From Phenylobacterium montanum (GTDB lineage Bacteria; Pseudomonadota; Alphaproteobacteria; Caulobacterales; Caulobacteraceae): a DNA stretch of 64,000 bases. Positions 1 to 64,000 of the stretch are shown here, in pieces; positions within the stretch are counted from its first letter, which is position 1, and every line of letters begins with the position of its first letter. Below the pieces are notes generated by a model that had not been told where the DNA came from, did not search any database, and saw nothing but the letters and a program-made list of their open reading frames with translations. Location: NCBI RefSeq assembly GCF_018135625.1, contig NZ_CP073078.1, forward strand, positions 5,302,501 through 5,366,500. Direction: 5' to 3'. The position numbers and the translations under genes were made by a program.

Positions 1-963
1 ACGGCGCTCTCGGTGGTCAATGGCCAGGTCTATATCGCCGGGACCTCGACCGGCGGCTTGCCGGGCCTCGCCGGACCGACCGACACCGCCGGCTCCTCGA
101 CCGGGACCAACGAGGGCTATGTCGCCAATATCGACATCGCCACCGGCCAGGTGCAGTGGTCCCAGGCCCTGCAGGGGCAGGACGGCTACGACCATCCCGA
201 ATCCATCGCCGTCGATGCGACAGGCGCCAGCGTGCTGGACCGCCTGGGCCTGCCGGACGGAACCCTGCAGTACACCAGCTCGCAGAACCTGACCCAGGCC
301 ACCTCGGTCCGGGCCGGGGACCAGTTCCAGATCCGCACCTCGCCCAACGGCCCCCTGGCCACGGTGACCATCTCGGCCAACGAGACCCCGCAATCCCTGG
401 CGCTGAAGATCCGCCAGGCGGCCGGCTTCCAGGCCAATGTCACGGTGGTTCCGACCGGCGGCAAGGAAGAGGTGAAGATCACGCCGGAGACCAAGCAGGG
501 GGTGATCGAGTTTGTGCCCGGGCCTTCGGGCAAGGACGCTCTGGGTCCGCTGGGCATCAAGCCCGGCATCGTCATGAGCGGATCGGCCCTGCCGACCCAG
601 ACGCAGAAAGCCACCACCACCGGCGTCAACCCGTCGGCCAAGCCCAAGATTCCGACGGACTACTATGGGCTGGGCCTGGATCAGAATTTCGATTTCACCA
701 CCAAGGCCGGCATCAAGGCCGCTCAGGCGGCGATCAGCGCAGCCATGGCCAAGGTCCAGAACGCCTATTACAACCTCAAGAACGCCGGCCAGACCAAGCT
801 GCCGACCTCCAACCCCTCGGGCAAGGTGCCGACCTACCTGACCAACCAGATCGCCAGCTATCAGAACGCCCTGAACCGCCTGACCGGCGGGAGCTCGAGC
901 AGTTCGTCCAGTTCAAGCACCGGCTATTCCTCGGGCAGTGCGGCGTCGCAGCTCCTGGCGTGA
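1..963 (+). CDS. C-terminal part of a FlaEY-like flagellar regulatory protein (5' truncated)
   Basis: The reading frame is open from base 1, so the true start lies upstream of the window. The visible 320 residues begin with the tail of a beta-propeller-like repeat region (VANIDIATGQVQWSQAL, then SIAVDATG). A central domain follows that resembles the small domains inserted in hook-associated proteins and flagellins (ISANETPQSLALKIRQAAGF). The end is a Ser-rich tail. This arrangement resembles the FlaEY regulatory protein of Caulobacterales, which influences flagellin production. The family assignment is from memory of such proteins and is tentative; a secreted or adhesin-like protein with the same modules is an alternative. 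Confidence 0.45.
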   Translation, partial: TALSVVNGQVYIAGTSTGGLPGLAGPTDTAGSSTGTNEGYVANIDIATGQVQWSQALQGQDGYDHPESIAVDATGASVLDRLGLPDGTLQYTSSQNLTQATSVRAGDQFQIRTSPNGPLATVTISANETPQSLALKIRQAAGFQANVTVVPTGGKEEVKITPETKQGVIEFVPGPSGKDALGPLGIKPGIVMSGSALPTQTQKATTTGVNPSAKPKIPTDYYGLGLDQNFDFTTKAGIKAAQAAISAAMAKVQNAYYNLKNAGQTKLPTSNPSGKVPTYLTNQIASYQNALNRLTGGSSSSSSSSSTGYSSGSAASQLLA

Positions 964-999
964 CTTGAACCTGCGCTCGGCTCGTCGTAGCCAAGCACC

Positions 1000-1671
1000 A
1001 TGGATTCCGCACAGAATCGCAGGCTGTGGCTGACGCTTGGCGGGGGCGTCGCGGTCCTTGTGATCTCCCTCGCCCTGGCCTTCGTGATCCTGGGGCGCGA
1101 GCATGCGTCCAAGGCGCCGCCGCCGGCCTCCACCGGCGGCCTCGTTGTGCAGATGGGCCACCCGGACGACACCAAGCCGGACCCGAAGGCGCCACTGCGC
1201 TGCTTCGTCGGCGGCCTGTTCGTGGGCATGTCGACCCTGGCCGACTGCGCCAAGCGCAACGGCGTGGCCACCGACGCCCTGGACGTGGGCGTGGACTCCT
1301 CCGGCGCCCTGGCTGCGGCCAGCCAGGCCGGAACCAACCTGACGCCGCTGCCGCCGAGCGGCGCACCGGCGGAGCAGTCGCAGGCGGCGGCCGACGCGGC
1401 CAATTTCGCGACCCTCAAGACCGCGTCCGGGGACTGCCTGCGCTACGCCAGCGGCGAATGGCGGCGGGTGGGCGATGCGCTCAGCCTGGGCGCCTGCGTC
1501 CAGACCCTGTTCGCCGGCCACTGCGAAAAGCTGGGTGGGGCGAGCTATGGCCGCTGGATGGGCCAGACCCTGAGGCTGTCGCCGCACCACGTCGAAATCT
1601 CCAGCGACAACAAAACCTTCCGCCCCCTGGCGGACCAGTCTGACACCACCTGCGCCATCGGCGAGTTCTGA
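1000..1671 (+). CDS. hypothetical single-pass membrane protein
   Basis: 223 residues, with one clear transmembrane segment near the N-terminus (roughly residues 10-31, LTLGGGVAVLVISLALAFVI) followed by a proline- and alanine-rich linker and a C-terminal region with several cysteines (around residues 66, 82, 147, 166, 174 and 219), which suggests a periplasmic domain with disulfides. The ATG at 1000 is the only sensible start. The stop is separated by one base from the next ATG, so it is probably co-transcribed with the GFA-family gene. No known family was recognised. Confidence 0.6.
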   Translation: MDSAQNRRLWLTLGGGVAVLVISLALAFVILGREHASKAPPPASTGGLVVQMGHPDDTKPDPKAPLRCFVGGLFVGMSTLADCAKRNGVATDALDVGVDSSGALAAASQAGTNLTPLPPSGAPAEQSQAAADAANFATLKTASGDCLRYASGEWRRVGDALSLGACVQTLFAGHCEKLGGASYGRWMGQTLRLSPHHVEISSDNKTFRPLADQSDTTCAIGEF

Positions 1672-1672
1672 G

Positions 1673-2098
1673 ATGCGCGGGCGCCTGACGGGCGGCTGTC
1701 ACTGTGGCGGCGTTCGTTTCGCCTATGCGGGCGAACTCGGCGGGGCGCAGGGCGCCGTGACCCTGTGTTGGTGCGCCGACTGTCGTCGGGCGCAAGGCTT
1801 CGCCGCGGCGGTGGCGCCGGCCGAGGCGACGGGTTTCGAGGTGACGCAAGGCGCGGACCTGATCTGCGAATACGAGTCCTCGCCGGGCAAGCGCCGCGCC
1901 TTCTGCCGCGCCTGCGGCTCGCCGCTCTATTCCCGAAGAGACGACCGGCCCGAGGGCTTGAGGCTGCGCCTGGGGGCGCTGGACCAGACGCCGGAGAGCC
2001 TGGCGATCGAAGCGCAGATCCATACTGCCGCCCGCCCGGCCTGGGCCGCGGAAGCCTGCGAAGCGCCGGCCTACCCAGGGACCGAACCTGGCCGATAA
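1673..2098 (+). CDS. GFA / CENP-V family zinc-binding protein
   Basis: 141 residues with the signature of the glutathione-dependent formaldehyde-activating (GFA) fold: an early CHC pair (GGCHCGGVRF, residues 7-16), a CWCADCRR motif and a late CRACGSPL motif, which together supply the structural and catalytic zinc ligands. The family includes S-(hydroxymethyl)glutathione synthase-type proteins, but most bacterial members are uncharacterised, so no substrate can be given. It starts one base after the preceding stop codon. Confidence 0.8.
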   Translation: MRGRLTGGCHCGGVRFAYAGELGGAQGAVTLCWCADCRRAQGFAAAVAPAEATGFEVTQGADLICEYESSPGKRRAFCRACGSPLYSRRDDRPEGLRLRLGALDQTPESLAIEAQIHTAARPAWAAEACEAPAYPGTEPGR

Positions 2099-2158
2099 AC
2101 TGTGCAAGCCTGGCTGCAGCCTATTGCGCACGGCCGGCGCCGGTGTAGCGTCCGGATC

Positions 2159-2551
2159 ATGACTCGCACCGTTCTTCTTGCCGCCGTGGTCGCCGCAGGG
2201 CTCGCGCTCTCGGCCTGCGAGAAGCAGATCGAGGCCCCGATGGACCGGGGCCTGTGCACCCAGCTGGTGTTCAAGAACGGCAAGGCGCAGTTCAACACCG
2301 TCTCCAAGAACGAGCCGACGCTTGAAGCCTGCGCCGCCTCGCTGGAGGGCATGCGGCTGCGCTTCCTGCGCTTAGGCGGCAGCATGGAGACCATATCCGG
2401 CGCCTATCAGGGCCAGTTTCTGTTCCTGCAACCGGAGGGGGTGTTCACCTCGCAGAGCTTCACCGGCGCGCGGTTCCTGCTCCTAGTGCGCACGGGCGAT
2501 GGGCGGCTGGCCAAGCTGGGCGCCGGGCCGATGGGGAACACCGCGCCGTAA
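2159..2551 (+). CDS. small lipoprotein, hypothetical
   Basis: 130 residues when started at the ATG at 2159, which gives a good lipoprotein signal (hydrophobic stretch then lipobox LSAC, acylated Cys at about residue 19). An upstream in-frame ATG at 2102 would place a basic, unlikely segment before the signal and is rejected. The mature part is a short globular domain with two cysteines and no recognised family. It is likely anchored in the periplasmic leaflet of the inner or outer membrane. Confidence 0.65.
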   Translation: MTRTVLLAAVVAAGLALSACEKQIEAPMDRGLCTQLVFKNGKAQFNTVSKNEPTLEACAASLEGMRLRFLRLGGSMETISGAYQGQFLFLQPEGVFTSQSFTGARFLLLVRTGDGRLAKLGAGPMGNTAP

Positions 2552-2557
2552 GGCGTC

Positions 2558-2572
2558 GAACGAAACGAGAAC
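2558..2572 (+). promoter_or_regulatory. LexA (SOS) box upstream of ssb
   Basis: The sequence GAAC-N7-GAAC (GAACGAAACGAGAAC) is the reverse complement of GTTC-N7-GTTC, the direct-repeat LexA operator known from alphaproteobacteria. It lies 78 bases upstream of the ssb start, next to a plausible promoter (TTGATC at 2580-2585 and ATAGGG at 2602-2607), a position suited to repression. Confidence 0.65.
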
Positions 2573-2649
2573 ATTTTCATTGATCGTGCGGCCGCATTTG
2601 GATAGGGTCGCCTGATCACGGGCTCTACGGACACCAAGGTGAGGATTAC

Positions 2650-3147
2650 ATGGCGGGCAGCGTCAACAAGGTCATTCTGGTCGGCAATCTGGGTAAGGAT
2701 CCCGAAATCCGCAGCCTCGGCTCAGGCGACCGCGTCGCCAACCTGACCCTGGCCACGTCGGAAACCTGGCGCGATCGCCAGAGCGGCGAGCGCAAGGAAA
2801 AGACCGAGTGGCACCGGGTGGTGATCTTCAACGAGAACCTGGTGAAGGTGGCCGAGAGCTATCTGAAGAAGGGCTCCAAGGTCTATGTCGAGGGCTCGCT
2901 GCAGACCCGTAAGTGGACCGACCAGTCGGGCCAGGAGAAGTATTCCACCGAGGTGGTGCTGCAGAAATTCCGCGGCGAGCTGACCATGCTGGACGGCAAG
3001 GGCGGCGGCTCTGAGGACCGCGACGAGGGCGGCTATGGCGGCGGCTACAGCCAGGGCGGCGGTGGCTTCCAGCCGGCCCAGCGCGCCCAGCCGTCCGGCC
3101 CGCGCGAGAGCTTCTCGGCTGATTTGGATGATGAGATCCCGTTCTAG
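2650..3147 (+). CDS. ssb: single-stranded DNA-binding protein
   Basis: 165 residues. An N-terminal OB-fold of about 110 residues (begins [15 protein letters not shown], includes [20 protein letters not shown]) is followed by a Gly-rich flexible linker and the conserved acidic tail DLDDEIPF, the docking site for SSB partner proteins. It coats ssDNA in replication, recombination and repair. The start is preceded by GGTGAGGA. The LexA box at 2558-2572 implies SOS induction. Confidence 0.97.
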
Positions 3148-3180
3148 GGATCATCAAAGGGGCGGGCAGGGGGACCGGGC

Positions 3181-3825
3181 ATGACCGCTGTCGTCGATCT
3201 GTTCTGGTCCTTCCGCAGCCCCTATTCGTACCTCGCGGCGCCGGGCGCGCTGCAGCTGGGGGCGGACTACGACGTCAAGGTCCGTTTTCGGCCGGTGCTG
3301 CCGCTGGCGGTGCGCCAGCCCTCGTTCTTCGATCCCGAGAACCTGAAGCGCGCCCGCTACATCATGATCGACTGGGGGCGGCGGGCCGAGATGCTGGGCA
3401 TGCCCCACGCCTGGCCCCAGCCGGACCCGATCGCGCTGGAACCGGGCACGGTGAAGGCGGCCGAGCACCAGCCCTACATCTATCGCCTGACCTATCTGGG
3501 CGCCGAGGCCGAGCGGCGCGGTCATGGCGTGGCCTTCGCCAAGGAGGTCTCGGCCCTGACCTTCGGCGGCGTGGTGGACTGGCACCTGGGCGACCACCTG
3601 GCCCGGGCGGCGGAGCGAGCCGGCCTGAACCTGGCGGAGATGGACGCCGCCATCGCCGATGAGGCGACCTATCGCGCCATCATCGAAGAAAACCAAGTGT
3701 CCCTGACCGCCTCCGGCCACTGGGGCGTGCCGACCTTCGTCCTCGACGGCGAACCCTTCTTCGGCCAGGACCGCCTCGACACCCTGCGCTGGCGGCTGGA
3801 TCAGCGGGGACTGCGGCGGGAGTAG
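3181..3825 (+). CDS. 2-hydroxychromene-2-carboxylate isomerase-like (DsbA/GST-kappa fold)
   Basis: 214 residues of the HCCA-isomerase/GST-kappa branch of the thioredoxin superfamily. The N-terminal motif FWSFRSPYSYLA carries the Ser that contacts glutathione in place of the CxxC of DsbA, and the C-terminal ASGHWGVPTFVLDGEPFFGQDRL is the conserved thioredoxin end. HCCA isomerase acts in naphthalene degradation with glutathione as cofactor. Here the substrate is unknown, but an aromatic-degradation cassette lies 550 bases downstream. Confidence 0.85.
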   Translation: MTAVVDLFWSFRSPYSYLAAPGALQLGADYDVKVRFRPVLPLAVRQPSFFDPENLKRARYIMIDWGRRAEMLGMPHAWPQPDPIALEPGTVKAAEHQPYIYRLTYLGAEAERRGHGVAFAKEVSALTFGGVVDWHLGDHLARAAERAGLNLAEMDAAIADEATYRAIIEENQVSLTASGHWGVPTFVLDGEPFFGQDRLDTLRWRLDQRGLRRE

Positions 3826-3830
3826 GAGAC

Positions 3831-4349
3831 GTGTTGGCGAGTTGGTCCGACAAATATGCTTACCTGATTGGTCGGCGAATTGAGGCTGTGATCTGGATGC
3901 CTATGACATCAGACACACCTCAACTCGTGACCGAATTCAAACTCGCTTCGTTCAGCTTCACTGGCGCCGCATTTGTGGCTTTTGCGGAAGACCACAAGCT
4001 ATTTCTGACTTGGCGACAATCCGGTCAAAACATGGTGCTCAGCGAAGGACTCGACCAAGTTTGGGTCGAATATTCCCTTGACCGGGTTCGCGCAGACACA
4101 GGCGAGCTCTGGGGTGGCCTTGAAGATGGGACACTAAAGTCTGCAGAATTCTTTACAGCGCCCTCAATCGAGAGCGGTGAGGTCGTCGGCATTCGTCACG
4201 TCGTGGAATCGGGTGGTCATCCGCTTCATTTTTGGATTGGCACCGGTGGTTCTGACTTCATCGGCGACATGGATGATTTATGGGTTGGCGTGGGCATCGA
4301 GCCTCCCAACTTCACCGAACTCACCTCAGTGGGGCGTGTTGGCGATTGA
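3831..4349 (+). CDS. hypothetical protein, unusually AT-rich for the window
   Basis: 172 residues from a GTG start at 3831, which is preceded by TAGGAG at suitable spacing. Composition and codon use (many AT-ending codons) differ clearly from the neighbouring genes, suggesting recent acquisition. There are no membrane segments and no recognised motif; the protein is acidic toward the C-terminus (ESGGHPLHFWIGTGGSDFIG). The gene sits between the isomerase gene and the converging monooxygenase operon. Confidence 0.55.
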   Translation: MLASWSDKYAYLIGRRIEAVIWMPMTSDTPQLVTEFKLASFSFTGAAFVAFAEDHKLFLTWRQSGQNMVLSEGLDQVWVEYSLDRVRADTGELWGGLEDGTLKSAEFFTAPSIESGEVVGIRHVVESGGHPLHFWIGTGGSDFIGDMDDLWVGVGIEPPNFTELTSVGRVGD

Positions 4350-4378
4350 GCCTTTCATGGGCTGGGGTCTGCTGCCGG

Positions 4379-5872
4379 TTATGAGCCGATCAGTGCCGCC
4401 CAGCCCGCGGCTAACCCAGCTGCCGATCCCGCGCCAAAGACGTAGCGGTCGGGGCGAATGAGTACCGCTTCCATTTCTCGCTTCGCCAGCCAGGCTCTGA
4501 TCGCTTCGGCGTAGGGCTGTAAGGCCGGATTGCTCAGCCTCCAGGCCGCGAGGCCGTCGGTGAGAATTGGATCGACCGCGTCGATCGAGATCAGCCACGC
4601 CCCATCGCCAAGCACATCATCCAGCTTTGCCTGCCCCCCTGCACCCTCCGCCCACGGCTGCGGGAAATATTCCCCAGCACCAGGTGTTCCTTCTACGATG
4701 CAGCCGGCGCTGAGCGGTGGAAAGGCCATGGGGCCGGGTGGCGCGTCGCCGGCGGCGCGCTGGGCCAGCATGGCGGCGTCGCGGGCGGCGGCGGCGGCCG
4801 GGTCGGTGATGCAGACGGTGCGGCCCATCATCAGGGCGAGGTCGATGATCGCGCGGACGTGCGGCTCGCGCTCGGCCTGATAGGTGTCCAAGAGCGCTTC
4901 GGGGGCGCGGCCGCGCAACACTTCCGCCAGCTTCCAGGCGAGGTTGGCGGCGTCGCGCACGCCCGAGCACAGGCCCTGGCCGGCGAAGGGCGGCATCTGG
5001 TGGGCGGCGTCGCCGGCCAGCAGCACGCGGCCCTTGCGCCACTCGCGGGCGACCAGGGCGTGGAAGCGATAGACCGCCTTGCGCTCCAGGCTGACGGCGC
5101 CTTCGACGTTCCAGGGCTTCAGCAGCGCGGCGATGAAGCCGTCGTCCAGCACGTCTTCGGCGGTCTCGCCCGGCTTCAGCATGAACTCCCAGCGATGCCG
5201 ACCCGAGCCCATCTGCACGCAGGTGGTCGGCCGGGCGGGATCGCAGATCTGCAGGTTGAGGGCGGGCAGGCGCGAGGGGGCGTGGACGATGGTGTCGATC
5301 ACCAGCCAGGGCTCGTCGAAGGCGAGGTCGTCCAGGTCGATGCCCGAAAGCTCGCGCACCGTGCTGCGGGCGCCGTCGCAGCCGACGACATAGGCGGCGC
5401 GGAGGACTTGCGGCCCTTCGGGCGTCTCGAAACTGGCCTGCACGCCCTGTTCGTCCTGGTCGAGGCAGGTGAGGGTCCATTCGGTCCGCAGCCGGGCCGT
5501 GGGGAAGTCCGCCAGGCGCTCGCGCAGGGTGGCCTCCAGCGAGGGCTGGTGGATCATGTTCGCCGCCGGCCAGCCGGAGGGCGAGCCGCCTTCGCCGGTG
5601 TTGAAGCGCAGCAGAACCTCACCGCCCGCGGTCAGGAAGTCGTAGCGCGCGGCGGGCTTCGAGCTGGCCATGATGGCGTCGGCCACGCCCAGGGACTGGA
5701 ACACCCGCACGATCTCATGGTCGATGTGCGCGGCGCGGGGCAGGGGATAGATGTCCGCCGCTCGGTCGGCGGCCAGGACGCTGAGGCCCTGTTTCGCCAG
5801 CAGCAGGGCCAAGGTCACGCCCACCGGCCCGGCGCCGACGATCAGCACGTCGCAGTCGAGATTGTCGGTCAA
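4379..5872 (-). CDS. FAD-dependent aromatic monooxygenase (MhpA-like)
   Basis: 497 residues, group A flavoprotein hydroxylase. Motifs are the GAGPVG dinucleotide fold (residues 13-18), the DG motif VVGCDGARS (near 166) and the GD motif LLAGDAAHQMPPFAGQG (near 287), the last typical of phenolic-ring hydroxylases such as 3-(3-hydroxyphenyl)propionate hydroxylase MhpA. It would use NAD(P)H and O2 to hydroxylate an aromatic ring in the cytosol. It is the last gene of a three-gene minus-strand operon, starting 3 bases after the FAH-family gene ends. The exact substrate cannot be read from sequence. Confidence 0.88.
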   Translation of the reverse strand: MTDNLDCDVLIVGAGPVGVTLALLLAKQGLSVLAADRAADIYPLPRAAHIDHEIVRVFQSLGVADAIMASSKPAARYDFLTAGGEVLLRFNTGEGGSPSGWPAANMIHQPSLEATLRERLADFPTARLRTEWTLTCLDQDEQGVQASFETPEGPQVLRAAYVVGCDGARSTVRELSGIDLDDLAFDEPWLVIDTIVHAPSRLPALNLQICDPARPTTCVQMGSGRHRWEFMLKPGETAEDVLDDGFIAALLKPWNVEGAVSLERKAVYRFHALVAREWRKGRVLLAGDAAHQMPPFAGQGLCSGVRDAANLAWKLAEVLRGRAPEALLDTYQAEREPHVRAIIDLALMMGRTVCITDPAAAAARDAAMLAQRAAGDAPPGPMAFPPLSAGCIVEGTPGAGEYFPQPWAEGAGGQAKLDDVLGDGAWLISIDAVDPILTDGLAAWRLSNPALQPYAEAIRAWLAKREMEAVLIRPDRYVFGAGSAAGLAAGWAALIGS

Positions 5873-5875
5873 GCT

Positions 5876-6715
5876 TCAGCCCTCCGCTTCGCAGCGGTTT
5901 TCGATATGGCCCAGGCCCTCGATCTCGCAGCAGACCATGTCGCCGGCTTTCAGGAACTGGCGCGGGTCCATGGCCGCGCCGACCCCGCCGGGGGTGCCGG
6001 TGAAGATCACATCGCCCGGCTCCAGGGTCATGGCTTGGGACAGGTGCGCGATCTGGTCGAAGACGTCGAACACCAGGTGGCGGGTGTTGGAGGTCTGCCG
6101 CGCCTCGCCGTTGACGCTGCAGCGGATCGCCAGCGCGTGAGGATCGGGGATCTCGTCGGCGGTGGTGATCCAGGGGCCGAATGGGGCGTGGGTGTCGAAC
6201 GACTTGCCCAGACTCCATTGCGGGGTGCGGTGCTGCCACATGCGCTCGGTGACGTCGTCGCCGACGCACCAGCCGAAGATGTGCGCCGGCGCCTGCTCCC
6301 GGGTGATGTGCCGGCCGCGGCGGCCGATCACCGCCACCAGCTCGACCTCGTAGTCGACGAACGGCGAGGCCCTGGGGATCTGGATCGGGTCGAAGGGGCC
6401 GTTGACCGAGGTCTGGGCCTTGGTGAACCAGACCTGGTGCTGCGGCCGCTCCATTTTGCTCTCTTCGATGTGGTCGGCGTAGTTGAGGCCGATGGCGAAG
6501 ATCTTGCCGGGACGCAGGACCGGCGCACGGAGCCGGACGCTGGAGAGGGGAACGCCGCCGCCGGCCGCGGCGATCTCTTCGACCTCCGGCCGCAGCCGGT
6601 CCCAGTCGACGATCAGCGGCAGGAGGTCGCCCTCACGCCCGAGATCGACGATCGTCTCACCCAGCACCACGCCGCACCGGGGGCCGGAGCCGCGGTCATA
6701 GGTTGCGAGCTTCAT
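5876..6715 (-). CDS. fumarylacetoacetate hydrolase (FAH) family protein
   Basis: 279 residues from the ATG at 6715, whose ATGA overlaps the stop of the upstream dioxygenase gene; a longer frame exists upstream but overlaps that gene. FAH-family landmarks are FAIGLNYADHIEES, the metal-ligand segment VDYEVELVAVIG, GWCVGDDVTER and the end GDVIFTGTPGGVG. Members cleave or decarboxylate ring-fission products (2-keto-enoates, acylpyruvates). Together with the neighbouring dioxygenase and hydroxylase it would process a meta-cleavage product. Confidence 0.9.
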   Translation of the reverse strand: MKLATYDRGSGPRCGVVLGETIVDLGREGDLLPLIVDWDRLRPEVEEIAAAGGGVPLSSVRLRAPVLRPGKIFAIGLNYADHIEESKMERPQHQVWFTKAQTSVNGPFDPIQIPRASPFVDYEVELVAVIGRRGRHITREQAPAHIFGWCVGDDVTERMWQHRTPQWSLGKSFDTHAPFGPWITTADEIPDPHALAIRCSVNGEARQTSNTRHLVFDVFDQIAHLSQAMTLEPGDVIFTGTPGGVGAAMDPRQFLKAGDMVCCEIEGLGHIENRCEAEG

Positions 6716-7647
6716 TGCGCGGCTCCGCTCATCATCGGGTGCAGGGGTCCCCAGTGGACGCCCAGCAAGGTCTGCATGTCGGCGATGTTCGACCCGTCCG
6801 CGGCGGTGAACAGGTCGCCGTCGGTCCAGTGCTCCAGCTCGTGGCCCCAGGGGTCTTTCCAATAGTCGAACACCTGGCTGCCCAGGATATGGCGGCCGAC
6901 GCCCCAGGCGGGCGTTCGGCCGGCCAGCTTCAGGTGGTCGTGGCCGCGCATCAGGTCGTCCTGGTCGGCGACCTCGAAGGCGGCGTGATTGAAGGCCGGG
7001 GCGCGCGGCGACTGCAGCAGGAACAGGGTGTGGTGGTCGGTGGGCGTCTCGCCGCGGTCGCAGCGTAGGAAGGCGCCGATAGCCATGCCTGGGGCGGGCT
7101 GGATCTCGTCACTGGTGATGAAGCCGAAGCGGGACTTGTACCAGGCTTCGGAGGTGCGGAAATCGCGGACCTCGAGCACGCAGTGGCCGAGCCGCACCAC
7201 GGTCGACGGGCCGCGCGGCAGGCGCAGAGGCGCGCGCTGGCGGGGGTGGGCGGCGGCCGAATTGTGCGGCTGGGGCGGCGCCAGCGGGAGTGGGGCGGCC
7301 TGGGCCTGGCCCGCCACCACCTCGACCATGCGGCCGTCCGGGTCGCGCAACCGCACCACCTTGCCGCCGCCCGGGGCGTCCAGGTCCTCCATCGCGACGC
7401 CCTCGGCCTGGGCCAGGCGCTCCAGGTCGGTCAGGCTGTCGGCGCGCAAACCCAGGGCGGCGAAGCCAGGCTCGCCTTCGGCCGTGGCGTGGAGGAAGGG
7501 CTGGGGACCGGCGCCGCGGGCGTAGAGCACGCCATCGGTCGCCCGCTCGGCCTTGAGGCCGAACTCACCGAGAAAGGCCGCCATCTGCTCCAGATCGGGC
7601 GCCGTGAAGCGCACGTGGGCGATGTCGGCGATCTTGATCAGGCTCAC
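6712..7647 (-). CDS. VOC-family extradiol (catechol 2,3-type) dioxygenase
   Basis: 311 residues made of two vicinal-oxygen-chelate modules. The C-terminal module keeps the 2-His-1-carboxylate triad of extradiol dioxygenases: His155 (VRLGHCVLEVRD), His221 (FNHAAFEVADQD) and Glu272 (WGHELEHWTDGD). A 30-residue Pro/Ala-rich linker separates the modules. Expected activity is Fe(II)-dependent ring opening of a catechol. It is the first gene of the operon, divergent from the TetR gene. Confidence 0.85.
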   Translation of the reverse strand: MSLIKIADIAHVRFTAPDLEQMAAFLGEFGLKAERATDGVLYARGAGPQPFLHATAEGEPGFAALGLRADSLTDLERLAQAEGVAMEDLDAPGGGKVVRLRDPDGRMVEVVAGQAQAAPLPLAPPQPHNSAAAHPRQRAPLRLPRGPSTVVRLGHCVLEVRDFRTSEAWYKSRFGFITSDEIQPAPGMAIGAFLRCDRGETPTDHHTLFLLQSPRAPAFNHAAFEVADQDDLMRGHDHLKLAGRTPAWGVGRHILGSQVFDYWKDPWGHELEHWTDGDLFTAADGSNIADMQTLLGVHWGPLHPMMSGAAQ

Positions 7648-7667
7648 TCGCGCCTCCCTGGTCTATA

Positions 7668-7687
7668 AGTTGACTATTTGGTCAAGT
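7668..7687. promoter_or_regulatory. palindromic operator candidate for the TetR regulator
   Basis: TTGAC-N6-GTCAA (7670-7685) is a perfect inverted repeat, extending to AA-n-TTGAC-N6-GTCAA-n-TT. It lies in the short divergent gap, 23 bases upstream of the dioxygenase start and 45 upstream of the TetR start, where a TetR dimer would control both. Confidence 0.55.
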
Positions 7688-7729
7688 TTGTGCGAACCTG
7701 TATCTGAAGTCAAGCCCCAACGCCGCCCG

Positions 7730-8383
7730 ATGAGTTCGCCCGTGACCGACAGAGCGCCCAGCCGCCAGGAACCGCGCCGCCTGAAGACCCGCGCCGCCCT
7801 GATGGCCGCGGGCGCCGAGCTGATGGCCCAGCGCCCGATCGACGCCATTCCGGTCAACGACATCGTCGACGCCGCTGGTGTGGCGAAGGGCAGTTTTTTC
7901 AATCACTTCGCCGACAAGGACGACTTCGCCGCGGCGGTGGCGGGCGAGATCCGTGCAGCGATGGAGGCCCAGGTCACGGCGGCCAACCGGGGCGTCGAGG
8001 ACCCGGGCCTGAGGGTCGCACGCGGCCTCGCCAGCTTCGTCGCTTTCGCCCTGGCCGATCCAAGGGCGGCGCGGATCATGCTGCGCAGCCATGACCGGGC
8101 GCTGGGGGCTGGCCACCCCCTGAACGCCGGCGTGCGCGCAGACCTGGAGTTGGGCCAGAGGCGGGGCCGCTTCCGCGCCGCAGGCGTCGAGGCTGGGGTG
8201 CTCTATGTCGTTGGGGTCGGCCAGGGCCTGCTGGCGGCAGTGATGGCCGGGCCTATGACGCCGCCCGCCGCGCGCGCCCTCAGCGCCGAGGTGCTGGCTC
8301 TGCTGCTCGCGGGATTGGGAATGCCGGCGGGTGAGGCTGACGTGGTCGCGGGCGAGGCGGCCCAGCTGATCGGGGAGGCCTAA
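7730..8383 (+). CDS. TetR/AcrR-family transcriptional regulator
   Basis: 217 residues from the ATG at 7730; a longer frame back to 7553 would run into the divergent gene and is rejected. The N-terminal helix-turn-helix is typical (INDIVDAAGVAKGSFFNHFADKDD-like, residues about 43-65 here), followed by an all-helical ligand domain. It probably represses the divergent aromatic cassette and is released by a pathway intermediate. Its stop overlaps that of the converging GNAT gene. Confidence 0.9.
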   Translation: MSSPVTDRAPSRQEPRRLKTRAALMAAGAELMAQRPIDAIPVNDIVDAAGVAKGSFFNHFADKDDFAAAVAGEIRAAMEAQVTAANRGVEDPGLRVARGLASFVAFALADPRAARIMLRSHDRALGAGHPLNAGVRADLELGQRRGRFRAAGVEAGVLYVVGVGQGLLAAVMAGPMTPPAARALSAEVLALLLAGLGMPAGEADVVAGEAAQLIGEA

Positions 8384-9027
8384 AAAGTCTCCAACGCACG
8401 CACTTGCCGGCCATCGGCGTCGAAGTTGCCGGGCTGGAGCCAGGCCGCCATACGGCCGCCGGCCTTGGCCCACTCCCTCTCCAGCATGGCGTAGATCGCC
8501 GTGTCCCAGGGCGCGCCTTCGACCCAGAGGTTTTCGCGCAGGGTTCCCTCATAGGTGAAGCCGAACCGTTCGGCGGCGCGGCGCGAGGCCAGGTTGTCCG
8601 GCGAGCAGCGCCATTCCAGGCGGCGGTAGCCGCAGGTCTCGAACACATGGCGCATGAGGAGAAAGACCGCCTCGGTGCCCGCCGTGCGGCGGGTGATCGC
8701 CTGGCCGAAGACGAGGCCGATCTCTGTGCGGCCGGCCTCGGGATCGGTGCGCAGGAGGAACAGCAGGCCGGCGGGCGAGGGGGCCGCGCCGGTCTTGTCC
8801 AGAATGGTGAAGAGGGCCATGGCCGGGCTTTCGGCCCTGAGCGCGAGCCAGTCGGCGAAGGCCGCGCGGTCCTGGAACGGACCCGAGGGAATGGCGTCCC
8901 ACAAGGATGCGTGGGCGCCGACCGCGCTCCACAGGCCTTCGCCATGGCGCCCCACGTCGCAACGTTCCAGGTCGACCGTGCGGCCGGGCAGCCGCTCGGT
9001 CCCCAGGGCCGGCCAGCCTTCCCCCAC
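8380..9027 (-). CDS. GNAT-family N-acetyltransferase (RimJ/RimL-like)
   Basis: 215 residues beginning at GTG 9027, 3 bases after the sodC stop. It has the acetyl-CoA fold with EIGLVFGQAITRRTAGTEA and the C-terminal CSPDNLASRRAAERFGFTYEG, the conserved Asn and Arg-rich motif of RimJ/RimL-type acetyltransferases that modify protein N-termini or small amines. The target is unknown. It is probably translated with sodC. Confidence 0.85.
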   Translation of the reverse strand: MGEGWPALGTERLPGRTVDLERCDVGRHGEGLWSAVGAHASLWDAIPSGPFQDRAAFADWLALRAESPAMALFTILDKTGAAPSPAGLLFLLRTDPEAGRTEIGLVFGQAITRRTAGTEAVFLLMRHVFETCGYRRLEWRCSPDNLASRRAAERFGFTYEGTLRENLWVEGAPWDTAIYAMLEREWAKAGGRMAAWLQPGNFDADGRQVRALETF

Positions 9028-9030
9028 CGC

Positions 9031-9573
9031 CTATTGCCGGATCACGGCGCAGGCGACGCGCGGGCCGGCTCCGCCGATGGGCTGGGTGGTCTGGTCGTCG
9101 GCGCTCGAGTGGATCATCAGGGCCGAGCCGGTGGGGCCCAGGAGCATGGTGCGCCCCTCGGCGCCCTTCAGCGTCACGCGGGTGGAGAAGGCCTCGGCCT
9201 TGGCCGCGCCGTCCGGCTGCACGAACAGGTTGGGCAGGTCGCCGTCGTCCGGGCCGCCGGCGGCCAGGAGGCCGTGCGGCATCTTCATGCCCGACATCTG
9301 CAGGTGGCCGCCGGCGTTCATGAACTTGGCGTCCGAGCAGTCGCCCTTCTCGTGCAGGTGCATGCCGTGCCAGCCGGGCGTCAGGCCCTTGACCTCGACC
9401 CGGATCAGGACGCCGGTCGGGGCCTCGGTCAGCACCGCCGTGCCGACGTTGGCGCCGTCCGGGGTCTTGATGGTGGCGGTGAAGCTGCCCGCAGGCTGGG
9501 CGGCGGCCGCGCCGCAGACCGCGGCGGCGAGGAGGGCTGGGAGGGCGAGCCGGGATGGGCGAAGGCGGGCCAT
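9031..9573 (-). CDS. sodC: Cu/Zn superoxide dismutase family protein, exported
   Basis: 180 residues from the ATG at 9573, which has AGGAGATACC upstream and gives a clean signal peptide (cleavage near residue 25). Copper ligands His72, His74 (MHLHEKGDC), His90 (GGH) and His155 are present, as is the Cys79-Cys175 disulfide pair. Zinc ligands His100 and Asp112 are present, but the usual His of the HAGD segment is missing (GGPDDGDLPN). It would dismute superoxide in the periplasm, perhaps with altered zinc binding. Confidence 0.88.
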   Translation of the reverse strand: MARLRPSRLALPALLAAAVCGAAAAQPAGSFTATIKTPDGANVGTAVLTEAPTGVLIRVEVKGLTPGWHGMHLHEKGDCSDAKFMNAGGHLQMSGMKMPHGLLAAGGPDDGDLPNLFVQPDGAAKAEAFSTRVTLKGAEGRTMLLGPTGSALMIHSSADDQTTQPIGGAGPRVACAVIRQ

Positions 9574-9769
9574 GCGGTATCTCCTGCTTGGGGCGGGCCA
9601 AGGTGCGCGATCAAGCGGCGTTTGCAAGTCCCGGGCGGCGCCGCGACGCCTGACGCGCGAAATAGGAACGCGCAAATCGCCCAATCGGCCTAAGCCTTTT
9701 GCGCCGTCACACCGGGGATGCTAACAGAACGCCATGACCTTTCCGCTCGATTCCCGCGGCTGATTTCCC

Positions 9770-12517
<2,748 letters not shown>

Positions 12518-12522
12518 TCGGA

Positions 12523-12551
12523 TTGACATGCGCCCGTTTTCCTCGTCTAGG
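12523..12551 (+). promoter_or_regulatory. sigma-70-type promoter candidate for coaD
   Basis: TTGACA at 12523-12528, a 17-base spacer, then TCTAGG at 12546-12551, ending 36 bases before the coaD ATG. The -35 is consensus; the -10 is weak. Confidence 0.45.
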
Positions 12552-12587
12552 GCGAAGGCTGCCTGAAGCAGGAAAACGGGGAACGGC

Positions 12588-13082
12588 ATGGCGCGCGTCG
12601 GACTCTATCCGGGCACCTTCGATCCGGTGACCAACGGCCACCTCGACATCATTGGCCGAGCGGTGAAACTGGTCGACAAGCTGGTGATCGGCGTCGCCAT
12701 CAACCGCGACAAGGGGCCACTGTTCACCCTGGAGGAGCGGGTCGCGATCCTTCAGGACGAGACTGCGCACCTGAACAAGATCGCCGAGGTGGTGGTCGAG
12801 CCTTTCGAGAGCCTGACCATGCAGTTCGCCGAACAGGTCGGCGCCGGGATCATCATCCGCGGCCTGCGCGCCGTCGCCGATTTCGAGTACGAATTCCAGA
12901 TGACGGCGATGAACCAGCAGCTCAATCGCAATATCGAGACCGCCTTCCTGATGGCCGATCCGCGCCACCAGGCGATCGCTTCGCGTCTCGTCAAGGAAAT
13001 CGCCCGGCTGGGCGGCGACATCACCCCGTTCGTGCCCAAGGGCGTGGGCCAGAGGCTGCTGGCCAAGCTGGGCGTGGCGTAG
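12588..13082 (+). CDS. coaD: phosphopantetheine adenylyltransferase
   Basis: 164 residues, full length for the family. The nucleotidyltransferase motif GTFDPVTNGHLDII (TxGH type) is at residues 8-21, and IIIRGLRAVADFEYEFQM and NRNIETAFLMA are family-specific. The enzyme joins ATP and 4'-phosphopantetheine to give dephospho-CoA, the penultimate step of coenzyme A synthesis. ATG at 12588 is preceded by GGGGAACGGC. Confidence 0.97.
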   Translation: MARVGLYPGTFDPVTNGHLDIIGRAVKLVDKLVIGVAINRDKGPLFTLEERVAILQDETAHLNKIAEVVVEPFESLTMQFAEQVGAGIIIRGLRAVADFEYEFQMTAMNQQLNRNIETAFLMADPRHQAIASRLVKEIARLGGDITPFVPKGVGQRLLAKLGVA

Positions 13083-13094
13083 GACTTCAAAAAG

Positions 13095-13216
13095 CCGCTC
13101 TTCCCGGCGAAGGCCGGGACCCAGATCGTAAAGCGCAGTCGGTGGGGTTCTGGCTGAGCAGCGACCTCGGCATGGCGCCCTATGATCTGGACCCCGGCCT
13201 TCGCCGGGAAGAGCGG
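13095..13216. repeat. long imperfect inverted repeat (REP-like, CCGGCGAAGGCCGGGACCCAG family)
   Basis: 33-base arms at 13095-13127 and 13184-13216 are reverse complements with two mismatches, separated by 56 bases. Each arm contains the core CCGGCGAAGGCCGGGACCCA. The transcript would fold into a long hairpin between coaD and the cyclophilin gene. Confidence 0.85.
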
Positions 13217-13259
13217 AATTGAGCGTGATTCAAAGGGCGGGAAAGACGTGGAGACCCTG

Positions 13260-14111
13260 ATGCGGCGTGCGACGATGGCTTTCGTGGGGCTCATGAGCCT
13301 GGCGGTCGCGGGCTTCGGCGCGCGCGCCACTGCGGCCGGCTTCACAGCGCCTGGGCCCGGCGACTGGCGGCCCGCCGACGCCGAGAACACCCTGGTGATC
13401 GACACCAACCAGGGGCGGATCATCGTCGAGCTGGTTCCCGCGTCCGCCCCCAAGACCGTGGCCCAGATCAAGGCCCTGGCGCGGCAGCACTTCTACGACG
13501 GCCTGACCTTCTTCCGGGTCATCGACGATTTCATGGACCAGACCGGCGACCCGAAGAACACCGGCGAGGGCGGCTCCAGCCTGCCCAACGTCCCGGCCGA
13601 GTTCAGCTTCCGCCGTGGCCCGGCCGACGGCATGACCGTGGTCGAGCGGCCGCCGGGGCTGGAGTTCGGCTTCATCGGCGCCCTGCCGGTGGCCAGCCAG
13701 CCGATCGCCCAGTCGATGATGACCGCGGACGGCAAGGTCACCGCCGGCGGCCTGTTCTGCCCCGGTGTGATCGGCATGGCCCGGGCCAACGACCCGGATT
13801 CCGGCAACAGCCAGTTCTTCCTGATGCGCGCCAGCCACGACGCGCTCAATGGCCGATACACCGCCTTCGGCCGGGTCCTCGTGGGCCAGGACGTGGTCAA
13901 GAAGATCAAGACCGGCGAACCCGTGCCCGCGCCCCAGGACAAGATGCTGAAGGTGCAGGTCCTGGCCGACATGCCGGCCGGCCAGCGGCCGAACGTGCGC
14001 GTCATCGACACGAAAAGCGCCTATTTCGCGGCCCTGGCCGCTCAGGCCAAGGCGGCGGCCGGAGACACCTACTCCATTTGCGACGTCGAGGTGGCCGGCG
14101 AGGCTAAGTGA
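13260..14111 (+). CDS. periplasmic cyclophilin-type peptidyl-prolyl isomerase
   Basis: 283 residues from ATG 13260 (GTG at 13248 is a possible alternative). The N-terminus has a signal peptide (AFVGLMSLAVAGFGARATAA). The cyclophilin fold is shown by LVIDTNQGRIIVELVP, YDGLTFFRVIDDFMDQTGDP and MARANDPDSGNSQFFLM. It would catalyse proline cis-trans isomerisation of exported proteins. The C-terminal 60 residues extend beyond the minimal cyclophilin. Confidence 0.9.
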   Translation: MRRATMAFVGLMSLAVAGFGARATAAGFTAPGPGDWRPADAENTLVIDTNQGRIIVELVPASAPKTVAQIKALARQHFYDGLTFFRVIDDFMDQTGDPKNTGEGGSSLPNVPAEFSFRRGPADGMTVVERPPGLEFGFIGALPVASQPIAQSMMTADGKVTAGGLFCPGVIGMARANDPDSGNSQFFLMRASHDALNGRYTAFGRVLVGQDVVKKIKTGEPVPAPQDKMLKVQVLADMPAGQRPNVRVIDTKSAYFAALAAQAKAAAGDTYSICDVEVAGEAK

Positions 14112-14206
14112 CGGCGCTTCGCCGCGCCCCCCAACCTTGACAACCCCCCTTGGCCATGCGCCCTTCCGCGCCTTTCGGCTCAACGACCAGCGACTCCGTT
14201 AAACCC

Positions 14207-15988
14207 ATGCACGCCTATCGATCCCACACCTGCGGCGCCCTTCGAGCCGGAGACGCCGGACAGAACGTGCGCCTGTCGGGCTGGATTCACCGCAAGCGCG
14301 ACCACGGCGGGCTGATGTTCGTCGACCTGCGCGATCACTACGGCTTGACCCAGATCGTACTCTCGCCCGAGACGCCCGGTTTCGACCTGGTCGAGCGCCT
14401 GCGCGCCGAGAGCGTGATCAAGATCGACGGCGAGGTGGTGCTGCGCACGGCCGAGACCGTGAACCCCAACCTGCCGACCGGCGAGGTCGAGATTCGGGCG
14501 CGCTCGGTGGAGCTGTTGTCGGAAGCGGCCGAGCTGCCGGTGCCGGTGTTCGGCGAGCCGGACTATCCGGAAGATCTGCGGCTGAAATATCGCTATCTCG
14601 ACCTGCGCCGCGAGACCCTGCACAAGAACATCGTGCTGCGCTCCAAGGTGATCTCCTCGCTGCGCCGGCGGATGATCGACCAGGGCTTCACCGAGTTCCA
14701 GACCCCGATTCTGACCGCCTCGTCGCCGGAGGGCGCGCGCGACTTTTTGGTGCCCTCGCGCCTGCATCCCGGCCAGTTCTACGCGCTGCCCCAGGCGCCG
14801 CAGCAGTTCAAGCAGCTGTTGATGGTCTCGGGCTTCGACCGCTATTTCCAGATCGCGCCCTGCTTCCGCGACGAGGCCGCCCGCGCCGACCGCTCGCCGG
14901 GCGAGTTCTACCAGCTCGACATGGAAATGAGCTTCGTCACCCAGGACGACGTGTTCGCCGCCATCGAGCCGGTGATGCAGGGGGTGTTCGAGGAGTTCGC
15001 CGACGGCAAGGCGGTGACCCCGGCGCCGTTCCCGCGCATTCCCTATCGCGAGGCCATCGCCAAGTACGGCTCGGACAAGCCGGACCTGAGAAACCCCCTG
15101 GTCATGGGCGACGTCTCCGAACACTTCCGCGGCTCGGGCTTCAAGGTGTTCGCCGGCATCCTCGAGAACCCCAAGGCGGCGATCTGGGCCATTCCGGCGC
15201 CGGGCGGCGGCAGCCGCGCGTTCTGCGACCGCATGAACGACTGGGCCAAGGGCGAGGGCCAGCCGGGCCTGGCCTATATCTTCTGGCGCGAAGGCGAGGA
15301 GGGCGGCGCCGGCCCGGTGGCCAAGAACATCGGCCCCGAGCGCGCCGAGGCAATCCGCCAGCAGATGGGCCTGAAGGTGGGCGACGCGGTGTTCTTCGCC
15401 GCCGGCGAGCCGGACGCCTTCTACAAGTTCGCGGGCCTGGCGCGCACCAAGGTCGGGACCGACCTGGGCCTCGTCGAAGAGGGCCAGTTCAAGTTCTGCT
15501 GGATCGTCGACTTCCCGATGTACGAGTGGAACGAGGACGACAAGAAGATCGACTTCTCGCACAACCCGTTCTCGATGCCGCAAGGCGGCCTGGAGGCGCT
15601 GAACACCAAGGACCCCTTGGATATCCTGGCCTATCAGTACGACATCGTCTGCAACGGGATCGAACTGTCCAGCGGCGCCGTCCGCAATCACTTGCCCGAA
15701 ATCATGATGCGCGCGTTCGAAATCGCGGGCTACAGCGCCGAGACGGTCGAGACCGACTTCGCCGGCATGCTGAACGCCTTCCGCTTCGGCGCGCCGCCGC
15801 ACGGGGGCATCGCGCCGGGGGTGGATCGCATCGTCATGCTGCTGGCCGGCACCACGGCGATCCGCGACGTCATCGCCTTCCCGTTCAACCAGCAGGCCCA
15901 GGACCTGATGATGAACGCGCCCTCGGAGGTGCTGGAGAAGCAGCTGAAAGAGCTGCACATCCGGGTGGTCAAGCCGATCAAGGTGTAG
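14207..15988 (+). CDS. aspS: aspartyl-tRNA synthetase
   Basis: 593 residues from ATG 14207 ([16 protein letters not shown]); a longer frame from 14150 lacks homology. It has an N-terminal OB anticodon-binding domain ([21 protein letters not shown]), class II motif 2 around [19 protein letters not shown], a bacterial GAD insertion domain, and motif 3 [19 protein letters not shown]. It charges tRNA(Asp), and possibly tRNA(Asn) in organisms lacking AsnRS, which cannot be judged here. Confidence 0.97.
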
Positions 15989-15994
15989 CTGTGC

Positions 15995-16103
15995 GTGGTT
16001 CGAGACGCGGCGCTGGGCGCCGCTCCTCACCATGACGACTATTGTGAAATCACAACACACTCAGTCATCCTGAGGAGGCCGCGTAGCGGCCGTCTCGAAG
16101 GAC
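15995..16103. repeat. inverted repeat (TTCGAGACG...CCTCA-CC/GG-ATGA family)
   Basis: Left arm 15995-16038 (GTGGTTCGAGACGCGGC...CTCCTCACCATGACGA) is reverse-complementary with scattered mismatches to 16065-16103 (TCATCCTGAGGAGGCC...GTCTCGAAGGAC). A close relative lies at 61852-61970. Confidence 0.8.
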
Positions 16104-16110
16104 GCGCTCC

Positions 16111-16479
16111 TTACCGCTCCACCACCATCTTCCCCACCGGCGTCAGGGACAGCATCGCCAGCTTCAGGTGCTGCAGGGCGAAGGGGATGCCGATGATGGT
16201 CACCGCCAGGCCGACGGCCAGGATGATGTGGTGCAGGGCCAGCCACCAGCCGGCGCAGAGGAACCACAGAACGTTCAGGCAGCCTGAGACCGCCCCGTTG
16301 TCCTGGTCGATCACCTGCCGGCCGAACGGCCAATAGCTGAAGCCGGCGATGCGGAAGGCCGCGGGGGTCCAGGGCAGGCCGATCACCGTCACCGCCAGGA
16401 TCAGGCCGGCGATGAGCCATGCCGTACCGGAAATGAAGCCGCCGAAGACGAACCAGAGCAGGTTGAGGATCAGGCGCAT
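16111..16479 (-). CDS. YccF-family inner-membrane protein
   Basis: 122 residues from ATG 16479 (the open frame extends further to 16560 but with a basic, non-homologous prefix). It has two copies of the YccF unit: RLILNLLWFVFGGFISGTAW and CLNVLWFLCAGWWLALHHII, each followed by a hydrophobic helix and a VTVIGLPW or VTIIGIPF motif. Function is unknown; it is a small polytopic membrane protein. Confidence 0.9.
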   Translation of the reverse strand: MRLILNLLWFVFGGFISGTAWLIAGLILAVTVIGLPWTPAAFRIAGFSYWPFGRQVIDQDNGAVSGCLNVLWFLCAGWWLALHHIILAVGLAVTIIGIPFALQHLKLAMLSLTPVGKMVVER

Positions 16480-16663
16480 GGGCGGCGGGTCTCGCGGGCT
16501 GGAGCGGCCCGCCGATCTGGCCCGACCGGCCGTTCGTGCGCAAGCCCGATACGCATTCACGCCCCCCTGCGAAAGACGTTTCGGGTTTCGCCGAAGTGAT
16601 CAGGAACCTCTTCCCAAAGACGGAAAATAAGCGCCAACTGAACTGCAAAAGCAGGGTGTCGCC

Positions 16664-17719
16664 ATGAGAAACGGGCCCGCATTGGGAGCAATGTTCGGCA
16701 TGATCGCAGGTCTTGCGGTCGGCCTTCCGGGACATAGTTTTGCTTTCGCCAGTTCGGGCGCGACCGGCGCCCTGCAGACGGGTTCGGCGCCGATGGTCGC
16801 CAGCCCCAACGGGCCGGTGATCGCAACCCCGGCGCCGTTGGCCAGTCCGGTGGCCGCGACAAGCACAACGCCGGACGCAGCGGTGGCGACGCCCGACGTG
16901 GCGGGCGGCCCTGAAAGCCTGAAGATGGCGCCGGACCCCACCCAGCGCCTCAGGTTGTCGGTGATGGTCAACGGCCAGGGGCCCTACGACTTCCTGATCG
17001 ACACCGGTTCGGATCGCACGGTGATCTCCCGGGAGTTGGCTGACGCCCTGAATCTCAAGCTGGGGCCGCACGTGATCATGCACGAGAGCGCGGGGGTGGA
17101 TAACATCCAGACCGCGATCATCGACAAGCTCGAGATCGGCAATCGTCGCATCAGTCATATCGAGGCGCCCGAGGTGCCCGCAGCCTCGCTGGGCGCGGCC
17201 GGGATGCTGGGCGTGGACGCCTTGCGCAACCTGCACATCGTGATGGACTTCAAGGCCATGCGCCTGTCGAGCTCGGAGAGCCGGCGCGAGCCCACCGAAG
17301 CTGGCACCATCGTGGTTCACGGGCGCAGCCGATTTGGCCAACTGGTGCTGGTGGACGCGGAGGTGCGCGGCGTGCCGGTGTTCGTGGTGCTGGATTCCGG
17401 ATCGCAGCTGTCGGTCGGCAATCCGGCCCTGCTGCGCCTCCTGACCGGCCATGTGCTGAAACCCGAGAGCCGGCACGAGGCTGAGATCATCAGCGTGACC
17501 GGGCGCAAGATGACCGTCGAGCTCGACGACATCACTGAGGCCCACATCGGTGGACTGGAGATCCGCAACATGCCGCTGGCCTTCGCCCAGCTGCACACCT
17601 TCGACCGCTTCGGCCTGGTGGATCAGCCGGCCCTGCTCCTAGGCATGGACGTGCTGCGCCAGTGCCAGCGGGTCTCGGTGGACCTGCGCCGCAAGGAGGC
17701 GACCTTTACGCTGAACTAG
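16664..17719 (+). CDS. two-domain retropepsin-like aspartyl protease family protein, exported
   Basis: 351 residues. A signal-like N-terminus (FGMIAGLAVGLPGHSFAFA) and a Pro/Ala/Thr-rich linker precede two retropepsin-like units. The first has DFLIDTGSDRTVI (Asp113) and MLGVDAL; the second has FVVLDSGSQLSV (Asp244) and LLLGMDVL. The hydrophobic-hydrophobic-Gly element after each Asp motif is the hallmark of aspartic proteases. A single chain with two lobes could form its own active site. The location is probably periplasmic and the substrate is unknown. Confidence 0.85.
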   Translation: MRNGPALGAMFGMIAGLAVGLPGHSFAFASSGATGALQTGSAPMVASPNGPVIATPAPLASPVAATSTTPDAAVATPDVAGGPESLKMAPDPTQRLRLSVMVNGQGPYDFLIDTGSDRTVISRELADALNLKLGPHVIMHESAGVDNIQTAIIDKLEIGNRRISHIEAPEVPAASLGAAGMLGVDALRNLHIVMDFKAMRLSSSESRREPTEAGTIVVHGRSRFGQLVLVDAEVRGVPVFVVLDSGSQLSVGNPALLRLLTGHVLKPESRHEAEIISVTGRKMTVELDDITEAHIGGLEIRNMPLAFAQLHTFDRFGLVDQPALLLGMDVLRQCQRVSVDLRRKEATFTLN

Positions 17720-17726
17720 GCCCCAT

Positions 17727-17751
17727 CCTTCCCCCCAATGCGGGAGAGGGG
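17727..17751. repeat. short CCTTCCCCCC/GGGAGAGGGG hairpin
   Basis: An imperfect palindrome between the ends of the convergent retropepsin-like and pentapeptide genes. It belongs to the C-rich palindrome family also seen at 53333, 57645 and 59661, and could act as a bidirectional terminator though no T-tract is present. Confidence 0.4.
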
Positions 17752-17755
17752 ATTC

Positions 17756-18241
17756 TTACTTGCACGCCGGGATGTGCAGCCTCCGGGGCAGGGTGGTGGT
17801 TTCGTCGCCGCACGCCTTGTTGAGCTGGCCCTGGGTAAGGCCGACGGCTCGGTCCATCTGCGCGCCGGAGAAGTTGGCCCCCGAAAGCCTGGCGCCCGAC
17901 AGGTTCGCGCCTTCCAGATAGGCTCCGACGAAGGTGGCGTTGGTCAGGTCGGCATTGCGCATATTGGCCCCGCCGAACAAGGCCCCATAGGCGTTGACGT
18001 CCCTGAGGTCGGCGCCGGCGAAATTGGACTTGTTGAACACCGACAGGCTGAAATCGCCCTGACGCATGCGGGCGCCGGCGAAGTCGCGGGCGCGGACCTG
18101 CTTGTTGTAGAGGTCGATCTGGAACAGGTTGCAGTGCGGGCAGCCCGCGCCGGCCTCGACCTTGGCGATCTCGGCAGCGTTCTGGGCCAGGGCCGGCAGA
18201 GCCGCCAGGCTGAGGGCCAGGGCGATGGCGATGGATTTCAT
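17756..18241 (-). CDS. exported pentapeptide-repeat protein
   Basis: 161 residues from ATG 18241, with a signal peptide (KSIAIALALSLAALPALA). A CPHC motif follows at about residues 34-37, then about a dozen A(D/N)Lxx pentapeptides (NFAGADLRDVNAYGALFG, NLSGARLSGANFSGAQM), which form a right-handed quadrilateral beta-helix. A final Cys-containing tail (NKACGDE, HIPACK) suggests disulfides. Function is unknown; it is probably periplasmic. Confidence 0.88.
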   Translation of the reverse strand: MKSIAIALALSLAALPALAQNAAEIAKVEAGAGCPHCNLFQIDLYNKQVRARDFAGARMRQGDFSLSVFNKSNFAGADLRDVNAYGALFGGANMRNADLTNATFVGAYLEGANLSGARLSGANFSGAQMDRAVGLTQGQLNKACGDETTTLPRRLHIPACK

Positions 18242-18390
18242 CTCAGTGCGTCCGGCGGGCTGCATATCCAGGTCACCATACGGCCCGCAAGTTCGAGGCC
18301 AAGCGCCTGTTTGCCCCGAAAGGCGTTTAGGTTGAGTTGATCGGTTCGAAGGCCGCGGGCGGCGGCTCGCGGGGTTGCGGAGGCGAAGGC

Positions 18391-19788
18391 ATGACGGGCG
18401 CGGTCATCCTGGCGCGGGCGCAGTTCGCCTTCACCATGGCCTTTCATATCGTCTTTCCGGCCTTTTCCATCGGCCTGGCCAGCTATCTGGCGGTGCTGGA
18501 GGGGCTGTGGCTGAGGACAGGGCGCAGCGTTTTTCTGGACCTGTTCCACTACTGGCTGAAGATCTTCGCGGTGGCCTTCGGGGCCGGCGTGGTTTCGGGG
18601 CTGGTGATGTCCTACCAGTTTGGGGCCAACTGGTCGGTGTTCGCCGACAAGGCCGGGCCCGTGGTCGGGCCCCTGATGGCCTATGAAGTGATGACCGCCT
18701 TCTTCCTCGAGGCTGGCTTCCTGGGCGTGATGCTGTTCGGCCTGCAGCGGGTGGGCAAGGCTCTGCATTTCACCGCCACCCTGGCGGTGGCGATCGGCAC
18801 CTTCATCTCGGCCTTCTGGATCCTGTCGACCAACAGTTGGATGCAGACCCCGGCGGGATACGCGATCAACGCCCAGGGCCAGTTCGTGCCGGTCGACTGG
18901 CTGAAGGTGATCTTCAACCCCTCCTTCCCCTATCGCCTGGTCCATATGGTGCTGGCGGCCTATCTGACCACGGCGCTGGTGGTCGGGGCGGTGGGCGGTT
19001 TCCACCTGCTGCGGGACAAGGCCAACCTGGCGACCCGGACCATGTTTTCCATGGCCATGTGGATGGCGGCCCTGGTGGCGCCGATCCAGATCCTGGCCGG
19101 CGACCAGCACGGCCTGAACACGCTGCAGAACCAGCCTGTGAAGATCATGGCCATGGAGGGCCATTTCCAGAGCCACCCCCATGGCGCCCCCCTGATCCTG
19201 TTCGGCCTGCCGGACCAGAAAGCGGGGGTGATGCGGGGCGCGGTGGAGATCCCCAAGCTGGGCTCGCTGGTGCTGAAGCACGACCCGAACGCGCCGATGA
19301 AGGGGCTGGACAGCGTGCCGCGCAGCGACTGGCCGGTCGTGGCGATCCTGTTCTGGTCGTTCCGCATCATGGTCGGATCGGGCCTGGCCATGTTCGGGCT
19401 GGGGCTCTTGTCCCTGTTCGCGCGCTGGCGGGGGCGGCTCTATGACTGGGCCTGGCTGCACCGGCTGGCGATCGCCGCCGGGCCGCTGGGCTTCGTGGCC
19501 GTGATCGCCGGCTGGGTGACCACGGAGGCGGGGCGGCAGCCCTACACGGTCTATGGCGTGCTGCGGACGGCGCAGTCCGCCTCGCCCCTGGCCTCGCCGG
19601 CGGTGGCTGCCTCGCTGGCGGCGTTTGCGGTGGTCTATTTCACCGTGTTCGGGGCGGGGCTGTTCTACCTCTTGAGGCTGATGAGCCATGCGCCGCTGCC
19701 GCGCGAACGGGGGCCAGGGCCGGTCGATGTGGCTGGCATCGCGCTCGGAGCGGCGGCGGTTCGGGTGGGAGGCGGCCATGAGCGGTGA
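18391..19788 (+). CDS. cydA: cytochrome bd-type ubiquinol oxidase subunit I (cyanide-insensitive type)
   Basis: 465 residues from ATG 18391, preceded by GGAGGCGAAGGC. It is a polytopic membrane protein with the haem-ligand His in FTMAFHIVFPAFSIG, the quinol loop residues in QPVKIMAMEGHFQ (Lys and Glu) and GWVTTEAGRQPYTVYG. The quinol loop is short, lacking the long C-terminal insertion, as in CioA-type oxidases. It reduces O2 to water with quinol electrons. It overlaps cydB by 11 bases. Confidence 0.95.
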   Translation: MTGAVILARAQFAFTMAFHIVFPAFSIGLASYLAVLEGLWLRTGRSVFLDLFHYWLKIFAVAFGAGVVSGLVMSYQFGANWSVFADKAGPVVGPLMAYEVMTAFFLEAGFLGVMLFGLQRVGKALHFTATLAVAIGTFISAFWILSTNSWMQTPAGYAINAQGQFVPVDWLKVIFNPSFPYRLVHMVLAAYLTTALVVGAVGGFHLLRDKANLATRTMFSMAMWMAALVAPIQILAGDQHGLNTLQNQPVKIMAMEGHFQSHPHGAPLILFGLPDQKAGVMRGAVEIPKLGSLVLKHDPNAPMKGLDSVPRSDWPVVAILFWSFRIMVGSGLAMFGLGLLSLFARWRGRLYDWAWLHRLAIAAGPLGFVAVIAGWVTTEAGRQPYTVYGVLRTAQSASPLASPAVAASLAAFAVVYFTVFGAGLFYLLRLMSHAPLPRERGPGPVDVAGIALGAAAVRVGGGHER

Positions 19789-20785
19789 GACCTGGCTGGT
19801 CGGCGTCTGGGCTGGGCTGATCGCATTCGCCGTGTTCGCCTATGTGGTGATGGACGGCTTCGACCTCGGCATCGGGGTGCTGTTTCCCTTCCTGGGCGCC
19901 CACAGCCAGCGCGGCCGGGCGATGAACGCGATCGCGCCGGTGTGGGACGGCAACGAGACCTGGCTGGTCCTGGGCGGCGGCGGCCTGTTCGCCGCCTTTC
20001 CGCTGGCCTATGCGATCCTGATGCCGGCGGTCTATGCGCCCTTGATCGCCATGCTGCTGGGATTGGTGTTCCGCGGCGTGGCCTTCGAGTTCCGCTGGCG
20101 CACCCTGCGCGGCCGCTGGGCCTGGGACGTGGCCTTCTCGGCCGGCTCGACCCTGGCCGCAGTCTCCCAAGGGATGATCCTGGGGGCGATCCTGCAAGGG
20201 GTGAAGGTCTCCGGCCGCGCCTATGCCGGCGGCTGGTGGGATTGGCTGACCCCGTTCAGCGTGTTGACCGGCCTCTCGGTCGCGGCGGGCTATGCGCTCC
20301 TGGGCGCCTGCTGGCTGATCCTGAAGAGCGAGGGCGAGCTGCAGGACCGCGCCTGGCGCCTGGCCTGGCGCTGCGCGGCCGCCACGATGGCCGCCATCGC
20401 CGCCGTCAGCGCCGCCACGCCACTCTTGAAGGGGGACTATTGGCGCCGCTGGTTCGCCTTTCCCAATGTGCTGGCCACGGCCCAGGTCCCGCTGCTGGTG
20501 CTGATCGTAGCTGTTGGTCTATTCGTCAGTTTGCGTCGCAAGGCCGAGCTCTGGCCCTTTCCCCTGGCGCTGGCCCTTTTCGCCCTCGGCTATGCGGGCC
20601 TGGCGATCAGCCTTTATCCCTATCTCGTACCCGGCGAGGTCACCCTGTGGCAGGCGGCGGCCCCGACCGCCAGCCTCGGCTTCATGCTGGCCGGCGCGGC
20701 GGTGCTGATCCCGGTGATCCTGGCCTATACCAGCTACGCCTACTGGGTGTTCCGCGGCAAGACCGGCGCGGAGGGCTACCACTGA
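19778..20785 (+). CDS. cydB: cytochrome bd-type oxidase subunit II
   Basis: 335 residues from ATG 19778 inside the end of cydA. The CydB signature VMDGFDLGIGVLFPFLG and WDGNETWLVLGGGGLFAAFP are present near the N-terminus, with eight or nine membrane helices. It is the structural partner of CydA and stabilises the haem b/d sites. It is translationally coupled on both sides: overlap with cydA and a one-base overlap with the small gene that follows. Confidence 0.96.
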   Translation: MSGETWLVGVWAGLIAFAVFAYVVMDGFDLGIGVLFPFLGAHSQRGRAMNAIAPVWDGNETWLVLGGGGLFAAFPLAYAILMPAVYAPLIAMLLGLVFRGVAFEFRWRTLRGRWAWDVAFSAGSTLAAVSQGMILGAILQGVKVSGRAYAGGWWDWLTPFSVLTGLSVAAGYALLGACWLILKSEGELQDRAWRLAWRCAAATMAAIAAVSAATPLLKGDYWRRWFAFPNVLATAQVPLLVLIVAVGLFVSLRRKAELWPFPLALALFALGYAGLAISLYPYLVPGEVTLWQAAAPTASLGFMLAGAAVLIPVILAYTSYAYWVFRGKTGAEGYH

Positions 20786-20904
20786 TGCGCGCGCCGGCGG
20801 GACGGCAATGGGCCTGGTTCGTCGGCCTGTGGGCCGCGAGCGTGCTGGCCGTGGGGCTGACGGCGGGGGTGATGAAGGCGGTGTTTGGGCTGATCTTGCG
20901 GTGA
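20785..20904 (+). CDS. 39-residue DUF2474/CydX-like third subunit of the bd oxidase
   Basis: The ATG at 20785 shares its A with the cydB stop (TGATG). The product is 39 residues: a short basic N-terminus, then one transmembrane helix (FVGLWAASVLAVGLTAGVM) and a hydrophobic end. DUF2474 proteins with exactly this layout (W-ASVLA in the helix) follow CioAB-type oxidase genes, and CydX in E. coli is needed for oxidase stability. Family placement is inferred from context, size and the helix motif. Confidence 0.75.
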   Translation: MRAPAGRQWAWFVGLWAASVLAVGLTAGVMKAVFGLILR

Positions 20905-21038
20905 GGGGGCTCGCCGGGAAGCGGACTATCCACCCGGCAGACTTGGGTGAATTGCCGCCTTCGGACTATGTAGCGTGCGAGGGTGCATTCAGTCCGGGTT
21001 CCCGCCTCCATAGCAGTTCAGGTGAAGCTGACGCCGTC

Positions 21039-21404
21039 ATGATCCGTCGAGATGGAAGATCGCTCCGGGCCCTCCATTTAGCATCCAGCTTGGGAGGTAG
21101 GCTGGGCCTGCTGCTGCCGCTCGTCGCGCTTGGTCTCGTGCTCGCGTACGGTTTTGGGCATGTGCAAGGCACACTCCGTATTTTTCTCGCCTACCTGACC
21201 CTTACGGTCTTTGCGCTCGCTATTCCGCGAGCGATCCGGCTCGGTCAGACGTTGCGCGTCGGCGAGCTGAAGGTCAGCGGTGTGGTAGTCGAGAGATCGG
21301 ACGCACCGGTGCGCTTTTGGACCTGGGTCACATACGAAGGTCTATACTTCGCCGTGAATGTGGCTGCGGCCGCGTTCTTAGCTTCCATGACCCTCAGCTC
21401 ATAG
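21039..21404 (+). CDS. hypothetical small membrane protein
   Basis: 121 residues from ATG 21039; the frame is open further upstream to 20808 but overlaps the DUF2474 gene and codes there for an unlikely Gly/Arg-rich stretch. Three hydrophobic helices are visible (LGLLLPLVALGLVLAYGF, IFLAYLTLTVFALAIP, FAVNVAAAAFLASM) with a beta-like segment between. Composition is somewhat more AT-rich than neighbours. No family was recognised. Confidence 0.5.
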   Translation: MIRRDGRSLRALHLASSLGGRLGLLLPLVALGLVLAYGFGHVQGTLRIFLAYLTLTVFALAIPRAIRLGQTLRVGELKVSGVVVERSDAPVRFWTWVTYEGLYFAVNVAAAAFLASMTLSS

Positions 21405-21481
21405 GCATAACGCCCCGGCCTCCGTCCGCTGAGGGTCGATTTCGACCGCTTTGCCCTTCCCCAATACCCGCCGTTCGCCGC

Positions 21482-24265
21482 CTACCCCATCCGCTCCGGC
21501 GCGGCCCCGCAGGTTTCGCAGACCAGCTTGCCTCCATGGCGCGTCAGGGCCAGGTCGCCGCAGGCGGGGCAGACGTCGTGTTCCGGGCTGGCGCCTGAGG
21601 CGCCGGGCTTGGCGCGGCCGCCCATGGGCAGGAACACCAGGTTGTCGGGGGCGGCGCCGCGGGAGAAGCCCTTGGAGATGAACTTCGAGGCGGGCAGGGG
21701 CTCCGGCTCCTCGCCCTCCAGCTTTTCCTGCTTGCCGTGGCCGAGGCCGTCGGCGTTGAACTCGTCGGGGTCGGCGTTGGCCAGGTCCTGGCGGTCCAGG
21801 TAGCTGACCGCAAGCTCGCGAAAGATGTAGTCCAGGATCGAGGTCGCCGAGCGGATGGTGTCGTTGCCGGTGACCCGGCCGGCCGGCTCGAAGCGGGTGA
21901 AGACGAAGGCGTCGACGAACTCGTCCAGCGGCACGCCGTATTGCAGGCCGATGGAGACGGCGATGGCGAAGTTGTTCATCAGCGAGCGGAAGGCGGCGCC
22001 CTCCTTGTGCATGTCGATGAACACCTCGCCGAGTTCGCCGTCCTCGTACTCGCCGGTGTGCAGATAGACCTTGTGGCCGCCGACGGCCGCCTTCTGGATG
22101 TAGCCCTTGCGGCGGTCGGGCAGGCGGCGGCGGGTGCGTTCGCGCTCAACGATCTTCTCCACGACGCGTTCGGCGACGATGGGGGCGGGCGCGGGGCGGC
22201 GCGGCGGTTCCTCGGTCAGGGCGGGCAAGTCGAGGGCCTGGGTGGCGGGCGCCGGGTCGCGTTGCAGCCGCACGGCGCGCAGGCCCGCGCGGGCCGCCGC
22301 CGCTTGGAGACGCGCGGCGGCAGGCGGCTCGTCGGCCCAGCCGAGGCGCAGAGGCGAAAGGTCGGGCGCGCAGGTATAGGCCTCGGCGGCCGCGGACATG
22401 GCAAGGCGCGCCGAGAGGCCGATCTGGTCCGCGCCGGCGAGCAGCGTGCGGGCCTCCAGCGTCAGGTCGCCCTCGCTCAGAGGGCCGCCCAGGACGAAGG
22501 CTTCGGCCTCCGCGATCTCGGCGGCGGAGAAGCCGGCCAGGGCCAGGACGTCGAAGCTCGGGTCCGCCAGGTCCTCAGCCGAGGCACCGAGAACGTCTTG
22601 GACGAAACCTTCGCCGACGACGGCCGGGGCGAAGGCCTGGCGCAGGCTGGAGACCGAGAACAGGCGCGCCTGCACCGCGGCGATCTCGTGGTCGGTGAAG
22701 CCGCGCTCGTGCAAGGCCCTGGCGCCGAGGCCGGGGGCTGCGGCGAGGTCGCGGGCGCCGAACAGGCGGGTTATGGCCGCATCGATGTCCACGCCGAGGC
22801 GGGCGAGGCCGCGGGCGGCGGCGGGGCTGAGGGTGCGGACGGCTAGCCCGTCGGCGGTCTCGGCGAGTGTGGCCGGGCCGGTCCAGGGCGCGGCGCCCAG
22901 GCTGGCGCCGCCGAGGCGCAGGGAGAGCTCGGCGTCGGCGAACAGGGCGGTGACTTCGGCGTTGCGAAGGCCGGTGCGGCGGGCGGACTTCAGGGTCGCG
23001 GTCAGGAGGTCGGCCGCGCCGGCGCCCACCGGCGTCGATCGATCGCAGCGTTTGGCCCGGGCGGCGATGGCGGCGATGCGGGCGTCACGGTCTTGCTCGA
23101 AGGCCGGATAGGGGCCGAGGGCGAAGGCGATTTCGGCCGAGGCGGCCAGGCCCGCAGCGGCGGTCAGGGCGAACAGCTCGCCGGCGAAGCGGCGGGCCTC
23201 GTCGCTGTCGAAGGCGAGGCCGCGGGCGACCAGCACTTCGGCGAGGCCGCCGAGGGTCAGGCCCAGGGGGCGCCAGACGGTGTCGCCGCGCCGATCGGCG
23301 GTCTCCAGGTCGAGGGCCAGGGTCCAGAGGCGCACCTCGGCGGTGAAGGCCTCCAGGTCGAAGATCTCGCCGTTGTCGAAGGCTCGAAGGTCGATGGCCG
23401 CGCGGCAGGCGCCTTGCGAACGCGCGGCGGCCTCGGCGTCGGCGGGATCGAAGGCCAGGAACACCCGGCCGGTCTCCCAGCCGGCGGCGGCGGCCTTCAG
23501 CGCAGCGGGTTCGGCGGCCTCGACCCCGTCGCGGCGGGCGGCGAGCAGCAGGGCGGGAGCGGGAGCGGCCTCGATCTCCGCCGAAGTCCAGGCGGTGGCG
23601 CCGGCGCGGGCCAGGCTGATGGCGCGGCGGATCAGCGCGTCGCCGACCCCGGCCTCGCGGGCGCGGCGGGCGGCGCGGCCGAGGGCAGCGTTGAGGCTGG
23701 GGTCCGCGCAGGCGGCGCGCTCGCCCTCGCAGCGGCTGACCGCGTCCATCACCGCCTGCAGGCGCTCGTCATGCGCGGCGGCGGCGTCGGCCACCAGGGC
23801 CTCGCGGCGGGCCTCGGCCAGGTGACGCTCGACGGCGCGGGCGAACTCGAAGCCGGTGAGGTCGACCACCTCGGGCTCGGCCGCGGCGCCGGCGGCGGGC
23901 AGGGCGGGGGCGGCGCGGCCTTCGATCAGGCTCTCCAGCAGGGCGTCGCGAAAGCGGACGGCGTCGCCGGTCGCAGCGAACACGCCAAGCGCCGCGCCGC
24001 GGCCGGCGAGGCGGCTGGCGTAGCGGTCGAAGGCGCCGTCCAGGGCCTCGGCCAGGGCCGGCTCCGCCGGGGGCAAGGGCTCGGATTCGCCCTCGGCGAC
24101 GATGCCGCCCTGCGCATCGGCCCAGTCCAGCCATGCGTCGATTCGCGCCGAGGTCCAGTCCACGGGGGCCAGGACCTCGGCCACGCCGGCGCCGCGCTCG
24201 ACCTCGCGCAGGTCGAGGGTCGCTTGTTCGGCGCCGATCGGCGGACGTTGAGACTGAAATCGCAT
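21482..24265 (-). CDS. NrdJ-derived TSCPD-domain protein, catalytically degenerate ribonucleotide reductase relative
   Basis: 927 residues. The C-terminal 715-825 region is a nearly intact NrdJ TSCPD domain ([36 protein letters not shown]), followed by a CPAC...CETC zinc finger (Cys899, 902, 916, 919) as in NrdJ. Residues about 170-690 align by eye with the B12-dependent reductase barrel ([45 protein letters not shown]). The catalytic NPCSE is DPADA (273-277), the phosphate-binding PTGTI is gone, and the N-terminal part is shortened. It should not reduce ribonucleotides; a regulatory or structural role is possible. Confidence 0.8.
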
Positions 24266-24474
24266 GGCGATCCTCCCCCGTTCTGAGCCAGCCTAGGAGG
24301 GCTGACGGCCGGCTTCAATAGATATTGCGGGAGATGGGTGCGCCATCCACAACATCTTGTGTCGGGGGTGCGGCGAAGGTTTCTTCCGGTTCGCTGGACG
24401 CGGGCAGGCCCGGCGCCTATATTCACCCCGCGCCGCTTCGGCGCTTTTCCTGTTCGCGGCGGAGCTTAGGCGGC

Positions 24475-24870
24475 GTGCTCAAAGAGATTTTCACCTGGTG
24501 GCAGGGCGCGACCTTCGGCCTGCGCCTGACCATCGCCAAGAACGGCCAGTTCGTCGGCGAGGACGAGTACGGCAACCGCTACTATGAGGCCCGCAACGCC
24601 GCCGACAGCTATGACGGGCGCAAGCGTCGCTGGGTGATGTACAAGGGCTATGCCGAGGCCTCCAAGGTGCCGGCCGAATGGCACGGCTGGCTGCGCTACA
24701 CCTTCGACGAGCCGCCGACCGTGGCCCCGCTGCTGCGCAGGTCCTGGGAGAAGGACCATCTGCCGAACCTGACCGGCACCGCTCACGCCTGGCGGCCGCC
24801 CGGTTCGCTGGCGGTGACCGGCGAGCGCCCGGCGGCGACGGGCGACTACCAGGCCTGGCGGCCGGAGTAA
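24475..24870 (+). CDS. NADH:ubiquinone oxidoreductase supernumerary subunit NDUFA12
   Basis: 131 residues from GTG 24475, preceded by GGAGCTTAGGC. Family landmarks are GQFVGEDEYGNRYYE near residue 25, KRRWVMYKG, VPAEWHGWLRYTFDEPP and a Trp/Arg-rich end (AHAWRPPGS). NDUFA12 is an accessory subunit of respiratory complex I shared by mitochondria and alphaproteobacteria. It is first in a run with mlaD and the DUF2155 gene. Confidence 0.94.
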   Translation: MLKEIFTWWQGATFGLRLTIAKNGQFVGEDEYGNRYYEARNAADSYDGRKRRWVMYKGYAEASKVPAEWHGWLRYTFDEPPTVAPLLRRSWEKDHLPNLTGTAHAWRPPGSLAVTGERPAATGDYQAWRPE

Positions 24871-24874
24871 TCCC

Positions 24875-25414
24875 ATGCGTGGTCAGTGGGTCGAGACGGG
24901 GCTTGGCGCGGTGGTGCTGGCCGCGGCGGCCAGCTTTCTGATCTATGCCCTGAGCGCCGGGGCCATCCACACCAAGGCGCACGGCTATGACCTGACCGCG
25001 CGGTTCGGCCAGGTCGGGGCCCTGGCCCCGGGCGCGGACGTGCGCGTGGCGGGGGTGAAGGTCGGCACGGTCTCGGCCGTGACGCTGGATTCCAAGACCT
25101 TCATGGCCATCACCAGGATGACCATGGACCCCACGGTCAAGCTGCCGGCCGATTCCACCGCCAAGGTGACCAGCGACGGCCTCCTGGGCGGCTCGCACAT
25201 CGCCATCGAACCCGGCGGCGCCCAGGGCGACATGAAGCCGGGCGACGAGTTTCAGAACACGCAAGGGGCGGTGGACCTGTTCGGCCTGATCGGCCAGTTC
25301 ATCCGCCCGCAGAGCCCGGCGGCTTCGTCCGCCCCGGCTGCTGCGGCGCCCGCCGCCTCGCCCGCTCCGGCCGCCGATCCCTACGGCGTCCCGGCCAGCA
25401 ACGGAGGCCACTGA
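24875..25414 (+). CDS. mlaD: outer-membrane lipid asymmetry protein MlaD (MCE domain)
   Basis: 179 residues: one N-terminal membrane anchor (VVLAAAASFLIYALSAGA), one MCE domain about residues 35-115 (YDLTARFGQVGALAPGADVRVAGVKVGTV, LLGGSHIAIEPGG), then an Ala/Pro-rich tail. MlaD forms a periplasmic hexamer passing phospholipids to the MlaFEB transporter. No mlaE or mlaF is in this window, so the rest of the system is elsewhere. Starts 4 bases after the NDUFA12 stop. Confidence 0.92.
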   Translation: MRGQWVETGLGAVVLAAAASFLIYALSAGAIHTKAHGYDLTARFGQVGALAPGADVRVAGVKVGTVSAVTLDSKTFMAITRMTMDPTVKLPADSTAKVTSDGLLGGSHIAIEPGGAQGDMKPGDEFQNTQGAVDLFGLIGQFIRPQSPAASSAPAAAAPAASPAPAADPYGVPASNGGH

Positions 25415-25415
25415 G

Positions 25416-26036
25416 ATGGCGGCGCGCCCGCTGCTGCTCGCCGGCGCCGGGGCCGCCATCGTCCTGGCGCTGGGCGTGGGCGGCCTGGTGCGCGCCCAGC
25501 AGGAGCCCGCCGCGCCCGCCGCCCCCAAGCCGGCGGCGGCGCTGAAGCCCGCACAACCGGCGGCCGCCCCGCCCGCAGCCGAGCCCGAGGCGCCAAGCCC
25601 CTCGCCGCCGATGGAGGCGGCTTCGAACGACGACGAGGACCAGGGCGAGCCGGCCTCATCCAATCCCGCGCCTTCCAAGCCGGTCGAGCCCTTGAAGCGG
25701 CCGCGCTATGCGGTGGCGGTGCTGCAGGCCCTGGACAAGGTCTCGGCCGAGACCCTGCGCTTCGAGGCCCCGATCAACCAGCCGATCCGCTACAAGTCGC
25801 TGATCTTCATCGTCCGCGCCTGCGAGACCACCGCGCCCGACGAGACCATCACCGACGCGGTCGCCCACGTGGAGATCATCTCCCAGCCCAAGGGGCCGGA
25901 CGACCAGCCGCCCCCGCCCGGCAAGCAGGTGTTTCGCGGCTGGATTTACGCCAATTCACCCGGACTGAACCTGTTCCAGCATCCGGTCTATGACGCCTGG
26001 CTGATCGCCTGCAAGACGGCCGCGCCGTCCACATAG
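25416..26036 (+). CDS. DUF2155 domain protein, exported
   Basis: 206 residues with a signal or anchor segment ([21 protein letters not shown]-like start), a long Ala/Pro-rich linker to about residue 95, then DUF2155: [32 protein letters not shown] and the end [21 protein letters not shown]. The two conserved cysteines probably pair. The domain is common next to complex I and aat genes in alphaproteobacteria; function is unknown. Its 3' end overlaps the converging aat gene by 49 bases. Confidence 0.88.
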
Positions 26037-26656
26037 GCCGGCAGGCGGTAGAAGTCGGCGTCGCGCGCCAGGGCCTCGTCCAACTTCCTGCGATAGAGGG
26101 CGCGGGGGATCTCCACCGCGCCGAACTGGGCCAGGTGCTCGGTCATGAACTGGGTGTCCAGCAGGCGGAACTGGCCGGCGCTCAGCCGGGCGACCAGGTG
26201 CGCCAGGGCGACCTTGCTGGCGTCGCGAGCTCTGGAGAACATGCTCTCGCCGAAGAAGGCACCGCCCAGGCTGACGCCATAGAGGCCGCCGACCAGCACC
26301 CCTTCAAGCCAGCACTCGACGCTGTGGGCCAGGCCCAGGCGGTAGAGCTGGCCGTAGAGGGCCTGGATCGGCGCGTTGATCCAGGTCTCCTCGCGCCCCG
26401 GCTTGGCGGCGGCGCAGGCGGCGACCACGGCGTCGAAGGCAGTGTCGATGCGCACCTGGAACACCTCGGCCCGGATGGTGCGGGCCAGGCGGCGGGGGAT
26501 GTGCACCGTGTGCAGCGGGATCACCCCCCGGTGCTCGGGATCGACCAGGAAGATGCGATCGTCTTCGCGCGCGTCCGCCATCGGGAACACGCCCCGGCGA
26601 TAGCACTCGATCAGGTCTTCGACCGTGAAGCCCCCTGTCCCTGAAGATCGGGGCAC
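25988..26656 (-). CDS. aat: leucyl/phenylalanyl-tRNA--protein transferase
   Basis: 222 residues from GTG 26656; the nearby ATG at 26664 is in another frame. Family motifs are [46 protein letters not shown] and [17 protein letters not shown]. The enzyme adds Leu or Phe from tRNA to N-terminal Lys/Arg, marking proteins for ClpAP. It starts 4 bases after the accC stop, so it is the distal gene of the acc operon. Confidence 0.95.
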
Positions 26657-26660
26657 GCGC

Positions 26661-28004
<1,344 letters not shown>

Positions 28005-28007
28005 CGC

Positions 28008-28508
28008 CTACTCGATCACCACCAGGGCTTCGCCGAATTCCACCGGTTGGGCGTCTTCGACCAGGATCTTCAGCACCGTCCCGGCGCGCGGGGCGGGGAT
28101 CGGGTTCATGGTCTTCATGGCCTCGATGATCAGCAGCGTCTGCCCGGCCGAGACCTGGTCGCCCACCTTGATGAACGAGGCGGCGCCCGGCTGGGGCTGC
28201 AGATAGACGGTGCCGACCATGGGCGACTTGACCTGCTCGCCGCGCTCGGGCTCGGCGGCGGGCGCAGCCGCGGGGGCGGCGGCCACAGGCGCAGCGGCCG
28301 GCGCGGCCATGGGCGCGGGCGCGGCGACATAGTGCGCCGGCGCGGCGGCCACCGAGATCTCGCGGGCGACGCGGATCTTCAGGCCCCCCTGTTCGACCTC
28401 GATCTCGGTCAGGCCGGTGTCGGTCAGGATGTCGGCCAGCTTGCGCACCAGCCTGGGGTCGATCGAGCCGCCGGAGTCCTTAGACACGGGTCCCTTGGAA
28501 TCGTTCAT
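28008..28508 (-). CDS. accB: acetyl-CoA carboxylase biotin carboxyl carrier protein
   Basis: 166 residues. An N-terminal segment ([21 protein letters not shown]) is followed by an Ala/Pro-rich hinge and the biotinyl domain with EAMKTMN, the biotinylated Lys being residue 132. It carries carboxybiotin between AccC and AccAD. It is located between aroQ and accC in one minus-strand operon. Confidence 0.97.
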
Positions 28509-28531
28509 GGATTGAAAAACCTTGTTCTTAT

Positions 28532-28978
28532 TCAGGCCGAGGCCTTGGCCGCTTGCGCCGCCGCCTCGATAGCGAGTTCATAGCTCCTGGCGCCGAAGCC
28601 GCTGACCAGCCCCGTCGCCGCCAGGGAGACGAAAGTGTGCCTGCGAAACTCCTCGCGCGCCGCAGGGTTCGACAGGTGGCACTCGACGATCGGTATGCTC
28701 AGGGCCTTCAGCGCGTCCAGAAGGGCGATCGAGGTGTGGCCATAGCCGGCCGGATTGATCACCAGGGCGCAGGCGCCCTCGCGCGCCTCCTGCACCCAGT
28801 CGATCAGCTGCCCCTCGTGGTTCGACTGGCGGAACACCACCTGGCGGCCGAAAACAGCCGCCCGCGCCTCGCAAAGGCCGCGAACGTCCTCGAGGGTGGT
28901 GGTCCCATAGATGTGCGGCTCTCGGACCCCCAACAGGTTGAGGTTGGGGCCGTTCAGCACATAGATCGGTTTGGTCAT
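28532..28978 (-). CDS. aroQ: type II 3-dehydroquinate dehydratase
   Basis: 148 residues from ATG 28978; the frame continues upstream but without homology. Typical motifs are [19 protein letters not shown] (catalytic Tyr), [32 protein letters not shown] and ECHLSNP (catalytic His region). It converts 3-dehydroquinate to 3-dehydroshikimate in the shikimate pathway. It is first gene of the aroQ-accB-accC-aat run. Confidence 0.97.
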
Positions 28979-29074
28979 GCCGCTCCGCGGTCGGCGATCC
29001 GCATGTCGAATCCGCCGCTCTTGTATCGTCGCGCGCCCGGGCTCACAAGCAGGGCTCGTTTTGGAGACTACGGA

Positions 29075-29275
29075 ATGCGTCTGGTGATCAACGGCGAGGA
29101 GCGGGGCTTCGAGGCGCTCGGCAGCATCGCCGCCCTGGTGACGGCGCTGGGCCTTGATCCGCGTAAGGTCGCCGTCGAGCGCAATCTTGAGATCGTGCCG
29201 CGTTCGATCTACGCCGAGACCGCGCTCGCCGACGGCGACCGCATCGAGATCGTGCACTTCATCGGAGGCGGCTGA
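29075..29275 (+). CDS. thiS: sulfur carrier protein ThiS
   Basis: 66 residues, a ubiquitin-fold protein ending in Gly-Gly (VHFIGGG), the residue pair thiocarboxylated for thiazole synthesis. ATG 29075 is preceded by GGAGACTACGGA. The frame is open far upstream, but only this start gives a ThiS-sized product. It is divergent from aroQ and followed 3 bases later by thiG. Confidence 0.95.
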
Positions 29276-29278
29276 CGC

Positions 29279-30082
29279 ATGAACGCCCACACCCCACCGG
29301 CTGACACCTGGCCAAAAGATACTTGGAGCGTCGCCGGCCGCACCTTCACCTCGCGCCTGATCGTCGGCACCGGCAAGTACAAGGACTATGCCACCAACGC
29401 CGCCGCCGCCGAGGCCGCGGGGGCCGAGATCGTCACCGTGGCCCTGCGCCGGGTGAACCTGTCCGACCCCAGCCAGCCCATGCTGGTCGACTACGTAAAG
29501 CCCGACCGCTTCACCTTCCTGCCCAACACCGCCGGCTGCTTCACCGGCGAGGACGCGGTGCGCACCCTGCGTCTGGCCCGCGAGGCCGGCGGCTGGGACC
29601 TGGTCAAGCTGGAGGTGCTGTCCAACACCCGCCACCTGCTGCCCGACATGGAGGAGACCCTGCGGGCGCTCAAGCTGCTGGTGGCCGACGGCTTTTCGGT
29701 GATGGTCTATTGCACCGACGATCCGGTCTATTGCCTGAAGCTGGAGGAGGCCGGCGCCGCGGCGATCATGCCGGCCGCGGCCCCGATCGGCTCGGGCCTT
29801 GGCCTGCAGAACAGGGTCAATGTCCGCCTGATCGTCGAGCAGTCCAAGGTCCCGGTCCTGATCGACGCCGGCGTCGGCACCCCCAGCGACGCGGTCCTGG
29901 CCATGGAGCTCGGCTGCGACGCGGTGCTGATGAACACCGCCATCGCCGAGGCCAAAGACCCCGTCCGCATGGCCCGCGCCATGAAACACGCCGTCATCGC
30001 CGGCCGCGAAGGCTACCTCGCCGGCCGCATGCCCAAGCGCATGTACGCCGACCCCAGCTCGCCGCTGGCGGGGCTGATCTAG
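29279..30082 (+). CDS. thiG: thiazole synthase
   Basis: 267 residues. ThiG landmarks are [34 protein letters not shown] (the Schiff-base Lys), [18 protein letters not shown] and [15 protein letters not shown]. It forms the thiazole phosphate of thiamine from deoxyxylulose phosphate, dehydroglycine and ThiS thiocarboxylate. No TPP riboswitch was recognised upstream of thiS. No other thi genes follow. Confidence 0.97.
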
Positions 30083-30110
30083 CCAGCCCTGACCGCAATA
30101 CAGATCCGCT

Positions 30111-30347
30111 CATCCCGGCGAATGCCCTATGGGATTCACACATCAAAAAAATTCCCGTCATCCCGGCCGTAGCGCTCGCGAGAGCGCGGAGAGCCGGGAC
30201 CCAGCAAGCTCGATCTCGAAGCTGCGCGGCAATGCAGCGTCGAGGCCGGGTCGGCTGGGTCCCGGATCTCCGGTCGCTTTGCGACCTGCGTCCGGGATGA
30301 CGGTCCTTATTGAGACGTGTGAATCCCATAGGGTGTTCGCCGGGATG
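30111..30347. repeat. long nested inverted repeat (CATCCCGGCGAA...TTCGCCGGGATG)
   Basis: The outer arms (CATCCCGGCGAATGCCCTATGG and its near complement at the right end, both including CCCTATGGGATTCACAC) enclose inner arms CGTCATCCCGG...GGGACCCAGC and GCTGGGTCCCGGA...CCGGGATGACG. Two different repeat units appear nested, one sharing the GGGACCCAG core with the repeat at 13095-13216. Confidence 0.8.
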
Positions 30348-30397
30348 CGCGGTTTACGGGCGACGGAATTCACCCGGCGCGCAGCGCCCGAAGATTA

Positions 30398-30496
30398 TTG
30401 AACCACAAAGCTCACAAAGAACACGAAGGGCTCCGGAGCCTCACGCCCCGCCAGCACACCCTGAACTTCGTGTGCTTCGTGAGCTTCGTGGTTCAA
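30398..30496. repeat. 31-base-arm inverted repeat (TTGAACCAC.AAGCTCAC.AAG)
   Basis: Arms at 30398-30428 and 30466-30496 are reverse complements with three mismatches. Within each arm there is a short internal periodicity of CAAAG/CACGAAG-type units. It lies directly downstream of the hypothetical gene ending at 30502. Confidence 0.8.
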
Positions 30497-30501
30497 TATC
30501 T

Positions 30502-31101
30502 TTACGGCGGCCCCCGCGCGCCCCGGGCTCGGGAAGCTGGAACCGGCGGCCATTCAGGCGGCGCCACGGCCCGGCGCTCGCCAGGCCCCGAAACCGCCCC
30601 AGCCATCGGCGAAAACTTCTTCAGAATGGCCTGGGTCTTGGCCTGCTGCCGCCGGACCGCGGCGGTCAGGGCCTCGACCCCCGCCTCCAGGTCCAGGCCC
30701 TCAAAGCCGTCGTCCTCGTCCGGATCGCCCAGCCACTCGCGCTCTTCGCGCAGATCCTCGTCGTCCGCCTCGTCATCGCCGGCCCGCGCCGCACCCCCCG
30801 TCCGAGGCGCTGGCCCCTGACGCCAGCCCCCGCGCGGCGGCGCCCCTTCGGCCAGCCTGGCTTCCAGCGCCAGGGTCTGGCGCACCGAGCGCGCCACCCG
30901 CGCGAAGCCCGAGGCCGCCTGAGCCGCCTCGGCCGGCGAGACCTCGGCGTCCTCGGCCGCCACCGCCGCCCGCTCGCCCATGGCCCGCGCCACCCGCATC
31001 CCGATTTCGCTGAGCTCCCTCAGCATAGCCCCATGCCGCAGCGCCCGATCGCTGGCGCTTTCGGGAGGCTGGGGTGTCGGGATGGGTGGTTCGCCTGACA
31101 T
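30502..31101 (-). CDS. hypothetical protein with acidic linker
   Basis: 199 residues from ATG 31101 (MSGEPPIPTPQPPE). An N-terminal helical part (ALRHGAMLRELSEIGMRVARAM, GFARVARSVRQTLALEARLAEG) leads to an acidic stretch (AGDDEADDEDLREERE) and a second helix (VEALTAAVRRQQAKTQAILKKF) before a Pro-rich end. There is no signal peptide, membrane helix or known domain. The codon pattern is normal for the window, which supports a real gene. Confidence 0.6.
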   Translation of the reverse strand: MSGEPPIPTPQPPESASDRALRHGAMLRELSEIGMRVARAMGERAAVAAEDAEVSPAEAAQAASGFARVARSVRQTLALEARLAEGAPPRGGWRQGPAPRTGGAARAGDDEADDEDLREEREWLGDPDEDDGFEGLDLEAGVEALTAAVRRQQAKTQAILKKFSPMAGAVSGPGERRAVAPPEWPPVPASRARGARGPP

Positions 31102-31228
31102 AGAACAAAATAAGAACATTTTTCAAGCGGCCTGTCAAGGCGAAGCTCACCTGGCGGCCCCCTCTGGCGCCGTCGATTGACCTCCCCGGCGCAACCGCTA
31201 TCCAGTGAAGAACGAGCGGAGCTGCGGC

Positions 31229-32014
31229 ATGTCCGACGGGGCGACCACTGAACAGGGTGAGGGCGCCCGCGCCGTTGAGACCGGGGGCGAGATGCACATA
31301 CACAAGCCGAAGGCGCCGCACGGCCTGCGCGAGTTCCTGTCCGAGATCAGCGTCGTTGTCGTCGGGATCGTGATCGCCCTCTCGTTCGAGGGGCTGCTGG
31401 AAGCCTACCGAAACCACGAGATGTCGTCCGCCGCGCGCGAGAGCGTAAGGGAGGAGATCGGCAAGAACCTCTACATGCTCAAGCTGCGCATGGACAGCCA
31501 GCCGTGCCTGGACCGCAAGCTGCAGGATCTGGGAGAGCTTCTCGGCCGCTCAGGCGAGGGGCCGCTTCAGCCGCAACCGACCTGGGTCAGCCGCCCGCAG
31601 TTCTGGTCGATGGCGTCCGGCGCCTGGCAGGCCGCGACCTCGGGCGGCAGGACCGTCCTGCTGGGCCAGACCGAACAGATCCGACTCGGCTATGTCTACG
31701 CGCGCTTTGACCTCGCCAATCGTGAGCAGGAGCGCGAGCAGGAGGCCTGGGCCGAATTGCGCGGACTGGAAACCTGGAAGGGGCCGCTGGGGCCGGCGGC
31801 CCGGTTCGGCTTCGCCCAGTCGCTGCAGCGCGCCCGCTACGCCTCCTATCGCGTCCGGTCGATCTCGCTGTCGCTGCTCGAAATCGGCAAGGCCGAGGGC
31901 ATCAAACCTATCGAGCGTCCGCTGGAGCACAGCAACGGCATCTGCCTGCCCTTGACCGAAACCCGAGCCAATGCGCTCCGGACCGACCGCGCGCCTACGG
32001 GCGATCCTGAGTAG
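31229..32014 (+). CDS. conserved hypothetical single-pass membrane protein
   Basis: 261 residues from ATG 31229, preceded by CGGAGCTGCGGC. After a short polar N-terminus comes the segment HIHKPKAPHGLREFLSEI followed by one membrane helix (VVVVGIVIALSFEGLLEAY), then a largely helical soluble domain with three cysteines in total. The HIHKPK.pHGlREFL.EI start resembles a family of unknown function seen in alphaproteobacteria. No role can be assigned. Confidence 0.65.
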   Translation: MSDGATTEQGEGARAVETGGEMHIHKPKAPHGLREFLSEISVVVVGIVIALSFEGLLEAYRNHEMSSAARESVREEIGKNLYMLKLRMDSQPCLDRKLQDLGELLGRSGEGPLQPQPTWVSRPQFWSMASGAWQAATSGGRTVLLGQTEQIRLGYVYARFDLANREQEREQEAWAELRGLETWKGPLGPAARFGFAQSLQRARYASYRVRSISLSLLEIGKAEGIKPIERPLEHSNGICLPLTETRANALRTDRAPTGDPE

Positions 32015-32032
32015 GGGCGTTCTGTGGCCGGC

Positions 32033-32120
32033 GGTATTCCGGTGACGGTCTACTAGGTTCCTGACGAATTTCTGAATGGCGAAACGATTGAGCTGTTTAG
32101 TAAACTGTCACCGTAATACC
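32033..32120. repeat. inverted pair of the TTTAGTAA-CTGTCACCGTAAT repeat
   Basis: GGTATTCCGGTGACGGTCTA... (32033-32057) is an imperfect inverted copy of TTTAGTAAACTGTCACCGTA... (32096-32120), about 20 of 25 matching, separated by 38 bases. It marks the left edge of an AT-richer block. Confidence 0.65.
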
Positions 32121-32172
32121 CACGCAAGTCCACCTCTTGCCAGTTGTCGGACGAGCTGTTCGCCCATAGGGT

Positions 32173-32784
32173 TCATCGACCCCGTTGTTTTGACCGAACT
32201 ATCATCTCGCCGATCAAGACACCAAGTGCACCAAACGCATACGTCCATGTTGACGTGGCTGGCCTCTTGATGCGGCTTTTCACGGTTTGATCAATCGCCA
32301 CACCCTTATATTCAACAAAATCAATGAATTCAAATATATTTCTACAGGTCCGCTCTATCGACAATACGCCATATGAAGCGGTTTTTAATTTGAGACGATA
32401 GGCGGGATAACTCAATCCATTGACATCGGCCCACGGCACGAATTTGCTTGATCCAAAAACAGGAGTAACCAATATCCCATCGTCAGAGAATTTGACACTG
32501 TATCGTAAGAACGCAAGCACCATTAGAGATCCCGATATTAATCCGAATAGAATCATTATATATACCGCTATAGTGTCTGATATGCTCGTGAATGCCTGCA
32601 CATATGCCTGGGAGAGGATCGTAACGCCGAATGCAATGCTGAATGCACCCGCAGAGAGAACTGAAATGGGCTGACGAATTTCTTTTTTAAACTCCGACTT
32701 GGAATGATCAAACAACCATCCAGCGGCGTAAATGGCTATGAATGCGACGATCCCATGTCCAAATGGCATCCAAATGCCCCGCAT
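32173..32784 (-). CDS. AT-rich membrane protein with PH-like cytoplasmic domain (hypothetical)
   Basis: 203 residues from ATG 32784, preceded by GGTGGAG; ATG 32769 is an alternative. Helices: GIVAFIAIYAAGWLF, ISVLSAGAFSIAFGVTIL and IAVYIMILFGLISGSLMVLAFL. Then a soluble part resembling bacterial PH-like domains (KFSDDGILVTPVFGSSKFVPWADVNGLSYPAYR), and a final helix. Base composition is far below the window average, indicating foreign origin. PH-like assignment is only by pattern. Confidence 0.55.
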   Translation of the reverse strand: MRGIWMPFGHGIVAFIAIYAAGWLFDHSKSEFKKEIRQPISVLSAGAFSIAFGVTILSQAYVQAFTSISDTIAVYIMILFGLISGSLMVLAFLRYSVKFSDDGILVTPVFGSSKFVPWADVNGLSYPAYRLKLKTASYGVLSIERTCRNIFEFIDFVEYKGVAIDQTVKSRIKRPATSTWTYAFGALGVLIGEMIVRSKQRGR

Positions 32785-33185
32785 GGGAACCGCTCCACCT
32801 CGCCCGTGACAACGCATTGTGGTAGTTGTGAGTTAAGCGCGACTTAAAGCGGTATTGTTCACATGGGGCTTCGCGCACCATCGGCCGGCCGGTTGGGGGG
32901 GTAGACTGGCTCAACGCCCGCGAGGGGCAATCGCGCACCGACCCAACTGCGAACCATCTCAATCGCAACCGCATAGCTGAGTCACGGTCCAGCTACGTGC
33001 TCGCAGCGACGCCAACTTTCCACCCCGAACTGCCGCTGATCACGTCCGCTCTGGTCGCCAGAACCCGCGCAGCTGTCACCGTAATTCCCCGGCTATCTCG
33101 CTTGCATCGTACTGACGGACTCAAGGTGCGACCGCTTCACACCCGCTGGGCTGACCACCGACGGCTAGGATGGCGCCTTATCCTG
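32785..33185. other. gene-free interval with one extra copy of the CTGTCACCGTAAT repeat
   Basis: No supported coding frame. It contains AGCTGTCACCGTAATTCC at 33071-33088 but nothing else recognisable; composition is intermediate between the AT-rich gene on the left and the window norm. Confidence 0.5.
33071..33092 (+). repeat. partial copy of the CTGTCACCGTAAT repeat
   Basis: AGCTGTCACCGTAATTCCCC matches the right part of the repeats at 32096 and 35086 but lacks the TTTAGTAA part. Confidence 0.6.
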
Positions 33186-34334
33186 TCATCCTATCTCCGG
33201 GCTGGGAGCGTTGGTCACCACGGGACCCAATTCTGCCGGCCCCGGGCGACCCAAAGCTGCTCTCACAAGATCAAACAAGGCCGGCGGAGCAAATGCGAGG
33301 CCGAGCGGCAGCAGGGGCGCATAGAGGATGCCCCAGTAGTAAGTCGCCTGCCGCCCCGCCACAGCAAAGATGAGGGCAAAGGTCATGACAGTGGCGGCCA
33401 CGCGCGCCATCCAGGGATGGTGAACCCCTGCCATACCCAAAAAACAAAGACTGACACCCAGCGAGACGCCCCAAAGCGGCAGGTGCGTGAACAGGAGATT
33501 GCGCAAGGCCATGGTGATCACGAACGGCCAGCCACCGAACCGCAACCAGCCCGGACTGATACCGTCTCCGGGCAGATGTTGGCGGCTGGCCAGCACGAGG
33601 TGAACCGCCATCACTGCCACAAACAACGCGGCGGCGATGAACCAGGCCGCGCACTCGCGCCAATTACGTTCGACCGCGGCGGCCAGAAACATGACGAGCA
33701 AATAGGGAGCCGCGATCTCGCGAAATAGGCACGCGCAGAAGCCCAGCGCCACACTGGCTATCCAGGCGTCGCGCCTATAGGCCGCGAGGGAAAGGGTGAG
33801 CAGCATTCCACCCCAGATCTCGTGGACATAGGGCGCAGAGGGAGTCGCCAGGTTGGCGAAGCCGGTCGCCGCCATGACCATGACCAGAAGCCTGGTCCCC
33901 AGGGAAAGGTCCAATTGGTCAAGTGCCTTGCGGAGCAACAAGAAGGCCGCCGCACCCAACCCCAACAGGAGTCCCCAACGCAAACCGTCCGTGCGCAACG
34001 AGGCGAGCAGAAGGGCTTCAAACGGCTCGCGGAACACTACCGCAGGAGCGGTCGGATACCCGTGCGTCCGTTGCAGCGCGGCTGCCGCTGAGTAGTAGTC
34101 TCGTCCCGCCTGAACACTCGATGTGATATCCCGATAAAGCTGTTGGTCGGAATACCCGCCTTTGACCGAGGTGATCACCTGGTATCGCGCAGCGTCGTGG
34201 GGCATAGCGGTGATCGCCGTCAGCCCGCAAATCAACGCCAGGACAAGCCGCGCGAACCAGCGGTTGGAGTCTCGGAATCGACTGGCAGGCCATCCAGCCA
34301 CGAGCTTCTTCATACCGAAACAGGCTTTTTCCAT
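33186..34334 (-). CDS. polytopic membrane protein, possibly GT-C glycosyltransferase-like
   Basis: 382 residues from ATG 34334, preceded by GGGGGGAGTC. About ten membrane helices are visible, with a sizeable first extracytoplasmic loop (GGYSDQQLYRDITSSVQAG, DYYSAAAALQRTHGYPTAPA) of the kind found in GT-C fold glycosyltransferases and surface-polymer proteins. No catalytic motif can be confirmed, so the assignment is tentative. It lies in the block bounded by the short repeats. Confidence 0.6.
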   Translation of the reverse strand: MEKACFGMKKLVAGWPASRFRDSNRWFARLVLALICGLTAITAMPHDAARYQVITSVKGGYSDQQLYRDITSSVQAGRDYYSAAAALQRTHGYPTAPAVVFREPFEALLLASLRTDGLRWGLLLGLGAAAFLLLRKALDQLDLSLGTRLLVMVMAATGFANLATPSAPYVHEIWGGMLLTLSLAAYRRDAWIASVALGFCACLFREIAAPYLLVMFLAAAVERNWRECAAWFIAAALFVAVMAVHLVLASRQHLPGDGISPGWLRFGGWPFVITMALRNLLFTHLPLWGVSLGVSLCFLGMAGVHHPWMARVAATVMTFALIFAVAGRQATYYWGILYAPLLPLGLAFAPPALFDLVRAALGRPGPAELGPVVTNAPSPEIG

Positions 34335-34714
34335 GACTCCCCCCGGAGGAGGGAGAAAGGTTGCACGCGAAGCGGGGAGCGGCAACACTACAACGCATGA
34401 GGGATTTCGGCCGTTTTTGACTCTGGCCAAACGCCGCCATGCAATCACGGGATGAAGTTGTGCTGTGCAGGCCTGCCGCTAAACGTGCTCTGCGATCGCC
34501 TGCAAAGGTAGCTGCCCAGCGGGCAGGGGGCGGTTTTCGAATTGGCGCGGTTCGTGCAAATTACGATGAAGCGGGCTTAGGTCGCCGGTCCACTCCGAAC
34601 AGTCGGTCCCGACTGCAGCTCACGGCTTCGACGCTGCCGGCGGCGCCAACGGCAACTTGCTTACCCGAAGGCAGTCAGCGCTCACGATCCTTGCCGACCT
34701 TTCCACAAGCGAGC
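34335..34714. other. gene-free interval
   Basis: An open frame crosses it from 34439 but its translation here (Arg/Ala/Pro/Ser-rich) shows no protein-like pattern before the ATG at 34715. No repeat, RNA gene or terminator was recognised. Confidence 0.4.
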
Positions 34715-35026
34715 ATGATGCTCCAGATGCACCATATAATTGCTTTCCTGGCAAGCCGATGGTTCCTCGCCCTTGTATTTGGCATCCAGGTGGTGCTGGG
34801 ATGGCTTAATCTCAGAGCCGGTGCAGTATCAAGACCTCTAGCTAAGGCCAGTGCCTTGGCGGCACTGTCGACGCTTATACTATCGTGCTTGCCATTTTTT
34901 GGTGCCGACAAAAAAATATTCCGCCTTATGGTTGCTGCTTCTTGGTTTGTTTTGCTGTTTACTATTGTGGGATCAAACCGGCGTGTGAGAGATCGATGGC
35001 GTGAGCGTTCGATTTCCCGCAAGTGA
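34715..35026 (+). CDS. small hypothetical membrane protein
   Basis: 103 residues from ATG 34715 (MMLQMHHIIAF). Three hydrophobic stretches (FLALVFGIQVVLGWLNL, ASALAALSTLILSCLPF, VAASWFVLLFTIVG) end in a strongly basic tail (NRRVRDRWRERSISRK). AT-richer than the window average. No recognised family; the gene call rests on the membrane pattern and composition alone. Confidence 0.35.
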   Translation: MMLQMHHIIAFLASRWFLALVFGIQVVLGWLNLRAGAVSRPLAKASALAALSTLILSCLPFFGADKKIFRLMVAASWFVLLFTIVGSNRRVRDRWRERSISRK

Positions 35027-35085
35027 CGAACTGCGAATGACCTAAGCCTAAGCGGAGAGGGTGTCGCCCCGTGGCAAATTTCCAC

Positions 35086-35110
35086 GAATTACGGTGACAG
35101 CTTACTAAAT
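35086..35110 (-). repeat. right-edge copy of the TTTAGTAA-CTGTCACCGTAAT repeat
   Basis: Reads TTTAGTAAGCTGTCACCGTA on the minus strand, matching the copy at 32096-32120 at all but a few positions and lying in opposite orientation to it. Confidence 0.65.
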
Positions 35111-35134
35111 TCGGCCGCCACCGCCGCCCCACCG

Positions 35135-35374
35135 TCACCGCCCAAACGCCAACCGCAACCAAGCCGGCGAATGAAACGCGCTCATCAAGAGGTACATCGG
35201 GACCATCCCGCTCAGCGGCGACCCGGCCCCGGGCGAGCACATCATCTCCATCCCGCCCCCGCCGGAGACGGCCGTCAGCACGGCCATCACCGCGAAGGTC
35301 GGGGCGGCGGCGAGGCTTAGCCAACCGGCCAGGCCTCGCGCGGCGCCTTCGACGCCCGTGGGGGCGCCGCTCAT
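35135..35374 (-). CDS. small hypothetical membrane protein coupled to the DUF899 gene
   Basis: 79 residues. The ATG at 35374 overlaps the DUF899 stop (ATGA), showing translational coupling. Two hydrophobic segments (WLSLAAAPTFAVMAVLTAV and MVPMYLLMSAFHSPAW) are separated by a Gly/Met-rich loop with one Cys. Function is unknown; the coupling suggests it serves with the DUF899 protein. Confidence 0.65.
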   Translation of the reverse strand: MSGAPTGVEGAARGLAGWLSLAAAPTFAVMAVLTAVSGGGGMEMMCSPGAGSPLSGMVPMYLLMSAFHSPAWLRLAFGR

Positions 35375-36159
35375 GCCTCGGCGCTCTGGTTCACCGTGCG
35401 CAGGGCGGCCTCGCCGGCCTCGGACACCTCGACCCAGCGGGCGTTAGGCGCGGCCTCGGCGGCGTAGTTGTCGTGCCAGTTCCACCACTTGTAGGGCGGG
35501 GTCTGGGGATAGCCGGCGGGTGAGTCCTCCCAGGCCTCCTGGCGGCCCAGCGGGGCCAGGTCGAGATAGCTCCAGGTGGTGCCGATCGCCTCGTCGCCGC
35601 GGCTGTTGATCAGATAGGTGCGGAACACCTGCTCGCCCTCGCGGATGAACACGTTGTGGCCGTGCCACTGGTCCACGCCGAAATCGGCGTCGAAGCGATC
35701 GGTGATGGTGTACCAGGGCATGGTCCAGCCCTTGTTCGCCTTCAGCCGGGCGATGTCGGCTTGCGGCGCGCGCGAGACATAGGCCAGGGTGACGTCGCGG
35801 GCGTTCAGGTGGGCCAGGTGGGCGACCTGGTCGGCGACCATGGAGCAGCCGCGGCAGGCGTTGTCCGGCCAGCCGAACACGCCGGGCTCGTAGAAGGCGC
35901 GATAGACGATCAGCTGGCTGCGGCCCTCGAACAGGTCGACCAGGCTGGCCTTGCCGTGGGGGCCTTCGAACTCATAGGCGGCGTCGACCGCCATCCACGG
36001 CATCCGCCGCCGGTCGGCGGCCAGGGCGTCGCGGGCGCGGGTCAGGGCCTTCTCCTTGACCAGCATCGCCTGGCGCGCGGCCTCCCAGGCCTCGGGCGAA
36101 ACGATCGGCGGCTTCTCAAACGGGGCTGGTCCGCCGGTGGGCTCGACAGCGTGGGTCAT
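35371..36159 (-). CDS. DUF899 family thioredoxin-like protein
   Basis: 262 residues from ATG 36159, preceded by CGGAGATCGCC; the longer open frame upstream is non-homologous. DUF899 signature: DLFEGRSQLIVYRAFYEPG, WPDNACRGCSMVADQVAHLAHL with a CxxC, LAYVSRAP, MPWYTITDRFDADFGVDQWH and the Trp-rich end PPYKWWNWHDNY. The fold is thioredoxin-like, with a possible redox role for the CRGC pair, but the family has no established function. Confidence 0.92.
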   Translation of the reverse strand: MTHAVEPTGGPAPFEKPPIVSPEAWEAARQAMLVKEKALTRARDALAADRRRMPWMAVDAAYEFEGPHGKASLVDLFEGRSQLIVYRAFYEPGVFGWPDNACRGCSMVADQVAHLAHLNARDVTLAYVSRAPQADIARLKANKGWTMPWYTITDRFDADFGVDQWHGHNVFIREGEQVFRTYLINSRGDEAIGTTWSYLDLAPLGRQEAWEDSPAGYPQTPPYKWWNWHDNYAAEAAPNARWVEVSEAGEAALRTVNQSAEA

Positions 36160-36286
36160 GGGGCGATCTCCGAACTTCATCCAGGCGCCATGCTGGCGCG
36201 GGATCGCCGGGCTGCGGGAGTGACAAGTTTGGCGCGATTGTCCTGGCTCTCCCTCGCGCCCTCCGGCCAAGCGCCTGACCCGTTGG

Positions 36287-37009
36287 CTAGCCGGCGCCGG
36301 CGGCGGCGCTGGCCTCGCGCCACCGCTGGTCATTGATCCCGGCGATCAGGAGCCAAAGCGTCAGGCCCCCCTCGGCCAGGAAGCCGGGCAGCAGGATCCA
36401 GGGGAACAATCCCTTGCCGAAGCTGGGCGCGACGAGGCCGATGAAGCTGTTGGCGAAGTAGCAGGCGCCCGCGACGGCCAGGCCTGCGCCGAGCAGCCGG
36501 GGAAGGAAGGTCGAGCGCGCAACCAGGACGCCGACGAGCACGAGATGAACCCCGAACAAGGTGAGGGCGATCTCGAAGGCCGCGCCGTGCAGGTGGAGCG
36601 AATAGGCGACCAGGGCCGTCATCGGCTGCGATCCGCCCGCCGCGTCCCGGAGCAGAAACAGCGGCGCGACCAGCAGGGCGGCGCTGGCCGCCATCGCCGC
36701 GGAATAGGCCAGACGGAAGGCGGCGGCGCTGAGCGCCATCGCCCTGCTCACCGGCGCGAGGAGGACGAACAGCAGCACGGCGACGGCGACGTCGCAAAGG
36801 GTCGTCGATACGTCGGCCGCCACGCCCCAGCGCCAGAGCGCTTCGGACGAGGCGATGTTGTGAACGGTGGCGGCGGCGTCGTTCGATACGATCAGCCTGT
36901 CCCGAACGAAAGCTTCGGCGAACAGGCCCCCGATCATGATGTAGAGGTAAAGCCCGCCCGTCAGCCGCGCGAGGGCGCGCGGCGACCCCTTCCTTGCAAC
37001 GCTTGTCAT
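36287..37009 (-). CDS. DUF4386 family membrane protein
   Basis: 240 residues from ATG 37009 (MTSVARKGSPRALARLTGGLYLY). The RLTGGLYLYIMIGGLFAE start and six hydrophobic helices, ending near PGFLAEGGLTLWLLIAG, fit DUF4386. Function is unknown; genes of this type are scattered and often horizontally acquired. It lies alone between the DUF899 gene and mgtA. Confidence 0.85.
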   Translation of the reverse strand: MTSVARKGSPRALARLTGGLYLYIMIGGLFAEAFVRDRLIVSNDAAATVHNIASSEALWRWGVAADVSTTLCDVAVAVLLFVLLAPVSRAMALSAAAFRLAYSAAMAASAALLVAPLFLLRDAAGGSQPMTALVAYSLHLHGAAFEIALTLFGVHLVLVGVLVARSTFLPRLLGAGLAVAGACYFANSFIGLVAPSFGKGLFPWILLPGFLAEGGLTLWLLIAGINDQRWREASAAAGAG

Positions 37010-37143
37010 GCCCCACCCCGTCCAACAGCGCGCGCTCTGGCTGCGCCACCCGCGGCAGCCTAGGACAGCGACGCAGCCGACTCGCATGAAATTATGGTAA
37101 CCCGGCGCCGCGTGATGCGCGGGCTAAGGTTTGGCGAACCCCG

Positions 37144-39651
37144 TCACCGCACCCGCGCAGTCCGCGCCATGGCCAGCGGCTTCACCGCCTCTGCGCAGAC
37201 GAGGTAGACCGCGACGATCCCCGCCATGGCCAGGACGATCATCGGCGGCAGGCTGGCGAACGAGAACCAGTGGCCAAGCGGCGTGAACGGGATCGTCAGG
37301 GCCAGCGTGAGGGCCGCCAGGGTGGGGATGACCAGGGCCCGGGCCGGGGCGTCGCGCCAGGCTCGCCTGGGCGTGCGGATCAGAAACACTACCAGGGTCT
37401 GGGTGGCGATCGACTCGATGAACCAGCCGGTGCGGAACGCGGCGTGGTCGGCGTGCAGGGCGAAGTAGAGCAGGGCGAAGGTGGCCAGGTCGAACACCGA
37501 CGACAGCGGCCCCATCACGGCCGCGAACCGGACCACGTCGCGGGTGCGCCAGCGCTGGGGCGCCGCGATATCGGCCGCGCTGACCCGGTCCAGCGGTATG
37601 CCGATCTCGGAGACGTCATAGAGCAGGTTGTTCAAGAGGATCTGGATCGCCAGCATCGGCAGGAAGGGCAGCACCAGCGAGGCGGCGGCCATGGACAGCA
37701 TGTTGCCGAAGTTCGAGCTCGAGGCCATGCGGATGTATTTCAGGATGTTGGCGAAGGTGCGCCGGCCCTCCTCGACCCCGTCGGCGACGACGCCCAGGTC
37801 GGTGTCCAAGAGGATCATGTCGGCGGCGGCCCGGGCCACCGCGGTCGCCCCGTCGGCGGAGAGGCCGATATGGGCGCTCTTGATCGCCGGGGCGTCGTTG
37901 ACCCCGTCGCCCAGGAACCCCACCACCTCGCCGGCCGCCTGCAGGGCGCGGACGACGCGAACCTTCTGGGTCGGCGAGAGGCGGCCGAAGGCGTCGGTGC
38001 TCAGCACCAGGCTGCGCAGGGCCTCGGTGCTCAGCTGCTCCAGGTCCGCGCCCTTGATCACCCGCTCGGCGCGCAGGCCCACGGTCCGGGCCAGCCGCGC
38101 CACCACCAGGGGCTCGTCGCCGGACAGCACCACCACCCGCACCCCGGCCTGGGCCAGGCGGGCCACCGCCGCCGGCGCCGTCTCCTTGGGCGGGTCGGCG
38201 AACAGGCACAGGCCCTCGAACGCCAGATCCGCCTCGTCGTCGGGGGTGAGTGGGCGCACCGCGCCGCTCCAGGGGCGCGAGGCGATGGCGATGGCCCTCA
38301 GCCCCTGGCCGGCCAGCTCCTGCACCTTGGCCAGCACCGCCTGGCGATCCTCAGGCCCCAGCCGCGCGCCGCCGGCGCCCACGCAGGCGGCCAGCACCGC
38401 CTCGGGCGCCCCCTTGACCACCAGCAGCAGCCCGCCCGGCCCCTCGACCAGGGCCGCGCCCATGCGCCGCTGGTAGTCGAACGGCGACTGCGCCCGGCAG
38501 CTGTAGCCCTCGCCGGCATCCGGTTTGGCCGCGACCAGGGCCTGGTCCAGCGATCCCTTGTCGCCCCCCAGGCGGGCGGCGATGGCCGCCAGCACCGCGG
38601 GGCGCTCGTCCGGCTCGCCGGCCGGTGACAGCGAGCCGGCCAGCTCGATCCTGGCCGAGGTCAGGGTGCCGGTCTTGTCGGTGCACAGGACGGTCATGGC
38701 GCCCAGGTCGTGGATCGCCGCCAGCCGCTTGACGATCACCTTCTTGCGCGCCATCAGCACCGCCCCGCGCGACAGGGTGACGGTGGTGATCATGGGCAAG
38801 AGCTCGGGCGTCAGCCCCACCGCCAGGGCCACCGAGAACATCAGCGACTCGACCAGGGGCCGGCCGAAGGCGACGTTGACCGTCAGGACCCCCATCACCA
38901 GCACCGCCGCCGCCCGCGCGATCAAAAGGCCCAGCTGGCGCAGGTCGCGCTCGAATGGCGAGGTCTCGGCCGGGGCGTCGAGCGCGCTGGCCGCCGCGCC
39001 GAACAGGGTATTGGCCCCGGTGCCGACCGCCAGGGCCGTGGCCGAGCCGGCCTGGACCACCGCCCCGCGGAACAGGGCGTTGGTGGCCTCGGCGGGGCTC
39101 TCGGCCTGGGTCACGCCGGGCGCCTTGGCCACGCCATAGGGCTCGCCGGTCAGCGCCGCCTCGTTGAGGGTGCAGAGCTGGCACTCGAGGATCAGGCCGT
39201 CGGCGGGCACGATGTCGCCCACATCGACCCGGAATACGTCGCCGGGGACGATCAGGGTCGGGTCCAGGGGGACAAAGGCGCCGTCGCGCCTGACCTCGGC
39301 CTTCACCGCCACCGACTTCTCCAGCGCCTCGGCGGTGCGGGTCGCGCCGCGCTCCTGCACGGTGTCCAGGGTCACCGAGGCGGCGAGGATGAACAGGATG
39401 ATCACCGCGCTCGGATTGTCCCCGGTGGCGGCGGATATCCCCGCGGCGGCCAGCAGCAAGAGGCACATGGGGTCCAGCAGCCGGCGGGCGATGGTCAGGA
39501 CCAGCCCGGCGCGTCGCCGCCTGGCGTCGCTGTTGGGACCCCACCTGGCCAGCCGCGCGGCGGCCTCGGCCGAGCCCAGGCCCGTGACGCCACAGCCCAG
39601 CGCCTGCGCCGCCGCCTCGGGCGTCTGGGTCCAGAACGGCGCGGCGGCCAT
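37144..39651 (-). CDS. mgtA: magnesium-translocating P-type ATPase
   Basis: 835 residues, P-type IIIB. Actuator motif LNEAALTGEPYG (TGE 168-170), phosphorylation motif VLCTDKTGTLT (Asp325), hinge GDGVNDAPAIKSAHIGLS, and the membrane segment ALAVGLTPELLPMI characteristic of MgtA/MgtB. Ten helices are expected, four after the nucleotide domain. It imports Mg2+ at the expense of ATP. No Mg2+-sensing leader could be recognised in the 150 bases upstream. Confidence 0.95.
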   Translation of the reverse strand: MAAAPFWTQTPEAAAQALGCGVTGLGSAEAAARLARWGPNSDARRRRAGLVLTIARRLLDPMCLLLLAAAGISAATGDNPSAVIILFILAASVTLDTVQERGATRTAEALEKSVAVKAEVRRDGAFVPLDPTLIVPGDVFRVDVGDIVPADGLILECQLCTLNEAALTGEPYGVAKAPGVTQAESPAEATNALFRGAVVQAGSATALAVGTGANTLFGAAASALDAPAETSPFERDLRQLGLLIARAAAVLVMGVLTVNVAFGRPLVESLMFSVALAVGLTPELLPMITTVTLSRGAVLMARKKVIVKRLAAIHDLGAMTVLCTDKTGTLTSARIELAGSLSPAGEPDERPAVLAAIAARLGGDKGSLDQALVAAKPDAGEGYSCRAQSPFDYQRRMGAALVEGPGGLLLVVKGAPEAVLAACVGAGGARLGPEDRQAVLAKVQELAGQGLRAIAIASRPWSGAVRPLTPDDEADLAFEGLCLFADPPKETAPAAVARLAQAGVRVVVLSGDEPLVVARLARTVGLRAERVIKGADLEQLSTEALRSLVLSTDAFGRLSPTQKVRVVRALQAAGEVVGFLGDGVNDAPAIKSAHIGLSADGATAVARAAADMILLDTDLGVVADGVEEGRRTFANILKYIRMASSSNFGNMLSMAAASLVLPFLPMLAIQILLNNLLYDVSEIGIPLDRVSAADIAAPQRWRTRDVVRFAAVMGPLSSVFDLATFALLYFALHADHAAFRTGWFIESIATQTLVVFLIRTPRRAWRDAPARALVIPTLAALTLALTIPFTPLGHWFSFASLPPMIVLAMAGIVAVYLVCAEAVKPLAMARTARVR

Positions 39652-39736
39652 CAGCTCTCCCCTGCTGCGCGTGCGGGCAACCTAGCCGGCGACGGCGGCG
39701 CCGGGTTTGATGCGCGTCAAATCTGCAGGCGAGGGT

Positions 39737-40450
39737 TCACCCCTTCGCCCGCGCCTTGGCGATCGCGGCCTTGACCGCGTCCAGGTCCTCGCCGGGGATC
39801 AGCGTGTCGCCGATGATGAAGGCCGGGGTGCCGTCGATGTCGAGCGAGATGGCCAGGTTGCGCACGTCGGCCAGCTGGCGGTCGGCGGCGGCGCGGACCA
39901 GGGCGTCGTCCAGGCGGGCCGGGTCGGTCCCGTGGGCCTTCAGGATCCGGTCGACGGCCGCCTCGTCCAGCGGGCGGGTGGTCATGAAGTCGTGATAGAC
40001 GCCCAGATAGTCGCCGCCCGACTGCTTGACCAGCACGGCCCCGGCCGCGGCGCGCTCGGAGGCCGCGCCGAAGATCGGGAACTCTTTGAACACGACCCGC
40101 AGGTCCGGGTTGGCCTTGATCAGGTTCAGTACGCCCGGCGCGATGTTGACGCAGTGCGGGCAGCGATAGTCGTAGAACTCGGTCAGGGTGACCTTGCCGT
40201 TCGGATTGGCGACGAAGTCGCGCGGGTCCTGCTCGATGGCCTTGCGGTTCGCGGCGATGGCCACCTTGGCCTTGGCCACGGCCTGGGCCTCCTGCTTCTC
40301 CTGCAGCTTCTGCATCGCCTCCTGGATCACCTCGGGGTGGGCCAGAAGATAGGCGTGGACCTTGGCGTCGAAGGCGTCGTCGGCGCGGCTGCAGCCGCTG
40401 AGCGCGGCCGCAAAGACGGCGACGGCGAGCGGAAGGCGCAGGAATTTCAT
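39737..40450 (-). CDS. DsbA-family thiol oxidoreductase, lipoprotein
   Basis: 237 residues. A lipoprotein signal with lipobox LSGC (Cys20) is followed by a helical stretch (AHPEVIQEAMQKLQEKQ) and a DsbA/Com1-type domain with DYRCPHC (Cys97, Cys100), then GTPAFIIGDTLIPG with the cis-Pro. It is expected to oxidise or isomerise disulfides of periplasmic proteins. Probably in one unit with the M48 protease gene 57 bases upstream. Confidence 0.92.
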   Translation of the reverse strand: MKFLRLPLAVAVFAAALSGCSRADDAFDAKVHAYLLAHPEVIQEAMQKLQEKQEAQAVAKAKVAIAANRKAIEQDPRDFVANPNGKVTLTEFYDYRCPHCVNIAPGVLNLIKANPDLRVVFKEFPIFGAASERAAAGAVLVKQSGGDYLGVYHDFMTTRPLDEAAVDRILKAHGTDPARLDDALVRAAADRQLADVRNLAISLDIDGTPAFIIGDTLIPGEDLDAVKAAIAKARAKG

Positions 40451-40506
40451 GTAAATCGGTCTCCGGGCGGCCGGTGTGGCCCGGCCTCGATGTCAGAATC
40501 TAAAAG

Positions 40507-41931
40507 CTACCCGCCGACGCCGCCTTCGCGGGCCAGGGCCTGCAGGTCGGCCTTGCTGGGCTTGGACACCAGCACGATGTCGGTGGCCCGGCGCCATTCG
40601 GGGCTGTTCTTGGGCAGCTGCATGCGCGCGCGCATGGCGAAGCCCTTGGCCTCGGAGGCCTGGCCCAGGGAGAACTCCTCCTCCGCCGCCGCCAGCCGCG
40701 CCATGCCGGGCTCGCCCTTGCGGTCATAGGCCTGGGACAAGAGGAGCCAGCCAAAGGGGTTGTCGGATTCGACGAACAGCGACTTGCGGATCTCGCCGAT
40801 CGCCTCGTCCAGCTTCTTGGGATCGTCCTCGGCCAGGAGCGTTTGGCCCAGGTTCATGTGCAGCAGCGGCGCGTCGGGCTTCAGCTCCACCGACTTGCGG
40901 TGGGCGGGCTCGGCCTGCTTGGCCCGGCCGGCCTCGAACAGGGTCTGGCCCTTCAGCTCCCACAGGTAGGGGTTCTCCGGCTGCTCGGCCAGCAGCGCGT
41001 CGGTCAGCTTGACCGCCTTGTCGGTCTGCAGGTCGCGATAATAGGCGATCGCGCGGGCGTAGCGGGCGGGATAGCTGGTGTCGCTCTCAGGATAGTCGAT
41101 GAAGGTCTGCTGCGGCAGGTTGGTGAAGGCCTTCAGCTTGGCGACCATGATGGCGTGCTGGGCCAGGGCCTCAGGCGCGTCGGTCACGCCATAGTGCGCC
41201 TGCTGCTGGGCGCGCACGCGCAGGGCCTCGATACGCTCCGAGCTGATCGGGTGGCTCTGGAAGAAGGGGTAGCGCTTGGCGCCCGAAAACACTTCCTCGT
41301 AGCGGAAGTTGTCGAAGAAATCGACGAGGCCCTTGGGGGATTCCCCGGCCCTCTCCAGATAGGTGATCGCCGCCTGGTCGGCCCGGGCCTCCTGCTCGCG
41401 GGTGTAGCTGAGGATGGTCAGGGTGGCGAAATAGTCCGAGCTGTAGATCAGCGCGCCCGCCGCATCCGGCGCGCCGCCCGCCGCCGCGGCCACGGCCAGG
41501 CCCATGGTCAAAAGGAAGGTGGCCAGGGCCTGCTTGCCGGCGATGTCGGAATTGGCCAGGTGCCCGCCGGCCATGTGGCCGGTCTCGTGCGCCATGACTC
41601 CGATCAGCTCGTTGGGGTTCTTGGCCCGCACGATCAGGCCGGTGTTTATGAACATGTTCTGGCCGCCGGCGACGAAGGCGTTCAGGTCCTTGTCGCCGAC
41701 GATGTGGATCTGCACCACCTTGGGGTCCAGGCCCGCGGCCACGAACAGGGGATCGGCGTCCTGGTGCAGGATCGCCTCGATCTCGGTGTCGCGGATCAGG
41801 GACAGGGGACCGTCCTGGGCGAAGGCCGGCGCGACCGGAGCCGCCAGGCCCGCGGCCAGCGCCAGGACGCTGGCCGCCGCGCCGATGGGCGAACGCCGGC
41901 GGCGGGGGAGACGAGGGGCGCGGCTCTTCAT
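40507..41931 (-). CDS. M48 family metalloprotease with TPR tail (BepA-like)
   Basis: 474 residues. Signal peptide (SVLALAAGLAAPVAPAFAQ), M48 protease domain with zinc motif MAHETGHMAGGH (His115, Glu116, His119) and Arg/His-rich loop HPISSERIEALR, then a C-terminal TPR array (YLWELKGQTLFEAGRAKQAEP, PLLHMNLGQTLLAEDD). BepA-type proteases check outer-membrane protein and LptD assembly in the periplasm; that role is inferred. Confidence 0.92.
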   Translation of the reverse strand: MKSRAPRLPRRRRSPIGAAASVLALAAGLAAPVAPAFAQDGPLSLIRDTEIEAILHQDADPLFVAAGLDPKVVQIHIVGDKDLNAFVAGGQNMFINTGLIVRAKNPNELIGVMAHETGHMAGGHLANSDIAGKQALATFLLTMGLAVAAAAGGAPDAAGALIYSSDYFATLTILSYTREQEARADQAAITYLERAGESPKGLVDFFDNFRYEEVFSGAKRYPFFQSHPISSERIEALRVRAQQQAHYGVTDAPEALAQHAIMVAKLKAFTNLPQQTFIDYPESDTSYPARYARAIAYYRDLQTDKAVKLTDALLAEQPENPYLWELKGQTLFEAGRAKQAEPAHRKSVELKPDAPLLHMNLGQTLLAEDDPKKLDEAIGEIRKSLFVESDNPFGWLLLSQAYDRKGEPGMARLAAAEEEFSLGQASEAKGFAMRARMQLPKNSPEWRRATDIVLVSKPSKADLQALAREGGVGG

Positions 41932-42007
41932 GCCAGAGGCTCCGAAACTCCGATGCGCCCCCGCGCCATGCTCCGTCCTGATCTCATGCCAGCTAACGCG
42001 CCGGGGC

Positions 42008-44548
42008 TCAACCTCGACGCCACCAGCCCCGCTTGGGCTTGGCCGGCGGGCTCGAGATCTCCGCCGCGTCCGCCACGGCCGCCAGCACCGGTTCGGGCGC
42101 CGGCGCCGGGGTCACGACGACGGGCTCAGGGACCGGCTCGGGCTCGATCGCGACGGCCGGCTGCACCGGAACCGGTTCGATCGCCTCCGGCTCGACGTGC
42201 GGTGCGGCGGCCTCCAGCACCGGAATCTCGCCGGGGCCGTCCAGGCTGGCCGCGACCTCGGCGACCGGCTCGGCCGCCTTCTTGGCGCGCGAGCGGCGGG
42301 CCTTGGGCTTCTTGGCCGGCGCCTCTTCGGGGGCAGGCAGCTCGACCCAGATGTCCTCCGGCGGCGCTTCGATCACCGGCTGGGCCGCCACAGCAGCGAC
42401 GACCGGCTCGGGCGCCGGGGCAGGGGCGCGAGCGGGCGCTTCGGCGACGGGAGCCGGACGCGGGGCCGGCGGCTGGCCGGGATCCATCCAGATGTAGGGA
42501 TCGCCGTCGGGCACGCGCGGGCGCGACCAGGCGTAGGGATCGTCGCGCCGCACCTCTTCGCGCATGCGCCGCCCGCCGCGCCGTCCGCGGCGACGGCGGC
42601 CGCGCCCGCGGCCTTCGCCATCACCCTCGTCGTCCGCTTCGCCTACGGCCTCTTCCTCGACAGCCTCGGCCGCACGAGCCGGGCGATCCGTCTCGTCGCG
42701 GCGTCCGCCACGGCGGCGGCGGCGGCGGCTGCGGCCGCGCGAACCGCCTTCGCCCTCGGCCTCGGCGCGGACCGGGCGACGTTCTTCGCGCTCGCCGTCG
42801 GCCTCGACCTCTTCGTCCTCTTCCTCTTCCTCGTCCTCGTCTTCCTCGACGATGAAGTCGTCCGCCTCGGCCTCAGTGGGCTCGGGCGAGAAGGCCGGGC
42901 GGCGCGAGGGCGCCTCGGGCGCCTCGAACTCGCGGCTCTCGGTGCGCTCGATGGCGTGCTCGGCGTGGGCCAGGTTGTCCTCGACCACCACGGTCACATT
43001 CAGGCCTTTGGTCTGGCGCAGGCGCTCGAGGAAGGCGCGCTTCTCATTGAGGATGTAGAGCCCGACCGCGCGCGAGGTGCGCAGGGTGACGGCGCCAGCC
43101 CCGCCGCGCACCGCCTCCAGCTCCACCGCGCGCAGGGCGGCCAGGGCGCTGGACTCGGTCGAGCGGATGCGGCCGACCCCGGCGCAGTGTTCGCAGACGT
43201 GGGTGGTGCCTTCCAGGATGCCGGTGCGGCGGCGCTGGCGGCTGATCTCCATCAGGCCGAAGCCGGAGATCTTGCCCATCTGCACCCGCGCCCGGTCGTC
43301 CTTCAGCGCGTCCTTCAGCACCTTCTCGACGGTGCGGTTGTTCTTGGCCTCATCCATGTCGATGAAGTCGATCACGATCAGGCCGGCCAGGTCGCGCAGG
43401 CGCAGTTGCCGGGCGGCTTCCTCGGCCGCCTCGACATTGGTCTTCAGCGCCGTGGCCTCGATGTTGCGCTCGCGGGTCGAGCGGCCCGAGTTGACGTCGA
43501 TCGCCACCAGGGCTTCTGTCTGGTTGATCACCAGATAGCCGCCGGACTTCAGCGGCACCACCGGGGTGTAGATCTGGGCCAGGTGGTCCTCGATCTTGGC
43601 CTGGACGAACAGCGGAGTCGGATCGCGATAGGCGATGATCTTCTTGGCCTGCGAGGGCATGATCATGCGCATGAAGTCGCGCGCCTCGCGGTAGCCTTCC
43701 TCGCCCTCGACCCAGATCCCCTCCAGGTCCTTGTCGAACATGTCGCGGATGGCCCGCTTCACGAGGTCTTCTTCCTCGTAGATCAGGGCCGGGGCGATCG
43801 AGTGCAGGGTGCGCTCGCGGATATTCTCCCACAGGCGCATCAGGTATTCGTAGTCGCGCTTCAGCTCGGCCTTGGTGCGCTTGGCCCCGGCGGTGCGCAC
43901 GATCAGGCCCATGCCCTGCGGCACGTCCAGGCTCTGCACCACGCTCTTCAGCCGCTTGCGGTCTGTGGCGGTGGTGATCTTGCGGCTGATGCCGCCGCCG
44001 CGGGCGGTGTTGGGCATCAGAACGCCGTAGCGGCCGGCCAGCGACAGATAGGTGGTCAGCGCCGCGCCCTTGTTGCCGCGCTCTTCCTTGACCACCTGCA
44101 CCAGCATGATCTGGCGGCGCTTGATCACTTCCTGGATCTTGTAGCGGCGCATCAGGCGGCGATTGCGGCGCGCGAGCTCGTCGCTCATCACGTCGTCGTC
44201 GTCATCGTCCTCGCCATGGTCCTCGTCACCGTTGTGCGAGCGCGGCGGCGGCTCGTCGTCCGCCTCGGCCTCTTCGCGCATCAGCGCTTCGCGGTCGGCC
44301 AGGGGGATCTGGTAGTAGTCCGGATGGATCTCGTTGAAGGCGAGGAAGCCGTGGCGGTTGCCACCATATTCGATGAAGGCGGCCTGCAGGCTCGGTTCGA
44401 CCCGCGTCACCTTCGCCAGATAGATGTTTCCCCGAAGCTGCTTCTTGGCCTGGCTTTCGAAATCGAAATCTTCAACCCGCGAACCGTCCACCACCGCCAC
44501 GCGAGTTTCCTCGGCATGGACGGCGTCGATCAACATTCTCTTCGACAT
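42008..44548 (-). CDS. rne: ribonuclease E
   Basis: 846 residues. S1 domain at the N-terminus is interrupted by an acidic insertion (residues about 92-121, with DEDHGEDDDDDD). RNase catalytic Asp351 (VAIDVNSG) and Asp394 (VIDFIDMD), and Zn-link CEHC (452-455) complete the conserved half. The C-terminal half is disordered with two Arg-rich blocks ([28 protein letters not shown]) and ends KRGWWRRG, matching the GWW tail by which Caulobacter RNase E recruits PNPase. It is the core nuclease of the RNA degradosome. Confidence 0.96.
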   Translation of the reverse strand: MSKRMLIDAVHAEETRVAVVDGSRVEDFDFESQAKKQLRGNIYLAKVTRVEPSLQAAFIEYGGNRHGFLAFNEIHPDYYQIPLADREALMREEAEADDEPPPRSHNGDEDHGEDDDDDDVMSDELARRNRRLMRRYKIQEVIKRRQIMLVQVVKEERGNKGAALTTYLSLAGRYGVLMPNTARGGGISRKITTATDRKRLKSVVQSLDVPQGMGLIVRTAGAKRTKAELKRDYEYLMRLWENIRERTLHSIAPALIYEEEDLVKRAIRDMFDKDLEGIWVEGEEGYREARDFMRMIMPSQAKKIIAYRDPTPLFVQAKIEDHLAQIYTPVVPLKSGGYLVINQTEALVAIDVNSGRSTRERNIEATALKTNVEAAEEAARQLRLRDLAGLIVIDFIDMDEAKNNRTVEKVLKDALKDDRARVQMGKISGFGLMEISRQRRRTGILEGTTHVCEHCAGVGRIRSTESSALAALRAVELEAVRGGAGAVTLRTSRAVGLYILNEKRAFLERLRQTKGLNVTVVVEDNLAHAEHAIERTESREFEAPEAPSRRPAFSPEPTEAEADDFIVEEDEDEEEEEDEEVEADGEREERRPVRAEAEGEGGSRGRSRRRRRRGGRRDETDRPARAAEAVEEEAVGEADDEGDGEGRGRGRRRRGRRGGRRMREEVRRDDPYAWSRPRVPDGDPYIWMDPGQPPAPRPAPVAEAPARAPAPAPEPVVAAVAAQPVIEAPPEDIWVELPAPEEAPAKKPKARRSRAKKAAEPVAEVAASLDGPGEIPVLEAAAPHVEPEAIEPVPVQPAVAIEPEPVPEPVVVTPAPAPEPVLAAVADAAEISSPPAKPKRGWWRRG

Positions 44549-44627
44549 TCAAATAATCTCCACGGCGCGCGCCGGCGAAGAACGCCGGGGGCCGGATGTG
44601 CATGAGGGCGCGCGCAAGCGGGCCCGT

Positions 44628-44645
44628 CGCGTCAAAAAAGACGCG
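44628..44645 (-). other. hairpin with a U6 loop in the rne leader
   Basis: On the rne strand the sequence reads CGCGTC-TTTTTT-GACGCG, a perfect 6-bp stem with a single-stranded U6 loop, 80 bases before the rne start. Single-stranded U-rich loops are RNase E targets, so autoregulation is possible. Confidence 0.4.
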
Positions 44646-44912
44646 TCGAACCATCAGCTTTGAGCGGTCGTGAGCGACGCTGCCCATGAGGTTTAATCCT
44701 TGACGCGCCGGGTGGCGCGGAGCGGGGTCGGCGCCTCGGTCCCGCCAAAAACGGCGCGGCCGATGCGGCCTTGCGCGGATCTCGCCCGATGTGGGGCGTC
44801 CCAAGCGCAAGACAAGTTTGCAACAAGCGGGAGAAAAAAGAAAGCGGCGCGCGAAGGCGCTACGGCGGCGGCCGATGCGAAGCTGGGCTGGATCGTCGCG
44901 CCCGGTTCGTGC

Positions 44913-44937
44913 TTAACCATTTGTGCACTCTGGTTAA
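44913..44937 (+). promoter_or_regulatory. TTAACCA palindrome, CtrA-like site upstream of amiC
   Basis: TTAACCAT at 44913-44920 and the inverted TGGTTAA at 44931-44937. TTAACCAT resembles the extended half-site of CtrA in Caulobacterales. It lies about 50 bases before the amiC start. Confidence 0.35.
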
Positions 44938-44985
44938 TGGATAGTGGGGCCTTAGTAGCGAGGCCTTGCAGTGTTCGGAGTTGGG

Positions 44986-46230
44986 ATGCGCGCTCAGGCG
45001 AAAGCCTTGGTCGGGTCGGCGCGAGGGACGGGCGTCTGCGCGCTCGCCCTGGGCGCGTGCGCGCTTCTGGCCGGCTCTTCCCACGGCGAGACCGCCTCCA
45101 AGGGCGTGCTGCAGGTTCGCCTCGGCGGCAATCAGCAGGAGACCCGCATCGTCATCGAGCTCGACGCCCCGACCAAGGGCCAGGTGATCGATGACGGCGC
45201 CGCCGATCACATGGTCGTGGTCAATCTCGCCAAGGTCGGCGCCGATTCCCAGCCTCAGGGCCATGGCCTGGGCCTCATAGGGGCCTGGTCGGCCGAGAAC
45301 GCCGCCGGCGGGACCAGGCTCAGCCTGCAACTCAGCCACCCGGCCCAGATCAAGCGCCGCTTCCTTCTGCCGCCCTCCGATGGCGTGACCGTCTATCGCT
45401 ATGTGATCGACCTGGCCGCCGCCGATGCGCCGGCCTCGGCGACTGCGCCGGCCAAGCTCACCGCGGCGGTGGCGACCACCGTTCAGCCCCAGGCTGAGGT
45501 CAAGCCGGCCGTGTTCACCCAGGTGACCGAGGCGCGGCCGCTGCACCTGAAGAAGATCGTCGTCATCGACGCCGGTCATGGCGGTAAGGATCCCGGCGCG
45601 GAAGGCGCCGACAGCCAGGAAAAGGACGTCAACCTGGCCGCGGCCAAGGCGCTGAAGGCGCGGCTGGAGAAGGGCGGCCACTACAAGGTGGTGATGACCC
45701 GCGACAGCGACGTGTTCGTGCCGCTGGAGAACCGGGTTCAGATCGCCCGCCGGGCCGACGCGGACCTGTTCATCTCGCTGCACTCCGATTCCGGCTCCAA
45801 CGCCGACATGCGCGGCGCCACCGTCTACACCCTGTCGGACAAGGGCTCGGACCGGGTGGTCAAGAATGTCATCGGCCGCAACGACTGGTTCATCAACGTC
45901 AACCTGCCGGGCCACGACCGGGCGGTGAACCAGATCCTCCTGGACCTGACGCAGCGCTCGACCCGCAACCGCTCGGCCGCCTTCGCCGAGAACCTGCTCA
46001 GCCATGTCAGCGACCGGGTGCCGCTCTTGGAGCACAGCCACCGAGACGCCGGCTTCATGGTGCTGCTGGCCCCCGACGTGCCGGCGGTGCTGCTCGAGAT
46101 GGGCTTCATCACAAATCCCGACGACGAGACGCGCCTGAAGAGCCAGGGCCAGCGGCAGAAGTTCATGAACGCCGTCGGCGACGCCATCGACGACTATTTC
46201 GAGCGCCAGACCAAGGTCGCGTCGCGGTAG
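44986..46230 (+). CDS. amiC: N-acetylmuramoyl-L-alanine amidase (AMIN plus Amidase_3)
   Basis: 414 residues from ATG 44986, preceded by GGAGTTGGG; GTG 44971 is an alternative. Signal peptide, AMIN domain about residues 35-130 (targets peptidoglycan or septum), Pro/Ala/Val linker, then Amidase_3 with zinc ligands in IDAGHGGKDPGAEG, the EKDVNLA Glu and FISLHSDS, and catalytic Glu in LLEMGFITN. It cleaves the amide between muramic acid and the stem peptide during cell separation. Divergent from rne and followed by the PBP1A gene. Confidence 0.95.
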   Translation: MRAQAKALVGSARGTGVCALALGACALLAGSSHGETASKGVLQVRLGGNQQETRIVIELDAPTKGQVIDDGAADHMVVVNLAKVGADSQPQGHGLGLIGAWSAENAAGGTRLSLQLSHPAQIKRRFLLPPSDGVTVYRYVIDLAAADAPASATAPAKLTAAVATTVQPQAEVKPAVFTQVTEARPLHLKKIVVIDAGHGGKDPGAEGADSQEKDVNLAAAKALKARLEKGGHYKVVMTRDSDVFVPLENRVQIARRADADLFISLHSDSGSNADMRGATVYTLSDKGSDRVVKNVIGRNDWFINVNLPGHDRAVNQILLDLTQRSTRNRSAAFAENLLSHVSDRVPLLEHSHRDAGFMVLLAPDVPAVLLEMGFITNPDDETRLKSQGQRQKFMNAVGDAIDDYFERQTKVASR

Positions 46231-46274
46231 GGCTCTGCCTCCTTAGACTGAACCGCAAGCTGAGCAGCCGGCTC

Positions 46275-46425
46275 GCCCCCTCCACCGCTTCGCGGTCCCC
46301 CTCCCCCGCTGCGCTTCGCTACGCAGGGGAGGAGAGGGCGTCTCAACCCCGCTTCTCCCCCCTTGTTTCGCGAAGCGACACGGGGGAGGGGGACCGCCGC
46401 GCGACAGCGCGGTGGTGGAGGGGGC
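46275..46425. repeat. inverted repeat between amiC and mrcA (CCCCCTCCACCGC family)
   Basis: Arms CCCCCTCCACCGCTTCGCGG... near 46276 and the complementary ...GCGGTGGTGGAGGGGG ending 46424, with inner arms CCCCCTCCCCCG and CGGGGGAGGGGG. The whole can fold on itself over 150 bases. Confidence 0.75.
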
Positions 46426-46515
46426 GCGCTGCGGCCTGCAACCTCACGAAGCCAACCGGGCTTTGCGATCGCCTCGACACGCGCTAGAGCGTGATCGAAG
46501 GCGGGCGGGCAGTCC

Positions 46516-48927
<2,412 letters not shown>

Positions 48928-48976
48928 ACCCGAGGGGCGGAGGGGCTATCAGGCGCGCCCTGCTTAGGAGAAGCAC

Positions 48977-50102
48977 ATGAGAGCGGATGTCGAGGCCTCT
49001 GCGGCCGACATCGAGCAGTCCGTCGGACTGCTCAGGAGGCGTCTTTGACTGGGAACCTGCGCTAAGAAAGCTCGATGAGCTGAACGCCCGGGTCGAGGAC
49101 CCGACCCTTTGGGACCGCCCCAGCGAGGCCCAGGCCTTGATGCGCGAGCGCACCCGCCTGGCGACCCAGGTGGATGCGGTCAAGAGCCTGGAAAAGGGCC
49201 TGGCCGAGGCCCTGGAATATGCCGAACTGGCCGACGCCGAGGGCGACGAGGAGCTCTTGAACGACGCCCGCGCCCAGTTGGCGGCGCTGAAGGAGCGGGG
49301 CGCCCGGGCCGAACTCGAGGCCCTGCTCTCCGGCGAGGCCGACGCCAACGACGCCTATCTGGAAATCAATTCCGGCGCCGGCGGCACCGAGTCCTGCGAC
49401 TGGGCCGGCATGCTGCTGCGCATGTACACCCGCTGGGCCAACGCTCATGGCATGAGCGTGGAGCTGATCGAAGAGACCCCGGGCGAGCAGGCCGGCATCA
49501 AGTCGGCGACCCTGCAGATCAAGGGCCCGAACGCCTATGGCTGGCTGAAGACCGAGGCCGGGGTGCACCGGCTGGTGCGCATCTCGCCCTATGACTCCAG
49601 CGCCCGGCGGCACACCAGCTTCGCCTCGGCCTGGGTCTATCCGGTGGTGGACGACACCATCGTCATCGACATCAACCCGGCAGACGTGCGCACCGACACC
49701 TATCGCGCCTCCGGCGCCGGCGGCCAGCATATCAACAAGACCGACTCTGCCGTGCGCCTGACCCACATCCCGACCGGGGTGGTGGTGGCCTGCCAGGCCG
49801 GCCGCTCGCAGCACCAGAACCGCGACGAGGCCTGGAAGATGCTGCGCGCCCGCCTCTACGAGCTCGAGTTGCAGAAGCAGGAAGCCGCGGCCCAGGCCCT
49901 GGAAGACCAGAAGACCGACATCGGCTGGGGCCACCAGATCCGCTCCTACGTCCTGCAGCCCTACCAGATGGTCAAGGACCTGCGAACCGACGTCGAGACC
50001 TCGGACACGCAAGGGGTGCTGGACGGCGACTTGGACGCCTTCATGGCCGCGTCCCTGGCCCAACGGGTCGGGGCGACGCGGACGGAAGGCGGGAACGCCT
50101 GA
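48977..50102 (+). CDS. prfB: peptide chain release factor 2, with programmed +1 frameshift
   Basis: Translation starts at ATG 48977 (TAGGAGAAGCAC upstream), reads 23 codons to an in-frame TGA at 49046-49048, and must shift +1 there (CTT to GAC at 49047) to continue; coordinates are join(48977..49045, 49047..50102), 374 residues. GGQ motif [10 protein letters not shown] is intact. The stop-recognition tripeptide position reads SPY ([14 protein letters not shown]). RF2 releases at UGA and UAA, and the shift at UGA autoregulates its synthesis. Confidence 0.95.
49034..49049 (+). other. prfB: programmed +1 ribosomal frameshift signal of prfB
   Basis: AGGAGG (49034-49039), 3 bases, then CTT TGA C. 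This has the same spacing and slippery codon as the E. coli prfB signal: an internal Shine-Dalgarno, slippery CUU and in-frame UGA. Confidence 0.95.
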
Positions 50103-50135
50103 GTCGCCCGAGTTCAGGCCAATTTGAATTTCAAC

Positions 50136-50165
50136 CGCTCATCCCCGCCTTCGCGAGGATGAGCG
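50136..50165. terminator. hairpin between convergent prfB and bcp (possible bidirectional terminator)
   Basis: A perfect 9-bp stem CGCTCATCC / GGATGAGCG with a 12-base loop CCGCCTTCGCGA. No T-tract follows on either side, so intrinsic termination is uncertain; it may be a repeat remnant. Confidence 0.4.
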
Positions 50166-50197
50166 ATCTATGAGATCGGGCGGATCCAGGCTCGCTC

Positions 50198-50665
50198 TCA
50201 GAGCCCCTTGACCGCCGCCAGCACCTCGGCGACGTGACCCGCCACCTTGACCTTGCGCCAGATGCGCTTGATGCGGCCGTCGGCGCCGATCAGGAAGGTC
50301 GAGCGGTCGATGCCCATGTATTGGCGGCCATAGAGGCTTTTTTCGACCCACGAGCCGTAGGCCTCGATTACGCCGCTTTCGGCGTCCGAGCCCAGCACCA
50401 GGTCCAGGCCGTACTTGGCCTTGAACTTGTCGTGCCGCGCGACGCTGTCCTTGGAGGCGCCGATAACCACCGCGCCGGCGGCCGTGAACTCGGCCGCCGC
50501 CTCGCTGAAGCCCTTGGCCTCGTTGGTGCAGCCGGGGGTGTCGTCCTTGGGGTAGAAATAGAGCACGACCGGTTTGCCCTTCAGCGCGCTCAGCGAGACG
50601 CGGCCGCCGCCGTCGGTCGGAAGGTCGAAATCGGGGGCGACGTCGCCGACGGCGGGACCGGTCAT
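50198..50665 (-). CDS. bcp: thioredoxin-dependent thiol peroxidase, Bcp/PrxQ type
   Basis: 155 residues. Peroxiredoxin motif YPKDDTPGCTNEA with peroxidatic Cys46. The second Cys that sits five residues later in many Bcp proteins is replaced by Lys and no other Cys exists, so it would act as a 1-Cys enzyme. It reduces hydroperoxides in the cytosol. Probably last in a unit with tyrS, 19 bases away. Confidence 0.94.
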   Translation of the reverse strand: MTGPAVGDVAPDFDLPTDGGGRVSLSALKGKPVVLYFYPKDDTPGCTNEAKGFSEAAAEFTAAGAVVIGASKDSVARHDKFKAKYGLDLVLGSDAESGVIEAYGSWVEKSLYGRQYMGIDRSTFLIGADGRIKRIWRKVKVAGHVAEVLAAVKGL

Positions 50666-50684
50666 GCTCTAGGCTCCTAAAGGG

Positions 50685-51938
50685 TCAAACAGGACGAACG
50701 AGGACGATCTTCTTCTTGCCGGCGGCCAGCTTGATCACCCCGTCGGCGTTGAGATCGGCCGGGGTCAGGGCGCGCTGGGCGTCGGCCTCGGCCTTGTCGT
50801 TGACGCGAAGGCCGCCGCCCTGGGCCAGCCGCCGGGCCTCCGAGCGCGAGCCTGTCAGGCCGGCGTCGGCCACCAGATTGGCGATCGGGATTCCGGCCTC
50901 CAACTCGGCGCGCGAGATCTCGATCGAGGGCAGGTCGGCCGACACCTGCCCCTCCTCGAACGCCTTGCGCGCCGCTTCAGCCGCGGCCTCGGCCGCTTCC
51001 CGGCCGTGCAGCATGGTGGTGGTCTCGTTGGCCAGCACCTTCTTGGCCTCGTTGATCCCGGCGCCTTCGAGCGCCTCCAGTCGGGCGATCTCGTCCAGCG
51101 GCAGGTCGGTGTAGAGGCGCAGGAAGCGGCCGACGTCGGCGTCCTCGGTGTTGCGCCAGAACTGCCAGTAGTCGTAGGGGCTGCGCATGTCGGCGTTCAG
51201 CCACACCGCCCCCGCCGCCGTCTTGCCCATCTTGGCGCCGGACGCGGTGGCCAGCAGCGGCGAGGTCAGGCCGAAGGCCTGCTTGCCGTCCATGCGCCGG
51301 ATCAGCTCGACCCCGTTGACGATGTTGCCCCACTGGTCCGATCCGCCCATCTGCAGCACGCAGCCATGGCGGCGGTTCAGTTCCAGGAAATCCACCGCCT
51401 GCATCAGCATGTAGTTGAACTCGAGGAAGGTCAGCGGCTGCTCACGCTCAAGCCGCAGCTTGACCGAGTCGAAGGTCAGCATGCGGTTGATGGTGAAGTG
51501 CGGGCCGTATTCGCGCAGGAAATCGACATAGCCGAGCTTGGACAGCCAGGCGTCGTTGTCGACCATGATCGCGTCGGTGGGCCCGTCCCCGAACGTCAGG
51601 AACTTCTCGAACACCGTCCGGATGCTGGCGATGTTGGCGGCGATGTCGGCCTCGGTCAGCAGCTTGCGGCTCTCGTCCTTGCCCGAGGGGTCGCCGACCT
51701 TGGTGGTGCCGCCACCCATGACCACGATCGGCTTGCCGCCGGCCTGCTGCAGGCGGCGCAGCATCATGATCTGGATCAGGCTGCCGGCGTGCAGGCTGGA
51801 GGCGGTGGCGTCGAAACCGATGTAGCCCGCGACGATCCCGCCCTTGGCCGCGGCGTCAAGCTCGGCCGGGTGGGTGACCTGGTGGATGTAGCCGCGCTCT
51901 TGCAGGCTGCGCAGGAAGCTGGATTGGAAATCGGACAT
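50685..51938 (-). CDS. tyrS: tyrosyl-tRNA synthetase
   Basis: 417 residues from ATG 51938 ([16 protein letters not shown]). An in-frame ATG at 52004 has a better AAGGAG but would add 22 non-conserved residues. Class I motifs: HIGH-like SSLHAGSL near residue 50 and KMSKS-like [15 protein letters not shown] and [12 protein letters not shown] are family-specific. It ends in an S4-type RNA-binding domain ([19 protein letters not shown]). It charges tRNA(Tyr). Confidence 0.95.
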
Positions 51939-52217
51939 CGGCTCGGGGTTTTCTGCAGGCGAGGCGCCCTGTAGCACGGCGGCTTGCGGGGTGAGAACAG
52001 TCATGACGATACGGCTCCTTCTGATGGGGAGGGCCGGAGACGTCGTCTTCGAGTGGATGCGCGCCGCCAACCTTTAGGGCGGCGCGAAAATCGATAAGAT
52101 CAGCAAGCCGGCCCGCTATGGAAGCGAGCGGCGGTACGAGGTTCGCAAGGTGCGGGCGCTGATCATGCTCCAGCGCTAGCCTTTCGAGCCTCGACGGTCA
52201 AGTTTGAGGGCGGATCG

Positions 52218-53330
52218 ATGCGGGTTCTGGGGTTCATGAGCGGCACCTCGCTCGACGCCATCGACATGGCGATCCTTGAGACCGACGGCGAGGTCATCCA
52301 CGCCTTTGGCCCCGCCGGCGAACGCAAGCTTTCGGTCGAGATCCGGGCGGTGATCCAGGCCGCGACCGACCAGGCCCGCGCCTGGCCCCGCGGCGAGCCG
52401 GAGCCGGCGGTCTTCGCCGAGGCCGCCCGCGCCGTGGCCGAGGCGCACCTGGCCGCCGCGCGCGAATTCCTGGCCGAGCACGGCTTTCGCCCGGACCAGA
52501 TCGACATGGTCGGCTTCCACGGCCAGACCGTGCTGCATGAACGTCCCATGGCCGAGCGGATCGGACGCACCGTGCAGCTCGGCGAAGCCGAGATCCTGGC
52601 ACGGGGCCTCGGGGTCCCGGTGGCCTACGCCTTCCGCCTCGACGACGTGGCCGCGGGCGGGGAGGGCGCGCCGCTCGCGCCCATCTATCACGCCGCCTTG
52701 GCCCGCTACGCCCGCCTGCCGGCGCCGGTGGCGGTTCTGAACCTGGGCGGGGTGGCCAACATCACCCTGATGGGCGAGGGCGACCTGTTCCACGGCTTCG
52801 ACACCGGCCCCGCCAACGGCATGATCGACCTCCTGGTCCAGGCCCGCGGCCTCGGCCGCTATGACGAGGGCGGCCAACTCGCCCGGTCCGGCCAGGTCGA
52901 CGCCGCCGTGCTGGAGGGCCTCCTGGCCCATCCCTATTTCGCCGCCCCGCCGCCCAAGTCGCTGGACCGCTACGATTTTCCGATGGCGAGCGTGGAGGGG
53001 CTGTCCGACGCGGACGCCGCCGCGACCCTCGTCGCCTTCACCGCGGCGGCCGTGGCGCGGGGCCTGGACTGGTTCGATGCGGACCAGCAGCCTAGGACCG
53101 TGATCGCCGCCGGCGGCGGCCGGCGCAACCCGGCGATCATGCAGGCTCTGCGTGAGGCCCTGCCGGCCCAGGTGATCTCGGCCGAGGACGCCGGCTGGCG
53201 CGGCGATTCCATCGAGGCCGAGGCCTTCGCCTACCTCGCCGCCCGCACCGCCCACGGCCTGCCGATCTCGTTTCCCGGCACGACCGGGGTCAAGGCGCCT
53301 ATGACGGGTGGGAAGATCGTGCGGCCTTAG
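52218..53330 (+). CDS. anmK: anhydro-N-acetylmuramic acid kinase
   Basis: 370 residues. Sugar-kinase-type ATP loop MSGTSLDAIDMAI at the N-terminus, GFHGQTVLHE, NLGGVANITL and FDTGPANGMID with the catalytic Asp. It phosphorylates and opens 1,6-anhydroMurNAc released by lytic transglycosylases to give MurNAc-6-phosphate for wall recycling. It stands alone, divergent from tyrS. No murQ is in the window. Confidence 0.95.
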   Translation: MRVLGFMSGTSLDAIDMAILETDGEVIHAFGPAGERKLSVEIRAVIQAATDQARAWPRGEPEPAVFAEAARAVAEAHLAAAREFLAEHGFRPDQIDMVGFHGQTVLHERPMAERIGRTVQLGEAEILARGLGVPVAYAFRLDDVAAGGEGAPLAPIYHAALARYARLPAPVAVLNLGGVANITLMGEGDLFHGFDTGPANGMIDLLVQARGLGRYDEGGQLARSGQVDAAVLEGLLAHPYFAAPPPKSLDRYDFPMASVEGLSDADAAATLVAFTAAAVARGLDWFDADQQPRTVIAAGGGRRNPAIMQALREALPAQVISAEDAGWRGDSIEAEAFAYLAARTAHGLPISFPGTTGVKAPMTGGKIVRP

Positions 53331-53332
53331 TG

Positions 53333-53357
53333 CCCTTCCCCCCTTGTGGGAGAAGGG
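53333..53357. repeat. CCCTTCCCCC/GGGAGAAGGG hairpin at the anmK end
   Basis: Imperfect palindrome CCCTTCCCCCCTTGTGGGAG... followed by GTTTT. It lies between the convergent anmK and hydrolase genes and may terminate anmK. Same C-rich family as 57645 and 59661. Confidence 0.55.
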
Positions 53358-53359
53358 TT

Positions 53360-54010
53360 TTAGGCCGGGTTCGCCGCCAGCCGCTTATCCAGATAACCTC
53401 CGACCTGCTTCTCCACGTCCTTCAGGTTATGCGCCCAGAAGTGGTCGGCGGTGTCGATCACGTCGTAGTCGATGACGATGCCCTTCTGGGTGCGCAGCTT
53501 GGTCACCACCCGCTCCACCTCGGTCGGCGGCACCACCGAATCGTTGGCCCCGTGCAGGAACAGGCCCGAGGCCGGGCAGGGGGCCAGGAAGCTGAAGTCG
53601 TACATGTTGGTCGGCGGCGAGACCGAGATGAAGCCGTCGGTCTCCGGCCGGCGCATCAGAAGCTGCATGCCGATATAGGCGCCGAAATCGAAGCCGGCGA
53701 CCCAGGTCTGCGAGGCGGTCGGGTTGGTGGCCTGCAGCCAGTCCAGCGCCGTAGCCGCATCGGCCAGCTCGCCGATGCCGCCGTCGAATTCGCCCTGGCT
53801 CCTGCCCACGCCGCGGAAATTGAAGCGCAGCACCGAAAAGCCGCGCTGCATGAACAGCAGGAACAGCTGGGCCGAGACCGGGTGGTTCATGTTGCCGCCG
53901 GCCTTGGGGTGAGGGTGCAGGATCAGCGCGATCGGCGCGCCCTCCTTCTTCCCCGGCGAATAACGTCCCTCGATCCGTCCGGCGGCGCCGGTCAGAACCA
54001 CCTCAGCCAT
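53360..54010 (-). CDS. alpha/beta hydrolase with Asp at the nucleophile position
   Basis: 216 residues of the small alpha/beta hydrolase family (LILHPHPKAGGNMNH, LRFNFRGVGRSQGEFDGG, LHGANDSVVPP, DTADHFW). The nucleophile elbow reads GFDFG, so residue 108 is Asp where relatives usually have Ser. Asp157 and His190 fit the remaining triad. Either an Asp-nucleophile enzyme, as in dehalogenases, or an inactive form. Substrate is unknown. Divergent from the iscR-like gene. Confidence 0.85.
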   Translation of the reverse strand: MAEVVLTGAAGRIEGRYSPGKKEGAPIALILHPHPKAGGNMNHPVSAQLFLLFMQRGFSVLRFNFRGVGRSQGEFDGGIGELADAATALDWLQATNPTASQTWVAGFDFGAYIGMQLLMRRPETDGFISVSPPTNMYDFSFLAPCPASGLFLHGANDSVVPPTEVERVVTKLRTQKGIVIDYDVIDTADHFWAHNLKDVEKQVGGYLDKRLAANPA

Positions 54011-54043
54011 GAAACCTCCTGGCGTGAGCGGCGGTCATAATAC

Positions 54044-54072
54044 TTGACCACAGCGCTCGGTCTTCTTAAATC
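54044..54072 (+). promoter_or_regulatory. promoter of the iscR-suf operon, with possible Rrf2 site
   Basis: TTGACC (54044-54049), 17-base spacer, TAAATC (54067-54072), a good sigma-70-type promoter about 108 bases before the regulator gene. The -35 region ATACTTGACCACAGCGCTCG could double as an IscR-type operator. Confidence 0.55.
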
Positions 54073-54179
54073 CAGTCCCTCGCTGGGACATGCCCGCCGC
54101 GAGGCGGCGGTTCATAGCACAGGCCGCGCCGGATGCGCGGGAATTCTGACACGTCTCGGCAAGACCAGGATGTAAGGCC

Positions 54180-54623
54180 ATGCAGCTGAGCACGAAAGGC
54201 CGCTATGCGGTGATGGCGATGACCGACCTGGCCGGGCACGGCGAGGCGCGGCCCGTCTCCCTGGCCGAGATCGCCGAGCGCCAGCAGCTGTCCCTGGCCT
54301 ATCTGGAGCAGCTGTTCGCCCGCCTGCGCCGGCGCGGCCTGGTGGTCTCGCACCGCGGCCCCGGCGGCGGCTATCGTCTGGCCCGCCCCGCCGCCGAGAC
54401 CAATGTCGCCGAGGTGGTGATGGCGGTGGACGAACCCATCAAGGCTACCCGCTGCGGCGGCCACGGGGCCAAGGGCGGCTGCATGAAGGGCGGGGCCAAG
54501 TGCCTGACCCACGACCTCTGGGAAGAGACCGGCCGCCAGCTGCACGCCTATCTGGCGAGCGTGTCCCTGGCCGACGTGCTGGCGGGGCGGCTCAGGCCCA
54601 GTTCACCGGCGGTGGCCGCATGA
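54180..54623 (+). CDS. iscR: Rrf2-family iron-sulfur regulator (IscR/SufR-like)
   Basis: 147 residues. N-terminal winged helix-turn-helix (MQLSTKGRYAVMAMTDLA, SLAEIAERQQLSLAYLEQLF, RGPGGGYRLARP). The cluster-ligand region has Cys92, Cys101, Cys108 and His111 (KCLTHDLW), with wider Cys spacing than E. coli IscR. It senses Fe-S status and should control the downstream suf operon. Its stop overlaps the next ATG (ATGA). Confidence 0.93.
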   Translation: MQLSTKGRYAVMAMTDLAGHGEARPVSLAEIAERQQLSLAYLEQLFARLRRRGLVVSHRGPGGGYRLARPAAETNVAEVVMAVDEPIKATRCGGHGAKGGCMKGGAKCLTHDLWEETGRQLHAYLASVSLADVLAGRLRPSSPAVAA

Positions 54624-55774
54624 CGGCTCCGAACAGGATCTACCTCGACTACAACGCCACCGCCCCGATCCGGCCCGAGGCGGCGGAGGCTGTCGCCTGC
54701 GCCCTGGCCATCGGCGGCAATCCCTCGTCGGTCCACGCCGCCGGCCGCACTGCCCGCGCCGCCGTCGAGCGCGCCCGGGGCGAGGTCGCGCGCCTCGTGG
54801 CCTGCAAGGAAGGCTCGGTCACCTTCACCAGCGGCGGGACCGAAGCCAACGCCCTGGCCATCGACAGCGCCATCGCTGCGGGTTTCCGCCGCCCGATTGT
54901 GGGCCTGGCCGAGCATGCCTCGACGCTCGCCACCTGCATGGCCAATGGCGACATGGCCGAGGGCTGGGGCGTGCGCGCCAGCGGGATCATGGACCTGGAC
55001 TGGCTGGAACAGCGGCTGAAGACCTGGCCCAAGGAGGCCGGCCGCCCGTTCGTCGCCCTCTCCCTGGCCAACAACGAGACCGGGGTGATCCAGCCCGTGG
55101 CCGAGATCGCCGCCCTGGTCCGCGCCGCCGACGGCTGGCTGCATGTGGATGCGGTGCAGGCGGCGGGCAAGATCGCGCTCGATTTCGCCGCGACCGGCGC
55201 CGACACCCTGTCGCTGTCGGCGCACAAGCTGGGCGGGCCGCAAGGCGTCGGCGCCCTCATCGCCGGCCCGCGGGCTGTGCTGTCGCGCCGGCTGCACGGC
55301 GGCGGGCAGGAGCGTGGTCGGCGCGCCGGCACCGAGAACGTCTCCGGCATCGCCGGCTTCGGCGCCGCGGCCCGCGCCGCCCTGCGCGACCTGCCGGATT
55401 TCGCCGCCCAGGCCGCCTGGCGCGACGCCGCGCAAGACAGCCTCGCCGAGGCCGACGGGGTGCAGGTGTTCGGGACCGAGGCGCCCCGGCTCCCCAGCGT
55501 GCTGAGCTTCGCCGCCGAGAGTTTCGAGTCCGAGCGCCAGGTGATCGCCATGGACCTGGAAGGGATCATGGTCAGCGCCGGCGCCGCCTGCTCGTCGGGC
55601 AAGGTCACCGCCAGCCCGGTGCTGCAGGCCATGGGCTTCGGCTCGCTCGCCTCCACCGCCCTGCGCGTCAGCGGCGGCTGGGCCACTACCGAACAGGACT
55701 GGACCCGCTTCGCCGAGGTCTGGCTCACCGTCTACGACCGGTTTCGGGCGCGCCGCCGCGCCTCGGCCGCTTAA
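54620..55774 (+). CDS. cysteine desulfurase, IscS/NifS-like
   Basis: 384 residues from ATG 54620. PLP-binding Lys203 in SLSAHKLGGPQG, His98 region GLAEHAS and catalytic Cys324 in SAGAACSSGKV. The sequence belongs to the NifS/IscS branch, distinct from the SufS encoded later in the same operon. It mobilises sulfur from cysteine. It is coupled to the regulator gene by a 4-base overlap and followed by sufB 12 bases later. Confidence 0.92.
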   Translation: MTAPNRIYLDYNATAPIRPEAAEAVACALAIGGNPSSVHAAGRTARAAVERARGEVARLVACKEGSVTFTSGGTEANALAIDSAIAAGFRRPIVGLAEHASTLATCMANGDMAEGWGVRASGIMDLDWLEQRLKTWPKEAGRPFVALSLANNETGVIQPVAEIAALVRAADGWLHVDAVQAAGKIALDFAATGADTLSLSAHKLGGPQGVGALIAGPRAVLSRRLHGGGQERGRRAGTENVSGIAGFGAAARAALRDLPDFAAQAAWRDAAQDSLAEADGVQVFGTEAPRLPSVLSFAAESFESERQVIAMDLEGIMVSAGAACSSGKVTASPVLQAMGFGSLASTALRVSGGWATTEQDWTRFAEVWLTVYDRFRARRRASAA

Positions 55775-55786
55775 GGAAGTGTACTG

Positions 55787-57249
<1,463 letters not shown>

Positions 57250-57253
<4 letters not shown>

Positions 57254-57624
57254 CGCTCCAGGCCATCGAACACGTGCAGCTGGCCATGCCGGCGGGCGAG
57301 GAGGAGAGGGCGCGCGGCTTTTATCGTGACCTTCTCGGCCTGCCCGAACAGCCCAAACCGCCGGAACTGGCCAGGCGCGGCGGGGCCTGGTTCGAGAGCG
57401 ACCGGGTCAAGGTGCACCTGGGCGTCGAAAGCCCCTTCACGCCCGCTCGCAAGGCCCACGTCGCCTTCCTGGTCGACCGCGTCGCCGACCTTGCCGAGCG
57501 CGCCCGCGCCGCCGGCTACGAGGTCAAGGCCGACGAGGACCTCCCCGGCTTCGAGCGCTTCTACATCTACGACCCCTTCGGCAACCGCCTGGAATTCATG
57601 ACGGCGGTGGAGGGAGGGCGATGA
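57250..57624 (+). CDS. glyoxalase/VOC-family protein inside the suf operon
   Basis: 124 residues, one VOC module: [20 protein letters not shown] at the start, [18 protein letters not shown] in the middle and [12 protein letters not shown] at the end, supplying His, His and Glu-type metal positions. The gene overlaps the sufB stop by 4 bases, so it is part of the operon. Function is unknown; candidates are glyoxalase- or fosfomycin-thiol-transferase-like detoxification. Confidence 0.85.
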
Positions 57625-57644
57625 CGGGCCTCGCTGCCCGCATG

Positions 57645-57802
57645 AACCCTTCCCCCTCGATGGGGGAAGGGCAGGGATGGGGGTGCGCCCCAGTCGCCGC
57701 CTGGAATCCTCTGATGGGCTCCGGCGCCCAACACCGTCTTTCGCCTCAACACCTGAGCGAACACCCCCAACCCTTCCCTTCCCCCATCGAGGGGGAAGGG
57801 TT
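57645..57802. repeat. inverted pair of CCCTTCCCCCTCGATGGGGGAAGGG elements
   Basis: 41-base arms 57645-57685 and 57762-57802 are reverse complements with two mismatches, and each arm is itself a palindrome (CCCTTCCCCC-TCGAT-GGGGGAAGGG). The element separates the glyoxalase-like gene from sufC and may attenuate or stabilise the operon mRNA. Confidence 0.9.
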
Positions 57803-57831
57803 TTCAAGATATTCGAACGAGCCGATTTGAA

Positions 57832-58581
57832 ATGCTGACCATCACCAACCTCCACGTCCGCATCGCCGAGACCGAGATCATCAAGGGCCTGACGCTCAGC
57901 GTTCCCGCGGGCGAGGTGCACGCGATCATGGGACCGAACGGGGCCGGCAAGTCGACCCTGTCCTATTCCCTGGCCGGCCGGCCGGGCTATGAGGTGACGG
58001 GCGGCTCGGCGGTGCTGGACGGCGACAACCTGTTCGAACTGACGCCCAACGAGCGCGCCGCCAAGGGCGTGTTCCTCTCCTTCCAGTACCCGATCGAGAT
58101 CCCCGGCGTGCCCGGCCTGACCTTCATCCGCACGGCGCTGAACGCCCAGCGCAAGGCCCGCGGCGAGGACGAGATCACCGCGCCCGCCTTCCTCAAGCTC
58201 GCCCGCGAAAAGGCCCAGGCCCTCAAGATCGACTTCGAGATGCTCAAGCGCCCGCTGAACGTCGGCTTCTCGGGCGGTGAGAAGAAGCGGATGGAAATCT
58301 TTCAAATGGCGATGCTTTCGCCGCGGCTCTTGATCCTCGACGAGACCGATTCCGGCCTCGACATCGACGCCCTGCGCATCGTCGCCGAGGGGGTCAACGC
58401 CATGCGGGGGCCGGACCGCTCGATGCTGGTGATCACCCACTACCAGCGCCTTTTGGACTACATCAAACCCGACCGGGTGCACGTGCTCTCGGCCGGTCGC
58501 ATCGTCGCCTCCGGCGGGCCCGAGCTGGCCCACGAGCTGGAGCGCGAAGGCTACGACAAGTATGTGCGGGAAGCGGCATGA
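57832..58581 (+). CDS. sufC: Fe-S cluster assembly ATPase SufC
   Basis: 249 residues. ABC ATPase: Walker A MGPNGAGKST (residues 33-42), signature VGFSGGEKKRMEI, Walker B RLLILDETDSGLD, and SufC-type ends. It powers the SufBC2D scaffold in the cytosol. It follows a repeat element 30 bases upstream. Its end overlaps the sufD start by 4 bases (ATGA). Confidence 0.97.
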   Translation: MLTITNLHVRIAETEIIKGLTLSVPAGEVHAIMGPNGAGKSTLSYSLAGRPGYEVTGGSAVLDGDNLFELTPNERAAKGVFLSFQYPIEIPGVPGLTFIRTALNAQRKARGEDEITAPAFLKLAREKAQALKIDFEMLKRPLNVGFSGGEKKRMEIFQMAMLSPRLLILDETDSGLDIDALRIVAEGVNAMRGPDRSMLVITHYQRLLDYIKPDRVHVLSAGRIVASGGPELAHELEREGYDKYVREAA

Positions 58582-59627
58582 CCCTTGCGCGCGCCATAGC
58601 CTCGGGCGACGTCGCCCAGCTGCCCAGCCGCCGCGAGGAGGACTGGCGCTGGACCGACCTGCGCGGCCTGATCCGCACCATCCCCGCGGCCTCGCCGGCG
58701 GCGGACGGGATCAAGCTGAAGCGCGGCCCGTTCCGCAACCTGGCCGACGAGGAGATCGTGTTCGTCAACGGCCGCCAGCTGGAAGGCCCCAGCGCCCTGA
58801 TCATCGAGCCGGGACATCCGGGGCCGCTCGCCCTGCGCTTCGTCTCCGCGGCCCACGGCACGGCGCACCACGCGGCCTTCTCCCTGGTGCTGCGGCCCGG
58901 CGCCGAACTGGTGCTCTTGGAAAGCTACGAAAGCCTGGGCGAGGCCTATCTGGCCGATATCAGCCTCGACATCCACCTGGGCGAAGGCGCCCGCCTGGAG
59001 CGGGTGGCAGTCGTGGCCGAGGCGGCCGACGCCGTCTCCATCAGCCAGACGCGGGTCGAGCTCGCGCCCCATGCCCGCTTCGTCCAGACCGTGCTGACCA
59101 GCGGCGCCAAGCGCCAGCGGCACGAGACGCGCCTGCGTCACCCCGGCGGCGGGGCCGAGGTGCGGCTGGACGGCGTCTATCTCCTGGACGGTGCGGCCCA
59201 TGCCGACCTGACCACGGCCGTGACCCATGCCGGCGTCGACGGGGTGACCCAGCAGCTGACCAAGGGCGCCGTGCGCGGCCAGGCCCGGGCGGTGTTCCAG
59301 GGCCGCATCGTGGTCGCCGAGGGCGCCGACCGCACCGACGCGCGCATGGGCCACCACGCCCTGATCCTCTCCGACAAGGCAGAGGTCGACGCCAAGCCCG
59401 AGTTGGAGATCTATGCCGACGACGTCTCCTGCGCCCACGGCAACACGGTGGGCGCCATCGACGAACAGGCCCTGTTCTACGCCATGCAGCGCGGCATCCC
59501 CGAGGCGGAAGCCCGCGCTATGCTGACCGAAGCCTTCGTGGCCGAGGTGATCGACCGCATCGAACACCCCGGCGCCCGCGAAGCCGCCCACGCCTGGGCG
59601 GCGCAACTGGCGGGGAGGGCGGGATGA
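58578..59627 (+). CDS. sufD: Fe-S cluster assembly protein SufD
   Basis: 349 residues, shorter at the N-terminus than E. coli SufD. Landmarks are REEDWRWTDLRGL, a beta-helix core (EGARLERVAVVAEAADAVSI) and the C-terminal SCAHGNTVGAIDEQALFYAM and RGIPEAEARAMLTEAFVAEV. It partners SufB and SufC. The next gene, sufS, is 231 bases away across a repeat. Confidence 0.96.
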   Translation: MTLARAIASGDVAQLPSRREEDWRWTDLRGLIRTIPAASPAADGIKLKRGPFRNLADEEIVFVNGRQLEGPSALIIEPGHPGPLALRFVSAAHGTAHHAAFSLVLRPGAELVLLESYESLGEAYLADISLDIHLGEGARLERVAVVAEAADAVSISQTRVELAPHARFVQTVLTSGAKRQRHETRLRHPGGGAEVRLDGVYLLDGAAHADLTTAVTHAGVDGVTQQLTKGAVRGQARAVFQGRIVVAEGADRTDARMGHHALILSDKAEVDAKPELEIYADDVSCAHGNTVGAIDEQALFYAMQRGIPEAEARAMLTEAFVAEVIDRIEHPGAREAAHAWAAQLAGRAG

Positions 59628-59660
59628 ATCGGCCCGTCCTCGATACGGCCGCGTCCTTCT

Positions 59661-59838
59661 TCCCTTCCCCCCTTGTGGGGGAAGGAGGGGCCCGCCCGCG
59701 CAGCGGGTGGGAGGATGAGGGGTCGCGCCGGCGGATCGAATGTTTGCGAGGTTTGCAGTCGCGCGCCTCTGCGCGCGTCCCCTCATCCTCCCACGCCTTC
59801 GGCGCGGGCCCCTCCTTCTCCCGCAAGGGGGAGAAGGG
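59661..59838. repeat. long inverted repeat between sufD and sufS
   Basis: Left part CCCTTCCCCCCTTGTGGGGG...GGGAGGATGAGGGG and right part CCCCTCATCCTCCC...GGCCCCTCCTTCTCCCGCAAGG... are near-complementary arms of about 66 bases. It contains the same C-rich palindrome as 57645 plus a CTCATCCTCCCAC unit. Confidence 0.85.
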
Positions 59839-59858
59839 ATTTTCTCGGAGGCGCGCCC

Positions 59859-61076
59859 ATGAGCTTTGACGTCGCATCCGCCCGCGAGCAGTTCCCGATC
59901 CTCAAGCGCGAGGTCAATGGCCGCCCCCTGATCTATCTCGACAGCGCCGCCTCGGCCCAGAAGCCGCGGGCGGTGATCGAGGCCATGACCCGGGCGATGG
60001 AGCACTCCTACGCCAACGTCCATCGCGGCCTGCACACCCTGGCCAACGAGACCACCGAGGCCTACGAGAAGGCCCGCGAGAGCGTGCGCGGCCTGGTGAA
60101 CGCGGCCAGCGTCGACGAGATCGTCTTCACCAAGAGCGCCACCGAGGCCATCAACCTGGTGGCCTCCGCTTTCGGCCAGTCGCTCGAGGCCGGCGATGAG
60201 ATCGTGCTCTCGGTGATGGAGCACCACGCCAATATCGTGCCCTGGCACTTCCTGCGCGAGCGCAAGGGCCTGGTCCTCAAGTTCGTTCCGGTGACCGAGG
60301 ACGGCCAGCTCGATCTCGATGCTTACCGCAACCTGATCGGGCCGAAGACCAGGATGGTGGCCCTCAGCCACATGTCGAACGTGCTGGGCACGATCAATCC
60401 AGCGAAAGAGCTGGTCGAGATCGCCCACGCCGCCGGGGTTCCGGTGCTGCTGGACGGTTGCCAGGCCATCGTCCACGCCCGGGTCGACGTGCAGGCCCTG
60501 GACGTCGATTTCTACGCCTTCTCCGGCCACAAGCTCTACGGTCCCACCGGCATCGGCGTGCTGTACGGCAAGGCCGAGCGCCTGGCCGCCCTGCCGCCCT
60601 ACCAGGGCGGGGGCGAGATGATCGGCACGGTGACCACCGAGACCGTCACCTATGCCGACCCGCCGCACCGCTTTGAGGCCGGCACCCCGGCGATCCTGGA
60701 GGCCATCGGCCTGGGCGCCGCCATCGACTGGCTGCAGGGCTTCGATCGCGAGGCCATCGCCGCGCATGAGCGGGCGCTCTACGACCGCCTGAAGCAGCGC
60801 CTGAATGGGGCCAACTGGCTGCGCGAGATCGGCACGGCGCCGGGCAAGGGCGGCATTTTCGCCTTCACCGTCGAGGGGGCGCACGCCCACGACGTGGCCC
60901 AGCTTCTCGACCGCTATGGCATAGCCGTGCGCGCCGGGACCCACTGCGCCGAGCCCCTGATGCGGCGCTTTGGCCTGACCTCGAGCGCCCGCGCTTCGTT
61001 CGCCCTATATAACACCCTGGAAGAGGCCGACGCTTTCGCCGAAGCCCTGGCCAAGGTGCAGACCTTTTTCGCCTGA
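59859..61076 (+). CDS. sufS: cysteine desulfurase SufS
   Basis: 405 residues from ATG 59859, preceded by TCGGAGGCGCGCCC; the frame is open further upstream through the repeat. SufS landmarks are YLDSAASAQKPRAVIEAM, PLP Lys225 in FSGHKLYGPTGIG and catalytic Cys363 in RAGTHCAEPLM. Group II desulfurase, which usually works with SufE or SufU; neither is seen here. It is the second desulfurase of the operon. Confidence 0.96.
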   Translation: MSFDVASAREQFPILKREVNGRPLIYLDSAASAQKPRAVIEAMTRAMEHSYANVHRGLHTLANETTEAYEKARESVRGLVNAASVDEIVFTKSATEAINLVASAFGQSLEAGDEIVLSVMEHHANIVPWHFLRERKGLVLKFVPVTEDGQLDLDAYRNLIGPKTRMVALSHMSNVLGTINPAKELVEIAHAAGVPVLLDGCQAIVHARVDVQALDVDFYAFSGHKLYGPTGIGVLYGKAERLAALPPYQGGGEMIGTVTTETVTYADPPHRFEAGTPAILEAIGLGAAIDWLQGFDREAIAAHERALYDRLKQRLNGANWLREIGTAPGKGGIFAFTVEGAHAHDVAQLLDRYGIAVRAGTHCAEPLMRRFGLTSSARASFALYNTLEEADAFAEALAKVQTFFA

Positions 61077-61088
61077 GTGACACCGACC

Positions 61089-61451
61089 ATGGATGACGCC
61101 AGCCTCAACCCCACGACCGAAACCTCGGCGCTGAGCCAGTCGGAGCTCGACGCCCTGACCGACCGGCTGATCGAGAAGCTGAAGACGGTCTATGATCCGG
61201 AGATCCCGGTGGACATCTACGAACTCGGCCTGATCTACAAGGTCGACGTTTCCGACGACAAGGACGTGGCCATCGACATGACCCTGACCGCCCCGGCCTG
61301 TCCCGTGGCCGGCGAGATGCCCGACTGGGTGAAGGAGGCGGTGATGTCGATCGAGGAGGTCAAGTCCTGCGACGTCAACCTGGTGTTCGATCCGCCGTGG
61401 GACCCGTCCCGTATGTCGGACGAAGCCAAGCTGCAACTGAACATGTTCTGA
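61089..61451 (+). CDS. sufT: SufT / MIP18-like Fe-S assembly factor (DUF59)
   Basis: 120 residues from ATG 61089 (a GTG at 61077 directly after the sufS stop is possible). DUF59 features are KTVYDPEIPVDIYELGLIY, LTAPACPVAGEMPDWV with the conserved Cys, and the end VFDPPWDPSRMSDEAKLQL. Proteins of this type help insert clusters into client proteins. The stop overlaps the next ATG (TGATG). Confidence 0.95.
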   Translation: MDDASLNPTTETSALSQSELDALTDRLIEKLKTVYDPEIPVDIYELGLIYKVDVSDDKDVAIDMTLTAPACPVAGEMPDWVKEAVMSIEEVKSCDVNLVFDPPWDPSRMSDEAKLQLNMF

Positions 61452-61846
61452 TGACCATGGACCCCGTCGTACAGCCCCGAGCCCGCCGCCCCCGCCCCAA
61501 GGTGGTCACCCTGACCGACCGCGCCGCTGAGCGCGTGCGCGAGATCATGGACCGCGCCGAAAAGCCCTATGCGGGCTTGCGGGTCGGGGTGAAGAACGGC
61601 GGCTGCGCCGGCCAGGAATACGTCCTGGAATACGCGGAAGCCGCCAACCCGCTGGACGAGGTGGTCGAAGACAAGGGTGTCAAGATCCTGATCGAGCCCA
61701 AGGCGATCCTGTTTCTGATCGGCTCGGAGATCGACTACGAGACCTCGCGCCTCGCCTCCAAGTTCGTGTTCCACAACCCCAACGAAACCGACGCCTGCGG
61801 GTGCGGCGAGAGCGTGACCATCGTGCCGGCGAGCGCGGGGGACTAG
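61451..61846 (+). CDS. sufA: A-type iron-sulfur carrier SufA/IscA-like
   Basis: 131 residues from ATG 61451. The HesB/IscA fold has the three cluster cysteines in NGGCAGQEY and in DACGCGES, C-terminal. The N-terminus is extended by about 18 basic residues (ARRPRPKVV). It accepts clusters from SufBCD and passes them to target proteins. Last gene of the suf operon. Confidence 0.95.
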   Translation: MTMDPVVQPRARRPRPKVVTLTDRAAERVREIMDRAEKPYAGLRVGVKNGGCAGQEYVLEYAEAANPLDEVVEDKGVKILIEPKAILFLIGSEIDYETSRLASKFVFHNPNETDACGCGESVTIVPASAGD

Positions 61847-61851
61847 GATCT

Positions 61852-61970
61852 GTGCGTGGTTCGAGACGCCCGCTCGCGCGGGCTCCTCACCATGACGAAC
61901 TTGGGTGACGCCTAAAAAACATAGTCATGGTGAGGAGCGGCCCCGATGGGGCCGCGTCTCGAACCACGCA
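61852..61970. repeat. inverted repeat (TGCGTGGTTCGAGACG...CGTCTCGAACCACGCA)
   Basis: 47-base arms 61852-61898 and 61924-61970 match nearly perfectly, including CTCCTCACCATGAC and GTCATGGTGAGGAG. Second copy of the family at 15995-16103. It lies between the convergent sufA and GGDEF genes. Confidence 0.9.
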
Positions 61971-61974
61971 ATGG

Positions 61975-63030
61975 CTAAGCCGCCGCCGCCACGCCGCTGT
62001 CCGTCGTAACCTGGTTGCGGCCGTTGCGCTTGGAGGCGTAGAGCGCCTGGTCGGCGCGCTCGATCAGAACGTCGACCTTCTCGCCGTGCTTCAGCTCGGC
62101 CACACCGGCGGAGACGGTGATGGTGCCCAGGTCCTCGTTGGTCGAGCGGCGCTTGAGCGCGCGGGAGGAAACCTCCTCGCGGATCTCCTCCAGGGTGCGC
62201 ACCACCTCGGCGGCGCGCTCGGAGGGGAAGATCATGGCGAATTCCTCGCCGCCATAGCGGGCGGCGAAGCGCGGCGGCGGGGCCATGCGGCCGATCACAC
62301 TGGAGACGTAGCGGATCACCTGGTCGCCGGTCTGGTGGCCCCAGGTGTCGTTGAACCGCTTGAAGTGGTCGATATCGATCACCGCCAGGGCCAGGGGCTC
62401 GCGCTTTTCGACAGCCTCGGCGCAGGCCCGGGCCAGCTCGTCGTCGAAGGCCTTGCGGTTGGCCAGGTTGGTCAGGGCGTCGGTGGTGGCGTCGCGGCGG
62501 ACCTGCTCCAGGTGCTCGCGCAGGCGGCTGACCTCGGCGGTGGATTCGTCGAGCCGCTTGGCCAGGGAGCGGTTCTCGCGCTGCACCCGCTTGGTGGCGG
62601 TGGTCAGGGTGTCCACAAGGCGGCGGATGTCCTCGGGGCCGACGTCCTCGTCCAGCGACTTGCCGGCGCTGGTCAGGGTCGCGCCATACTGCTCGCTGGA
62701 GCGCTGGGCCTGCTTGATCGCGGCCGCGACCGCGGTCAGCTCCCGGGTCAGCTGATCCCCGGCGTCGCGGATCTGCTCGTTGAGGCGCGCCTTGGGCAGG
62801 TAGGCGGCGGCCAACTGCTCGCTGACGCCTTCGGTGATCGCTTCGCCGATGCTGAGCAGGCGCTCGATCTCCTGCGCCAGGGCGCCGTCGGGATTGGCGA
62901 CGTAGTGCGTCCAGAGTTCGTAGTTGAGGGCGGTCGGCCAGATATGGCGGCGCTCCATGTCCTCCAGGACCTTGCGCGCCAGATCATAGGCGTTTGGACC
63001 ACGCAGCGTGCTTTCGACGCCAACCGACAT
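61975..63030 (-). CDS. diguanylate cyclase (GGDEF domain, DgcB-like)
   Basis: 351 residues. The N-terminal half is helical with a coiled coil (about residues 130-180), then a GGDEF domain with RYGGEEF (GGEEF at 260-264), VIDIDHFKRFND and SAGVAEL. The allosteric I-site RxxD is replaced by PPPR (251-254). It makes cyclic di-GMP from GTP. No membrane helix, so probably cytosolic. It resembles Caulobacter DgcB in layout, an assignment from memory. Confidence 0.9.
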   Translation of the reverse strand: MSVGVESTLRGPNAYDLARKVLEDMERRHIWPTALNYELWTHYVANPDGALAQEIERLLSIGEAITEGVSEQLAAAYLPKARLNEQIRDAGDQLTRELTAVAAAIKQAQRSSEQYGATLTSAGKSLDEDVGPEDIRRLVDTLTTATKRVQRENRSLAKRLDESTAEVSRLREHLEQVRRDATTDALTNLANRKAFDDELARACAEAVEKREPLALAVIDIDHFKRFNDTWGHQTGDQVIRYVSSVIGRMAPPPRFAARYGGEEFAMIFPSERAAEVVRTLEEIREEVSSRALKRRSTNEDLGTITVSAGVAELKHGEKVDVLIERADQALYASKRNGRNQVTTDSGVAAAA

Positions 63031-63251
63031 TCAGTCTTCCCCAATTCAGAGGCCGAACCCGCATTCAGCGAGCCAACACGGTGACGCTAGGAGAGAGTTC
63101 GAAACACGGGGTTAAAAATCGGCCGTTTACCAATAATTAGCCTGCCGGACGCGGCCGCTTCCCCTAGGTGATCTTGCCGGGCGCGGAAAGCCACGACATG
63201 GTGCTAAGAATGACGCCAGCGTCAGAATGGCGATGGGAGGGTTGAAGACCG

Positions 63252-64000
63252 ATGAGCGCAGCAGCCGTGCACGACGAAGCCAGCATGAAAGCCCTGCTGG
63301 CCAAGCAGAAAGCCGCGCACCTGCGCGACGGCGAACCCTCGGCGGACAAGCGGATCGAGCGGCTGAACCGCTGCATCGGCCTCCTGGTCGAGAACCAGAA
63401 GGCGATCGAGGAGGCGCTCAACGCCGACTTCGGATCGCGCTCGAAAGAGGCCACCGCCTTCACCGACATCGCCGCCTCGATCGGCCCGCTGAAGCATGCC
63501 CGCGACAATCTGCGCAAGTGGATGCGGCCGTCGAAGCGCAAGACCAGCCCGCCGATCCTCGGCCTGTTCGGGGCCAAGGCCGAGGTGCGCTACCAGCCCA
63601 AGGGGGTGGTGGGGGTGATCAGCCCCTGGAACTTCCCGGTCAATCTGACCTTTGCGCCCCTGGCGGGGATACTGGCCGCCGGCAACCGGGCCATGATCAA
63701 GCCCTCGGAATACACGCCCGCGACCTCGGCCCTGATGGCCCAGATGTTCGGCGGGGCCTTCTCCGACGAGGAGATCGCGGTGATCACCGGCGGCCCGGAG
63801 GTCGGCCAGGCGTTCGCGGGCCTGGCCTTCGACCACCTGATCTTCACCGGCGCCACCGGCATCGCCCGCCACGTGATGAAGGCGGCGGCCGAGAACCTCG
63901 TGCCCCTGACCCTGGAGCTGGGCGGCAAGAGCCCGGTGATCATCGGCAAGTCCGCCGACATGGGTGTGGCCGCGGCGCGAATCATGAACGGCAAGACCCT
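63252..64000 (+). CDS. aldehyde dehydrogenase, coniferyl aldehyde dehydrogenase type (3' truncated)
   Basis: 249 residues visible from ATG 63252; the gene runs past the window edge. Aldehyde dehydrogenase NAD-binding motifs are GVVGVISPWNFPVNLTFAPLA, MIKPSEYTP, FTGATGIARHVMKAA and the catalytic-Glu segment TLELGGKSPVI. The catalytic Cys lies beyond the window. The N-terminus (KRIERLNRCIGLLVEN, RKWMRPSKRKTSP) fits the coniferyl-aldehyde branch. NAD(P)-dependent oxidation of aromatic or fatty aldehydes. Confidence 0.9.
   Translation, partial: MSAAAVHDEASMKALLAKQKAAHLRDGEPSADKRIERLNRCIGLLVENQKAIEEALNADFGSRSKEATAFTDIAASIGPLKHARDNLRKWMRPSKRKTSPPILGLFGAKAEVRYQPKGVVGVISPWNFPVNLTFAPLAGILAAGNRAMIKPSEYTPATSALMAQMFGGAFSDEEIAVITGGPEVGQAFAGLAFDHLIFTGATGIARHVMKAAAENLVPLTLELGGKSPVIIGKSADMGVAAARIMNGKT

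Follow-up and report, generated by a model that had tools for sequence, protein, structure and literature searches.

Gene layout

The analyzed window is a stretch of 64,000 nucleotides of Phenylobacterium montanum DNA. It contains an open reading frame for a protein of 927 aa, referred to below as pseudo-NrdJ, that is related to the B12-dependent class II ribonucleotide reductases (RNR; NrdJ). The features of this gene and of its neighbours are as follows.

21482..24265, minus strand: ORF of pseudo-NrdJ (P0001), 927 aa, ATG start at 24265, no internal stop
23681..23734, minus strand: conserved segment R178-L195, aligned to the NrdJ sequence 'QCEAEGDACFDIERNPVL' (alignment; within the domain 115-224 found by phmmer in PDB)
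23435..23449, minus strand: DPADA, residues 273-277, the NPCSE position of the earlier note; catalytic loop deleted or unalignable in orthologues
22442..23410, minus strand: eroded RNR barrel, residues 286-608 (Pfam, phmmer, AlphaFold/Foldseek match to RNR)
21776..22132, minus strand: TSCPD (putatively IscU-like) domain, residues about 712-830, nearly invariant (Pfam, alignment, dN/dS)
21509..21571, minus strand: four-cysteine zinc finger C899/C902/C916/C919, two CRD redox cysteines absent (roles according to PMC5704485)
24325..24867, plus strand: NDUFA12-family gene, conserved divergent neighbour (locus comparison)
25991..28577, minus strand: aat, accC and accB, conserved neighbours, also found beside intact nrdJ in locus L184 (family f5)

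Pseudo-NrdJ contains cysteines only at positions 179, 186, 287, 407, 632, 899, 902, 916 and 919. The codes beginning with f, g, G and L are labels internal to this analysis for families, genera, genomes and loci, respectively. The cydAB genes encoding subunits I and II of cytochrome bd oxidase (window positions 18337-20785) are located directly downstream of the pseudo-NrdJ gene; they are not among the neighbours common to the other loci compared.

Similarity to class II ribonucleotide reductases

According to the Pfam analysis, residues 291-488 of pseudo-NrdJ match the RNR barrel (PF02867, E 5.5e-13), and the TSCPD domain (PF12637) is recognized with an E value of 1.7e-10. The search against NrdJ family profiles that the earlier note had called for gave a match to NF005736 (PRK07562), the profile of alphaproteobacterial B12-dependent RNR, in four stretches with 425 bits, which is below its curated cut-off of 1737 bits. 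The TIGR02504 (NrdJ_Z) profile gave 54.9 bits at a curated cut-off of 399.95. A phmmer search of the PDB aligned residues 115-224 and 286-608 to the R. sphaeroides NrdJ structures 7b9p and 7b9q.

The AlphaFold model of pseudo-NrdJ (68 orthologues) has a pLDDT of 85 and a pTM of 0.74. Comparison of this model with the PDB in Foldseek returned RNR large subunits as all of the first 50 matches, the best being 7b9p (E 5e-24, TM 0.50/0.52, 909 columns). It had been considered that the region before residue 700 might prove unrelated to RNR; the opposite was found, as both programs point to an RNR-like predicted fold. Judging from the barrel homology in sequence and from the predicted fold, pseudo-NrdJ is a member of the RNR large-subunit superfamily by descent. 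It resembles the alphaproteobacterial NrdJ (7b9p) in descent, domain order, RNR-like fold and the presence of the CRD tail.

Loss of the catalytic residues and probable loss of the nucleotide site

Intact NrdJ sequences from inside and outside the order (37 in total) were aligned with 46 pseudo forms from families f1-f4, and retention was scored on those columns in which at least 97% of the intact sequences agree. The pseudo forms keep 96-99% of these residues in the TSCPD, which had indeed been described as almost unchanged, versus 0-45% in the reductase barrel.

The N-x-C-x-E motif is found nowhere in pseudo-NrdJ, including the positions outside the active-site region where a complete copy had been thought conceivable. 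It is missing from all 118 pseudo frames of Caulobacterales and is present in 67 of the 68 intact NrdJ, the remaining one having SPCSE. Cys219, Cys496 and Cys507 (L065 numbering) are kept in none of the 46 pseudo forms; by position, C219 and C507 would be the active-site redox pair and Cys496 the thiyl cysteine. None of the aligned pseudo forms has a catalytic loop that can be aligned, the loop being either deleted or too divergent, and the PTGTI loop is absent. The stretch before the active site comprises about 270 residues in pseudo-NrdJ and about 490 in intact proteins, so that the alignment agrees with the earlier note on the loss of PTGTI and on the roughly halved N-terminal region. DPADA lies at residues 273-277, as stated in the earlier note; it is not a point-mutated NPCSE, since in all orthologues the catalytic loop as a whole is either deleted or cannot be aligned.

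In three of the four orthologue families, gaps make up about 92% of the stretch corresponding to residues 200-300 of L065, which we take to be the part of the barrel carrying the specificity-site loops; in the remaining family, they make up about half of it. Since this stretch is mostly deleted, retained nucleotide sensing by pseudo-NrdJ is judged unlikely and was rejected as a candidate role, and the nucleotide binding proposed in the earlier note likewise appears improbable. In comparison with the alphaproteobacterial NrdJ, pseudo-NrdJ is about 300 residues shorter and lacks the catalytic cysteines, the catalytic loop, PTGTI, the redox pair of the tail and most of the specificity-site-loop stretch. 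By its sequence, it very probably cannot work as a B12-dependent RNR.

The C-terminal tail

The six cysteines of the CRD tail were assigned by Loderer et al. (2017), two to redox and four to zinc binding (PMC5704485). The four zinc cysteines are kept in 44 of the 46 pseudo forms, including the protein under study, whereas the redox cysteines (C933/C945 of S. nassauensis) are kept in none. Thus, the terminal CxxC...CxxC finger proposed earlier is real, but of the six CRD cysteines it retains only four. Active class II RNRs need the CRD both to form oligomers driven by dATP/dGTP and to transfer electrons (PMC5704485). Because the redox pair is missing, electron transfer by the CRD of pseudo-NrdJ is excluded, which leaves assembly or binding.

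An IscU-like domain plus a zinc finger was described by Burnim et al. (2022; PMC9669993), and the TSCPD, judged by reading from position and order, appears to correspond to this IscU-like domain. NrdJb has the same arrangement, in which a zinc finger follows the IscU-like (TSCPD) domain. However, NrdJb partners an active NrdJa and has six cysteines, whereas pseudo-NrdJ is devoid of the two redox cysteines, and Caulobacter vibrioides DSM 9893 has no active partner barrel. The model of the isolated TSCPD showed no significant match in the PDB (best E 0.14), so its fold gives no function.

Selection

The dN/dS values were obtained by the Nei-Gojobori method, a simple counting on few close pairs. 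In pairs of pseudo forms, the barrel has dN/dS of 0.05-0.4, with most pairs below 0.25 and the highest value in the own-genus pair L001/L002, and the TSCPD has dN/dS of about 0-0.17. The barrel of the intact NrdJ controls gave 0.04-0.15 (six pairs, one of them saturated). Together with the orthologues found in 189 of the 199 same-family genomes (about 95% of the sample), these values support the proposal that the frame is kept by selection. As the dead barrel itself is under selection, it may be more than a body.

The dS is often lower in TSCPD codons than in barrel codons of the same pair (L165/L168, L018/L020 and others). The pair L167/L168 shows the reverse.

Distribution and origin in Caulobacterales

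In its own genome, pseudo-NrdJ matches itself only. Pseudo forms are present in four families of the order as open frames of about 800-1000 aa. The NF005736 profile is above its cut-off in 52 of 249 genomes of the order, with intact proteins in family f5, degenerate ones in f1, f2 and f3, and both kinds in f4. Other Alphaproteobacteria are mostly intact, with 166 of 289 genomes above the cut-off. The gene is absent from some genomes (part of genus g3, g18, g31) and is hence not universally needed.

The accB, accC, aat and NDUFA12 genes accompany the pseudo loci of f1-f4 as well as the intact nrdJ of the sister family f5 (L184). This shared neighbourhood shows that the intact gene decayed in place. 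In the rpoB tree, the pseudo rows of f1, f2 and f3 formed one clade (95/93), and those of f4 formed a separate clade (100/100) beside intact f4. The best tree has two origins of pseudo forms in the order; a single origin is compatible with the data (p-AU 0.289). The rpoB gene of genome G316 (L251, L252; G316 C1:1256051-1260049) appears to be interrupted by several stops and changes of frame, which are probably sequencing errors of the assembly.

TSCPD and dead barrels in other Alphaproteobacteria

In families f13 and f102, with genomes of 1.2-1.4 Mb, a TSCPD protein of about 280 aa remains and the barrel is gone; the search for RNR large subunits in these genomes found only an NrdA-like one. 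The TSCPD-only protein of f13 has the four-cysteine finger. A dead barrel with TSCPD was detected in G612, G436, f31 and G495. The dead-barrel proteins of G604, f119 and f125 have themselves lost the TSCPD or keep it in a degenerate state. In G356 (L095), NrdJ has an intact NPCSE and a six-cysteine tail and is devoid of TSCPD. As shown by these separate losses, the reductase and the TSCPD can be lost independently, and the TSCPD is the part that stays in most cases seen.

Possible function of pseudo-NrdJ

The profile matches, the absence of N-x-C-x-E from all 118 pseudo frames and the purifying selection speak for the original suggestion that this full-length gene has been maintained although its product, a descendant of NrdJ, is catalytically dead. 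Since every residue needed for RNR chemistry is lost and one end is nearly unchanged, the protein appears to have a different job now. Pseudo-NrdJ is probably an NrdJ that can no longer reduce ribonucleotides and has been retained because of a second, non-catalytic function. It arose from an intact NrdJ by vertical descent in place. The thiyl cysteine and the active-site redox pair were lost, as were the PTGTI loop and the redox pair of the tail; purifying selection has preserved the barrel scaffold, the presumably IscU-like TSCPD and the four-cysteine zinc site. The working part would be the C-terminal CRD (TSCPD and zinc finger), which drives oligomerization in active class II RNRs and would here assemble the protein with itself or with a client, the dead barrel serving as a body. 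However, a role centred on the CRD does not account for all dead NrdJ, as shown by the degenerate or lost TSCPD in f119 and f125.

More generally, the TSCPD/CRD tail of alphaproteobacterial NrdJ may have a cellular function that does not depend on RNR and is important enough for several lineages, including Caulobacter, to have kept the tail after the death of the reductase as a dead-barrel or TSCPD-only protein; in Caulobacter, it may regulate dNTP supply or the cell cycle in a way not described so far. This proposal is about as likely as not. Repeated survival of the TSCPD after loss of the reductase points to a further function of a domain common in many class II RNRs, a function testable where reductase activity no longer masks it.

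Among the more specific explanations, one that is slightly less likely than not holds that the alphaproteobacterial TSCPD serves a purpose outside dNTP metabolism, such as binding to another protein or to nucleic acid, and was a moonlighting domain of NrdJ that outlived the reductase. It persists while the reductase decays or disappears, both in Caulobacterales and in several further families, and its constraint is far above that of the rest of the protein; the lack of a PDB fold match for its model and the existence of some dead NrdJ without TSCPD argue against this role.

A less probable possibility is that the CRD, the dead barrel or both bind class I NrdA or NrdAB and tune its assembly or activity, NrdAB being a tentative client. 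NrdA is the RNR always found beside pseudo-NrdJ, and the TSCPD-only proteins coexist with NrdA only. A search for the ATP-cone in 14 genomes found it in an NrdR-sized frame only and on no NrdA or NrdB; in active NrdJ, it is the CRD that controls dNTP-driven oligomers (PMC5704485). Inactive herpesvirus R1 homologues acting on other proteins may offer a parallel. However, the intact-NrdJ genomes G201 and G202 are also without the ATP-cone, and genomes without pseudo-NrdJ live on NrdA alone.

A functionless decaying relic, caught before its loss, would fit the strong erosion of the barrel and the missing gene in a few lineages. It is very unlikely, however, because frames of about 800-1000 aa stay open in four families, dN/dS is far lower than 1 throughout the protein and close to 0 in the TSCPD, and 44 of the 46 forms agree both in the four cysteines they retain and in the two they lack. 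It is extremely improbable that the protein is still an active RNR whose active site or substrate is unusual, despite the barrel homology, the RNR-like predicted fold and the purifying selection on the barrel: the three catalytic cysteines, PTGTI and the redox pair of the tail are absent from all orthologues examined, and the hosts possess class I NrdA.

Neither a description of a bacterial dead RNR nor a paper combining "TSCPD" with "ribonucleotide reductase" was found in the literature searched, which includes few of the subscription journals. The inactive R1 homologues of herpesviruses (e.g., HCMV UL45, PMC5469499) are similar to the non-catalytic pseudo-NrdJ as RNR large-subunit homologues that lost catalysis and kept another function. 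They represent an unrelated event, concerning a viral class I R1 and not a chromosomal bacterial class II enzyme.

Ribonucleotide reductases of the host genomes and of Caulobacter crescentus

C. vibrioides DSM 9893 (locus L186, genome G076) carries the pseudo-NrdJ gene. No NF005736 match above the cut-off and no other class II RNR were found in this genome, where class I NrdA is the only RNR besides the pseudo gene. In C. crescentus, CCNA_01966 was named NrdJ, and dNTP production was listed among the B12-dependent processes (PMC6538847). Because of the gene content of C. vibrioides DSM 9893, the published NrdJ CCNA_01966 is almost certainly pseudo-NrdJ. A conserved protein of a model bacterium has been annotated and published as a working B12-dependent RNR, which, by its sequence, it very probably cannot be, and this status alters the B12 and dNTP picture of Caulobacter.

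Besides pseudo-NrdJ, the RNR large subunits of the P. montanum genome comprise a class I NrdA recognized by NF006577 (1030 bits) and an NrdJ_Z that is short and distant (TIGR02504, 462 bits); no intact NrdJ of the NF005736 type was found there. The idea that pseudo-NrdJ regulates a true NrdJ was rejected for this reason, and C. vibrioides DSM 9893 likewise offers no such partner. The NrdJ_Z of P. montanum (G000 C1:3898697-3900271, L031) contains NPCGE and seems to be an active enzyme of the class II type; its occurrence in the family is sporadic.
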